Below, in pieces: positions 1 through 64,000 of a stretch of DNA of 64,000 nt; the first letter of the stretch is position 1; every line of letters begins with the position of its first letter. Below the pieces are notes generated by a model. It was given only the letters and a program-made list of their open reading frames with translations. It was not told the origin of the DNA and searched no databases. This DNA is from Psococerastis gibbosa (lineage: Eukaryota; Arthropoda; Insecta; Psocodea; Psocidae): contig OZ020484.1 of NCBI GenBank assembly GCA_963971405.1, positions 29,472,770 through 29,536,769 of the forward strand, in the 5' to 3' direction. Both the position numbers and the translations under genes were made by a program.

Positions 1-72
1 AAACTTGTAGTTTCTGGCTTCGATGGATTCGTCCGATTGAAATCTATATGTTGAATTTATTATCAGAAGCTA

Positions 73-116
73 AATCTGGCATAACCAGCGTAAAAGTACG
101 CTGGTTATGCCAGATT
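73..116. repeat. Perfect 20-bp hairpin
   Basis: Arms AATCTGGCATAACCAGCGTA (73-92) and its exact reverse complement (97-116) with a 4-nt AAAG loop. It lies in intronic or unannotated sequence left of NBEAL exon 19. No TE family is recognised around it. Confidence 0.8.
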
Positions 117-289
117 AGGGTTTAGAAGCAAAGACAGGGCACTTAGCTACAGTATTTTTTGGCTGTCCTAAAAAATTAAGTGAAATGTACTTTGCCCCTG
201 TGCCACTCTCACATGCTCCTGACTACAGCATCCCAAATAGAGCAGTGGTCAAGAATTTAAATCCTCTACCAGCCCTCAATCATATTTAC

Positions 290-453
290 CTAATAAGTTG
301 ATACAAGCCATAACTTGACCGCGCTGCTTCCACGCCTCCTTTGACGACCCATCCACACCTCTCCACAGAATGGTAAAAAGCAAATTGGCCACCAGCGAAC
401 ACAGTTCTTCTTCTTTGTCTACCAACTTTTCTGCGTCCAACGCCTTCCATTCC
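290..453 (-). CDS. NBEAL: NBEAL exon 19 (last clear exon before window edge)
   Basis: 164-nt exon with acceptor AG at 454-455 and GTAAAT donor at 288-289. It codes EWKALDAEKLVDKEEELCSL and onward to an LWRGVDGSSKEAWKQRGQV stretch, a pattern typical of the NBEAL armadillo region. It joins exon 18 in frame (CA+G). It is too short to stand out as an open frame and was found by splice phase. Confidence 0.75.
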
Positions 454-3400
454 CTAAATAAACATATGCGACTGAGATAGACTGATTAAAAATATAATAA
501 TAAGAAATTTTATCCTTCTGGGCATTTGCGGTCAGGAGGGCTCCGGTCAGCGTAGACCGGACATGCGCCATTTTCAGTGGCAACTCGGAGGCGGGTCGTA
601 TGACCTGTGTGAGCCTGGAGTGGCCTGGAGTAATGACTAATAGTATAGCCTAATAAAACATGCAAATAGCCTCTTAGGGGTACTGACATATTGTGTCTCC
701 AAAGATTTCGCGGACATATTTCTGATAACGTTAGCAATTGTATAGGACGTGTAAGAAGACAGGCACGCGGGGGAAAAGTGTGTCTGTGGATCCGATTATA
801 CGCGGTTTGAAATATTCAAGCGAGCGCTAGCTTGCAATAAAGTCAGTTTTAACATAAATATGAAAGCAAAATTTGTGAAGACACAATATCTGTTACAAAG
901 GCATAAAGCGGAGGCACAAGGAGGAGTGGAGGTGGCTCACATATCACATTCGGGGAAGTTGAGTTGATGACACTCAGAACAGACCGTCAGATGAAAAGGG
1001 ATAAGATTGGATTAGAAATGAAGTGTTGAGAAAAGAGTTTGGGAGGAAGAACTATTGGTGGAGAGGAGGGATGGAGACTGCAATGGTTCGAATATGTAAA
1101 GGGAATTGATAACAGTAGGTGCGCGAGGGAAGGACTGAAGGAAGAAATAGAGGGAATACGAAGAAAGGAAAGACCAAGGAAGAGATAAGAAAACAGATAA
1201 ACGACGATCTCAGAAGAAGGAAGTGGAAGTGGTGAATAATCAGAAGTGGAGAGACAGGAGGGAGTGAATGAGGTTCGCATATCCCATTATTTTATCCATA
1301 TTATTGATGATGATGATGATACTCACTGTATCAAAATCTCGTCCATAGCCTTCGCCTCATCCTCGACAATGACCTCGGCCTCCTCGGGCTCCACCGAGAC
1401 GCTTCTTGACACAACTGACCCATCCTCTTCACTGCCACTGGACTCGTGGCCCACGTCCGAGGCCCGGCGAGGCGCCATTCTCGATCGCGCGTCCTCAAAA
1501 CTGTCATGGAACTCGACCGTTTTCTGCTTGATGGCAGAGTATGCGGACGCCACGACTGAACTCAGGTTGTCTGCAGCACTGTTGATGTTGTCTGTCACGA
1601 CGCCAGCTACCTCTTCGAATGCATTCGCTAGAGCATCTAAAAAAATGTAAATACATACAGTGCCGGGTTTGGCATTGTGGGGGCTCTTTCTCGGGCAGAA
1701 AAGTCTTATACCCTTACACGAATATTCCACTAGCATTTACAAAATAGAGACTCCGGATGCAAAACAGAGTAAGGCGATTAATCATTAATATCACAGCACG
1801 TTCCAATTTCCCGCCAAAGATGTTGACAAGTTTATTTATTTGCTTCAGTTATTTTAATCTAATCACTTATTGGGATTTTCAATTTTGCAACCCCATAGCT
1901 AAACCAAGTTTTCTTAGACCCATATTTATTAGATCCCAAAATGTATAAATCCACTGAAATCTCGCAGCCAAAAATCTCGACCATCACGTACAGTAGCCTT
2001 CCTTTTACAGGCTACTGTGTATAAATAGGAAGGAATTAGTTCCGTCTTAAGCAAGGAATTAGCATGCCTCTGACAGGGTGGACCTCCTGATTATAGTGGA
2101 ATCTGAACCACTTGGGGAATACTGGCAAACTGGTATACGTCCTCGATGTCAACTTATTTCTCTATCTCTACAAGCGATAATGGACAAGCGGAGACGAGCT
2201 TAATAGGCGAAGGCATGTCTTAACCAAATACAGATACGAATCAACGCTTTGTAAGAAAATACTGCAATTTAATAAATAACATTTATTAAAATGTTTATAA
2301 ATATAATTGCTTGATAGGCTGCTACCAAACCAAACATGGGACTAAATCAATGGTTCATCTTTGGTATTTTTTGCATCAAGGTTACAGGTACTCGAACAAG
2401 GTACAGGCTCTGGGTCATCCGCCTCATTGTTCAAACAGTTAGCATTTTCACTCTCTTCCTCCAACTTAGGACACTTCCTTTCTAATTGTTCTGCTTTTAT
2501 ATTTTGTATCGTTATCTTCTTACTTTTGTATGGGGTCGCTAACCTCTTTTTCGCTTTCATATTCGTGTGCGAATCGATGCATATCCCCGGTTCCGGCCGG
2601 TTTGAAGGCTTTGTAGCAAGAGAATATTTTCCTCTTTCAGCCTTGATCAACCCTTGTTCAGTCCCAGCTTGCAGCATTTTTCTAACATCACCCATCTTGA
2701 GATAATTCTTTTTGCATCGTAAAATTTCATAAATGTTGCTCATAGATGCAGCTTTGATTTGGGTCAAGTCGTTTATAGCCAGAATCATATCAATTTCTTC
2801 AATTTGGGACATTTTTGATAAAAATTTAGAATTTTTTGTCGTTTAATTTGAAAAACTTTTTACTGATTTGGTTCATTTGTTTTCTGATGAAATAAATAAA
2901 ACTTTGGAATAACGGAGTAAATGCTGAGTGATTATTTGAATTGTTTTTTTCGAATTGCGTTAGAAACACATTTTTTAGCCATGATGAACATGAGGCCGTA
3001 GCTCTCCAGTTGCATGGCCCATAGAATCATGCTCTATTGCAACTACTCCATTGAATTCTCAGACTTTGTTTCTACTATATTCGCCTTTGGCAAACTCGTT
3101 CATGTCCTCGATGGCAACCTACACCATTTGGCAGTGGCAACTGGCAATAAACAAAGTTAACAAGGCTTTTGTGATACCCCATGAGGAATGCCAAATATCT
3201 CAACCAAATTGCCAAGGAATGCGTTTGTTAATCTGGAGGAATCGCACAACATCAGAGGATACAAATTTTATTCTACTTTTTTTTTATTTTATCCCATAGC
3301 GTCCAAATTTACATATTTCCCGCTTACAGCCTAGTAAACCAAGTTACACCAATGGCTAACCAAGTATTAAAGCAGCTCACCATACTGCACCGGCGTTTCC

Positions 3401-6400
3401 TCCTCAAAGCTCATAAGGTCGGGAAACTGCGACTCGAAGGCTATCGATGCAGTCTCGACATTGATTGGCCGTTTGACTAGGAGTCGAGTTATTGAATCCT
3501 GCCAAGCCGTGTGGCGGGCAAGCGACTGCGGCGCAGAGGGCTTCATGAACGACACGGTCAGCAGTTTGGTCGCGACTTCTAGTTTGATTTCGATGTCTGC
3601 TTCAGACAAAGAGCTCACCAACATCAATGCGCCCGAATAGTTATTACTTGTTTCTGAAAATAAGAGAAATTACTATGGTTTAGGCCTATTGTCAACGCTT
3701 AAGAGGGAATGGGACACATTACTATACAGGGTGGTCCAGAGCAGTCGTCCATCAGTTCATAAATGAATTCCTTCATCAGCCGTCCTCTTCTGTTGGTTCC
3801 TTCCACTGTGCCCTGAATGATGGTGTGCACCAGATATTCGTGTCTGAACCAAACAAAATCTGCAACATCGCTCTTACTGTTCTGAAGTGCGCAATATTGT
3901 CCGGGGACCTTAATCATCATCATCATCAATAATCAGTTCCCCGGGACATGATATGTGAGTCTCCTTCACTCCCTCCTGTCTCTCCACTTCTGATTTTTCA
4001 GCACTTCCTCTGGTGCCAGTCCACTCTTCTGAGATCGTCCTCAATTTGGTTTCCTTTCCAGTATCTTTTTCATGGTCTTTCCCTTTTTCTTGTTCCCTCT
4101 ATTTCGTCCTCCAGCCATTTCCAAACCATTGCTCTCTCATTCCTATCCTTTTCACAGATAGTTCTTCCCTCCTCGTCACTTCTGTTTCTAACCCTATAAC
4201 TCTTCTTTTCCTCTAACGGGCTGTTCTGATGAACATCATCCGTCGCTTGTGTTTTCCTCTCTCTTGTCTGTTGTTCGTGTTTCCCTCCATACTGTGCGTA
4301 ATTGATATTAAGTATGTTTTAAATAGGCTTAATCGAAGGATAATTTTATTGCGGCCTATTTCTTACCTGTGGCTAAAAACTGGTTCATGAGCATGACAGC
4401 GACCTCCATGGTCAGAGACTGCTGCGCCATGAGCATGGCGACCAGCCCGGCGCACATGCCGCCACTCGAGCTAATCACGGAGCCGTCCTGTAGCCGCAGC
4501 CGCGCCTTGTACAGCTCTAGCACCCGGCCTGACCGCAGCAACACCGTCATCAGCTTGATGACGCGCTGCTTCAACTCCATCGTGTAGCTGGGGTCGACCA
4601 CAAGGCCATACAACAGTTCAGCCGAGTGTGCTTCGTAGAGCAATAGAAACAGCTGATCCCGACAAGTGCGGGCCTCCAGCTGGGCGGTAAGCATCTCCAA
4701 TACTTCAATCATCTGTAAATATGATGAATTGAAAGAATTTAGTCGATTTCGCATGTGAGGAACATTAGGTGGGAAGTGATTTATTAGAAGACATAATACT
4801 TTGCTATTATTGACTTAAGATGACACATAAGGGACCCAAGAAATTGCAATCAGCGTTCTCTATACCAATAAGTAAATAGTAAATATTTATTCTATGATGC
4901 CAATGATTAGTCTTAAAAAGATCAGTTATGACCCTAGATGGAATGTGGCACAGCGGATGTCTTGTTCACCCCGCTCATTCATTTCGGAGACAGTTTATCA
5001 AACAGGCGACTAGGATCGTTGCGTAAAAACACACAATAACAACGTACGAAACAGAGACAATATCCACCAGTGGGATAGCCATTGATTTCAAGCGTTGGCA
5101 GGAAGATTTTCAATTAACTACCAACAAATCAAATCTGCTAGGTCATGGTAAAACAGTTTTACAGTTACTGTGCTTGTTAAATAATGCCCATTTGTTAATT
5201 TCGTTCCATTCCTGGTATTAGAATGCATTAGAAATTTCAAGTTATACAAAATACAGTTAGTTACAATATTACAGCAATATTAAGTGCGTTGACTCCTTCT
5301 CACAGACAATATTTGTTCTCCCTTTAAGTTATACCCATCAGGCCATCACCTGACTATGAAACGGAAGGCCGAGGCTTGAGACTTGGGCCTGGCCCCACAC
5401 GCATGGGAAAAACTCTGATATCGGAAATGTTCCTCACCACGTTCAATAGATCAGTCCACTTCCAGTCCACAATCCCGGCCGTCAATGGGTTGTCTTGCCC
5501 CGGCTACACTCTTATACACAAATTTTAATCCTTTCTACAGCGGTTCGCCCGTGGACTTTGAGTTCGCAGCTAGTTATACTATTTCACAGAATTATGCCAT
5601 TTCGTAGCCTAAACCAACATGTTTCTTACCAATGTCTCTTCCTTGACAGTATATATAAATTTAAGGATGGCTGACACTTGTCCGACGCTGACGTCCTTGT
5701 TAATATTGAATTTGACGAGGCCCAGCAGCGCCACGCGGATAGCCTTACTGTCCTCGTTACTGAGAAGTTCCACCCCTGTGTAGAACCGTCGGATTGTGTC
5801 GAGTATGAACTGAACGCCGTAGCGCTTACGGAGAAATTTACTGTCGTCCTTCATCACAGTAGAAACGTATTGCACATGCCCTATTCGAATATGAAATTGA
5901 CACTGAGACCATATCTGTAAAAGTAAGAAAAGTATTTTAAAAATTATCTTTGTACATCCTTTTTTTTACTCGAATGCTTCGAGGCGTATCTCGTCACGCC
6001 AGATATCTGGGCACACCAGAATTGAGTTTCACCTTCAACAAATGTCAATTATGGACTCTGCCTCTTGCAAACAGTGTAGCCATCCGGAAACGGTAGAACA
6101 CATGTTATGGGATTGCCCACGCATGGATCCAGCTGCGAGGGAAGGACTCACAATGACCATTCGTCAAAGATTGGGGGACTCGGTCAGTGAAGTAAGGTAC
6201 ATTATGGTGATGTCCCTTGAATTAGGGGTATCATTGGTCTTGCAATGCCTTGCAAGGGAGTTGGATGATGTAGTCACAATTTAGGCGTGACTAAGCTTGT
6301 GCTGTACCTCGGCCTTGGCTTAGCCAAGTGGCCGCAATAAAAAATAAATAAATGAAGTAGTTTTTATAATATTATGTATTACTAACCTTAAAATTGAACA

Positions 6401-9400
6401 AAAGATGGCGGTACACTGATTTGAGAAGAGGTGGATGGGTGGGATCCTTGACGGTGTCCAACAAGACTTGAACGCCCATGAGGACGTTGACGTCGAGAAG
6501 CTGAGGCTCAGCGCGGGACATTAAATAGCCTGCGACTGCTAGCAGCTCATCTTTAAAAGCTGCTTCCTGTAACAAAACAAAAACAGTGTTTTTAACCGTG
6601 TAGGCAATTTTAAAAATAGAGAAATCACAACCAGAGGTTTACTTTATAATTATAGGGTTATCAACTCCACCAGACACAACGGGGGCGAGTTCCCAGCTTC
6701 ACTTCCCCGCTTGCACTTAGTTAAGTAATTAGTTTTCTAACGAGCAGTAGAATGTCTAAGCATGAAAAAGTTTAAAAAAAATTAAATGGGGTGCAGGCTT
6801 GTTATCTAACAAAAAATAATTAATCAAGGGAGTAGATTGAGAAACACTTAAAAATCACACAAACCTTGAAGTCTTGAACGTCTCGTCCAATCAAGTTTTT
6901 AACGAGAATTAAAAACGCAGAAATTGGGTTTTGTTCCAAATTGTGATCCGCAAAAGAGCTGCGAGATAAGCCAGATAGGTCTATCATTTCGAGACTAGAC
7001 TGAGATCCGCACATGCTGAGATCCGGACCCGTTTCGTAGCGACTGCTTTGTTCTAAGAGAGGTAGAAATACTGGCAGACTTCCAATTCCTCGCACTGAAT
7101 CCTGAAAAGAAAAAGACAAAGTATTAAGACTTAATCATCAACATCATCAACAGCTCCTGTTGCCAGGGATGATACATGAGCCTCCTCCACTCCCTCCGGT
7201 CTCTCCACTTCTCATTATTCAACGCTTCTTCTGGCACCAGTCCCGCTCTTCTGAGATCGTCCTCAGGTGGCTTCTGGATTTCATACTTGGTCATCCTGCT
7301 CTTTGTGTTCCCTCGATTTCTTCTTCCAGTTGTTTAATCATAGGCATGCTGTTATCCATTCACTTTACGTGCCCGAACCTTTGCAGTCTCCTTCTTGCTA
7401 TATCTTCTTCAGCAATGGTTCTTCCACGCCAAACTCTATTCTCTTTTATCCTCTGGCTGGCTTTTCTGATCTTATAAGCTTGTTTGCTAAAATTGTGTCA
7501 AATATAATTGTATGAAATACAGTTTAGTATTTTAATTAGAAAAACGTTGGTAAAACTGCCCACCAGCTTGGAGCTTATACCTGTAAATAATTTCTACTCA
7601 TCGTCTGAAATGAGTATATTGCAGCATTACATGGTGTATAATACTGACCTTAAACTAACATAGGTTTCGTTATAACCGAAATCCACTATTTTCTGTCTCA
7701 AATGGGGGCTAAAAATAGATATACATCGAATGCATGAAAACATGCAACTGTTCATTCCTTAAATCTCACTACGCTACTGCGTTCTAACTATACATATGTT
7801 ATGTCTCATGATTCACCACAATCATAACAATGATTTGATATTATCATGGATCTGGTATTAACTATGATACTCTGTTGGCAAGTTATAGTTTTCATGATAA
7901 CTTCTCTCACAGCAGCAGAGAATGTTTACCTGAATACTGACGGTTCGAATGAGTTTAGCAGTGACGTGACCAGGATACTTTCCATGTGGCGACAAATCCA
8001 AACAGACGTCGTCCCATGACGCCAACGGCGAGTAGCAGAACACCAACTTCTGCACCAAGTCACTGTTCACGGAGGAATCTTCGGTGCTGAAGAGGTGACG
8101 GCTGTTCGGACCGCTAGTGTATAAAGTCGATACCTTAAAGCAATTTGAGAGAAATAGGTTAATAACGTAGTCACCCGGGAGAAGAAAGAGGACAGGAAGG
8201 GAGGCGAGCTCTATATAGGAGAGATGAAACATTCACTCCCGCCAAGATTTTCTTTCATTTCTGGCGCCATCGTCCCCATTAAGTAGCTCGTTAATGGTGA
8301 AGCATGGGCCCTGACAAAGAAAGAATCAAGAGCGCTGGCTGTTTTCGAGAACAAGATGTTACGGAGAATATTCGGAAGAGTTTTTGAAAACAACAGTTGG
8401 AGAATCCGAACGAACGAAGAAATCCACCAACTCTTCGGCTCTCCAGACGTCACACAAATACTACGAAGCAGAAGGCTCCACTGGATGGGACACGTCGTCC
8501 GTATGCCAGCAGAAAGAACAGCACAAGTAGTATGGATGGCATGTCCCAACAGAAGAAGACCTTCGGGCCGTCCGAGACTACGCTATGGCGACCAGCTAAA
8601 GGAAGATGAGCAGGAAGTTGGCCTTCGGGCCGATGAGTGGTGTGGTCTGGCGAAGGACAGGATCCGTTGGCGTGGTGTTGTGAATGCGGCCAAAAGTCCC
8701 CCAGGGCTGACAGCGCCAACTTAAGTCAAGTAAGCCTGGTGCCATCAGCGAAGTCGTCAATTGGTCGATTACCGATGGGTCGAGGAAGAAACTGTACTTC
8801 GGATATTTACCATCTGTTAGATAAGACAAATAAACTTCCGCCAAAACGAATGGAAATTAAAAAGTTAAAAAAGGAAATATCTAATTATGTTAAAGTCGTT
8901 AAAGAGCGTGATGTTTTTGACATCTGATACTTTGTAAAGTCGATTTATAACAATATACAGTTGTATACAATGCTACTATACGTGCGAAAAACAAAATTAA
9001 ACATGAGTATACCTATTTTATTGTAGCCTAGCTAGCAAACTTTTACTGATTATTCGTTGTGTTAACTGATGTAGGCCACACTCGGGCATTTGTTTTAAAT
9101 TTTATATATACCTGGGTGGCAGATACTGCATCGTTAAACAGAGCAATCTGACCCAACTGCCCATATAAACACGTAGAAGAACCCCACACTGTATCCTGCA
9201 TGCCAATCGGAAAGCTTTTCACATGAGGATCTAAAGAACTGGACGATCTCATTGGAAGCGTAAAATGACTAGGTACCTGCAAAAAAAAAAATTAGTTAGC
9301 AATAGCAAAATAGCTTAGTACATACCTAGAAAGAAACAAAGAATACATTGCAAATTGCAAAACAGCAGATACATTGTATTGTATATTATAGCAGTGATAT

Positions 9401-12400
9401 ATTCATCCTCAACCTGTGGTAGCTTGAGTGTATTTGTGCGAGCTCAACAATCCATACGATCAGAGACGTCTCGTAACTCAACACGGGTACTAACCTACAG
9501 AGGCGACTGAAACGGTCAATCAGATGCATGCAATAAATTGTTTGCATGCGATCAACATTTTCTTTAATAAAAATAAATAAAAAAGTCGAATGACACAGTA
9601 TTACTATAATAATTAATAACTAAAACTAATTAAAAAAAACTTAAATTAATTATTCAACTGATTGAAAACGGCACGGTAATGCCCACACAAGGAGACTTGA
9701 TACCAGACTTTCGGAGTCTATCTTTGTGAGCCACATTTGCATTATCTCCAAACTATGCTTGGTTCTATTTTTATTCGGTAGGTATGTTCTCAATTAAACG
9801 AAAACATACACAGCAATACAGATCTCATCGAATTTCATAAACGCTTGTCAGTTCCTGCAGCAATATTCTCATAATTTTTATCAATTTTAAATTGACTTAG
9901 GTTGAAAAGGTAACCACATCGTTATAACCGAAATTAAAGAATGAAGAGACATCTGAACTTTGCGGGATTTATCTTGATTCTCTAATTCGGTTCCTGCTAT
10001 CTTTTCCTACATTCCTTCTTTTAAATCTCACTGTTTAGATACAAGCCTAAATACAATTAACTAGACTCAGAATTAGAACCTGATACTTCCCTTGATGGCT
10101 TGATGTGGGATATGCGAATTTATCTGTTGTCTACTTACCAAATTAATCAAATTTGGTATGCGACTAGAAGCAATAAGCGTAGGTAGTAAGCTTGATTTCT
10201 CCACCACGTCACAATTTGGACTAGACGCTTTCTGGGCAGCTGTTCCCACAGTGCAAACCATAAAAGCCTGTAAAAGGTGAAAACAATGCTGTACATAGAT
10301 GTGATTAGCTTTGCGAACGGGGACCGCATCCAGTTGAAATCCTAACGCATGATGAAATGTACATCAATCTACTGGTACTGTATAAGAGAAATAAAGAAAT
10401 CACGGAATGCCAGTGTTATACAATAAATACTATGTCCACAACAACAAGACAGCTTTAGAAGGGACGTCCCTCAATGAGAAACAAAAAAAGAACATCATGC
10501 TGAAGGTATGTGAGCAATATAATATATTTGTAACACTCACATCATTAAGAGGAGGAAACTTCATGGAAACACTTAGAACTTGTGTTCCATCCACAAATAC
10601 TGAAACTTGGTTGGAGCTGAATCGCCGCCTGGCTACTGAAAAGCAAACCACAAGGCAGTGCCATTGGTCGTCAAGAAGAAAACGATCAGCCACGCAGGTC
10701 GCAAGAAACTCATTCTTGGTAGTTACGCCAATGACTAGGGTCCCATCGCCTCGGAAAAATATTTGCATTCCTGTCCCAGAACTCGTTGCAATACTGAAAC
10801 AATACGCAACTTATTTAAAATACGAAGCCACATACAATGTATACAACACCAGTGATTCACTGAGAAATTTATTATGGGAGCAAATGGACCCCAGAGTCTA
10901 CTGCAGCAGATTTTTGTCGTTGGTTTGCCGCGGGTGCACGGTTTTCCCCTCGGCATGCCCTCGACATGCCAGCGACACGCCAGCGGCATAGAAAACTTCT
11001 GAATTGCGTTCAGAAATAGACTGTTTTTACACCAACTAGTCACCAACCCATTTTTCCCCATGGCAAATTTCTCAGCGTTTCTCGTCCGTGTGGATCGGGC
11101 CTGATTGTCTTTCTTGAACACAAATGTTTCAATTTATACCTTAGCATGTCACTGTGACTTACTTGAAAAGCTGTCTCCTTGGCGTTTCGGTACATTCAAT
11201 GCGACTAAGGCGCACCCACGTCATCAGGGAGAAGCCATAACTGGTACCCGGCCACTTACTGATCCCCGGGACACTGATCACGTCATCTTCGCTTTGGATG
11301 TCGAAGAAAGTGTCGCACTCGTGCAAGTCACTTCTCCTCGAAATGGTGGAAAGAGCGCGCACCAGATGTGACCGGAATGGAACCTGCAATGTTGAATGAC
11401 GACTTTACTAAAAAAAAAATTCTTTGACCAGACTTACCGGCTTCAAATGAAATCGCAGTACAAATTTTCAACACACGTGAACAAAATAGCATCGATATTA
11501 TAGGCTAAGACACTATCTCAGGTCCGGGACTAGTATGGCGTTTTATGAAGGCATTTATTATTTTATTTTTTTTAAAATGTTAATCGCTTTCAAACTATTT
11601 AATGAATGTATCCGATTAACCTCATCAGTCGCCTCTGTTTGTTCTCCACTCCCTTATATCTGTCTCTCCACTTCTTACAATGATTCTTTCTTTTAGTTTC
11701 GGGGCATCAGCAGCAGTTATCATCAGTAAGATGTATTGTACACATAACCACACGAAATTAGAGAAAGGAAGGCATGGAAAAATTGAAGGAATCGGAATTG
11801 GAACCCGAGTCACTACCTTGCCGGGGTGGTATGCTGATCACTGCGCCAAATCTGTCGCCACCCAAGTTTTCACTTCGTCCCGTACTTAGATACTCTAGTG
11901 ACAACAAGTATGTACACTCAATGCCGGTTTTGAACGATACATTTGTAGCTGTTGCCTAGCCTTGCATATAGGTGAGCTATTTTTCATGTCTTCCCTTCTT
12001 CTACTCTACCTCTAATTGTTGTTACATGATAACACACAATATTGAACCGTATGAAAACTTAGAACAACAAGAAGAGTAGGTACTAAAAATTATAGCGTTC
12101 ATTGAAACAATTGTAACACAAAAAGCAGACCTTGTCCCCGTCCTCTCGTAGCAGGAGAATAAAATGTTTGAGCTCTCTAGGTGTAATGGAATGCTGCGCC
12201 ATGTTCTGAACCATTCTGATTAGGACGTAGGCGGCGTGAATGTTCAAATTGGCGTCGTCTGCTAGTACATCGCACACTTTAACAATGACATCTTGTGATG
12301 ATGCAACGGTTTTACTGGAAACAAATGTATTTTGTGGCATAAAATAATTCAGTAACTAATATTCCACCAAGTGGTTCGGAATCCACTATAATCACGGCTC

Positions 12401-15400
12401 CTCGTTTATATCATAGCAATTTCAAACACGAAGGCTTGGCGCTACGTATGTTCTTCTAGTTTTTTGAGGGGAAAACCCCCAAAAATTGAGTAAGCCTAAA
12501 ATAATAAAAAATTAGTACCGAGATATGAATTTTGTGAACTTACATGCCATTTCATAAAAATCCACCGAGTAGTTTGCTTACCAATCGACGACCAGCCAGA
12601 AGAAAGACCGACAGACAAAACCACTCCGCACCGCACTCGGTCCGTAAATTAAATTTGCTGCAGTGCTCAGTGGTTGCCCGTGACATGGTCTTCTTAAAAA
12701 CTAACTTCGGTGTATAAGTGCGAAGTTATCTTGTGTAGCTTACCACCATAAATTGGCAGAACATAGATGATTCAACGAATTAGCAAGCCAAAGTTGGTCA
12801 ATGGCGCCTAGACGGGGTATCCAAGAGACCAGAGGACCCAGCAGGTCTGCGTTGCCAATACGAAGGCTGGACGGATCTATGGCGTCCTCAAAGGGCTCCT
12901 CGCAGATCATGCTGAGGAGACTGCGCAGGACGGTACGTGAGGGATTTAAGCCACCCACGCAGGACAAGAAGTCTTCGAGGAGACCAGACCGTCGGACCGT
13001 CGATTTGGCCAGTTCTGAGTCTTTAAGGACTGTAGTCATCGTGCGAATACATTCTTCAGCATATGTTTGATGATCAATGTCCAGCTTCTGCAAAAACATA
13101 ACAACTAACTAATTAAAATGTCAATAAGCATACACTTAATCATACCCTTAGTCCCTTGAAATTAACATAGACTATCTTCTTCTTCGTCTTCGGCGCTCCA
13201 GCTCTGGGTGAACTTTGTACTCTCACACCACCTCTCTTTACCCGGTTCTTGCTATTCATCTGCCAAGCCACCACTGACATCTCCTGCAGGTCACTATCCA
13301 CCTCGTCCCTCCATCGGTTCCTTCCCCCGCCTTGTCGAGTGTCCAATTTTTTTTTAAATTCTCTAATTTCGGTTATAATGTCCTGAGGAGGTTGCCCCTT
13401 CAACCTAAGTCAAATTTAAAGTCAATTTAATGTTAAAAATCATACAAAGAGAAGAGAGCCACTCCACTCACCAGACTCCGATCCAAAACCAGCACAACAG
13501 TCTCCAGAAAATGATTGTCCAGCAGAAGACGCCGGATAGCGTCCACGGTTGCCGGCTCGCCAAGTAAACACCGTACGGCAGCCATCATCTGACACAACAT
13601 GGCGCCGATCCGTGCGTGTGGAACATCGTCTGTCACCACGACCACCAGGCAAGACTCCTTGAACTGCCTGATCAGGGAGCCGACTTCAATCTGCCGCTCC
13701 TCGGGCGGGGACTTGATAAGGACGCGGACCATGATGGTGAAGCAGTGCAGGGCAGTGTCCCACACTACCGCTGGCGCGGACGGCATTGACAGCTGCCCCA
13801 TTGCGAGGTTCACTGTTGCTGGGCAGACAGCTCGTAGGGCGTTGTGCTGAAAATCGAAGGACATTTGTGAGGTTTGAGATGATGAAGCTAGGAAACAATA
13901 AATAGATAAACATGACTTGAGCCATTGGCCATAGCTTGTGATGTCGTGTCATGTTGACTCTTCGTGGACAGCGATTATGACAAGAAACAAACTATTGCTG
14001 TATTTAAAGTTAATGCCATTGCTAAAGAGGGAACTAGGAACTATAGTTTATTAGGCTTCAATATAAAATGCACATGCGTATGTAACCAATAGCTGAAAAG
14101 GTGATTATGCTCTGGTAATTATATATATAATCCCGAACACCTTGACGTAATGCCAGGGCGATAATAGGGACATCAGAATGCTTAACACCTTTAAATATCC
14201 ATTGCGACAAGCTCTATCAAAAGATTATTCAGTAAGTTCATATCTAATAAATCACTATCACTCAAGTCACACCTTTACAATCTAGGGACGCAATTTAAGC
14301 TAACATGTACATGAATAAAAAATTGTACTATAATATCACCCCGAGTAATTTAATACATACGAGCAAATGCAGAATAAAAATAGATCAGAATTGTAGGGAA
14401 GCCATAAATAGAGCAAGGGAAAGTACAATAGTCAAGTGGAAGCCAAGGAAATACAAAAAAATTACAGAAGTTGCAGTCTAAGGAGGGCTGCGGGGAATTA
14501 ACTGCAGCTGCGAACATTCCTTACACAATTAATAAGCGTTCATATACTTTAAGTAACATTTGGATTTGTATATATAACCAATAAACCAAATACATACAAC
14601 CACAGGAAAACTATTTTTCAACATTTGATTCCCTTGTGAGGTCATTTATGTTCTTCCAAACTGTAGGATTCGAGCTGTTGGTGACTCCTTTTTTACCCCC
14701 CGCAGCATATATTTACGCCGAAAATTGAAGACGAGTTCCAAAAGATCGCACGTCACTACTGGTCAGCGCGTCACCAAATGGCCGACATGCCAAGGGTGGG
14801 CGTTGGCTAGTAAGTAAGTAAGTATAAATATTTTGGTGGGATGAGAAGCTGTGCCAGAAATCTTTCTGTCATCTCCCCACGGAATTTGGATTTGGTGGCA
14901 GGGCACAAACCCGTGTTAAGTTATTATTATAGCTTTAGGCATTAGCATTGAACAGCTCGAACAAGTACCCTGGAGTACATTATGTACAGTCGCTTTTGCA
15001 CACAGCATTACTTATAAATTAATTGCAACTTCCCCCTCCCCCCAGGTCCTATCCCAAAATTTGGGCAATACATTCATCACTTTTTCATTAATTAATATAT
15101 ATACAATGCAAGGGTCAGGAATAATCCAGTTGGTTGAAAATGAGACTGTGAAACGGAGGGCCGTGGTTCGAGTCACCGTCATAGAAGGAAAAATGGCCTC
15201 AACCGTGCCTTACCTTCATAGGTAAGGGAAAAACACAGCTGCAGGGCATATTGCTGACCACATCACCGCAAGAGCAGTAGTCAAGAGAGAGGATCTTCGT
15301 TTGGTTCTCAGGCGTAGCCCTCACTGGGTTGTCGAGCCGCGGTTTTCTTTCTTATATAGTGTAGTGCAATTCGATTATGGTTAATTAGGAAAAAAGCTTA

Positions 15401-18400
15401 AACTAGGACAAAGCAAAAATAAAGAGGTTTATCAACTACTAGTACCGTAAAAGGACGGCGGGGGCGGGGGCGGGAGGATGATGCACATGCGGGGGATGGA
15501 CTCACCCCTTCGTAAAACACCACTGCGTCAGCCCTGCTGGCCTTCTTCTCAAGAAGGGGGGACAAATGTAGCAGGGTACTCTGTGGGATAAATACCGTCA
15601 CCATTTTAGAAATACCATCACCAACAAACAAAATCCAGACATCATGAAGAGCACATAATAATTGACAAAGTCTTAAGGAACTACAGGAGGGGAAAACTCT
15701 CAGAGGTTTACGAGGTCCAGTCCAGAAGTTCGTACCATAGCCTAGAAGGAGATCCGCTAAAAAGATAAGCCTTGTCTTATCTTATTACCTTTGTAATAGC
15801 ATTTTAAGCCCTCCGAAAAAATATTTCCGGACATGAAAATGACATTTTTTAGCCCTTTTCGACAGTTCAAAGTCCAAATGGTCTGTCTTAGTGATTTCTC
15901 TCCGGCAGCATTGAATAATAGCTAGGGGTCTATTAAAACGGTTATAGCCATCATTCCATCATTTCAACATGAAGTTAAAACTGCGCACGGGAGTTGCCTT
16001 GCGGGAAATGATATTTTTGTACCTAGGCCTACACTAATTGGACTTTCTATTTCTATTTAAATTTTAACATATTTAAAAAAGTCAGCATTATTCAGTGAAA
16101 CGCTACCGTATAAATTTCTTGATCAGGGTTAACTTGTATGAATGCCAAATAATAACCAATAGTTTGGATGGCATGGACAGTAATATAAATTAAAATAGTG
16201 CTTACTTGTGCACCAGAAACTACTGCTCCTAAGACGTGTAGCAGCTCTGCAGTTAATTTTGGATAGAACTGGACTAGGTTAGTTTCGAAGCAATCTGAAA
16301 AATAAAAAATAACTGTTATTGGGTTTAGTTTGGTTGTTACTTGTGTGATATATTGTTGGAGAGGATGGCGAGAGGGAGACTGCAATGGTTAGGACACGTG
16401 AAGCGAAAGGCTAACAGCGGTTGCACCAGGAAATGGCGGGAGACAGAAATCGAGGGAGACCAAGAAAGATATTTCAGAAACAACTAACTAAGAATAGTGG
16501 GACTGGTACTAGAGGAAGTGGCTAATAATCAGAAGTAGAGGGGTAGGAGGGAGTGGAGCTGGTTAAAGACGATGATGATACTGAAGTTTCCATAAATTGC
16601 AAATATTTCAGAGGTTTTGACAAAAAAATGTTTGCAATTTAAAACCAAATGGTTATTACTTATTAGAGTCCAGGGGTTCTCAAAGTGTGGGTCGCGACCC
16701 CAAAATGGGTCGCGAAAAATTTCCAAGTGGGTCGCGGCGTGGCCTCGTCTGCCAGTTATTCACTAGATAGAATTGAATTGAATGACAAGTTTTTTTCAAT
16801 TTAAGTCATATATTTTTAAAGATTGGTGGGAACGGGATTGGCGGCCAAAACCGATCAAAAAATAAAACGCGGAAACCCACCATTTTCTGCTTATAATTTC
16901 AAAAATTAAGTAAGGCGAGGTATCATATTTATTGGTCGCTGGATCCACCCCCTGGCTTGCATCCCCCCTTGCTCCTATTCCTGCATATGCCCATGGACTG
17001 TAAGGTATTTTTTAGGAAGAAAATCTAAGTAAAAATTGCATTGCAGAATTTAGTGGGTCGCGATGCAATTTTATATCATTTAGGGGTCCGCGACGAAAAA
17101 AGTTTGAGAACCTCTGTATTAGACAAAGTTCAATTTCGTTATAATCAAAGACAGATATGATGGCAGAATGTGCGCCCACCTTCATCCGGTGACCACATGG
17201 ACGTTGAACATAACACACAAAATTATCTTTACTACAGATACTAATTAAACAAATATTTCAAACAGAAAAACAATAAGTTGGGAAAGTCAATGCCGAAATA
17301 CAAATACTAAATTAGAGGCGTCACTAACGAGAACGATGTAGGTTCGCAGAACTGGGATAATATAAAAAATGAAGGAGTGAGGTGGAAGGAAGCTCCTATG
17401 TTGTCGTCAGGAGGAAAGAAGGCGGAACACTTATGGTACACCGGTAAGCAGATCAATACGATTGGATAAGAAAAGACACGTGGATAGAACACTGCCTAAA
17501 TGATGTTAATGCAAAGAAAAGTCGCATAATGGTCGAAGCGACCAGCATACGTTATAGTGATGCAGAAATGGGACTCCAAAATCATATCTAAACGCCTCAT
17601 ATACTCGTAAGAAGTGTTTACTCACCATATAAAAACGGTACGACTTCGACATGCAACAACGATGGTTGACATGTCAATTTTTTAAAATCCGGATAATCAC
17701 TATTGATGAAATGCCGCCACGACAAATATGGGTCATATAGACACTCCAGAAAATGGCACAGAGCAATGAAGTACTCGGAACCCTTTTCACTCAGCTCAGG
17801 CGAGCCATCGACGAGATGGCGTACGACTACGGACGCAATCGCGACGGACTGGCCGACGAAATCGCAAGACGCTACGAGGGGAATGTTGTCCATGTGTCGG
17901 CAGAGAACTGCGAGACATTGCAGCAGTCTTTGCGCGTCGGCCAAGTTGTCATCGGTTAACTGGCCAGCATCGGCCAAGTCCCGTGCGATGTACGTGAACT
18001 TGGAGATAGCAGGCAGAAGCTCCTCGGGTAACCGGTACAGAGGCGGGCCCGCATCCGACTTGATCACTTGCCACCCGGGCAAATGCTCCCAATCGAGATT
18101 TAGTTGAGACTCCCAGACCGAGACAAAGCCTTTGATGAATTGCCAGAAGAATTCTTCGTCATTCTGCAACAAACATTACATTATTTCAGTAATTATGAAA
18201 CCATGAAGATGGGATAAGATGTGGGATACTGAAAGTATGACATGCTACTAGTAATAAGACCATTTAAGAATGTTTTAGAACACATATTGTTTCATATTAT
18301 GACACAATACAGAGATATTCTATTCTAAGCAAAATATTTCATAAATGGTAAATTGAAATTCAGAACATAGTGCCATGGTCAGGACTCGAACTCGCACGCG

Positions 18401-20015
18401 AAAGGTTGGCGTCCCATCCATTTCTCAACCAAGCTTAGGAGGCCAGAGGGCAACTAAAGCCCGCGAGCCCGAACCAACATAGCGCATGCGGATTCGTAAA
18501 AATTAATTGTAATTGCTGTTGGTATGGTATGAATATATACTTATTCTAATCTAACTGTAGCCATCCTGACCTGGTTGGACAATAATGTCAAGTCAGAGGA
18601 TATCCTATATAACCTCCCCATAACCTCAGGGATAATATTTGTTTCCACCCTTGCAAGGAGTATGAAAATGATCCACTTCATGGGACCTGTTTTTTTCGTA
18701 AAAAATTGAACTTACCGGGTCAAAAACCATCTAAAAGTTGAAAACAATTTCATTTTTACAATAATAGTTGAAAAATTTTCAATAATGAAATTTTTTTGTG
18801 ATCATGGCGAGAAGAATCGCGTTATCCGCGACTTCCTTCCGTAGGTTTAGCTACGATTTCTCTGGTTTTTTTCGTGTTTTCAGGCAATATCTTGAACAGT
18901 GCGTTTTGCCAGAAGTAGCCGGCAGTTATTTTCCATACGCCTTTCCCAAGTTACGATAGCGTTATCACTCATTCGCGCTGACGCGCTTCCTCCCGCCATG
19001 ATCACAAAAAAATTTTATTATTGAAAATTTTTCAACTATTATTATATAAATGAAAATGTTTTCAACTTTTAGGTGGTTTTTGACCAGGTAAGTTTAATTT
19101 TAAACCAGGTCCCATGAAGTGGATCATTTTCATAGTCCTTGCAAGGGTGGAAACAAATATTATCCCTCAGGTTATGCTTCCATAGATTTTAAAAATATTT
19201 TATTTAAAATCTACCTAATGGTCCATATTTTAATGTATTATAGTAAAACAAAAATTAGTCTGTCGCAATTTAAGAAAAAAAAAATCTTTTGTGAAATAAG
19301 GGATACAAAAATTCAAGTGTCCGAACTTGAGCTGGTTAGGGTATTATATGGTATATATAACACTGACATCAAATTAACATTGGTTGAAGGGGTAACCTCC
19401 TCGCTTGTGGTCCAGCGGTTAAGACGACGCCCCGGTTAGGCGTAGATCGTGGGTTCAAATCCCGCCAAGCCCAGTTTTTCCAATCCTCTAATTTCGTTCA
19501 CACACCTTAATGCTATTGAAATCTTATGAACATCTAAGTCAACACCCAAGTAAAGCATGTTATTATTATTTAACAGGCCCCATTAAATTTGACATTGACT
19601 GACAGGGCTATAATTGAAGTAAATGAATGCAATGTAGACTAAGGATAGCGTTATCACAACAATCTCTCCAATTGACATTATTATTAACAAGAATAATCCT
19701 TACTTTTCATCAACAATAATGTTAGGCCTAAACATTTAAGGTCGAGGAAGGTACCGTAGCTAGACTCTCACTGGCAGGCTAACTTCCAAGCCCCTGACAG
19801 TTACATCTGACGTTGTGGGTAATAATAATGCCAGGAGAAAATGATTTATAGATAAATTTGAAATTTAATATTAGAATTCCGTCCTGATAAGGCAGAAAAT
19901 TGTAGAAAAACAGGAAATTTCAATATGGCGCACCTAAAAATGATTCACTGCAAGGCTTACAAACCTTCGTTGTATACTGAATCCAAAGATGATAGATATC
20001 CTTCCGTGACTCCAT
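290..20015 (-). CDS. NBEAL: Neurobeachin-like (NBEAL1/2-type) BEACH protein, N-terminal half, 19 exons, 3' part off the window
   Basis: Exons in transcript order: 20015-19965, 18163-17626, 16294-16206, 15580-15506, 13846-13472, 13087-12744, 12314-12131, 11383-11163, 10793-10541, 10267-10139, 9276-9112, 8133-7930, 7101-6865, 6566-6387, 5914-5630, 4712-4367, 3653-3381, 1636-1327, 453-290. All introns have AG acceptors and GT donors and every junction is in phase. They code about 1474 residues; vertebrate NBEAL proteins are about 2700, so the PH-BEACH and WD40 domains lie to the left of the window. The start MESRKDIYHLWIQYTTK resembles the NBEAL start (M-SRE-L-ELW-LY-TK). Residues about 553-860 form the concanavalin-like domain, followed by the armadillo-like DUF4704 region. 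Family members are cytosolic scaffolds in vesicle and granule trafficking; the role here is inferred. A further exon at 1-43 (minus) keeps frame but is weak. Confidence 0.9.
975..1321 (+). mobile_element. 5'-truncated LINE C-terminus with (GAT)n tail
   Basis: Decayed reading frames resemble the end of a non-LTR retrotransposon (RLQW...VKG, RRKGRPRKR, then a conserved nucleotide block around AATCAGAAGTGGAGAGACAG). It ends in (GAT)5 at about 1306-1320. The same block ending in a GAT tail recurs at 16352-16577 (plus) and, reversed, at 3911-4260 and 7128-7470. Confidence 0.6.
1327..1636 (-). CDS. NBEAL: NBEAL exon 18 (acidic/serine-rich), TE-sandwiched
   Basis: 310-nt exon, entered with 2 nt of a split codon and leaving 2 nt. 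It codes about 103 residues ending in a Ser/Glu-rich segment (HESSGSEEDGSVVSRSVSVE) likely to be disordered. The GTGAGT donor lies 4-5 nt from a (GAT)n tail belonging to a plus-strand LINE fragment. The acceptor lies about 21 nt from a hAT-type terminus at 1658. Confidence 0.8.
1658..1712 (+). mobile_element. hAT terminus remnant
   Basis: CAGTGCCGGGTTTGGC followed by a TGTGGGGGCTCTTTCTCGGG stretch matches, with gaps, the reverse complement of the right end of the intact hAT at 45263-49090. Only one end is seen. It sits about 21 bp from the acceptor of NBEAL exon 18. Confidence 0.55.
1895..2030 (-). repeat. Remnant of the GTCT-repeat element family
   Basis: The stretch with AATCCACTGAAATCTCGCAG and CCAAAAATCTCGACCATCAC is a decayed reverse copy of the left part of the element seen whole at 49954-50785. 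The tip has folded into a short inverted repeat (AGTAGCCT...AGGCTACT). Confidence 0.45.
2115..2250 (+). repeat. Interspersed repeat (family also at 53390 and 58995)
   Basis: Shares with 53390-53495 and 58995-59145 the blocks GGCAAACTGGT-TACGTCCT, ACAAGCGATAATGGACAAGC and CTTAACCAA-TACAGATACGA. The class was not determined; no ORF is seen. Confidence 0.5.
2282..2287 (-). terminator. Poly(A) signal AATAAA for the nested ORF
   Basis: AATAAA on the minus strand about 55 bp after the stop codon at 2342. A second near-overlapping AATAAA-like hexamer lies just beyond. This supports the nested ORF being an independent transcription unit. Confidence 0.4.
2342..2812 (-). CDS. Nested single-exon ORF with H15-like (linker-histone type) winged helix
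   Basis: A complete 156-codon ORF inside the NBEAL intron between exons 17 and 18, on the same strand. Residues about 5-67 read like an H15 globular domain: a hydrophobic first helix (DMILAINDL), a basic second helix region (RCKKNYLKMGDVRKMLQAG) and a terminal wing EQGLIKAERGKYSLA that parallels the histone H1 pattern ending in GKY-L. A Lys/Arg-rich stretch (KAKKRLATPYKSKK) follows, then an acidic, Cys-containing tail. The ATG has an A-rich context, and an AATAAA lies about 55 bp past the stop. Typical H1 tails are longer and more basic, so a specialised chromatin protein or a non-histone winged-helix factor are both possible. I do not recognise a specific orthologue. Confidence 0.55.
   Translation of the reverse strand: MSQIEEIDMILAINDLTQIKAASMSNIYEILRCKKNYLKMGDVRKMLQAGTEQGLIKAERGKYSLATKPSNRPEPGICIDSHTNMKAKKRLATPYKSKKITIQNIKAEQLERKCPKLEEESENANCLNNEADDPEPVPCSSTCNLDAKNTKDEPLI
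3700..3910 (-). mobile_element. LINE C-terminal fragment
   Basis: A minus-strand frame reads IIQGTVEGTNRRGRLMKEFI, the GK-EG-R-RGR signature near the C-terminus of many insect non-LTR retrotransposons, truncated on both sides. It abuts the (GAT)n end of the next element. Confidence 0.5.
3911..4260 (-). mobile_element. LINE C-terminal fragment with (GAT)n tail, reversed
   Basis: Starts with ATCATCATCATCATCAATAA and carries the block CTCCCTCCTGTCTCTCCACT, the reverse of the GAT-tailed LINE end at 975-1321. The plus-strand open frames here are antisense noise. It lies in the NBEAL intron between exons 16 and 17. Confidence 0.55.
5335..5520 (+). repeat. tRNA-derived SINE remnant
   Basis: Reads CTGACTATGAAACGGAAGGC then CGAGGCTTGAGAC..., a decayed B-box region, with downstream blocks ATGGGAAAAACT and CACTTCCAG...GGTTGTCTTGCCCCGG. 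These resemble the better-preserved copy at 15115-15345. Confidence 0.4.
6000..6355 (+). mobile_element. R1/Jockey-like LINE 3' end with CCHC knuckle
   Basis: An open frame of about 90 codons ending at 6284 contains CKQCSHPETVEHMLWDCPRM, the C-x2-C...H...C zinc knuckle found after the reverse transcriptase/RNase H part of R1- and I-type elements. A 3' UTR and an A-rich AATAAAAAATAAATAAA tail end the copy. It is 5'-truncated and sits in an NBEAL intron, antisense to the gene. Confidence 0.6.
7128..7470 (-). mobile_element. LINE C-terminal fragment with (GAT)n-type tail, reversed
   Basis: Reverse reading gives a DDLRRAGLVPEEALNNEKWR-like stretch followed by an imperfect GAT tail (ATCATCAACATCATCAAC on plus). 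Same family as 975-1321 and 3911-4260. Located in the intron between NBEAL exons 12 and 13. Confidence 0.55.
7930..11383 (-). CDS. NBEAL: NBEAL concanavalin A-like lectin domain exons (five exons)
   Basis: Five exons (11383-11163, 10793-10541, 10267-10139, 9276-9112, 8133-7930) encode about residues 553-876. Visible landmarks: a YGFSLMTWVRL strand, GDGTLVIGVTTKNEFL, then DDQWHCLVV followed by ARRRFSSNQVSVFVDG, then IQDT/MQDTVWG-type and GQLGQIALFNDA, then CYSPLASWDDVCLDLSP. This order matches the LamG/ConA-like fold of NBEAL proteins, which is why I assign NBEAL rather than neurobeachin, WDFY3 or LYST. Introns here carry a LINE fragment (8284-8724), a SINE (9415-9525) and a tRNA-SINE tail. 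Confidence 0.85.
8284..8724 (+). mobile_element. LINE C-terminal domain, long open fragment
   Basis: An open frame reads GEAWALTKKESRALAVFENK, then LRRIFGRVFENN, LHWMGHVVRMP, GRPRLRYGDQL and NAAKSPPGLTAPT followed by a stop. This is the usual order at the C-terminus of RTE/Jockey-type reverse transcriptases (ALT..., LRRIFG, W-GHV-RM, GRP). About 145 codons remain, still uninterrupted, so it is fairly young. It is antisense within an NBEAL intron. Confidence 0.75.
9415..9525 (+). repeat. tRNA-like SINE, GGTAGC-headed family
   Basis: Head GTGGTAGCTTGAGTGTATTT with tail AGAGGCGACTGAAACGGTCA. The reverse orientation of the same family occurs at 24745-24895 and 30570-30712, where the tail reads GAATGTATCCGATTAACCTC. 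Confidence 0.45.
12475..12700 (-). repeat. Partial GTCT-repeat element
   Basis: Contains, in reverse, the blocks around CCCCCAAAAATTGAGTAAGC, ATGCCATTTCATAAAAATCC and CCGAGTAGTTTGCTTACCAA of the family described at 49954-50785. Both ends are missing. It lies in the intron between NBEAL exons 6 and 7. Confidence 0.5.
13150..13430 (-). mobile_element. LINE C-terminal fragment joined to SINE-type tail
   Basis: The minus frame reads RNRWRDEVDSDLQEMSVVAW, a common RTE-type C-terminal motif. Next to it (13360-13425) is a reversed CTCTAATTTCGGTTATAA / GGTTGCCCCTTCAACCTAAG block, the tail shared with the SINE family at 19391-19500. Located in the intron between NBEAL exons 5 and 6. Confidence 0.5.
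13850..15505. other. NBEAL intron 4, no gene seen
   Basis: AT-rich intronic sequence. I see only a possible SINE fragment at 14935-15060 (an AAGTACCCTGGAGTACATTA block that recurs at 23109) and the tRNA-SINE at 15115-15345. Confidence 0.5.
15115..15345 (+). repeat. tRNA-derived SINE
   Basis: Contains CCGTGGTTCGAGTCACC, a B-box-like motif preceded by a GAGACTGTGAAACGGAGGGC segment, then a non-tRNA body ending TCACTGGGTTGTCGAGCC. A related older copy lies at 5335-5520. Confidence 0.55.
16352..16577 (+). mobile_element. LINE C-terminal fragment with (GAT)n tail
   Basis: Reads MARGRLQWLGHVKRKANSG with a downstream AATAATCAGAAGTAGAGGGG block and a short GATGATGAT tail. Same family as 975-1321. 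It lies in intron 2 of NBEAL, antisense. Confidence 0.6.
18365..18485 (-). repeat. tRNA-like SINE head, reversed
   Basis: On the minus strand GCGAGTTCGAGTCCTGACC gives a clear B box near a GGTTGAGAAATGGATGGGAC A-box-like stretch. No intact tRNA cloverleaf is apparent, so a SINE rather than a functional tRNA is likely. In NBEAL intron 1. Confidence 0.45.
18620..19175. mobile_element. 556-bp foldback element in NBEAL intron 1
   Basis: Near-perfect inverted repeat with arms of about 190 bp (18620-18815 and 18990-19175) and a loop of about 170 bp. The ends read ATAACCTCAGGGATAATATT and its reverse complement with one central mismatch. The arms contain matching blocks for CCACCCTTGCAAGGA, ATGATCCACTTCATGGGACC and GTGATCATGGCG. 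No ORF is inside, so it is a non-autonomous palindromic DNA element or MITE. It would fold in the NBEAL pre-mRNA. Confidence 0.85.
19391..19500 (+). repeat. tRNA-derived SINE with preserved A and B boxes
   Basis: A box region TGTGGTCCAGCGGTTAAGAC and B box GTGGGTTCAAATCCCGCCAA, followed by a body with CTCTAATTTCG. Related copies at 29520-29640, 29722-29835, 24975-25115 (reverse) and 9895-10000 (reverse, tail only). Confidence 0.6.
19965..20015 (-). CDS. NBEAL: NBEAL first coding exon (start codon)
   Basis: ATG at 20015-20013 opens 17 codons ending in ACG AAG before a GTTTGT donor. The next exon (18163) begins NDEEFFWQFIKGF in phase 0, giving the characteristic NBEAL N-terminus (ELW-LY-TK followed by an acidic/aromatic helix). 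Intron 1 is about 1.8 kb and holds a 556-bp foldback element and a tRNA-like SINE. Confidence 0.8.
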
Positions 20016-20508
20016 GGTATCCCGGAACTCAGGAAATAATAATTAAAACACCGACACACTCACGAAACACTTCATAGCGCAGAAAACAGTAAAAAAAAGA
20101 ACACCGCAAAGCGCAAATAAAATCGCCGACACGACCCGAACGCGAAATAACGCCAACTTGAAAGTTGAATTTGTTTACAAATTCGACAAGCTGACACTAC
20201 TGACAGCGTCGTCTGCTTATTTTCCGCCAAAATTTAAATTTGGCGAATCTTTTCTAAATATTTGGATTATTTTATGGTTAATTAATTTTTTTTTATAATA
20301 TTCATATAGCATGCATACAAAGTATTAATGTTACTGCTAAACTATTAAAAAATTGGACATTTCATTTTTTTAATTATAGTTTTTCATCGAGGTCACCGGC
20401 CATGTTTGTAAATAAGTTTTGTTTATTTACTTTTATAGCTGACAATCTGACATTTCTATTAATCTATTTCTGAAATTCACAGATCAACTGCAACGATTTC
20501 ATTAAATA
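20016..20508. promoter_or_regulatory. Presumed NBEAL 5'UTR/promoter region
   Basis: About 490 bp between the NBEAL start codon and a possible divergent exon on the other strand. AT-rich with no repeat recognised. No TATA box or initiator could be assigned with confidence; the call rests on position only. Confidence 0.3.
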
Positions 20509-20582
20509 ATGCTACGTACCGTTTTAGTTTTCTTCAATTGTACTGTGGCATTTGCTGGAAACACCTGTTTTAAAATAAATAG
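20509..20582 (+). CDS. Possible first exon with signal peptide, gene unknown
   Basis: ATG at 20509 opens MLRTVLVFFNCTVAFAGNTC followed by FKINR, then a consensus donor AG|GTAAGA at 20583. The first 16 residues are basic then hydrophobic, as in a signal peptide ending near VAFA|G. The exon leaves 2 nt of a split codon. I could not find a convincing second exon in the following 3.7 kb, so this may be chance, or the gene may have a long first intron or an exon too short to recognise. Confidence 0.3.
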
Positions 20583-23500
20583 GTAAGATTGCATTTTGTT
20601 TGAAGCTGTGGTGAAAGGAGGTCATGAGGAACTCCACCGTATCGATTTTAGGGGTGGGGTGCATTAGGGTGTTGACCTGACAGTCTAGACCGAGATATTG
20701 AAACGCAATTAGGTCAGTGTAACTGGGACACTTCCGCCTGCTCTGTTTATTGTGGATGCACTTGCAGTTCGCCCCCAACCAGGTTTGAGAAAGGATCAAC
20801 TCACAGCATGTAAGTAGACCTAGGACCAAGGTACCCGTAACATAAGAACTTATCTAATGTAAATAAAATAATAATGATCGTAATCAATGTAGGGATGGCA
20901 TCCTCATGGAGTAAGACCAGTCTAAGCTCTTACTGGACTTCAGCAATTGCGCTTGTTCAACAAGTTATCTCGTTCCCTAGAAGATTCCTATATTATTTAT
21001 CTAACTTCGGGAAAGGAGTGGTGGCAATGCTCCAGGAGTGTTGTCCTGAGTCCGTAATCGAGTTCATGGAGTGTGAGAACTTGTTGTAGTCTTGTAGTAT
21101 GGTGTTCCAGGTTTTTTTTGCAGTTATAACGGTAGTTACGCATGATTCTGTACTTTAATTTTCCAAAAACTCAGTGGGAATTTAGCCTTAGTAATCAGGA
21201 GCCCTTGGCAGCCAAGTGATTTTTTTCTAATTGGGCTACATTCTTAGTATATTGTACGCACTTTGCCTAGTTGGCCTATTGTGACCCATAGAGAATATGT
21301 CTACAATACATATTACTACTATTATTCCTCAGAGGGGATTTGCTTTCTTTGGTTGCACTTTCTTGGTTGAGGTATGCTCGACTAAGTCCTTATTAATTTG
21401 TTACTTAAATGTACAATAATGGAAAAAATTATATTAAATTCAATGGACGCGCTGCACTTCTGGGCATCCGCGCTCATGTTGTTATCAACCCTCAGAGTGA
21501 TCTGATAAAAGGGGTTGACTTAAAGTACACAATCCCGAGAGGTATTACCCTAACCCTCTCGTCTTTGCCAAGCCGGTGTTGCAGCCTTCATCGGGCAGGT
21601 CATTCAAAGGAGGATCAGTTAATGGTGGAATTTCATCAGCCTGTACATACAATAGTTCAATGAGAAACATTACTAAGTTCTTTCACCCTGAAACATGTGC
21701 CTAGTTATTATAATTATGTATTATAATAATATGGTAGTTTAGTTCTCGGTTTGGTTTATCCAGGGAAAATGTTTGGAAGTACAAGTTCGGAACTGAGTAT
21801 ATTTTCTTGCACTGATGTAGGCAATTTAAAACATAAACGTTGAAATTGTAAAGACTAAAACATACTTCAGGTGGTCCAATGGCCTCCCCATTGGGAAATT
21901 GTTTGGAAATATAGGAGTAAAATAGTACTTTTTTTAATATTTTAATATGTCGTATCTTGTTCATGGCTGAATGTTTTCAAAGCCAAAAAAAAAAAAAATA
22001 TGTCGTATCTATGTATTTTCAGGATGTAATTTTATGTTATACTGATGGAAAAATAGGTACTTGTTCGGGAGCCAGGCTAACAATTAAAATGTGCGAAAAG
22101 GTTTTTCATATCAGAAATAAAATTTAACTATTTTTAACTAACCAAAATAACCCTTCCCCGTAAAGGCTTGCCACCGGTTTAACGCACAAAATATTGCACC
22201 CGACCTTTGGTACCTGGGATCTATAAACACATATTTTTTTACATAATGTATGTGCATGTGTGTACCAAAGTTTGCACCAAAAAAACTAGGACAGAAGAAA
22301 CGAAAATTTAACTTCATCTCTGAACGGGGATTAATTTGGGCGAGGCAGAGTGGGTGGGGTGGAAGAGAGGATGTGGAGCAGGGCAACGGGTCCCATTGCA
22401 TCTTCCTTGCCAGTGACCTAATTTCCCTATTATACCCCACTTATTCTCATGACGTCAGCAAAGTTCCAGCGCTGGGATGCTTTGTTCTGGAATGGTTTAC
22501 TTTTCATGCTGGGTTTCTCCTCTCGGGGAGAATGGATTATATTCTGGGAGAGCTTGTGCATCGTACTTTCTATCCGTTTGTGATTAGTCAGTTCCAGATG
22601 TAATGTGGAAACGGCTGCCAAGCGACTTCTGCCGGATTCCTCGGAATTCCCCGGAATTTGTAAAATGTTGGTAACCTTTTATTATATGATTTTTTTAGGT
22701 CATGTCTATGTCTATCATGGCATTGATCTATATAGGCTATATATGTCCATGGCCCTGGTTTCTAACCTCACCTGGTTATTTATTTGTAATTTTAAATTGC
22801 AGCCGATAAAAAATACCCATCAGCTTCGGCTTCAACCATCAGAAATTGGCATGATTTCCTTAAATTGGCACACAAATAACTGAGTACATAAATATACCCC
22901 CAAAATCCACAGGAAAACCTCAAAAATTGTTGATCCTGGAAAATTCTCGGAATAGAATCATTTCCCACGGAATTCTGAGGTAAAGCACGGAATGTGGCAG
23001 CCCTGTTTGGGAATGGCTGGCCCATTTTTTCAAATTTGCGTACCTGACTACCTGTATTCATGTAGTTTTAGTTCGGTGACAGAGGCCTTAGCCCATTGCA
23101 CAGCTTAAACAAGTACCCTGGAGTACATTTGTAGATTAATTGACACTTTCCTCCCAGGTAAGTACGTCATCTCGCGAAACAAGCTCCTCCGAGCAGAGGC
23201 CCTTCCTTAAATAAATAAATAAATAGTGACTTTTTTTGTTCTATTACTAAGCCAACCTAGCGGAGTTAGGGCTATAAAGCCCTCTCTTACACTCAACTAG
23301 TAAGACCCGGGGCCGCCTATTTTATATGCACTCCGAAGCATGGGCAGAAAAGATAGCCAGTATGGGACTCGAACCAACAACCTTTCGGGTGAAAGTCGTA
23401 GTCTGTACCACTAATCTACATGTTCAGACATCCGTGAGGATTAGGGAAAGCGAAGCATGTCTCAGCTTTGTTAATGAGGGAAATTGACAAAGTATGTTTG

Positions 23501-24302
23501 TGCTCAGCCGTCTCATCCTGCTGGCGATACCATATGCACTTAGTGGCACTCAGGTTGTTGAGTCTGTTCATGTTCAATGTCATGCATTCCGTAGTCTTCT
23601 ACTGGGTTCCTCATGAACAGTTTAGAGTGCCTAAATTCCGAATACTCTCAGTTTTGTTAAAAATTCGTTCTGTAGTCGTTTTTGTAGTGTTTTTACAATT
23701 GCTTGGCATACAGGCAGAACTAGTTCGTTAACCTATAAAAAAAAAGGTCTCTGAGCCTGCTTAGCTACTCAGTCCGCTCCTTTTGCGTACCTGTAAGTTT
23801 TGACGTAAAGAAAAAAAACAATTACCACTGAGAACTATTACTGACATCCAGCAGAATTCAGTTGTGTTGGTGTGAATTCGGCAACCATTCATGAACGCTT
23901 CCTATGAAGTGTGGAAAAGATTATTAACAGTTTAATATGGAAAAGGGAATCCAGAAAAATCTGGACTGAGCGGAATGTTTTTCTATTCTCTTTTGTCCAG
24001 ACTAAGTTGCCTCTTCAAACTAGGTCAATTTAATGTTAAAACCTGTGTGCAAACTCCTCTGAGATTGTGTTGAACGCAATACTACATATTATTAGGCCTT
24101 ACTGTGATTGGAGAATGTGTCTTCCCGCCAAAAATATTCCGTTTGAATGGAGTGGTGTACTGTCGTATCTATCCCAATGTATTTGCTTGGTTGGGTGGAA
24201 TCCAAAACGTAAGTTGTCCATCACCGTACTGACTTTTTTTCATATGCTTTTTGTGAAGTTAGCTAATCTGAATGTTTAAATAAAATTATTCCCTGTTTTC
24301 AG
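20583..24302. other. Intergenic or intronic stretch, no gene supported
   Basis: The open frames here (for example 20874-21089 and 22250-22603) show no recognisable family, no splice-consistent partners and mixed codon use. A reversed tRNA-SINE sits at 23239-23424. I see nothing else. Confidence 0.45.
23239..23424 (-). repeat. tRNA-derived SINE (CTTTCACCCGAAAGG family), reversed
   Basis: Reverse strand shows a tRNA-like head with a CGACTTTCACCCGAAAGG anticodon-arm region, GGTTGTTGGTTCGAGTCC B box, and a body ending AGAGGGCTTTATAGCCCTAA, CTCCGCTAGGTTGGCTTAGT. The same family is at 26118-26310, 51722-51862 and 59880-60025, with a fragment at 53300-53352. Confidence 0.7.
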
Positions 24303-24328
24303 TTAAAGAATAAAGACTTTGCACCCAA

Positions 24329-26478
24329 ATGGAATGCCCACCTGAAGAACTAGAGTCACCCTCGCGTGGGGATCCTTTCAAGGTGGTAGACCACACGCGG
24401 GAGAAGAGGTTCGGGGTTGTCGCATCTGATCTGCAAGACTTGCGAGTGCGTGCGTGCCAAAAACTGGGAATCCCTAAAGACGTGCCCGTACGTGTTGTGT
24501 TGGAAATGGACGGCACTGAAGTCGAAGATGATGATTACTTCAGCACCCTGGAACTTAATACGCCGCTGATGATACTGGCTGGAGACGAGCGCTGGCTATC
24601 ACCTGGAAAATTTTCAAAGTGAGTTCTTGGGAAAGCCTTATTGAATTGATGGGGGCAGAGAAATCGTCTCCAGATGGTTATGCAAATTGACATGTATAGT
24701 TTTATTTTTTATATTGTATCATAAAAAGGTTAAATCGCATACAAACAATTTAATCAATGTATCCGATTAACCTCTTCAATCGCCTCACTAAATCACCTAA
24801 TAGGTACTTGTGTCGAGTTGCGGTGTAGATGCTCGCGAGAGTACAAGCACGCTACCACCTAGCCAACGAAGTCGTAGTAATTCTAGGCGTTGGTTTACGT
24901 TATGAAGTTTTAAAGGGTAGAAACTATGAATTGTAGCATTATGTGCAATAAAGCAATAATACTGAAATTAAACTTACCTAGGTTGATGAGGCAATAACGT
25001 TTTAACCGAAATTAGAGGATCTGGAAATATCTGGACTTGGCGGGGTACTATGCCTTGTCGGGACGTCGCCTTAAATGCTAGGCCACAAGCCCGCTCTGTA
25101 CTGTACTACTAGATTTTCTAATTTAGGTTCCGTAGAAACTAGTCTTTACTAAAATTGAAAATGAAAAACAATAATGGAAGCTGAGCAGTAGGTTGACTAC
25201 GTAAATTTAGCCATATTTTATTGCAGAGCTATGACAGGACCAGATTCATATTCTTACTTTAAAAATTCATGTGACTCATTAAGAGAAAACCAGACACCTA
25301 ACCGTCTAGTTTTTGTAAAAAACACAATTTCGTAGGAAATATCGAACGTAGGAACTATCAGTGAGATGACACATTGTACCTTAGAAGACATTTTCCTCCC
25401 AATTTCGATGCTGAGTACCCGTAGGTAACAGTCATCACCAAAAGCCACCAATTCGGCTAGACGTGGGATTTTCAGCAGTTTCACTTTTCTTCTGGGGCAT
25501 GCGACGTCACTGATGATATACCCAATGTATTTTGGCAAGACATTAATAATAGAGGTATTATAATAATTTCGGATTGTCAAGGTATCGAATCCTGGTGGAT
25601 GAAACTGACGGCGATGGAGTCAGACCACGACATCTGGAAGGATTGGTCGACAGACTGCACACTGACCTCTCGTCAATCACTCTCCTCGGTGGAAAGGAGC
25701 TCGAGCTTCTAGCTGATATGGATCCCAACAGTCTCTCCGATATGCTTCCTGACAAGTAGGCACTGCTATTGTTTCGGTGAAATATAGTAAATGCTTCAGG
25801 GACGACCGCTGAAACTAAAAACTGATCTCCGCGAATTCGGAGTCTGTAAAGGGTAGAGCGTCGTTCATAATTATTTGAGGAGTTTTTTTTTTGTGTGGGC
25901 GAAAACCCATCAACGTCTAGAGCCAGAGAAAAATGAAAATTAATATGCCCCACAGTAGGCTGCTACTGCGGAAGTTAGTAAACAAAGGTAATAGCAACCT
26001 GGCCTGGCACCCCTGGGTCACCTCAAAGTAGCTTGGTTTATAGTTTTTATTTAATTTAATACTTTTTATGAATTATAATTTATTAATTAGGCCTCATTGC
26101 TTCTTACTGTATATTACAGGACCTGTAGGATAGTGGTAAAGACTCCGACTTTCACCCGAAAGGTTGTTGGTTCGAGTCCTTCACTTCCTACATTTTCTGG
26201 ACATGCTTCGGAGGGTATGTAAAGCAGGCGGTCCTGGGCCTTCCTAGTTGAGTGTAAGAGAGGGCTTTATAGCCCTAACTCCGCTAGGTTGGCTTAGTAA
26301 TAGAACAAAAGTCAATATTTATTTTATTTTATATTATAGGTCGTTCCTGGAGTCGTTGAAAGAAGCAAGCAATCGGTTTTTGTCTGAGAAGCGACAAGCT
26401 CGAGATGCGATGGATTTGCTCAAATTATATCACGGCCGACATGTTACTGCTGAGCCGAAAGGGAACACATCTGTATGA
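24329..26478 (+). CDS. Drep1: ICAD/DFF45-like protein (CIDE-N domain), short form, 3 coding exons
   Basis: Exons 24329-24618, 25582-25755 and 26340-26478, all in phase, giving 200 residues. Residues about 16-92 form a CIDE-N domain (FKVVDHTREKRFGVVA, DLRVRACQKLG, VLEMDGTEVEDDDYF, ILAGDERW). Residues 103-106 are DETD followed by G, matching the first caspase-3 site of vertebrate ICAD (DETD). The middle part (LHTDLSSITLLGGKELELLA, then FLESLKEASNRFL...AMDLLKLYH) parallels the central ICAD region. ICAD chaperones and inhibits the apoptotic nuclease CAD until caspases cut it. The C-terminal region after the second caspase site of vertebrate DFF45 (331 residues) is absent. A 5'UTR exon probably precedes 24303, where a TTTTCAG acceptor lies. 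The acceptor at 25581 has a weak pyrimidine tract. Confidence 0.82.
24745..24895 (-). repeat. tRNA-like SINE, GGTAGC-headed family, reversed
   Basis: Contains TGTATCCGATTAACCTCTTC, AATCGCCTCACTAAATCACC and, reversed, GGCTAGGTGGTAGCGTGC. In intron 1 of the ICAD-like gene. Confidence 0.5.
24975..25115 (-). repeat. tRNA-derived SINE, reversed
   Basis: Reverse copy of the 19391-19500 family: GAGGCAATAACGTTTTAACC, CGAAATTAGAGGATCTGG and GGACTTGGCGGGGTACTATG, then TAGGCCACAAGC. In the ICAD-like gene intron. Confidence 0.5.
26118..26310 (+). repeat. tRNA-derived SINE abutting the ICAD-like last exon
   Basis: Full-length-looking copy: GGACCTGTAGGATAGTGGTA head, GGTTGTTGGTTCGAGTCC B box, and the body ending GGTTGGCTTAGTAATAGAAC. 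Its 3' end is about 30 bp from the acceptor of the final ICAD-like exon (26340), so the T-rich tail after the SINE supplies the polypyrimidine tract. Confidence 0.7.
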
Positions 26479-26526
26479 GCGACCCGCAAGGTATTTTAAC
26501 AGAAAATCAGAGGGAGAAAAGTGAAA

Positions 26527-26532
26527 AATAAA
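26527..26532 (+). terminator. Poly(A) signal AATAAA of the ICAD-like gene
   Basis: AATAAA about 49 bp after the TGA at 26476-26478, in an AT-rich context. Confidence 0.5.
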
Positions 26533-26643
26533 ATATCTCATGTACTATTAATCGTAGAGCAGTGGGTTGAAAAGTAGGTGAAGCAGAGTCCCAGGGGCCT
26601 GGCGGCATGCAAGCCTCTTTGCCATTTACTTACTTTTTTTTTA

Positions 26644-27018
26644 GAGTGTACGTCCCGTAGGAAATTGGCAGCCCGAAATTTAATACATCTAATTTTTTAT
26701 ACAATTAACTAAGCAAGTTATTAAAGATTTGGCTCATTTAAGTTGTAGAAACTACTGCATGCATCTTATAGTATAATCGGGTATTATTTATTTTTGGTTT
26801 TGTAGTTTTTTCATTCTATTTTAGGTGAAGTTTTAGCCTTCAATAATTTTTATGAGGCAACTACGGTACCAAAAATTAAAACTCCCTATTATATGATGCA
26901 TGAAGTAGTTTTGTACAACCTAAATGAGCCAAATCTTTAATAACTTTTTTAGTTAATTAAATAAAAAAATTAGAAGTATTAAATTTCGGGCTGCCAATTT
27001 CCTACGGGACGTACACTC
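26644..27018. mobile_element. 375-bp palindromic MITE
   Basis: Ends GAGTGTACGTCCCGTAGGAA and its exact reverse complement; arms of about 130 bp with matching AAATTGGCAGCCCGAAATTT and AAAGATTTGGCTCATTTA blocks. The interior has no ORF. An obvious target-site duplication is not visible. Confidence 0.8.
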
Positions 27019-30000
27019 AGTGGTTTTTGTAATATTACAAGTTAGCGTTGTTTAGTCATTAATATTCATCGTGACAAACATTACGTGGAACTAACCTTTA
27101 CTATATTTAGAACCGGTTCGGGCCCCCCCCCCCCCCCCGGACCAAATATCCTTATGATGAACTTGGCAGCCCAATGCGGAAAATACTTCACATTATTAGG
27201 ATGAACATGGGTCTATACTATTGTAGGTCCAAAAACGCCATTATATTTGGGTAGTAATTAGTATTAATACTAAGCAGTTATATAAAAAACTAAATTGACT
27301 ATTGATGACGCACGCGATCGCAGCCTCACCTTCACTTTCTAGTTATCTGAGCCGTTTTTTGGCCACACGTCATATATCGAAATGTAGAGGAGCATTTCTG
27401 GTCATTTAACGGCTATTTTGACGGCTGTACAATCGATATTGCCTGTGAAAATCGACGTTGTACAAAAGCACGCTAAAATTTAATTTAATTTTTATTTACT
27501 GAATAATTAAATTTAGGAGGCCTAAATATTGTCTTATTGGACCTATAGCCAGGTATATTGTGTAGGTACTACTAGTTGTAAATTATTATATTGTAAATGC
27601 CATTTATTTTTTTAGTCTGTCTGCTCACAACTGTCCAGAAAAAAAGGACAATCAACAATCCAACGGCACCTTACGACATACCTTTGTGACTTAATTCATG
27701 GCACCATTTCTGCGAATCTCAACTGCCCACATTACTTATAAGATTATTTGTACCGTATTTAAATGTATATTTTTACTTATCGTAGAAACAAACAGTAAGC
27801 ACTAACAGTAGTATAGAAATTGAATTTTACTCGTGTGTACTTGTGTGTACTTTACTAATGTAAACTAGGATAGTCAATATTGATATTGTGAGCAAAAACC
27901 TGTTGTAAAGACTCGTCTATAAACTTTCGTACGCTTAAATCATACCCCACGATAACGTGTGAAAAATTATTTTTATTTCCTGGCAACAGGAAAAACGACG
28001 AACATAAGGTAAGCATCGTCTGAATTTCATAACTTGTGACCATCCAGGGGTTTTCTAACCCGTATTTAACACTACTAACTTTCTCTGTCTTGCAGTCATT
28101 GGAGACAGGATGTTGGGCTGGGCTGGGCCGGGTACGTTAACTTTAAATTTGGGTGATTATTTACAAATTCATAAATGTACCCAAGTTTATTTATTATTAG
28201 CTGTGGGTGTAATTGTAATATTTTTTTTTTTAGTCAATTTGGTCACTTTTGGAGTCGAAAACCTGGTATTTTTCTCTTATGGTAAGCTTATGTATTTAAG
28301 TGTCATCTTAAACGGACTGTAAGAGTTGCCTACAGTATGTTCCCTATGGGGTTAGAATATGAGACTCCCCCGCAGCTATGAAATTTAGACTACATCATTC
28401 ATTGCTTGTAATATGTACGATATGCAGTACTCATGCATTCGTTATTATTTAGAACAGGTTAGCACATACACCTAATTGTATGTATGGCATGTATTGGCAT
28501 CGTACAAACGGACGCCTTGTGTTCACGATTAGCTTATCTACAGGAGAATGTCACGTTTTGTTTTCGGGTACGGGTACGACAAGTAATAAACTCGCCTAAT
28601 GCGGCCGTGATGGACACAAGGTTGCAATTATTACTCCTTGCCATGCCATTACTAGTGATTGGTTGTGATCCTTGTATTTTCCGTAATTACACTTAACCTG
28701 CACAAGTAGGCCTACTGTATAACGAAGCAACTTGTCTGAAACTTAAAATCAAATCGAGGCCTCAACGCCAAATTAGAGTATTATCTGCCAGTAAATTATT
28801 CTTTATCAGGCCTACTTTCAAGTCTCTCGGCGGCTTTATCTTTCTGGCGCTGGGGAATAGAAAGCCGGGAGATATAGGGCAATTATACGCCTACACAATG
28901 GAATATCAAATTAATTTGTCCACTTGAATTTATCGTGATGTACCAATGTACCAGACAGTTAAGGCAACGTAATTTCTGTAAAAAAAAAAATAATCAAAAA
29001 AATCTGGTGTGTAAGTTTGCAATGCAAATTTCACTTGAGTTGCTGTTCTGTACTGACGTAAGCAATCATTTTCATAGATTTCTTAACATACCGAATAATA
29101 AATATGTTCATCGGCAGGACTACAGACCAAGGTCGCTGGATGACGTGTGAAAATTCTCGTATCTCCGTTGACCTCTCGAACTCGAAGGTTATCTTAATTA
29201 TTCGTTATTGACAATTGGTTAATTCCACTCGTATTTGAGCTAGCCTACAGGATACTGAAGAATATATAGCGAATTTTAAGATCAAATGCTATATACTACA
29301 CCATAGCGTATAGCAAAACACTGCTCCAGAAACTATTAATGTCTGGACGCGCAAACACTTTTTTCCTTATCGAAACCAGTCAGGTTTGGTAGCCCTTAAA
29401 CTGCAGCCTTCGGCTAGCTGCAACCCGGTTCGCGTCCTGTTTGTAACCGGGGGTTTCACATTGCGGAGTGAGAAAAAGTCTCTCCTCTTTCATGTGGATT
29501 TGACCAAAAATCATCTCTGCTCTCAACTTTTATCTCACAATCTTGGGGTGGGTTCGAATCCCGCCAAGTCCAGATCTTTCTTGACTCCCTAATTTCGGTT
29601 ATAACGAGGTTGCCTCTTGAACCTAAGTAAGTTTAATTACAAAAATTTATAATTAAATAGTTGTATAGCTGTCTAACAATACGATCCTTGTCGAAGATCA
29701 TGGTATATGGAGGATATAGGTCGTATCGGGTGGGCATGTGGTAACACGATGCCCTGGCAAGGCATAGATCGTGGAGTCGAATCCCGCCAAGTAAAGTTTT
29801 TCCTTGATTCTATAATTCCGGTTAGTCTTGCCAGTGCTAGTGTGTGCCCGTCTGATAGGTTTTTTGGCAGTCTCTATCGTGTACATGAACATTGAACATG
29901 GGAGCAGCCATGTTAGATTGTTCACTTTGATAAGTTGCTGCAATTCAGATTCCAGGAAGCACTGCGTTTCTATAAGCTATGCCGATGGCTAAAAAACTAA

Positions 30001-30088
30001 TCACTAACTGGTCTGATAGAAGTAGACAGGAACGTGTGGGTCGGTTGCTGCGTAACTAGCTTACTTTGGCAGACCAAACGCATCAGTT
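27019..30088. other. Intergenic, no gene supported
   Basis: AT-rich sequence with a run of about 17 C at 27123-27139. Open frames such as 28484-28696 have no recognisable domain. Two SINE copies lie at 29520-29640 and 29722-29835. Confidence 0.45.
29520..29835 (+). repeat. Two tandem tRNA-derived SINE copies
   Basis: First copy: TGGGTTCGAATCCCGCCAAG with CTAATTTCGGTTATAACGAG and GTTGCCTCTTGAACCTAAG tail. Second copy: GCATGTGGTAACACGATGCC, GATCGTGGAGTCGAATCCCG. Both are the 19391-19500 family and lie about 80 bp apart in the same orientation. Confidence 0.55.
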
Positions 30089-30093
30089 TTTTT

Positions 30094-30549
30094 GCTTTCC
30101 AATTTATACGTAGTATAAGGAAAGCTTTGTGATGGATGATTTCTACCTTCAGGCATGTTTTAGGTGTTAAATTGAGTAACGAAACCGGACAGTTTGCTTT
30201 CCCCAAAAACTGTTTGGTTTTGTGCAAAAAAATTTTTTGAAAAAATGAAAGCAAATTCACGCTCAAATGCATTGCGTGCCCTGCCATTATTGCTGTGTAG
30301 AAATGTGTTAGTCTGACCTATCTAGAATTCTAGAATTTACCGCACCTCTATCTACAATTGATAAATCGGAAAGCATGTTCGAGTACTAGTGCGATCTAGA
30401 ATTTACGTCACCTCCAGTGACGTCAGGTGGACGACCCCCCCCGTGATATCCCAAATTTAACCACAGGAAAATTATTTACCATGAAATTACAATTACTCAT
30501 TTTATCTACTAATTTTGATAAATTGGAAAGCATGTTCGAGTAAACTCGA
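30094..30549 (+). mobile_element. GTCT-repeat element, internally deleted copy
   Basis: Has both termini of the family (GCTTTCCAATTTATACG at the left, GATAAATTGGAAAGC at the right) but lacks the left-central 350 bp including the GTCT microsatellite. The junction is right after AAGCTTTGTGATGG. Confidence 0.65.
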
Positions 30550-30569
30550 ACTATCGCTTCCAAATAATT

Positions 30570-30712
30570 CAATGAATGTATCCGATTAACCTCTTCAATC
30601 GCCTCACTACGTAACCTAATATTTACTTGTGTCGAGTTACGACACGTCTCTGATTGTGTAGAAACTCGCACAAGTACAAATACGCTACCACCTTAACACC
30701 GAAGTCGCTAGC
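30570..30712 (-). repeat. tRNA-like SINE, GGTAGC-headed family, reversed
   Basis: GAATGTATCCGATTAACCTC, TTCAATCGCCTCACTACG and a reversed GGTGGTAGCGTATTTGTACT head; same family as 24745-24895. Confidence 0.5.
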
Positions 30713-31538
30713 ATCAACCTTCACTCACACTGAACCCTAAAATAACCAAAATTGCTCAAAATATTCATCATTTATTGTACGAAAATATGTCTATTCTTAG
30801 CGTATATAAAGATGTCTAAGCTCGACCATTGAATTGATGTGAGAACGTCATGGGAAGATTTTATTTATCAACTGGCACTGTCTTAAAATTCATGTTTTGT
30901 TGTTGTATGTAGGCTATTCACGAATATTAGTTTCTAATTAACCGGTGACTGCATGAAAACCAACTAATGCAATTAACTACTTCCTAGGACGTTCTCGCAC
31001 GAAATAAGCTTTACTATCAGCATGGAAATAACTTACCATAATAAGGGTACACACCATGTATTGAAGTAGTTAATATTATGCACTACAATATAGTAATAAT
31101 CAAAAGAAATTACCTCTATGTTGCCAAGAGGTTACAAAGTATATGTAACTTTCCATGGAAGCACTATCCCTCCAGTATCAGACAAGTTTTTATCACAATT
31201 ATTTTCAAAACAGGAATGTCATAATTGGAAAGCAACAGTCTATCTTCAATATTTAAAACAATCGTAGGCTGTGCAGCATTTCGCTAAAAGGCAGTCTCAT
31301 AAATCTTACATCAAAATAGTTGCTCAAATGCATCCAGCATATTCAATAACATTATGCCAATGAACCGTAAATGTTACAAGTTATCGCACTTTGTATTTAA
31401 TAATCGGTACACTAATAAATGTTTGTAATTTTTCATAATATATGGGTTTTCTTTCTTCTACAATAGATCATAATAATAGTGATACTTGTTATGGAGGCAC
31501 TTTTTTGCCAAATTCCATACGTTTTTCTCTTGGATCAA

Positions 31539-31544
31539 TTTATT
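31539..31544 (-). terminator. TKT: Poly(A) signal AATAAA downstream of transketolase
   Basis: Minus-strand AATAAA about 120 bp after the stop codon at 31664. No long A tract follows, which argues weakly against a young retrocopy insertion. Confidence 0.4.
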
Positions 31545-31663
31545 GCTATAAATTATTAATGGAAATACTCTAAAAACTGATATGAGATTCGTGCGCTTTT
31601 CTTTTAGAAAAATAAGAATTGAAAGAAAAATTTAGGGCATGTAAACTGAGTGAAAAGTTCACT

Positions 31664-33532
31664 TTAAATATTAGCTTTGACAGCAGCTATAATCGCTGCA
31701 GCATCGATACCGTACTTAGCCAAAAGGGCTTCTGGAGGGCCAGAGCGGGGCACTTCCCTAACAGCAAGCTTGGTCACGGATATGTCTCGCTCAGAAGCTA
31801 CAGCAGAAAGTACAGCTTCTCCCAAACCTCCTTCAGGGTAATGGTCTTCTACGGTGATAATTACTCCATTGGACGCCTTGGCGTTTTGTATAATAGCGGC
31901 AGCGTCAATAGGCTTCACTGTGAAGGGATCCAGAACACGGATGCCAATATTCGATTTTTCCAATTCAGTGGCAGCTTTCAACGCTTCATGCAGAGTAACA
32001 CCAGCACCGATAATTAGGGCCACATCTTTGTTGGATTCTTTCACCACTTTGGCCTTGCCCACTTGGAATTCTTCGTTGTTTTCGTACACATTCACTGTAG
32101 CAGGGCGCGAAGTACGAATGAAACAAATTCCTTTGGTGTTTGCAGCTAGCTCAACTGCTCGCTCAGTGCTGACAGCATCAGAAGGGTAGAAAACGGTAGC
32201 ACCAGGAATGCTGCGGAAAAGTGCAATATCTTCCAGCCCCATCTGACTGGGCCCATCTTCACCAATGCTTACACCACAGTGGGACCCAACAAAATTGACG
32301 TTACTCTGGGAAATAGCCCCCATACGAATCTGGTCGAAGGCCCTAGTAAAGAATGTAGCGAACGTGGAGACAAATGCAACGGTACGGTCACGGCAAGCAG
32401 CTCCAATAGCCACGCCGACCAGGTTTTGCTCAGCAATAAAGCACTCAATGTAGCGGTCTGGATAAACCTTTTTCAGCTTATCCGAATAAGTGGAGTTCTT
32501 GGTGTCTCCGTCGAGAGCAATTACTCGGCTGTTGTTTGCAGCAATCTTCGCCAAGGCTGTACCATAAGCCAAGCGGGTTGCAGTTTTTTCGCCCGCCTTA
32601 TAAGCTGGTGGAGATGACAGCTTAATGTTGGTTATGTCAACAACAGGCGCATCATCCTCAATCGCCGGGGGAGCAAAAGCAGGTAACTGGTTATTCTGAA
32701 TTAAGCCAGTAATATGTTTAATTACACTTTCACCATTATCAAGCAGCGGTTTACCATGCCAATCCTCGAGGTCTTCTATATTAGGAAAGCCTTTGCCTTT
32801 GAAGGTTTTGGCAAGAATCGCAGTTGGCTTGCCCTGCGTGTTAGCAGCGCTGTGGAAAGATTTGCTGAGAGACTCAACGCAATGACCGTCAATGGTAAGG
32901 GCGTTAAACCCGAAAGCTTCAAGGCGCTTACGGTATACGTCAATGTTATGTTGCAGCGAGGTAGGTTCAGATTGTCCCAAACGATTGATATCAAAAATTA
33001 CGCAGAGGTTATCAAGATTGTAGTGGCTAGCAAAGTGAAGCGCCTCCCAGATTGACCCCTCAGCGCTTTCTCCGTCACCTACAATGCAGTAAACGCGGTA
33101 GGACGCTTGGTCGTAATTCTTTCCAACGTATGCCATTCCACAAGCAACGGACAGCCCCTGTCCCAATGAGCCGGTTCCAACATCAATGAAATTCAAACGA
33201 GGTGTTGGATGGCCTTCAAGGTCACTATCAATTTTGCGAAGGTTCAGAAGGTCATTGGCTGGAAACAGACCAGCTTCAGCCCAAGCTGCGTACAATACAG
33301 GGGCAGCATGGCCTTTGGAGAGTACAAGTCTATCACTAGATTTATGCCGAGGGTTACTCACATCATAGTGCATGGCATCGAAGAAAAGGACAGCCATGAT
33401 CTCGGCGATGGAGGCACATGATGTAGGATGCCCTGATTTGGAGGCATTTGTGGCAGAAATGCTATGAATTCTTAGCCTGTTTGCAATGTCTTCCAGAGCT
33501 TGAATGTCAGGTTTCTTGAATGTATTCTTCAT
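31664..33532 (-). CDS. TKT: Transketolase, intact and intronless
   Basis: One uninterrupted 622-codon frame, the usual animal length (about 620-630). It transfers two-carbon ketol units between sugar phosphates in the non-oxidative pentose phosphate pathway, using thiamine diphosphate, in the cytosol. Visible: SGHPTS with His35; SKGHAAP; the ThDP motif GDGE at 152-155 running to DINRLGQ (Asn183); catalytic Glu368 in [29 protein letters not shown]; and an [19 protein letters not shown]-terminal domain. The ATG context is GAAAATGAAG. The gene has no introns although its neighbours are intron-rich, so it is either a functional retrocopy or a naturally compact gene. No 3' poly-A remnant or target duplication is visible, and no residue change suggests decay. 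Confidence 0.97.
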
Positions 33533-34139
33533 TTTCCGAAAATAAGTTCAATTTTAAATTTTAAACCAAATCAGGACAACAACCACCTGTTACGAAGAAA
33601 ACCGGCAAACAAATTTATTTTAGTGATGTTTGGTTGGCATTGATGCATCACGATTCATGAAATCATGATGGCAACATTGGAAAATTGCACGCGCGAAATT
33701 TAAAAATGGTGTCATTCCCGCTACTTTTTTCCTTTCCATAACCATCCGAAATTCTGTCCTGTCCCTGCTGTTGGCTGTTATAAGTTATAAAAGTGCTTTA
33801 CCTAGAGTTCTATATAGGGGGTATTTTCGCCCATTGATGATTGTCTCTCTGACTGTTCTATACATGAGGAGCTTGGTTACAAACGTGGCCAACTCCATTT
33901 TTCACAAAATCCAACCCTACAGAAAATTTTAGTGTCCACCTGCACGTTGTAAAATAAAGTGACAAAAGCAGCCAGATTGCGCATAGAAGCGCTGAGAATT
34001 CTAGGGTTAGCTATAAACTCAATGCAATTTTCAACAGAAAATCCGCTCTCCTAAAAAATTCTACAACTTGGAGTTTACCATGTTTGTAAACAGCCTCCTC
34101 ACATTCTGGAAACTGTCATACGCAATCTGAAACAAGCTC
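33533..34139. promoter_or_regulatory. Transketolase upstream region
   Basis: About 600 bp with no ORF of note. It must hold the transketolase promoter if the gene has no upstream intron, but I could not assign core elements. An AGAGTTCTATATAGGGGGTA motif at about 33805 recurs in part at 59712 (AGAGTTCTATATGGG) and suggests a decayed element end. Confidence 0.3.
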
Positions 34140-34142
34140 TTA

Positions 34143-34277
34143 GGCGGGGTTTCCACATATCGTCAATCGTCAATGAGAAATATGGTTTTGACGTGGTAGC
34201 AGAATTTTTAGTATGTCTTTAATGTCTGCTAAACCTTCAATTTCACATTTCTCATTGACGTATGTGGAAACCCCGCC
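34143..34277. mobile_element. Foldback MITE copy A (self-matched TIR family)
   Basis: 135 bp flanked by TTA on both sides (34140-34142 and 34278-34280). Termini are GGCGGGGTTTCCACATA and its exact reverse complement. The interior carries GACGTGGTAGCAGAATTTTT and GTCTTTAATGTCTGCTAA shared with copies at 56518 and 57054. No coding capacity. The TTA flank is reminiscent of PIF/Harbinger MITEs. Confidence 0.85.
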
Positions 34278-34708
34278 TTATAGTCATATCCATCATCAAC
34301 AATTCAACATCCACTCGGAGTAAGTGAGACTAACTAAAACTCTTTCTGGACCCAGCAAATGAGACTCTTTAATAAGTTACCGTACCAATGTTCCCTTTAA
34401 GTCCACAATATCACTGAATCTAATTTCTGAGAAGGGGTGTTGTCCTTACTCCGGAGGTGAGTGTATAGTTTTCCTGCTCCAAAGTTACGTACCGTATGGT
34501 TTTTGTTATTTTCGTTACTCCTATCACAAGTATTGTAGGTTATTGTAATTTAGAGTATTTAAGACAATTAATTTTTTTAGGCTACCGGTAGTTATAATTG
34601 GCATACGTTGTATTGTAGGTACCTTGCAGTTAAAAATGTCAAAAAACCATTCATGTTTCAGGAACATAGCGAGCAGGAAAATAAGACACAAATAAATACT
34701 GTATAACA

Positions 34709-34714
34709 TTTATT
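34709..34714 (-). terminator. TRIP13: Poly(A) signal AATAAA of TRIP13
   Basis: Only about 16 bp after the TGA at 34730-34732, implying a very short 3'UTR. A second AATAAA-like hexamer lies further downstream. Confidence 0.5.
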
Positions 34715-34729
34715 GGATTTCGCGTACAG

Positions 34730-37618
34730 TCAATTACGGTTAGAACTTTGGTTTGATACATGCTTTTTATTGATTTGTAAGCGTCTAGCCGCTTTCACGA
34801 GAAGATCAATAAAAACTTCAGTAGTGAGCACCACCCCATCTTCAGTATTTCTACCACCTTCATTCCACTCAGTAAGAGCCATCAGCGGTAGTTTCCTTAC
34901 AGCTCTTCCACTCAATCCCTCACATTCATTAACTATAATTTTGCTATTGTCTTGTGTATTAATTGGTAAAATACCGATTCGTTGCAGCTCATTCAGGCAC
35001 GAAATAAGGATAAGGCGAATTTCTTGTGGACCAGGCGGACCAACGTATTGAATCATATCAGCTCGGTCGGCAAAGGCAGGGTCGATAATTTTTGTGAGAT
35101 TCGATGTGGCCAACACAAAGACGTTGGGAAAGTACCGGAGAATGTCAAGCTGAGTGAGAACGGCGTTGACGACTCGAATGGCATCCGAGGGCTCCCCACT
35201 GTTGATTGAGGCATGGCGAGCTGCAGTCAGGCTTTCTACTTCGTCAATCAAGACAATGACAAGAATCTGTAAGAATGAAAAATATAAGTTAATTAATATA
35301 AGTACAATAGTTGGAGAACAAGACTCTGCTTGCTTATTGCCATTTGCAATAGGTTGACACAAGGGCGTGCGCCTGTAACTATAATTTATGTCAATCATGT
35401 CTAAATATCCATGGACTCGTTGGCATGGCGCAATGACCTCAAGAATTAATTTAATTTTGTCCCGTTTACAGCATGGACAAGTTCAGGGATACATCAACAC
35501 ATTAATAATATGGATAATTTTACATAAATTCACATAATTATATTATTAATATAAAGAAAACAAAATAGGTCGCTTGGCCTAATAGCTTGGTTCTGGGTGT
35601 AAAAAAGAGAAAAAGGCTATAGGGGAGATGGAATAGGCGCTCCTGCCAAGCATATTTTTTTGATTTCTGGTGTCCGCTGCCAAGCCTGCGAGTACTATCT
35701 GAGAACGCTTAAGCGCCCTAAGCGTGCTCTGATTGGTGGAAGAAGATGTTACATTTGGCCCCAGAAATTCCAAAAAATATTCATGGCGGAAGCGGATGGA
35801 AGCGGATATCCCACCTCTTTTTTTTTTTTTTTTTAAAGCGCCAGGCCCATGTGGGTAAACGCGCTTTCTGGTTTGTAGCTTGCGGTGTTGGTTGTCTGTA
35901 TGTCTGTAATGTGTGTGTGTGAGTTGATGGTGTGTGGCAAACTGCGATCAGCAGGGCACTTCTATACAAAACTCAAGGTCTCACCTGAGGATCCGAGGCA
36001 TACTCCCTGATGACAGAAAACATTTTCGCAACCAGTTTTCCACTCTCTGAGAACCATTTGGAAAATAAGCTGTGACAGTTGACTTCTACAAACAAGGCAG
36101 AGGGGAAATCCTTATACATCCTTATGCTTAACTTCTGGGCAAGTGCCTTGCACAGTGTCGTTTTTCCCGTTCCAGGAGGCCCATGAAGCAGGATCAATCT
36201 GTTGCAACACACAATATCCGGATTCACGCCTTTCTTGGCGAGTTGTAGACTTGTCAGGGCGTAGCTTAGGAGTCGCAATTTTACTTTGTCTTCGTAGAAA
36301 AGGGTCTCCCAGAGGCCATCAAACTCACGATTGGGTATGTTCCAGGTAATACTTGAAGTTCCTTGGCTGTCGCCACCTACAAAATAAATAAAGTCTGAGA
36401 AAGACTGGGGAAAGCTTTCCTTGAAGTACTATACCATATGAGTAGGGGATTTTCCTATTCTCCGGGTTATATTTATATTTGATGTACAGTATAATGTATT
36501 TATTATTATTAGTATTCTTTATTAGAGTTAATTACCTTCGCAGCCAAACGTTTCAGTTGACGAACCCTCTGACAACTGAACTGGGAAATACTGAGACCTG
36601 GCCAGTGATCTCTGAAAAAAAAAAAAGTAGCAAAGAACCAATTGAGTGAACACATGCTTTCATACTTATCAACAATAGATAACACGAGTAGACGAGTAGT
36701 CCATGGTGAATAATTGCCCAGAAACAAAATAGCATTAAATAATAACAAATAGGAAAGCAAACGCAAATAATTGACAATTTTCTTCTTCGACACTTTAATG
36801 CACAATTTCTGGTCTTTCACTTTCCTTCATAATTTGTCATAACTAGGCCTACTTATGGTAGATAGGTATAAGTTAGGTAGAAACACGAATCACGTAAATA
36901 GTCAAGTTACGCGACTACTTTACCCAGGCTCTACGTAAAACTTAAGAGCCCTACTCTCCATGTAACATACATTGTTGTTGTGTTGTTGCTTGGTAGCCAA
37001 AGGCTAATTTGAACAACCTCTTGGTCCTAACGTCTCGAATAAATGTCTGCTCCGCTGTACTACAGCTGAAGTATTACACTCGACTTTCTTCGCTTAAGTT
37101 ATCTTCTTTATAAAAGACGACACTGTTCCACACGCACGAATGACTTGGCTCAGTCGATTGTATTGCGCCATACCATTTGCAAAAAGTGACTTTGAGGATG
37201 AACCAGTGGCCAAAACTTGTGCAAATCTTGGAAAGCGTCTTTTAGCGTGTTGACGGACGTCAGAGTTATACTTATAAGAGAATTTAAATACGATGGAAGC
37301 AAACCCTTGGTCATTTTAAACAGAAATGTCATGCTTTCGATGAAAATAGTTTCCTCGACCGTGATTCTTCCTAATGCTAAAATTACAACTTACATTGGAT
37401 AAGCAATTTGTATAAGGGATGTTCTCACTTTGATGGGTATGGAGACAACACAATCTTACAAACTCAATACTTTTCGGTAGTTCGTCGCCGGTGAAAATCC
37501 TATTACAACTAGTATTGCTCGTAATCATTGAGTGAACTGATTGAAATGTAGAATCAAATGCGACATCTCTATGTTCATTTGCTCGAAAAAATATTTCAAT
37601 TTCAACACTTGAAAACAT
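34730..37618 (-). CDS. TRIP13: TRIP13/Pch2 AAA+ ATPase, 4 coding exons
   Basis: Exons 37618-37394, 36611-36536, 36376-35985 and 35266-34730, all in phase, giving 409 residues (human 432). TRIP13/Pch2 is a hexameric AAA+ remodeller of HORMA proteins such as MAD2 and HORMADs, acting in the spindle checkpoint and meiotic chromosome axis. Walker A GPPGTGKT is at 166-173, followed by [12 protein letters not shown] and the family signature [14 protein letters not shown]. Walker B LIDE is at 237-240 with VESLTAARH and [15 protein letters not shown]. Sensor [18 protein letters not shown] and the C-terminal [12 protein letters not shown] complete the ATPase. The N-terminal 75 residues are divergent, as usual for this family. 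The start ATG sits about 80 bp from the end of a giant palindrome. Confidence 0.95.
35603..35831. repeat. Imperfect foldback in TRIP13 intron 3
   Basis: Left arm GGAGATGGAATAGGCGCTCC...GATTTCTGG pairs with right arm CCAGAAATTCCAAAAAATAT...TATCCCACCTC. The same end-block (CCGCCAAGATTTTCTTT, TTTCTGGCG) recurs at 8202-8280 and 59715-59790, indicating an old MITE family. A T15 run follows. Confidence 0.5.
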
Positions 37619-37696
37619 TTTAAAATTAATTGTACGTCTTGTTTGTTTACCAACAACAAATCAGCGCCAAACCGAAAGGTCAAAGGGAGGAAAAGG

Positions 37697-38888
37697 ACTA
37701 ACTTTTATACGCGTCTGGTCACTGCCTTGTATAATGACTTTTCTGTCTATATTTTTCACCGACTTTCAAAAGAGCGGCAAATTTAAAATTTGGTTGAATA
37801 TGAGCGGCCTTATAAATTTCATACTAAACACATCGCGTCTCCTCTCTTTTTTTAGCTCTATTTTTTCCTAAAACTTAGTTTCTATATTACTACGGCAAAT
37901 AAACGTAATGTTCTCCTTATTAACTTTGTAAAACTCATTTAGAATATAATAACCACCGATACGGCAAGATATTTATTAATCGGAGAGGTCTCAAAACATT
38001 GGGTGTAAACAAGAAATGGCCGTGGATTTCGAACGAAATTAATTAATTTTCCGTTTCAGTTATGAAAGTGGTCAGTTGAAAAATGCATATAAAATGTAAG
38101 CTGTCAAAAGAAATTGAGAATTTTCATCAGAAAAAATTGTACTGAAATTATACTTCCAATCATTGAATCACTCATACCATGTACCCGTAAGCTTACCCTT
38201 TACGCATGATATAGATATGTATATAATACCAATGTCAAAAACGAGGGCAAATGTAAAAAAATTTACAAGGATTGGCCGTGTATTTTTGACGAAATCAATT
38301 ATTTTATCATTCCACAGCCTCAAAGATAAATTTAGTCTTCAGTAAAAAAAATCATAATAGGTTCAAACTTTCTCAAAATGCAGTCTATTTCCCTTACTGA
38401 TTTAGGCTACAACTATTGATTAAAATTGTATTATTGCGTTTTACCGGGGGTTTCAGAAGTAGGTATAATAACATTTCTGATGAGACAAGTTGACAAGATG
38501 AGACATTCTCAATTTCCTTCAGCAGCTTACATTTTATGTGAATTTTTCATCATTTTTCATCACTTTCATAACCGAAACGAGAAATTAATTAATTACGTCC
38601 GAAATATACAGCCATTTCTTGTTTGCATACAATTTTTTAAGACCTCTCCCTTAAGTATATATCTTGCCTTAGTAGGCCTACTATAGAAACTAAGTCGAAG
38701 GAAAATAGAGTAAAAAAAGGAGAGGAGGTGCGATGTGTATTTAGGATTAAATTTATCGCTATAATTTATAAGCCATCTCATATTCCACCAAATTTTAAAG
38801 TTGCCGCCCTTTTGAAAGAGGGTGAAAAATATACACAGAAAAGTAATTATACAAGGCAGTGACCAGGCGCGTACAAAAGTTATTACTG
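37697..38888. mobile_element. 1.19-kb giant palindrome between TRIP13 and the ZAD zinc-finger gene
   Basis: Inverted repeat with arms of about 440-460 bp (37697-38160 and 38450-38888), roughly 80 percent matched by eye, and a loop of about 290 bp. Matched blocks include CTGGTCACTGCCTTGTATAA, CGCGTCTCCTCTC, ACTTAGTTTCTAT, AACAAGAAATGGC and TTATGAAAGTG. The left arm has an extra 80-bp segment. There is no ORF. A related fragment lies at 45040-45130. It fills the whole intergenic space, so both promoters lie in or beside its arms. Confidence 0.85.
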
Positions 38889-38943
38889 TCAGTGTGTTTC
38901 AGTTTATTTGCATAATTATATTAGTTTTTACATTTACAAGATA

Positions 38944-41900
38944 ATGTCACAATTTGCTTTAAATTTTGAATTAATTTGTAGAGTTTGCATGAAAGAGTCT
39001 GATAGTAAGAGTACACTGATCGACATTTTCCAGCTGAATCATTTAGAAGATGACCCATCATTGCCTCCAATATTTATTAAATTAATGGCTTGCGCCGCAG
39101 TTCAAGTAAGTTAAGTTAAAACATAATTATTATTTATTATTATGTTATTTTGTTAAAATTTTTTTCTGTGAAGTGACCTTTTGATTGTTATTATACTCTT
39201 ATAAAACATGTTATACTACTGTAACTGGTGACGAATATTAGTAATAGTTATTCTCAATCAATTATAAAGAACATACTTTTGATGATAATTGATTGAGAGT
39301 AACTATTTTTAATAGTATTTTTAATAGTATAGCCTTCGACAGGAAGGCAAATGATTAGGACAATGCATCTAGACTAGAATGGCCAGTCGAATTACACAAT
39401 AGTAGTAATGGCATGAAATGCTATACCTATATATTTGAGATTTTTCTACAAACCAAAACGTTTTCTGGGGAAACAACTTCTTTGTTATTTTACTCTATTT
39501 ATCACATGAAACATGCCTGAATTGAGGGAACATCGATAAAAAGTTTCCCGTGATTTTTTCCCATAAAAAATGAGCCTTTGTATTTAGTTTGCGCCGTGAA
39601 GCATTAAGTTAGGAGTGGCTCAGATTTTTTTTTAACATTAGTAAGGACTACAATAGTGAATTTAAAGGAAATCGTTGTAGTCATTTTTGAGAAACATTTT
39701 TTAAGTTTTTTTTTTAATTTTGGGTATGAAACCCCCAAAATGAGTTTGCCCAAAATAGAAAAAGTAGTCTCGAGATATAATTTATGTGAACATGCCAAAT
39801 TTCACCAAAATCCATTGACTAGTTTGTCCACAAATCGACGGACAGAGAGAGACAGGTTGAATACCTGGGACCTCAAAGTCAAAGCGTGTAAATGCGTTGA
39901 AATCTGGAAATAAAAAATGTCGACCAACACAAAGCTTTACGTAAGTAGGAAACCGATAACGTGACTGCCTAGGACTTCAATATTACAAATCAATAAATAA
40001 TCATTTATTTGCAAACAGTCCTAAAATTCCAATAGAATGCAAATGTCATAATATGAAAATTAAGAATAAAATAAGAATATTATTCTTTGTTCCTTAGTTT
40101 AATTCAAAACCTTAATTTGTAAGTCTCATGTTGAATTTTTGTTTATAGGTGTTCAACGATGACAAATTGCCTCGTTCAATTTGTTTGAATTGCCTCAAGC
40201 GCTTGGATGAATTTTGTGCCTTCAAAGAGTTGATAGAATTTTCTGATGCTAAATTAAGGAACGTTTTAAAAGCTAAGGTATTGCATTTTTTTACACAGTT
40301 CCTGTAGAGGTGCTGTCATGGCGTGAAAGGAAACCGTCCTACTGACAATAATTCAATTAATTTTGAAATTGCTCAACCGTATTGTTGCTTTCTTTCCTCG
40401 ATTATTTTTCGATTTGCTTTCTGCTTTTGCCATAAAGCCATTGCAGGAACCTCACTAAAACCCGTCCTAATACATCCTAACACCATTTTTTTTTTTTTTT
40501 TAATTTTATATTAATTAATATTTTTTCAATTGTTGTTGATAAAAGATAAATGAATATTTGAATTTCTTTTAGGAACAAACAAATCATGAATCTGACATAA
40601 TACATATTAAATTGAGCACTACTGAAAAAACAGGGACCGGTGAAGAAAACGAATTTATTGAAAGCGTTGCTGATGAGCCGCCTTTAGAGATAGCATCTAG
40701 CGATACTTCAGAGAACTGTCCTCGTGATCGTATCAATTCGCAGCTTACTGCTTATTCTTTTACCTGTTCTATTTGCTCCAAAGTGTGCCGTTCTGCTATG
40801 GGCCTCAAAGCTCACCAGAGAGTAAGTAAATGAATAAATATATTAAACGTTTGAAACACTATTGTTTAAATGTAAAACAACATTCAGTTGAGCCATGTGT
40901 GTTTTATAATGGTCGATAAATTTTACTCAGAAATGGCGGGAATTTATCTTAGAAAGAAAGAAAGAAAGAAAATTGTCTCTATTTTCCATATGGGCGAATT
41001 TTGACAATTAACTCATAGAGAAACAGATTATACTTTTATTTATTAGTTGTTATTACTCGACAGATAGGAATATAAAATTGATATAGTCAGCCATTTAAAA
41101 GAGGGTCGTTGGAAATTCGTTTCCTTTTGTAAATGGTGCATTGTAAAAAATAATTGTCATTGCCTCCACTTTGTTGCCGTCTTTGCACTTAAGGGTGCTG
41201 GCATTTGTCCCTGATATCAACCTACATCAGTTTCCATTTGATTATAGACACACGATGGCAAGTCCCTAACATGTGGGGATTGCGGTAAGAGTTTTGCATA
41301 CAAAAGACTGCTGAACCAGCACGTTCTCGTCCACCAACCGAACCGTTCATTCCTATGTTCTGAGTGTGGAAAAGCCTTCAAGACAAAAGGGCAGATGAAA
41401 GTTCACGCTCGAAGACACTTCAACGATCGACCGTTCGACTGTCGATTTTGCGACAAACGATTCTTTCAGGTAAAAGATTAATTTAATTATTAATCACTCA
41501 GTTTTAGTGAAAGCAGTAATTTTGTGTGTCTGGCCGAACATTGATGCAAAAATAATAACACAGCACTGTCATAGGATAAAAATAGAGGCTAAAACAATAC
41601 TGATTTGTCTGTTTTTGGCTATACGTAACAAGTAATGCAATATGACATAGGCGCAAAGTGCTTTCTTGAGTATTACACATTTTAGAGTTTTAGACGGTCT
41701 TTGGGCAATCTCGTTGTCCAACGCGCTCCCGATAGTAAGTTGCCGGAACACGCCAACACCGCACAACAACAAAAAATCAAACAAACTAGCCATATTTTAT
41801 AATCAACTGTCCATGATGTGACATACTACCCGACCAGTATAGGATGAAATATGGATTACTTATATATATATATATATATATTACTTATAAAAATCGATCG

Positions 41901-44393
41901 AAATTGTTCCGGTTTTGCAAGTTTTACAAATGCCATCCTATCGTGATTGCGATTTAAAAAACCGGTCCGAGCTCACTCGAACATGCATTTCCAATTTATA
42001 AATTAGTAGATAGAGATAATGATTAATTTCACGGTAAATAATTACCCTATGGTTAAATTTCGTCTGACCCCCTGTCTACGGCCTTGGATATCCCCTATCC
42101 CAAAGCACTGAATTGATCAATGGGGTTGCATATTCTGGAACGAGCAGACCAATACATTGTAACAGTAGTAATAATGACAGAGCACGCAATGTATTGGATC
42201 GTGAATTTTCCATAATTTCTTCAAAAAATTATTTTTTCCATAGAACCAAATATTTTTTTGGGAAAGCAACCTGTCCAGTTTTGTTACTCAATTTAATACC
42301 TAAAACTTGTCCGAAGGTAGAAATCATCGATAGAAAAATTCCGCAAAAAAATTATTTTTTAGTCATTTTTCATGAAAATTGAGTTTTTTTATTTTTTTAC
42401 CCTTAGAAGCAAACTATCAAGGGGAAAGTGACCCACCGCATTTTGTTAACATTAATAACGACTAAAATATATGTGAATTTAAAAGAAATCGTTGGAGCCG
42501 TTTTTGTGAAATAATTTTTTTTTAGTTTTTTTAGAATAAACCCCCCCCCCCCCAAATCGAGTTAGCCCAAAAGGAAAAAAAATGGTCCCGAGGTATAATT
42601 TTGGTCAACCTATATGCCACAACTCATCAAAATCGACCGAGTAGTTTGCCCGGAAATCGATGAACAGACAGACAGACAGACATTTCGTAAAAACCATTTT
42701 TTTTTTTGGTTCCTGCGACCTCAAAACATGTAAATCCGTTGAAATCTCGGAGTCGAAAATTTTGACCATCACAAAGCTTTCCTTATACTACGTATAAATT
42801 GTAAAGCAAAAACAGGGCTTAGTCCTGTGTCGGGGCCGACACAGCTACCTTAGCTAAGGAAATGTGTTAGTGTAACCAGAGGGACAAAATGTGAAACCTC
42901 GGGTTGCAAAAAAAGAGGTGAACCTAGTAAAACAAGTAAAACAAGAAAAAAATCCCTTTCGGCTCTGGCCGATCAGGTGTAGGGAGATTCCATGCAAGCG
43001 CAGGCCCAACTTCTCCTCTATGCTACGCTATGTTTGCTTCATTATTTTCCCAACAACAGCATCAACACACAAAGCACTCTTGTGTTCCAAATTTCGAACC
43101 ACAATGACGTATTTGAACTTTTACTTTTATCAAATCATTTTTGTTATTTTCACTTTGACTAGACGCCATCTTGAAATCGTTGATTTGTCGTAAAAAGTGT
43201 TGATTACGATGATTGTAGGTTTTAGGTCATTCCCCTGCGACCAATATCAACTGAGATATGAAATATATAAGGTTTTCATTATCTATCTATCTATCTTGGA
43301 ACAAAATGACTTATCATGCTGGTTAACGAACTCGATCAAGACATTTGTATGATCAATTTTTAGAGTGTTTCCTAAAATCTATATACATACATATAATTAT
43401 ATTATTATATTATATTATAATACATTTTGAATGGGGGGGGGGGGGTGGTTTTAGACTGATTAGGTCATGAAACGAAAAGTTGTGAAGATAAATTTTCCGG
43501 AAGTCGAACATTGGTCGCCGTCTCAATATGTAGATGAATCTACCTAAAACTGAACAGCTTCCATGAACCCATACTCTTTGAAAATTGTGTCACAGAAATT
43601 TTTATCTGTGCATTTCTAGGCAAGCCATCGCGATCAACACGTAAACATACACACGGGGGATCGGCCATATTCGTGTCATCTCTGCGACAAGCGTTTCCGG
43701 AATCGAACGGGTCTTCAGGGCCATTTGCGACGGCACCAAGGCATTCTGCCCTACAAATGTGAACAGTGCGGAAAACAATTTGCGCTGAAATCGTCTGTCA
43801 AAAACCATGCGCGGCTACACCTAGGGGAAAAACCTTATCAGTGTGAAGTTTGTCAACGAAATTTCGCGCTTTCGAGCTCATTACGTGTGCACATGCGCGT
43901 TCACTCCGCTGATACCGCCAGTGTCTGTGATACCTGTGGTAAAACATTTACTTGTGCCCGCCATCTTTCGGAACATTTGAAAACCCACTCCGATCAGCGC
44001 CATTTTGTTTGCGTTACTTGTGATAAAGGATTTAAGCAGAAGGTCGGTTTAATGCTTCATATGAAAATACATAGTGAGGAGAGGCCATTTCAGTGCGACC
44101 TGTGCCAGAGAACTTTTGCAAGTAGGCAGACTTTTGAGGTTCACTATCGTCGGCATACCGGACTGAAGCCATATTCTTGTAAAATTTGCGATAAAAATTT
44201 CAGGCAGAACTCAACGTTGCGTGCGCATTTGAGTACCCATATGAGAGGCGACGGTTTCAGGTGTCCCCATTGTAGGGTGGAAATTTATGGGAATAATGAG
44301 CTAAATGAGCATTTGGCTACTTGTATGTTGAGGCAGGCTCATGTGGGCCAAACTGTTGAACGAGCTGTAGTTATAGGGCAGCCGTTCTTTTGA
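38944..44393 (+). CDS. ZAD C2H2 zinc-finger protein, 12 fingers, 5 exons
   Basis: Exons 38944-39105, 40149-40277, 40573-40821, 41248-41469 and 43620-44393, all in phase, giving 511 residues. The ZAD domain is built from exons 1-2: Cys12/Cys15 (CRVCM) and Cys66/Cys69 (ICLNCLKRL), with the typical DKLPRSIC. An acidic linker (exon 3) precedes eleven C2H2 fingers joined by TGEKP-like linkers, two of them split by introns, and a final degenerate C2HC unit ending in ATC. ZAD-ZNF proteins are insect-expanded transcription factors whose ZAD dimerises; many bind DNA in oogenesis or act at insulators. Target and orthologue are not recognisable from sequence. The ATG lies about 56 bp from the palindrome's right end. 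Confidence 0.92.
39430..39955 (-). repeat. GTCT-repeat element, decayed reverse copy
   Basis: In intron 1 of the zinc-finger gene. Reverse-strand blocks match the family: TCAGGCATGTTTCATG, ACCCCCAAAATGAGTTTGCC, TCGACGGACAGAGAGAGACA and ACACAAAGCTTTACGTAAG. The GTCT tract has decayed to GTCTCTCTCTGTC on the minus strand. Confidence 0.55.
40962..41010. repeat. GAAA microsatellite with short conserved tail
   Basis: (GAAA)n run followed by AAAATTGTCTCTATTTTCCA TATGGGCGAATTTTG. The same unit with GAAAGAAA occurs at 53030-53070, so it is an element end rather than a lone microsatellite. Confidence 0.5.
41858..41882. repeat. (TA)n microsatellite
   Basis: About ten TA repeats in intron 4 of the zinc-finger gene. 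Confidence 0.8.
41958..42807 (-). mobile_element. GTCT-repeat element, near-full-length reverse copy
   Basis: Begins with reversed ACCGGTCCGAGCTCACTCGA and ends GTATAAATTGTAAAGC. Contains the C-run, CAGACAGACAGACAGAC and the terminal AAAGCTTTCCTTATACTACG. In intron 4 of the zinc-finger gene, opposite to the gene's strand. Confidence 0.65.
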
Positions 44394-44605
44394 TTTCGGG
44401 AAGTTGTAGTCATTATTATATAATATGCACAGTATACATGCTGATGATACATTACATTGCATCTTCCTACTGGCTATAAGTGGCACCTCGTGTCAGTTGT
44501 TGCTCTCATTTCATAGCATTAAAAATCATGACAACCCCAAGCCTTTACATATATTATATAGATGCATTTTACATATCTTAAAGCCTGAGGTGGGGGGGGG
44601 GGGGG

Positions 44606-44611
44606 AATAAA
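44606..44611 (+). terminator. Candidate poly(A) signal of the zinc-finger gene
   Basis: AATAAA after a 14-G run, about 215 bp past the stop codon. Weak because the flanks look repeat-derived. Confidence 0.25.
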
Positions 44612-44649
44612 AAAGGATTCGCCTATCTTAGAAAACTCCCGAATGAACT

Positions 44650-45254
44650 GAGAGCGGCGCCAAATGCTACTAACTTCCCTAAATTGATTAGAGACCATCT
44701 CTTAGAGAAAGCTTTCTACAAGACAGAATGACAGAACTACCTGATTTTGATGATATTTTGACGATTTTACTTCATACTTTCTTGTCGATTACTTGATTGT
44801 ATAATTTAACAGAAATATATGCATGTAGCCTATTTATTTATTATTTATTTATTCTAGCGATGCTAATCAGAACCTCAAAATCATAAAACTTAGACATTTT
44901 GTTCTACTCCTGTAGTAGAGGATTCAGTAAACAAGTGAACTTTTAATGTGTTACATAAATACGCCTCCCTTTTGGGCTCGACATAATTTTAATGAAAACA
45001 TCACTCATGATCAAAGAAGTCTAATTTCAAAATATTTTGTTAACAAGGAATGGTTGTGTATTTTTAACGAAATTAATTAATTTCTCGTTCCGCAAAAATA
45101 TGATAGTGGTGAAATGAAAAATACAAGCTACCGTTAAAACAAACTTGACGCAGTTTTTAATTGAATTATTTAGTTTTTAATGGTCCGAATTATGAGTTTG
45201 TATCTGAACCTCACGCCAGCAACTTTTGGATTTTCTAATTCTTTTTCTTGCAGT
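44650..45254. other. Intergenic between zinc-finger gene and hAT
   Basis: No gene. 45040-45130 (ACAAGGAATGGTTGTGTATT, GAAATTAATTAATTTCTCGT) is a fragment of the palindrome family at 37697-38888. Confidence 0.5.
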
Positions 45255-46048
45255 CTTGAGTACAGTGCCGGGTTTGGCTATGGGGCACTGTGGGCCCGGG
45301 CCCCAGGGCCCCCACAAAAATGGGGCCCCCACAAAACGAAAAAATACAAATAAAAAATTGAAAAAATTAAAAAAAATCAAAACAGATAACTTTTTAAATT
45401 TTCGCGGGAAATTCGAACGCATCGTGGCATTAATGACTCATTTTTGATAAAAATTTAACAAAAAATGAAGTATGTCCACTCCTGCTCTGAAACCACGATT
45501 GTTTTGCTTCATTAAATACAAATTGAAAATTTGAAATCAAATTTCTAAATTGAAACTACTTTTATCAGCACTTTCTGGTTGGTATATTGTTAAGGTAAGT
45601 AGCATAAGTTAATTCTTATATTAGAGGCGGAAGTACCTAATAGTTGTTCTTTATAAGATAAGGTCCTTATTTTTCGTATTCTGCGCCCATTTACCACAAT
45701 TCACAGAACGCATCAAAACTTTGTAAGCCTATTAATTTTAATACGAAATGTGCCCAGCCACGTGGTCGCCACAAAATCGAGCACGTTATAAATATAAAAT
45801 TCATTGGTCTAAAATGTTATATGTCATAAAATGTTATATTATAAGACGCATGATTCGGAATTTTGAGATGTTTTATACAAAAGGGGATAAAAAATAAAAT
45901 GTATTCGATTTTGTGGTGACCACGTGGCTGCACATTTCATCTTAAGTAGGGCAATAGGAACAAGTGGACTAGATAATTAGGCTCTGGCTAGTGAGTTCTG
46001 AAAAAACTAATTTATTACAATTTTTATTTTTGATTCCGTAGTGAAATA

Positions 46049-48798
46049 ATGGATCGTCACAAGGGAAAACGCGAATATGCAAGCGGCAGTGAAAAGCGGA
46101 AAATCGCAGCAGATAAAGAAAACAAAATTCAAGATGTTTTATCTAAAACGCGCCGTATAACGGATTTTGTAACAAAAATAGAGACGGGTCCATCTACTCC
46201 TAGTTCTACTTCTAATTTTGTTGAAATGATGAGTGGTGATTCTGATTTTCCTGCATCTTCTCAAGTTATTGCTAGCCCTACCCAAGAGGTAAGAGTTTGA
46301 CTTTAATTACTTAATTAAGGTGACCGCAATCAAAAATTACCGACCCCACTCACCCCAGTAATTCTTATGGAATTAAAAATGGGGGACTCCTGTTAATTTA
46401 CTGTATGAATTAAACCTACCTAAACTTGAGTCGGCCATGCCGAAAGGATTGTTTACAAAATTAATTACAACTGTAATTGTTTTACTTGTAGGCAGTAATT
46501 GATAACAATGACGAATCCGAAAATACTGCTGATGATGGATTTTGCAAAGAAAATGACGTGGGATTGTGGCCAGCAGTTCTTAGTCAACAACACATCGACT
46601 ATTGGATCAAGAAAGGAAATTTGGAAACTCAGCATTGTAATGAAGATATTTTGAAAGAAAAAAGCTTGGGACAAGTAGATGCAGTGAAAAGAAGAAAATG
46701 CCATGCAAGTTTATTCCTTCGTCAAACTCAGGCAGGCAAGTCTATAAGCCGCTCTTGGTTATGTTTTTCACCTAGTACGGGGAAGCTATACTGCTTTTAT
46801 TGTAAATTGCTCTGCAAATCAGCAAATCAGTTTTCAACTGAAGGGTTTGCTGACTGGAAGCATGCGTCTGAGCGTTTGAAAAGACATGAAACTACCGTAA
46901 CGCATTTGCAAATAGTTTGCCAATTTAAGCATCTCTCAAACGAGGCAATGCGTATTGATCGTGAGTTGGCCACACAAGTGAAGGAGAGCATTGCTTATTG
47001 GCGAAACGTTCTAAACAGATTGATTTCCGTCATAATATTTCTTTCTGGACGAGGACTTGCCTTTCGAGGGGACAACGAAATTTTGGGATCAACCAAAAAT
47101 GGCAATTATTTGGGAGTCCTTGAGCTAATTGCACAATATGATCCGTTTTTAGTAGGCCACTTAGAGAAGCATGGAAATCGTGGCAGTGGTAGTGGCGGCG
47201 TTAACTACCTATCTGCCCACATTTGCGAAGAATTAATTGCGCTGATGTCCACCAAAGTTAGCGATGAAATAATTAAACGCTTAAAAGCCTGCAAATATTA
47301 TTCGGTTTCGGTAGATTCAACAACTGACGAAGGCCATATAGATCAAATGACTGTGATTGTCAGGTATCTAGAAGAAAGCACACCAAAGGAAAGATTTCTT
47401 AGTTTTATGCCAAACCAAGGCCATAAAGCTAAAGAATTATTTGATGGCCTCAACAAAGTTTTAAAAAAGTTCGGCCTGGATTTGAAAGATATTCGTGGGC
47501 AGTCGTATGACAATGCTTCCGCTATGAGTGGAGAATATAGTGGTCTACGCACTTTGGTGCTAAATGAGAATCCTTTGGCTTTATGGGTTCCATGTTTCAA
47601 TCATTCCCTCAACTTAGTGGGCACAAAAGCGATGGACTCCTGCTCCCAATCGAAATTATTTTTTAGCTTTCTTGAGCAAATTTATGTATTTTTTACAAGT
47701 TCCACAGCTCGGTTCAACGTCCTTTCAAATGTTCTAAAAAGTGCTGCGAAGAAGTATGGCCACAACATACCAGTGCCCAAAAGAATCAGTTTAACCCGGT
47801 GGTCCTCAAGAGCGGAAGCTACTAATAGCCTAGTTTTGGGCTATAACGAAATACGAGAAGTCCTTAAAGATCTCTCCGAAGAAGATGTCCAAGCAAGTGG
47901 ACTCTATTTGCAAATTACCACGTTGGAGATAGCAATTTACGCTGTTCTTTGGAACGATATACTGGCAAGGGTGAATGCAGTAAACATCAATCTCCAGAAT
48001 CCAAGAATCGACATTAATACTTCGATCAGTCTGATGGAGTCCCTTAAGATCTTCATTGGGGAATTTAGGGATTCTTTCCAAGAATATGAGAAAAAGGGTG
48101 TTGAATTGTGTGGGCAGAATTCTTATAAATCGGAAACTTTGCGGAAGCGGATCCGAAATGTGAGGCTAAATCCTTTGGATTATGGGAAAACTGAGGAAGC
48201 TGAATTCAGTCATAGCGAGAAATTCCGAATCGAAAGTTTCATTCCCATAATTGACCAGTTTATGCAATCATTGGATCGGAGAATTTCAGCATATGAAGAC
48301 ATAAATAGGAAATTTGGATTTTTACAATATTTAGAAAAAATAAGCCCTGATGATTTGAAAACTAGGGCAGAGAACCTGGTGAGTTGTTACACAGGTGACT
48401 TGGACGGTAACTTGTACTTCGAGCTAGTACAGTTTCGTGAGTTTGTGAAATTATTTGTGATAGATGATGCACAAAAAAACAATATAATCGAAGAAAAACG
48501 TATCAGTTTTGAACGGTTCATGTACAATTTGATTTTAGAAAGAGGAGTAGCTGATAGCTTTCCCAATGTAGAAGTACTTTTGAAGATGTACTTAGTTATA
48601 ATGAGTGGCAACATAAGCAGCGAGCGATCTTTTTCCGTACTAAAACACATAAAAAATCCTCGTCGCACCAGTTCTTCTGAAGCTCGGCTTAGCCATCTTT
48701 CAATGCTGAATATAAATCACGACATAGTGGCAGCGTTAAATTATGACGATATAATTGACAGTTTTGCTGTAATAAAGAGTCGAAGAGTGCATCTTTAA
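46049..48798 (+). CDS. hAT transposase (ZMYM1-like, DUF4371/hATC), intact, 2 exons
   Basis: Exons 46049-46288 and 46492-48798 with a 203-bp intron (GTAAGA...TTGTAG), phase 0, giving 848 residues. It cuts and pastes the element by binding its ends. A TTF-type zinc finger lies at about 165-188 (SRSWLCFSPSTGKLYCFYCK). The RNase H-like catalytic acidic residues are probably Asp355 (VSVDSTTDEGH), Asp420 (GQSYDNAS) and Glu791 (NISSERSFSVLKHIKN), the last within the hATC dimerisation domain. There are no stops or frameshifts. Exon 1 is a Lys-rich, low-complexity N-terminus. Similar proteins are often annotated as zinc finger MYM-type protein 1-like. The first ATG follows the TIR and a leader of about 780 bp. 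Confidence 0.93.
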
Positions 48799-48803
48799 AT
48801 AAA
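48798..48803 (+). terminator. Poly(A) signal overlapping the transposase stop
   Basis: AATAAA begins at the last base of the TAA stop codon, with more A/T-rich sequence after it. Confidence 0.35.
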
Positions 48804-49485
48804 TTAAAATTTTGTGTTTATAATTAGGTACCTATTAATTTATTCCTTTTAAAAATACACCGCAGTGTCTACAGCTTTAGTTGAGTAGCCCTTAGGCTTG
48901 TATTGTACTATTGACTTGACTTTATATTACTAAGAATCGCTTTTCTTTTTTATAATGATTTTGCAACCTGTGTCACCATTTTATAATTTATTGTGGGATA
49001 TTCGTCTAAGGGGATTAGAAATTTCTCCCCGAGAAAGGGCCCCCACATAATTCGGGCCCACGGGCCCCCACAAGCCCAAACCCGGCACTGCTTGAGTATC
49101 TAGTTTTTTTTTCTCGGTTTCCGTTTCCGATGTCCCGATTCACTAAGTTTCGCCGAGTTGTGTGGATAGTGAAAGCTTGAAAAAATTAGAATATTGAAGA
49201 ATGTCTTTATAGTTAACATTACATATTATAAAAAGTGAATATCCCACTTTCAGTTTAAGAGCTATTTGGACAAAGTCAATGTCAATGCTGTCAATGCCTT
49301 CAACAGTGTGGAAAAGATAGAACGACCGCTTTTTTTTATCAAGGAAAAGAACAAACTACCGGTAGCTGTCTGTAACTCGATTTGGGGCCAAACTATAGAA
49401 TTTGATGATTTGGACAATTTCTTTTAAATTCACATATATTTTAGAATTTATTACTATAAACAAAACCGACTAAGTCACATTTCCC

Positions 49486-49950
49486 TTGATAGTCTGATCT
49501 GGGCGTCAAAAAACAAAAAAGGCTCAACTTTCATGATAAAGTAAAAAATAACATCTTTCTGTGGAACCACTCTATCGATTCTTCTTAACTTCAGATATGT
49601 TTTAGGTGCTAAATATAGTTACAAAACATAACAGGGTGCTTTCCAAAGCAACGTTTTGGTTTTGAAGAAAAACATATTTTTTGAAAATATGGATCATCTG
49701 AGCCCAAATGCATTTCATCATGCAATCACCATTATGAATGTGTAGTAATATATTATTGACCTGCCCATTCTACAATACAATATACTATGAAATTATCCCA
49801 TCGATCAATCAGTGCTTTAGGGTAAGGAAAATCTATAGGCAGCCGATATTTGACCACATGAGACAACTATTTACCATGGAACTATTACGGTGCTTGTACT
49901 AATTGATAAATAGGAAAGCATGTACGGGTTCATTCGTAACGGTTCTTATT
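49486..49950 (+). mobile_element. Old GTCT-family subfamily copy, 5'-truncated
   Basis: Aligns with the right half of the 49954-50785 element but diverged (GATAAATAGGAAAGCATGTA, CGGGTTCATTCGTAACGGTT end). It abuts the younger copy directly. The same old subfamily follows the young copy at 61255-61905. Confidence 0.5.
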
Positions 49951-49953
49951 ATT

Positions 49954-50785
49954 GCTTTCCAATTTATACGTAGTGTAAGGAAAGCTTTGTGATGGTCCAA
50001 ATTTTCGATTCCGAGATTTCAACGGATTTACACGTTTTCAGGTCCCAGGAACCCAAAAAGTGGTTTTTACAAAATGTCTGTCTGTCTGTCTGTCTGTTCA
50101 TCGATTTCCGGGCAAACAACTCAGTCGATTTTAATGAAATTTGGCATGTAGGTTCACAAAAATCATAAATCGAGACCATTTTTCTTATTTTGGGCTAACT
50201 CAATTTTGGGGGGTTTTATTCTCAAGAAACTAAAAAAAAAAGTCTAAAAACATTATTTCTCAAAAATGGCTCCAACGATTCCTCTTAAATTCACAGATAT
50301 TGTAGTTGTTATTAATGTTAATAAAATTCGGGGGGTCGCTTGCCCCTTGATAGTTAGCTTCTGGGGGTAAAAAAATGAAAATAACTAATTTTTCATGAAA
50401 AATGACTTAACAGTAATTTTTCTGCGGATCCTTTCTACCGATGATTTCTACCTTCAGGCATGTTTGGGGTGTTAAATTGAGTAACGAAACGGGGCAGGTT
50501 GTTTATTTGGTTTTGTGTTAAAAATGTTTTTTGAAAAAATGATAGAAAATTCGCGGTCAAATGCATTGCATGCCCTGTCATAATTACTGTGTGGTAATGT
50601 GTTGGTCTGACCTATCTATAATTTACCTCACCTCCAGTGACATCAGGTTGACCCCCCCCCCCCCCAGATATCCGAAATTTAAAATTTAACCATAGGAAAA
50701 TTATTTACCATGAAATTACTCATTTTCTCCATCTACTAATTGATAAATTGGAAAGCATGTTCGAGTAAACTCAGACCGGTTCTTT
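49954..50785 (+). mobile_element. GTCT-repeat element, reference full-length copy
   Basis: About 830 bp. Left end GCTTTCCAATTTATACGTAG, right end with ATAAATTGGAAAGC forming a 14-15-bp subterminal inverted repeat, then a conserved ATGTTCGAGTAAACTC tail. Contains a GTCTGTCTGTCTGTCTGT tract at about 50082-50099 and a C15 run at about 50653. No ORF. Non-autonomous; the class is uncertain (the microsatellite recalls mini-me or Helitron-like elements of other insects). Confidence 0.75.
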
Positions 50786-50999
50786 TATGTTTTATCTTGT
50801 TGGACCATTGCGCATAATTACAGATTCAGTATATCCTAGGCTAAAAGCTTTCAGCGGCCTTTCTTAAGACATAACTATGTACTACATAGGACTCAAAATT
50901 CTGCTATGACGAGATCGATGGTGCCTACAACCAAGTCACGGACCAGCTCGCGGCGGCCCTGATGCCTAGATCCATGAAAAAGCTTGCTACGTCCCCTTT

Positions 51000-52630
51000 A
51001 CCCATAAAATAGGACTGCCCCTTGCGAAGTAACATACAAATAAGGAGATTTTAACCCCCCGGGTCATGAGAGAAGCCCCCCCCCCCCAACGGTTCGAACT
51101 GGTTATCGCCGTCGTTTAGGTCCTTGCGTTGTTGGGGGTGTAAGTAAGGCGGCACCCCCCTATGTGTAGTTTGTTGGGGATCCAGTGGCTCCCCGCGCCT
51201 CGCTCGGCTCCTACCTTCCTCTACTTAACCGCATGTTTTCATCACACGCATTTACCGGCTTTTTGCTGTCGCGCTCGGTTTATTAACTATGTGTAGTAGT
51301 ATTGGAGATTTTCGTTTTTACTCTGTTATATTGGTGTAATATTATTGGCAGCTATCTACCAGTTATTGCTGACGTCTACTAACTTGCCGCATTAAGACTG
51401 TGTCTGTATCTTAGGTTAAAAGTTGATTTCTTCTTTTGCAGTAAGTATCAAGGTGCGAAAATTATATGAAGACTCTCCTGCTGCACTCAATCGCACTTTT
51501 AAGGTAGCATTTGTAAATCCCAAGATTTTATTATGGAAGAAGGTGTTATGTACACCTGTCTTTCACACATAATATTTTCCATACCACTTTGCTTCTCTAT
51601 ACCTGACCCTTCACATACATAACATGCTGCATGTGGTATACCCCCGCCACGATTTTTATGCGACTTAACACCTTCTTCCACCGAACCTTTAATTACGAAA
51701 TTAAAAAAATTGTGGATAGTCATGTTGAGTAGTGCTACGGACTCTGACTTTCATCCTAAAGGTTCTTGGTTCAGTTGGTTCGAGCCCCTGACTGGTTACA
51801 TTTTCTGGCCATCCTTCGGAAGACATGTAAAGCAGGCGTTGGCTTAGTAATAGAAGAAAAAATCATTATTTATTTATTTAACTTTATTCTCCTACTGCTT
51901 CCGAATCCTGATCAAAGCCCGGGCGTTTGAAAACTGGAAAAGCCAAGGGTTATTCATGTTACCTACTCGTTACCTACCTATGCCTTGTAAATTGCGTTCA
52001 AATAAAGTGCGATAAATTTGACCATTACGTTGACTCAGTCAGGGTCAACGCGGAATTGGCCAGCTAGCTTATCGGTTAACTTGGTGCCTCGTGCTCGGGC
52101 TGCAGGTGAGTAATTGCTTGAACAACACAAGAAATAAGACAATGTGCTCTTGCAAGGGACTGAGCTTCTTCAATTAATTAAATAAGATGGCGGCATTGAA
52201 ACGGCTTTCAAAGATGTCAGTGAGAACTCAGTACTAATAGATTAGTTCAATACGAAATCTACTATAATACCCTTTGCCCTGAAATATTATTGTGTCGTTT
52301 AGAATGTTGTCTACTCACATATGGCACAAATGCACGTTTGCTGTTGTACCGTCTCACAATACTTGACACGTGCTGTAAACAAGAAAAAAACAAACAAACA
52401 TGCACGAGGGTAATGAATCCTAACACCGTCGAAGCCAAACAAGCTGCTACTGTTGCTCCTGTTTCTCGTCATTAGACTTTCAGCTGGTCTAAATATCGTA
52501 TCTCACTTCTGCGATTAAGAGAAAACCAGACGGGTGTAAAAAATCAAATTTCCCAGGAAATATTGATATTAGAGCTGTCAATTCACCCCTAGAAGAAATG
52601 TTCCTCTACATTTTGATAAAGATAGTTTGT
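51000..52630. other. Intergenic, no gene supported
   Basis: Apart from the SINE at 51722-51862, I see no coding signal or recognisable repeat; the frame at 52290-52475 has no family resemblance. Confidence 0.4.
51722..51862 (+). repeat. tRNA-derived SINE
   Basis: AGTAGTGCTACGGACTCTGA, CTTTCATCCTAAAGGTTCTT, GGTTCGAGCCCCTGAC and GGAAGACATGTAAAGCAGGC; same family as 26118-26310, with an internal deletion near the 3' end. Confidence 0.6.
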
Positions 52631-52634
52631 GTCT

Positions 52635-52876
52635 ATGAAGAACCAGTAGAATCCGGGCTGGTGGGCCGTGGTCGAAATTAAAGCGAACTTCCAAACGTTT
52701 CTTCAGTGGAACTGCGTAGACTTCTAAGACTTCTTCACAGTCGCTGCTGAGCCTCCGAGATACAATCTTAGAAGTCTACGCAGTTCCACTGAAGATGTCG
52801 ACCGCAGATGTTGACGTTTGGAAGTTGCTTTCATTTCGACCACGGCCCATCAGCCCGGATTCTACGGGTTCTTCAT
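52635..52876. mobile_element. 242-bp foldback MITE
   Basis: Arms of about 95-110 bp: ATGAAGAACCAGTAGAATCC / CGGGCTGGTGGGCCGTGGTC at the left mirrored by GACCACGGCCCATCAGCCCG / GGATTCTACGGGTTCTTCAT at the right. The inner blocks CAGTGGAACTGCGTAGACTT and AAGTCTACGCAGTTCCACTG are also mirrored. No ORF. Confidence 0.8.
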
Positions 52877-53104
52877 TCGACTCCGGCCGTGACAGCCTTT
52901 GCTGTTACATATAGTTTGTGTCAGCTACAATCACTGATGAGCCGCAGTTATTTAACTTAAGAGTGTCCGGGGGAAGGAGCTACTTTATTCCTTGACCCAT
53001 CGGTGGTTGTACCTAGCAGAGTATAAGAAAGAAAGAAAATTGTCTTTATTTTCCATATGGGCGAATTTTGGGCCTTTCGGCCCACTCTTACAATTAACCC
53101 ATTG

Positions 53105-53290
53105 AGGGGACCATGGAAGGCGTAAATCGAAGGGGACGGCCACGAGGCGAATATCTCCAACAAGTTAAACATGATTTGGGGATAACGTCCTATGTGGAGC
53201 TGCAGAGGGCATGTCAAAATCGCGGAGATTGGAGACATCGCTGCAATATGTTGCTGCCAACCAGCCATCATCCGGCTGTAACTTGAAGAG
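53105..53290 (+). mobile_element. LINE C-terminal fragment
   Basis: Frame reads MEGVNRRGRPRGEYLQQVKH...ELQRACQNRGDWRHRCNMLL and stops. The same motif set is found reversed at 55360-55520. A SINE fragment (53300-53352) follows directly. Confidence 0.6.
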
Positions 53291-53389
53291 AGAGATAGTG
53301 TGTACCCCACTTGCTACATTTTTTGGACATGCCTCGGAGGGCATGTAAAGCAGGTCTGGTATACTGGTATAGTATACCAGTATTCAGTA

Positions 53390-53495
53390 TACATACTTCC
53401 TTGATGTCATCCTACGTCGGCTTCAAGCGATAATGGACAAGCTGAGACAACGTAACAGGCTAAAGCATGACTTAACCAAGTACAGATACAACTCT
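53390..53495 (+). repeat. Interspersed repeat fragment (family at 2115 and 58995)
   Basis: CTTCAAGCGATAATGGACAA and AGCATGACTTAACCAAGTAC, after a small GTATACTGGTATAGTATACC palindrome. Confidence 0.45.
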
Positions 53496-53526
53496 ATAGG
53501 TTTATTCATGAAACATTTAAATTTTT

Positions 53527-54185
53527 AAAAGGGGTTTCAATTTTTTTTTTTAAATTAAACGTAAAATTGCCTATAATAAATATAATGATCCGAATGTATC
53601 GGATTGACCTCTTTAGTCGCCTCTGTAGGTAATCAGGCGCGGATCTAGAATGAGATCCATAAGGGGGCTAAGATTAAATTTCGATTTTTTTTTTTTAAAT
53701 AGGCCTGAAATATTGGGGTCTTACGCATTTTCAGAGCAATAAAGGTTGTATATTAAAGGTAATTAATACAATCGAGCACAAGGGGGGGGGGGGGGCCGGG
53801 GGTCTCCCCCGGGTGAAATTTGTGTAAAATAGGACTGAAATAGTGGGGTTTTACGAAAAAAGGGGTTTCAATTTTTTTTTTAAAAATTAAACGTAAAATT
53901 GCCTATAATAAATATAATGATCCGAATGTATCGGATTGACCTCTTTAGTCGCCTCTGTAGGTAATCAGGCGCGGATCTAGAATGAGATCCATAAGGGGGC
54001 TAAGATTAAATTTCGATTTTTTTTTTTTAAATAGGCCTGAAATATTGGGGTCTTACGCATTTTCAGAGCAATAAAGGTTGTATATTAAAGGTAATTAATA
54101 CAATCGAGCACAAGGGGGGGGGGGCCGGGGGTCTCCCCCGGGTGAAATTTGTGTAAAATAGGACTGAAATAGTGGGGTTTTACGA
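53527..54185. repeat. Two-copy tandem duplication, unit about 331 bp
   Basis: Copy 1 53527-53857 and copy 2 53858-54185, nearly identical except for T- and G-run lengths. The unit spans a SINE-tail fragment (CGAATGTATCGGATTGACCT) and part of an AGGCGCGGATCTAGAATGAG element with a 12-14-base G run. Very recent duplication or an assembly artefact. Confidence 0.85.
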
Positions 54186-54813
54186 ATTTTGAGGACCCTA
54201 ATGGGGGGCTATAGCCTCCGAACGCATGGTGCGTAGACTCCGTAAAGTACGAGCAAGATGCTATAACCATGCAAAAAAAAACTTAATACCTCTCAAGATT
54301 CATTTAAAAATGTATGCCTACAGTAGATCCACCCACGTTTTTTTTTGTTGCAAAATCTAAGAAAAGTGTCTTGAGTGTTTTTCGAGTGAAGGTCGACGGT
54401 ATCGACTTTCCATTACGGGTGGTCCTTCATCACGGGGGAATTTCCTCAATTTCCCTTGAGCCTCCCGTCTATTTGCGCGTTACACCTTTTCCACGGTGTC
54501 AGGCTATACCTTTACGTTTCAGTTTCAAAGGGCGTTCATTCGGTTTTAGAGGCAATATTGCCCTGTGCTAAAATACTCGGGCGCAGAGTGAAGCATTTCC
54601 AGTGCTCTACGTGCAGTTTGCGTCAAGTCAACTGATAATGGTTTGATGTTGTTTTCTTAGAATAATAATTCCCCTGGTGATCCTGCGTTAATCTATAAGA
54701 AAAAAGGAATTCTAGATGTAGTAGCCTACTATCTTCGCTTTCGCCAATGATATTTTTTGAATTTGCTCAACTGCAGCCTGATCATGGCGATTATAATACC
54801 GGTACCGTATTTA

Positions 54814-54910
54814 TTTAATCCCATGGTATTAAAAATGTAAACAAGATAATTGTATAATGGAAAGTGCTATTCAAAATTTGTTTGTTTACATTTTTAATAC
54901 CAGGGGATTA
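54814..54910. mobile_element. 97-bp palindromic mini-element
   Basis: Inverted repeats of 29 bp (TTAATCCCATGGTATTAAAA...TGTAAACA) with one or two mismatches and a 39-bp loop. Confidence 0.7.
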
Positions 54911-55359
54911 AGTAGGGCTCTATATTAGACAGGTATTGTCATCCATATTGTATCCATTATAAGTCTGGTGTATAAGCCAAGCATTGGGTGTTTACCTATT
55001 TATTTTTAGAAATTTATCGTTGTTTATTTATTATTATTTAATAATGTGCTACGTGCTACCAATTAGGGGAGTGTTTAATAAAAAATTACTAAAACGTGTA
55101 TTCGTTTTTTTCAATATTTGTCAATCTTTCACTTTTCTTACAATACTTATCATATAGGAAATATGGGATACAACATGGCGGATGACAATACCCGGGTATA
55201 TAGTGCCTTAGGATTAAGTAAATACCGATATTATAATCGCTATGATCAGGCTGCTGCCAGGTATTTTTCGACCTATTGACATGTCTTCTTTCGATCAATA
55301 AATACATATTTTTTACATTAATACAAGTATATTGTACAATCAGCGTCTTCTTCTTCCAG

Positions 55360-55520
55360 TTGCAGCCTGTTGGCTGGTTGGCAGCAACATGTGGCATCGA
55401 TGCCTACACACCCCTCGATTCTGGTACGCCTCTTCAGCTGCACGTATGTCGTGACCCGTGCATCCTCCAACACTTGTTGCAGATATTCTTTTCTTGGGCA
55501 CTCGGGTCGGTCGACTAAGA
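55360..55520 (-). mobile_element. LINE C-terminal fragment, reversed
   Basis: The minus strand reads RPECPRKEYLQQVLEDARVT then TYVQLKR, frameshifted into a CHMLLPTSQQ-type end; same family as 53105-53290. Confidence 0.55.
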
Positions 55521-55572
55521 TTAAATAAATACCTTAATTACAGAAAAATAAAAAGAATTTAAGATTTAAGAA

Positions 55573-55613
55573 GATACTATTTATAATAATATTATAATAT
55601 TATAAATAGTATC
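55573..55613. repeat. AT-rich palindrome
   Basis: GATACTATTTATAAT and its exact reverse complement around AATATTATAAT. Confidence 0.7.
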
Positions 55614-55619
55614 TAGTGT

Positions 55620-56514
55620 ATAATTATTATATTTAATGCAAGGTACCTTGCAGTACAATATCAATCAGATCGAGTTGCCCCCTCCCTCAGCAGCAAATGC
55701 GCCACTATCAACCGAACTAAGCCTACTTAAAAGCCCGGTGTTGAAAACTTGTAGGCTTATTCAGTGATGTACATACTCGTACATAGAAAACTTGTGGGCT
55801 AATACTGCCGAAATAAATGTACAGTTGGTTTAACCTTGGAAATCCGACCCAATGGCAAACTATACCTATAGAAAGCTACACTCCTTTAGCCCCTTAATAA
55901 GCGTATAATACTAGTTTCTCTAGTAGATCTGTGTTTTTGTTACATTTGGCGTATCGACAGCAGTAAAAGAAAGAAGCTCTGCTGACTGAGAGCGAATTAT
56001 CCAATTCGTGGCTCCCCTCCACTGACGGCTGATAAGTATGCGAGGCACATTCGGGGAGCTAGGTACGACGCTAACAAGGCCGCGTTCCGACCTCTTGCTA
56101 GCTGAATCAGCTGCCACCCCTTTGCATCCCAACCGAGTTTTCCTCGAAAGAGCCGTTTCTTTTGTAACGTTGCTTTGCCTATAATATGGCCCTGGTTGCT
56201 CTGTGTAGCTTAAATTATTTCTACTTTAGAATTCACCTGTCGGTAAGGCAGGGCAGTAGCCCGGGTGGTGTGCAGTACCCCTCTAGCGAGCAGAGAAGGT
56301 GCATTGGGCTATCGACCACTCCGATTCAACCAAAAATTTTCGGCGGAGAATGACGATTTATTCTTTTTCAGTTGAAACGTGCGTGATACCGTCGGTGCTC
56401 GGGTGAAATGCAACATCAGGGTGACAATTGCCGAAAATACACTGCCTCCGAAACAATTCAGGTGAGTACGAAACTATCTCGTTCTTGATCGTTGTTAAGT
56501 CCGTCTTACGACTG
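55620..56514. other. Intergenic, nothing recognised
   Basis: No ORF with family resemblance and no repeat seen in this stretch. Confidence 0.4.
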
Positions 56515-56517
56515 TTA

Positions 56518-56679
56518 GGCGCCCATTCCACATACGTCAATCGTTAATGAAAAATTGAAAAATGACGTCAAAATGACGCAAATTGACGTGGCAGCAGAAT
56601 TTTTAGTATGTCTTTAATGTCTGCTAAAACGTCAGTTTTCAATTTTTCATTGACGATTGACGTATGTGGAATGGGCGCC
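56518..56679. mobile_element. Foldback MITE copy B (self-matched TIR family)
   Basis: 162 bp, flanked by TTA at the left and TAA at the right. Ends GGCGCCCATTCCACATACGT mirrored exactly; arms about 50 bp with TTAATG/TCAATG as the only visible change. The interior has GACGTGGCAGCAGAATTTTT and GTCTTTAATGTCTGCTAA. Confidence 0.85.
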
Positions 56680-57053
56680 TAACAATCGGTCAATAGTAAG
56701 CAATCTCAACTTGGCCATTGCCGCTGCCAGCCGAATGCAAATACCTATATTGAAATATGGAACATGTACCATTATACCAATGGCCAAAAATGTTATCAGT
56801 TGCAGCCCTTTATAAATTTTCACGGGTCTGAGAGAAGTGCACGAGCTGAAATGAAGTCAGCAGAAACTCACTTTTACAATGGATGAGCAGAACTCTTTTA
56901 TTGCTTACTCAGCTACGAGGTTATTTTGATGCGAGAATTTGCAGCACTACGAGTATGTAGGCCTATACATAGTTTATTAATTTTTTGCGCCTTTTAAGTA
57001 GTTAGTGCTAGTATAATACTAGTAGATGAAATATTGTGCTAGCTAACTCATTA

Positions 57054-57189
57054 GGCGCTTATTCCACCTACGTCAATAGTGCATAGTAAATGTGGTATGT
57101 GGTATGGTAGCAGACATTTTTAGACTGTCTTTAATGTCTGCTACCACGTCAATACCACATTTACTATTGACGTAGGTGGAATAAGCGCC
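57054..57189. mobile_element. Foldback MITE copy C (self-matched TIR family)
   Basis: 136 bp, TTA on both sides. Ends GGCGCTTATTCCACCTACGT mirrored exactly; interior ATGGTAGCAGACATTTTT and GTCTTTAATGTCTGCTACCA. Confidence 0.85.
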
Positions 57190-57603
57190 TTAGACTGTTG
57201 CAGCTAAGTACTTGTGATAGGTAGATACTGTGTTGTAGTTGTAGTGCTTTTGGTACTGTTTGGTTCTTGTGTTAGGCACGGTTTTGTAGATAGTGTATTG
57301 TGCCGTGGGGAGAGAATCCTTTCACAATGATCTAGCTAATGATGAGTCCTTTATCTCATCTATAAGTCGCCCCCCTCCTTCCATGTGCTTTTCCCATTTT
57401 TCATGCAGGAAGCCATTTTTTTTCCTTTCACCCCCCTGAGAGTCACGTGACTCCGCGAAAGGCTGTTGATTTAAACCTGTGGCAGGGGCTAATGTACCCG
57501 CAAGAGGGGTTTCAGACTTCTCCATCGCCATGCTGGGAGAATTATTATGGCTTCTTTATCACAGCTGTAGCATGTCGGAGTTTGAGTTTCGTCGGCTCTT
57601 TTA

Positions 57604-57745
57604 AATAATGAAGGACATTTTCATTAACCCTTGTACTGTATATAGTCGAGTTCGGAATTTTAAAACGTCGGCCTTTCTATTTTATTTTTTAGATAACAGT
57701 CAGGGAACTTTTATTAAAACTCATTAGGGATACATTTATTGATAA
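57604..57745 (+). repeat. 142-bp direct repeat, left copy
   Basis: AATAATGAAGGACATTTTCA ... TTATTGATAA. Matches 58112-58253 at all but three positions that I can see, at an offset of exactly 508 bp, with foldback D between the copies. Confidence 0.9.
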
Positions 57746-58109
57746 GGCGCCCATTCCACCGACCGGCTAGGGCTATTTACAAAAACGGTGACGTGGTAGC
57801 AGACATTCAAGACTTAGGTGGCGTTTCCACCGACCTCGCATTGCAGAATTGACGGAAATGTTTATTTTCCTCTATGCCATAGTTAAAATTGATCAATGAT
57901 CATACAGTAAAATCACAAACAAACAAACTAAAATTAAAAAATGGCGTCATGGGATATGTTAAGTACAAACATTTTAATAGATTTCTATAAAAAGAAAAAT
58001 TCTAATTTCCGTCAATGTCATTTGCATTCTGCAATGCGAGGTCGGTGGAAACGCCACCTAAGTCTTGAAAAAAATTAAATAGCCCTAGCCGGTCGGTGGA
58101 ATGGGCGCC
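57746..58109. mobile_element. Foldback MITE copy D with nested copy E
   Basis: 364 bp, TAA at the left and TTA at the right. Ends GGCGCCCATTCCACCGACCG mirrored, then GGCTAGGGCTATTTA mirrored. Its centre, CAAGACTTA...TAAGTCTTG, is split by element E (57817-58058). Confidence 0.85.
57817..58058. mobile_element. Foldback MITE copy E, nested in D
   Basis: 242 bp, TTA at the left and TAA at the right. Ends GGTGGCGTTTCCACCGACCT mirrored exactly, then CGCATTGCAGAATTGACGGA mirrored with an insertion. Same TTCCACCGAC core as D but different flanking bases. Confidence 0.85.
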
Positions 58110-58111
58110 TT

Positions 58112-58253
58112 AATAATGAAGGACATTTTCATTAACCCTTGTACTGTATATAGTCGAGTTCGGAATTTTAAAACGTCGGCCTTTCTATTTTATTTTTTAG
58201 ATAACAGTCAGGGAACTTTTATTAAAACTCATTAGAGACACAGTTATTGATAA
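58112..58253 (+). repeat. 142-bp direct repeat, right copy
   Basis: See 57604-57745; differences lie near the 3' end (TTAGAGACACAG against TTAGGGATACAT). Confidence 0.9.
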
Positions 58254-58447
58254 TGTAGCATTATATCGAAGGATTGATGTGGAATAACTAAGATACAGTA
58301 GGATCTTCATTCAGGTTTTGTGCCTGACATCACATCTTAAGTGGTGTAGACTCCGCAAAACTGGGAGACTCAATAGCAAACCTTAGCAAACCTTCTATGT
58401 TCCAGTTAAAAAGGCTACATAGTACATACATATACATACATACATGT

Positions 58448-58830
58448 GCACGGCCGTAGCCAGAATTTTTTCCGGGGGGGGGGGGGGGTGAACTTACATC
58501 AACAAATCTGGATTATTATTTTTGCCGCAGCATCTACTACACAAGGGGTCTCCCCGGAGGTAAATTTCAGAAAATATAGTAGACATATTAGTAGCGAGTT
58601 TTTACGCATTTGGACAGCAATAAAGCTTAGATTTATCATACAAAAACACATCGATATTGTTGCGAACAAGGGGGCCCAGGGGTGTCCTCCAAGGATTTTT
58701 TTTTTTTATGTAAGCGAAAAATCGTGGGTTTCTACGCATACCACAATTCTGCTTGGGTTAAGATTTTAGAGATGAAGACTCATTGATATTACTACAAAAG
58801 CGAGGGGTCTGGGGGCTCGCCCGGTCGATT
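58448..58830 (+). mobile_element. Degenerate element with CACGGCCGTAGCCAG end and G14 run
   Basis: The end resembles the 63233 MITE terminus. The interior shares TTTTTACGCATTT, CAGCAATAAAG and GAACAAGGGGGC-type blocks with the 331-bp tandem unit at 53527. No intact ORF. Confidence 0.45.
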
Positions 58831-58994
58831 GTTTTCGGATCATTTATGGAAAAATAATCATATGGGGGGAATTTACACATCGGAAACCTATGGACCTAGT
58901 TTTAGAGGTAAATGTTTTAATGACTTTTTAAGGACTGCTTATAGTGTCCAATGCCAACGACCCCAAGGCTTTCGGACATTATTTGTATTGTTTC

Positions 58995-59145
58995 GTATGA
59001 AGTTTTGGCCATTGGCAAACTGGTCTACGTCCTCGATGTCAACCTACACCGGCTACAAGCGATAATTGACAAGCTGAGGCAAGCTTACCATTAACCCAAT
59101 GAAATAGGCGAAATCATGGCTTAACCAAGTACAGATACGAGTCTG
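58995..59145 (+). repeat. Interspersed repeat (family at 2115 and 53390)
   Basis: GGCAAACTGGTCTACGTCCT, CGATGTCAACCTACACCGGC, TACAAGCGATAATTGACAAG and GGCTTAACCAAGTACAGATA; the best-preserved copy. Confidence 0.5.
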
Positions 59146-59879
59146 CTTACATGGATTAATTTGAATATGTATTGAATTGTTATTTTCAATACCTACGCGA
59201 TCCTCACTATATCTCATCTTTGCTAATTGATTATGGTCTATAGCTTCATATTTCGCATTCATTTTCTTCTTAACGTTTTATGCCCTTAGTAGCTGTATAG
59301 TAAATTAGGATATGACAACCCCTGGGCAATATGTTGCTTCATTTTATGACTTGAGCCGTGAGCAACGCAAACCTTTCCATAGGTACTGTAATTATTTACC
59401 GAGCTTGGGTTCTTGGAGGTAAAATTGCTGACAGAAACGCGTGTTTGAGAGAGGATGAGAGTAGAGTGATGGGGTGGTGGGAACGCATCTGGAATTATAA
59501 ACACGTGTAATTAACAGCGAGCTCCTGCACACATGCTTTCTGTGCCCGCCGCCAGCCCTCTCAATTTTGCCAGCTTCACAGTATATAGTGGGGTTGCACA
59601 CTTCTACCTGCAAAAAAAAAAAAAAAAAAAAAGGTCCAAGAAATATTTTTAACGTTATTCCGGTGCTTTCATTGAGCCAGAATAACGACGCGCTCACTAT
59701 ACATCCATTAGTGTTATCTAGAGTTCTATATGGGAAAGATATGGGGCATGTCCACCTGCCAAAGATATTTTTTGAATTTCTGGCGTCACATACCAAAAAG
59801 ACGAAGGTCCATGGGGAGATCGAGAGAGAGGCATGACTGTTTTCGCCTTAACTGCGGGTAAACGTGTTAAGCTACCAAC
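59146..59879. other. Intergenic, no gene supported
   Basis: An A21 run at 59611-59632 and an AGAGTTCTATATGGG element-end block at 59712. The open frames are short and family-less. Confidence 0.4.
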
Positions 59880-60025
59880 AGTGTAGTGATCAGGACCCCA
59901 ACTTTTCATCCGAAAAACGTTGGTTTGAGCCCTAAATGTTGACTGGCTACATTTTGTGGCCATATTTCGCAGGGTATGTAAAGCAGGCAGTCCCGGCAGA
60001 GCTATTCTAGTTACAAGGTTAGTTA
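59880..60025 (+). repeat. tRNA-derived SINE
   Basis: GTGTAGTGATCAGGACCCCA, CTTTTCATCCGAAAAACGTT, GGTTTGAGCCCTAA and GGGTATGTAAAGCAGGCAGT; diverged copy of the 26118-26310 family. Confidence 0.55.
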
Positions 60026-60529
60026 CAGGCTCATTATTAGACGGAATAGTCATGGTTTATATTATTTACTTATTCCACATCTTCATTTGTTACTCAGTGA
60101 CATAAGCCGTAAGCCATCGTGACATGAGAAAATGAGATAACTGAACCAAATAGGTGAACCTCTGGGGGCATCCTTAATACTTCCTTACCTTAAAAAGAAG
60201 TACCTTTCATTTTTATTTTTATCGCCCCCTGATGATTTCCCAAAGCCTTCAAGATAAATAGTTTTGGCGGACTTTTTGAATTGTGGCACTGACCCTCTCC
60301 GGATGTTGCAACGGCCCGAGGCAAAACTTTTCTTGTGGGGCGCAAGTTAATGCGTTGCCAATACAAGATGCCTGCACTTGCTAGCCTATCCCTTTTCTCT
60401 ACCCCCTTTACTATATTCATGAGCCTTCCTTCGATTTTTTGTTTTCCTACTAAGCGTTAGTATAAGGAAATGTTGTAATTGTATTTGTAATGGTGTAGGC
60501 TCACAAAAATATTGTCCACAGGTATTTTT

Positions 60530-61250
60530 GCTTTCCAATTTATACGTAGTATAAGGAAAGCTTTGTGATGGTCGAAATTTTCGATTCCGAGATTTCAACG
60601 GAACATTTTGATGTCCCAGGAACCCAAAAAATTGGTTTTTACGAAATGTCTGTCTGTCTGTATGTCTGTCTGTTCATCGATTTCCGGGCAAATTACCCGG
60701 CCGATTTTAATGAAATTTTGCATGTAGGTTCACAAAAATCATACCTCAGAAGAGTTTTTTTTTATTTTGGGCTAACTCAATTCGGGGGGGTTTTATTTTC
60801 AAAAAACTCCAAAAAAAACGTCTAAAATTTTTTTTATGAAAAATGACCAAAAAATAATTTTTCTGCGGAACCTTTCTATCGATGATTTCTACCTTCAGGT
60901 ATGTTTTAGGTGTTCAATAGGGTAACAAAAACGGACAGGTTGCATTCCCAAAAAAATATTTGCTTCTGTGCAAAAAATTATTTTTTGATAAATTATGGAA
61001 AATTTACGCTCCATTACATTACGTGCCATGTGTCATTGTTACTACTGTTACAATGTATTCGTCTGTTCGTTCCAAAAAATGCCATTCAGTTTTAAGGGGT
61101 TCTTAATATATTAAGGTGGACCCCCCCCCCCCTCTCGAGGGATCTGAAATTTAACCATAGGGAAATTATTTCCTATGAAATTACACATGTCTATATCTGC
61201 TAATTTATAAATTGGAAAGCATGTTCGAGTAAACTCGGACCGGTTCTTTT
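60530..61250 (+). mobile_element. GTCT-repeat element, slightly shortened copy
   Basis: GCTTTCCAATTTATACGTAG left end, GTCTGTCTGTATGTCTGTCT tract, C12 run, and ATAAATTGGAAAGC right end with GTTCGAGTAAACTCGGACCG tail. About 110 bp of the centre is deleted compared with 49954-50785. Confidence 0.7.
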
Positions 61251-61254
61251 TATT

Positions 61255-61563
61255 GTTTGGATAACCTCATTTTTTGGTTTTTATACCCCAAAAACCCCTC
61301 CCAAATAGGACTAAGAAAAGGTTTTCTCAGTAGTGACTCCGACTATTTCCATTAAATTAACATTTAATTCAAACTTATTAATAAACATATTAATGCCAAC
61401 AAAACCCATTCCCATTGGTAGTTTGACTCAGGGCGTAGAAAAAAACAATTTAATAAAATGACTAAAAAAAATATTTTTTCATGGGATCCATTCCATCGAT
61501 GCTTTCTAACTTCAGGCATGTTTTAGCTGCCAAATAGAGTATCAAATAAGAACAAGGTTCTTT

Positions 61564-61602
<39 letters not shown>

Positions 61603-61905
61603 TGTTTTGAAGATATTATTGATGATCCGAGCCCCAATTGAATGCATGCCATTATTATTGTGTATAGTATTATATTTTTGGCCTGGCCACTATATACTAT
61701 TGCCCCATCAATCAAACCAGTGCTTTAGGATAGGGAAAATTTATAGGCAGCCGATATTTAACCATAAAGCTATTACTATACTAATTGCTTTAAATTACCT
61801 GCCAGTCAAGGACGGGGGTTGGCCGAAGAAGAGGAAGTAGAAGAATTATACTAATTGATAAATAGGAAATCATGCACGGGTTCATTCGCAACGGCTTTTA
61901 CTTTT
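61255..61905 (+). mobile_element. Old GTCT-family subfamily copy
   Basis: Diverged copy directly after the young one: CTTCAGGCATGTTTTAGCTG, GATAAATAGGAAATCATGCA, CGGGTTCATTCGCAACGGCT. Contains an A34 run at 61567-61600. Confidence 0.5.
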
Positions 61906-61959
61906 AATGGTGCTTTCGAAATAAGCTCTCGCTAGGAACCTTAGGCTAACGCTACCTTC

Positions 61960-62277
61960 GGGGCACCTTATACCGATATGCCAATTGGCTAATAGTGAAT
62001 CTTTTAGCTCGTTAGAGTTATCCATGGTAAATGATTTGGCGGACCACAGACCCCCAAAGGCCGCGTGGGAAGCAATCCCCCGCGGAAGAAGACCAAGAGG
62101 AAGACCAAGGCGAAGATGGGCGGACCAGTTCCAGGAGGACCTCCTTCCAGTTGGCGTCGAGGCAGCAGATTGGACAGCGGCTGCTGAGGATCGGCAAAGA
62201 TGGAGGGAAATCGTCAGAGCGGCCAAAAGTCCCCCTGGGCTGATCGCGCCTAATTTAAAAAAAAAAAAAAAAAAAAA
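61960..62277 (+). mobile_element. 5'-truncated LINE with poly(A) tail
   Basis: An open frame ends GRRPRGRPRRRWADQFQEDL...RWREIVRAAKSPPGLIAPN, then a stop in an A21 tail. The C-terminus AAKSPPGL-AP matches 8284-8724, so both belong to one family. A recent retrotransposition event is suggested by the clean A tail. Confidence 0.75.
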
Positions 62278-62279
62278 TG

Positions 62280-63224
62280 ATTTGGCATGGCAGAACTCGT
62301 GGCAACTGGGCAGTGAGTGAAAGAGTTACTCAAAGTTGGCTGGAGCCACCGTTACTGACCTATAGACTCTTTATGTCTATTTTCGGTGACATTACTTGGA
62401 TCTTACGCCTTTACCAAAAAACAATAATGTCCTATCTGACTTTCTGTTGGGTAAAGGAGCCTGCTACAGCATTATAAAGTTCGTGTCCACTATTAATTAA
62501 ATCCTAGCTTTAAGAACTAAGGAGTCGTTCACATAAGCATATCGTACCTTCTGATATGAATTCTAACTTTGCAGGATATGTAGAAAGCTCTCCTTTACGC
62601 AAATAGGCTCTGCAGTCCTGGTATAGGGGTTGCGGCGGGCCGACATGCCTCCCCCACCTCCGTGATTTATAGTTTTCATTTGAAATTCACGGCAACTGCT
62701 TTAAGATTCCGTCGAGGTAATGTCGCTTCAGGGAGTTCTAACTTGCGCAACTTCTTTCATTTTACGGTAGCCGATCTGTCCTTGTCTGCTAACCCCCCGA
62801 CTGCAGGTTCCATAGACTGTGCAGTAATATTTCCGAATTTCTTAGCAGTTACGCTTTTATCGTAAATTATTAATGAGGTCGTGATAAATGTCGTAGACAC
62901 ATCGTTTTGATCGTTTCAGGGGGTTATACGTGTGATGAGGATTGCTGTGCTAAACGTTGATTTGTTGCTGTGGCTTATAAGACAAATTGTCCGAGCTGTG
63001 CAGACCTTTTCGAATATTTGCTCTGTTCCCTTATGTTCTTTATGCGCTGTTATTAATTATTTAAAAAACACTACCGCAATATAAATCATGGGCTTACCCA
63101 GCTTTCTTTTTCATCTAATAATAGAAAGGTACGGTTGAAGAAGGGCTGAAGTCAAATTTAAAAATGAAGAAACCTGATTGTATGTTGGAAGAAGTTGTTG
63201 TACTTACTGTACCCTTTTACATGT
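62280..63224. other. Intergenic, nothing recognised
   Basis: No ORF with family resemblance and no repeat recognised. Confidence 0.4.
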
Positions 63225-63232
63225 ATTAGGAG

Positions 63233-63350
63233 CAAGGCCGTAGCCAAGGGGGGGGGGGTTCATGGGGGTTCAAAATAGAAACTACTATGTAATATCCAAT
63301 GAAATTTCTGAACCCTCCGCCCCCGAAAGAAAATCCTGGCTACGGCCTTG
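63233..63350. mobile_element. 118-bp hAT-type MITE with perfect 8-bp target duplication
   Basis: Ends CAAGGCCGTAGCCA and TGGCTACGGCCTTG. Flanked by an exact ATTAGGAG duplication (63225-63232 and 63351-63358). Carries an 11-G run next to the left end. Different TIR from the 45263 hAT. Confidence 0.85.
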
Positions 63351-63358
63351 ATTAGGAG

Positions 63359-64000
63359 ATTGAAGAAGTAGAAGTTATTTCAAATATTCAGAGTTTATAA
63401 GCAACAGTGCCAACAGTGACAGCCATCACCTAGGTTTTGGCGCCAGGGGCAGTGAAATCAATCGTAGTACCGGTTACGAAATTACAGTACATTATTACAT
63501 TTGCGTCTCCATCAGTAGTTGTACTGTAGACAGACTGGCAATTGTTTGTATTTGAAAATCGCACAAAAACCGTAAAAGATAAAATCCGAGGAGACTGTGC
63601 GGGATCTAAATATATAAATTAACACGAGAAAAAGCCTGTGGGACGGAAAATTTCCTCCTGAATAAGCAACAAAGAGCAATAGACAAAGCAGCCTATAAAC
63701 ACGATAATAATTCTACGAGATTAGCCTGCTCCCGGAAGTAGGGAGAGCGTTAAGAATGGCAAAAGGCGGGAACCGCTCGAATTCAAAACAACAAATTAAG
63801 AAGTTAATCGAAGGGAGCGAGTCTCTCATAACGCCTAGATGTGGTAGGCTATCTCCTTTGCGACTTTATTACCAATTGCGAGTTGTACAGCAGAAACTTT
63901 GCAGCATAAACTTTGTGGAGCCACGTGCAGAGGGGGCTTAAAGTAGCCCCCCCCCCCCTCCCACTTCATTCGTATATTTTGCATCGTAGTAAGTTCTAGG
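63359..64000. other. Window end, nothing recognised
   Basis: No gene or repeat family recognised. A C10 run lies at about 63950. Confidence 0.4.

Follow-up and report, generated by a model that had tools for sequence, protein, structure and literature searches.

The gap between two head-to-head genes of Psococerastis gibbosa, a TRIP13 homologue and a ZAD zinc-finger gene, is probably occupied by an old, non-autonomous copy of a transposon with long terminal inverted repeats (TIRs), most likely of the MULE/Phantom foldback type, which inserted between genes that kept their own starts. The window analysed was a 64,000-nucleotide stretch of contig OZ020484.1. The inverted repeat accounts for 1194 of the 1325 bp separating the two proposed ATGs (Table 1), its ends having been placed with the help of other family copies. 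The initial annotation had described a palindrome at 37697-38888 as the entire intergenic region of the two genes. The palindrome was confirmed at 37694-38887; however, the element fills about 90% of the gap, and 75 + 56 = 131 bp of the gap is non-element DNA. The outer segments of the arms (37699-37889 and 38679-38882) showed 81% identity over 206 aligned columns (E 6e-53) and the inner segments (37960-38128 and 38497-38671) showed 80% identity over 175 columns (E 5e-41), thereby ruling out a chance palindrome. The arms, about 390-435 bp long, had also been called near-identical, which did not hold, since about 20% of the aligned sites differ, in addition to indels. The spacer also holds a piece of arm sequence in direct orientation: 38265-38305, as a third copy, resembles 38009-38049 (80%).

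Table 1. Features of the TRIP13-ZAD intergenic region and its surroundings (positions in the window)
Feature	Position	Strand	Remarks
TRIP13 homologue	34730..37618	-	Pfam matches on 34730-35482 and 35973-36428; proposed first exon 37316-37618
Flank 5' of proposed TRIP13 ATG	37619..37693	-	75 bp; E2F-like TTTGGCGC at 37671-37664 (-)
Non-autonomous long-TIR DNA transposon copy (palindrome)	37694..38887	.	Inverted arms; termini via other copies
Left arm (TIR)	37694..38128	+	Terminus AGGACTAAC
Spacer between arms	38129..38496	.	
Right arm (TIR)	38497..38887	-	Final six bases decayed: ATTACT replaces AGTCCT
Flank 5' of ZAD ATG	38888..38943	+	56 bp; TCAGT initiator-like at 38889 and 38899
ZAD zinc-finger gene	38944..44393	+	Exon 1 from 38944; ZAD second half 40149-40304; fingers 43620-44393
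Solo fragment of the same family, matching both arms	45027..45125	.	75% over 101 columns

Arms of this family are dispersed in the P. gibbosa genome. At least 46 matches were obtained with an arm as query (40 of 116 candidates scored, the query counted), at least 42 in another arm search (40 of 311 scored, the query counted) and at least 43 with the arm of a sister subfamily (40 of 105 scored, the query counted). Part of the spacer (38194-38493) also matched dispersed copies, at least 41 in number when 40 of 844 candidates were scored and the query itself was counted. The outer arm was present in 35 of the 49 loci fetched, namely in all 20 chosen for arm matches, in 10 of the 20 taken on inner-arm, spacer or arm matches, and in five of the nine terminal-pattern loci (L051, L054, L056 and L057 were without it). 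Family copies were often pairs of inverted arms about 0.6-6.3 kb apart with the common terminus AGGACT. With inverted termini, a common terminus and dispersed copies, the family has the attributes of a class II TIR transposon. Taken by itself, the 18-base terminal pattern lacks specificity at two mismatches: it gave 39 matches with up to two mismatches as compared to 75 for the reversed control, and most of these matches are therefore due to chance. A search for further copies of the arm had been advised as a check, and the dispersed, paired arms with a common terminus that it returned, together with the family-level 9-bp duplication signal given below, upheld the earlier reading of a mobile element. 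The family fragment claimed at 45040-45130 was likewise recovered, with shifted bounds (Table 1).

Target-site duplication was assessed in 12 copies. Nine-mers paired within their own copy agreed at a mean of 4.33 of 9 positions, as compared to 2.59 over 132 cross pairs, and 11 of 20000 re-pairings reached the observed own-pair sum. Among lengths 4-12, identity was highest at 9 (0.262 at 7, 0.292 at 8 and 0.481 at 9). The match was 6/9 or better in four of the 12 copies and 5/9 or less in the other eight. The frame of this test (the terminal A and the right anchor of one pair) was chosen after looking at the sequences; shifting that anchor by one base took its pair from 2/9 to 7/9, and the peak was at length 9 either way (0.435 and 0.481). 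Left out of the 12 were seven inverted pairs with a terminus truncated or not placed: L010, L011, L015, L022, L030, C19:209011-212211 and C1:21820537-21823927; in the last two, no plain duplication was seen on inspection. The window copy itself had no detectable duplication (3/9 matches), which we infer to be due to its age and its decayed right end.

The family-level signal points to Mutator-like (MULE/Phantom, foldback-type) elements, in that it agrees with duplications of 8-10 bp, mostly 9 bp, in a frame set post hoc. The length of the arms agrees as well, long TIRs being common in the MULE superfamily, if not universal. No transposase could be linked to the family in the interiors of the longer copies or in the flanks of MULE-domain loci. 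Stop-to-stop frames of 16 loci were read by eye, listed from 70 residues upwards for L009, L010, L011, L014, L019 and L022, and from 110 residues upwards for L027, L029, L032, L034, L040, L050, L073, L074, L075 and L077. An autonomous copy among the longer members was rejected, the recognisable coding pieces inside several of them being what we take to be retroelement-like, by resemblance to the eye and without a profile search. The MULE domain PF10551 occurs at 15 places in the genome; examined as a possible source of the family, they showed no family arm within about 1.5 kb (about 3.5 kb for three of the 15). With no transposase linked to it, the family could be a foldback element of another superfamily, such as the P-like Galileo of Drosophila, although we regard this as unlikely. 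Galileo likewise has long inverted arms and numerous copies that lack a transposase (PMC4168063); however, it belongs to the P superfamily and has target duplications of 7-8 bp with a consensus, whereas the signal here peaked at 9. At its right end (38880-38886) the window copy has TTATTAC, one base off the GTATTAC of Galileo, but it has no mirror at the left end and is probably a chance resemblance.

The TRIP13 homologue was identified from two downstream exons, which match PF23242 (6.3e-10) and AAA. Its proposed first exon had no Pfam match, and none among solved structures at E 10; therefore, we infer the ATG at 37618-37616 (-). Since this ATG is not itself backed by homology, the 75-bp flank is less certain, and our confidence in the explanation given at the outset is slightly lowered. 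The ZAD domain (zf-AD, PF07776) was detected at 3e-11 on the two-exon join, and 38944-38946 (+) is the first in-frame ATG after the upstream stop; this start is well supported. The distal fingers probably form part of the same gene. In a genome search that skips very common words, both flanks matched only themselves. A locally duplicated promoter was thus ruled out, as the arms are dispersed whereas the flanks are not. Such unique flanks, with their E2F-like and initiator-like motifs, lead us to think that the main starts of both genes lie outside the arms.

It had been proposed earlier that the arms might give near-identical promoter sequence to both genes, possibly kept alike by arm-to-arm conversion, and the element does extend near both proposed 5' ends. 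In the tree, the two window arms (win_L and win_R) lie closest to one another (support 93/87, 85% identity), so that the element may have undergone internal homogenisation in the past, and MULE TIRs can carry promoters (PMC3310237). Even so, we consider matched promoters very unlikely. In MuDR, the promoters of the TIRs point inwards and transcribe two convergent genes of the element itself (PMC3310237). The window arms differ at about 20% of sites and are about as diverged as the arms of other copies: the path between them, as summed branches, is 0.17, inside the range of 0.04 to about 0.6 of the other copies, and with 80-81% identity upkeep through conversion was not borne out. An outward TATAAAA (37709-37703 (-), 85-91 bp upstream of the proposed TRIP13 ATG) is present in the left arm only, so that in this motif the arms are not a matched pair, while the initiator-like and E2F-like motifs are located outside them. 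A shared promoter pair would thus appear unsupported.

The left arm alone might have been co-opted, with its TATAAAA as a TATA-type core promoter for TRIP13. An outward TATAWA occurs in the outer 45 bp of five of 47 arms, some ends being extrapolated, and at that very place in win_L only. However, co-option of this kind is highly unlikely, since TATAWA is frequent (the two strands of the window hold 187), inspection by eye gave no good initiator some 30 bp further downstream, and the motif was picked after seeing the sequence, in front of a TRIP13 start that is itself a proposed one. An outward transcript from the outer arm cannot span both arms, so that promoters in the arms and a hairpin RNA would call for separate start sites. 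On the hairpin proposal, the inverted repeat would yield a long hairpin RNA and, from it, small RNAs that control the family or adjacent genes, which we hold to be extremely unlikely. The full-length transcript is predicted to fold strongly (minimum -464 kcal/mol, over more than 1000 bases and without a shuffle control), but a strong fold is expected of any such palindrome, and the hairpin would need read-through from outside one arm.

For the preferred MULE-like insertion, the description of Tm1, a Mutator/Foldback element of root-knot nematodes, offers a likeness, by description and not by sequence. Tm1 has long composite inverted termini, MITE-like non-autonomous copies and duplications of 8-10 bp, mostly 9 bp (45 of 53 complete elements), some copies being without duplication too (PMC3169594). 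Tm1 differs in having a member with a Phantom-type transposase, none being found for the family here, and in a mean arm identity within one element of 93.15% (PMC3169594), as compared to about 80% in the window. Arthropod MULEs, in a survey that counts transposase-bearing members (PMC13359780), have TIRs of 20-95 bp in most species, shorter than the arms of about 400 bp seen here, which nevertheless lie inside the reported range of 13 to 1193 bp; the window copy is non-coding. A transposase acting in trans would have moved the element, which would have landed between head-to-head genes; about 131 bp would have separated their ATGs at that time, provided that the TRIP13 ATG is correct. Each gene would have gone on using a start region of its own in the 75 + 56 bp that border the element, while its arms would since have decayed roughly like those of other copies, with no required role.

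A bolder reading, which we think improbable, is that a MULE-like palindrome split a bidirectional TRIP13/ZAD promoter of about 131 bp and that one or both arms now add a core promoter, such as the left-arm TATAAAA. If true, TRIP13, a meiotic-checkpoint gene, and the ZAD gene would have been pushed 1.2 kb apart. As it stands, a new regulatory arrangement has not been demonstrated, and the window element is one more decayed non-autonomous long-TIR copy. Being a clear palindromic transposon in a short gap between divergent genes, it provides a useful test of how far host promoters tolerate insertion.

The inverted repeat reported in the initial annotation between the TRIP13 homologue and the ZAD zinc-finger gene was recovered by self-BLAST of the region as two pairs of arm segments, and the repeat finder gave ungapped stretches of both arms as 71-89% complementary. 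The right end of this copy has decayed. The suggestion that the palindrome is a mobile element was also upheld, as it is a dispersed, non-coding transposon with long terminal inverted repeats (TIRs) and a shared terminus. In its own genome, at least 46 matches were recorded for the left arm (outer 304 bp; best 40 of 116 candidates scored), at least 42 for the inner arm (best 40 of 311) and at least 41 for the spacer between the arms (best 40 of 844), the query being included in each case. The outer arm was present in 35 of the 49 fetched loci, and many arm matches were paired and inverted, e.g. C2:29798807-29800012, C12:31214271-31214861 and C12:23075300-23076204. The subfamily that includes the window copy has the terminus AGGACTAAC, and a sister subfamily has AGGACTGCC. 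Taken alone, an 18-base terminal pattern (≤2 mismatches) is weak evidence for the family, with 39 matches versus 75 for the reversed control. Two right ends on different contigs (L014 on C12, L024 on C15) had the same flank beside the terminus, so that one repeat was probably hit twice or carried along.

Features of the region, in window coordinates
Feature	Position	Strand	Basis or remark
TRIP13 homologue, proposed first exon	ATG 37618	-	start inferred from open frame
Palindromic element	37694-38887		1194 bp, set by family terminus
Arm segment 1	37699-37889 / 38679-38882		81% over 206 columns, E 6e-53
Arm segment 2	37960-38128 / 38497-38671		80% over 175 columns, E 5e-41
ZAD zinc-finger gene	exon 1 ATG 38944; open frame at 40149	+	zf-AD 3e-11 once the two are joined
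Direct repeats	39656-39943; 42473-42785		~80% alike, 2.8 kb apart, inside zinc-finger gene span
Short inverted repeat	45755-45814 / 45871-45930		arms of 60 bp (73% complementary) with ends CAGCCACGTGG...; may be a small MITE of its own
hAT-like transposase gene	46492-48798	+	downstream of zinc-finger gene; uninterrupted 768-residue frame, DUF4371 1.1e-19; hAT dimerisation match weak, under its cut-off

For 12 copies with the terminus fixed, the 9 bases on one side were set against the 9 on the other, in a frame picked after copies had been seen and with one anchor corrected by one base. Own pairs matched at 1, 1, 2, 3, 3, 3, 4, 5, 6, 7, 8 and 9 of 9 positions (mean 4.33), versus a mean of 2.59 and none above 6 for the 132 cross pairs; only 11 of 20000 random re-pairings reached the observed sum. 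Among lengths 4-12, left/right identity was highest at 9 (0.481; second, 0.292 at 8), and the peak held without the anchor correction (0.435). The window copy itself had no target duplication (3/9 bases). The family as a whole thus shows a 9-bp duplication signal. The Mutator/Foldback element Tm1 is reported to combine a 9-bp duplication with long arms (PMC3169594), whereas the duplication of Galileo is 7-8 bp (PMC4168063), and TIRs of arthropod MULEs span 13 to 1193 bp, mostly 20-95 bp (PMC13359780). Assignment of the family to the MULEs is not proved and is made on structure, because no family arm was found in the DNA fetched around the 15 places of the genome with a MULE domain (~1.5 kb each side of all 15, ~3.5 kb for 3). 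Seven loci with this domain (L058-L062, L068 and L069) form a family that looks recent, since they are mostly 91-100% alike over aligned parts and have open frames of up to 616 residues; the DNA fetched there contained no palindrome-family arm.

The arms had been proposed to act as near-identical twin promoters, either supplied by a palindromic transposon or maintained by conversion. When 35 arms were placed in a tree, those of the window copy came out nearest to one another (85% identity across 201 columns, path 0.17; support 93/87, under the starred level). This sister placement allows some past homogenisation, but the two arms are not being kept near-identical at present. Approximate arm-to-arm paths of other copies, summed from the same tree, were 0.04 (L012), 0.10 (L013) and 0.25 (L011), all with sister arms; 0.12 (L009), 0.16 (L014) and 0.29 (L015), all unresolved; and 0.6 (L010, not paired). 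Since the window path falls among these, the copy is unremarkable in arm divergence.

The TRIP13 homologue has Pfam support in two exons (PF23242 and AAA), and its proposed first exon had no match in Pfam, or in solved structures at E 10. The element lies 75 bp from the TRIP13 ATG and 56 bp from the ZAD ATG. In the own-genome search (very common words skipped), 37600-37693 and 38888-39110 each matched only itself. The TRIP13 flank contains TTTGGCGC, an E2F-like site; counting both strands of the window, there are 4 instances of the exact 8-mer, with 0.0023 expected per strand over 75 bp, and 13 of the looser TTTSSCGC (0.0076 expected). In the ZAD flank, the arthropod initiator core TCAGT is present twice, against an expectation of 0.067 per strand over 56 bp. 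Published reports describe activation of human TRIP13 by E2F1 at its promoter (PMC13143902) and a functional DREAM site in mouse Trip13 (PMC10581385). The motifs of the two flanks, sought after the fact, are no more than suggestive of start regions of both genes outside the arms. However, a contribution of the left arm to the TRIP13 promoter is possible, because this arm carries an outward TATAAAA at a place where none of the other arms has it (47 arms examined). Among the titles listed on transposon insertion at bidirectional promoters, none is about an insect palindrome of this kind, and we make no wider claim of novelty.

A hairpin RNA had also been proposed; folding of a full-length transcript was predicted at -464 kcal/mol (no shuffle control), which follows from the palindrome and is no evidence of function. 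We propose that the element, mobilised in trans by a transposase of the MULE type, would have inserted into the ~131-bp gap separating the two ATGs, that the TRIP13 and ZAD genes would retain their own start regions, and that the arms of this copy would have decayed afterwards.
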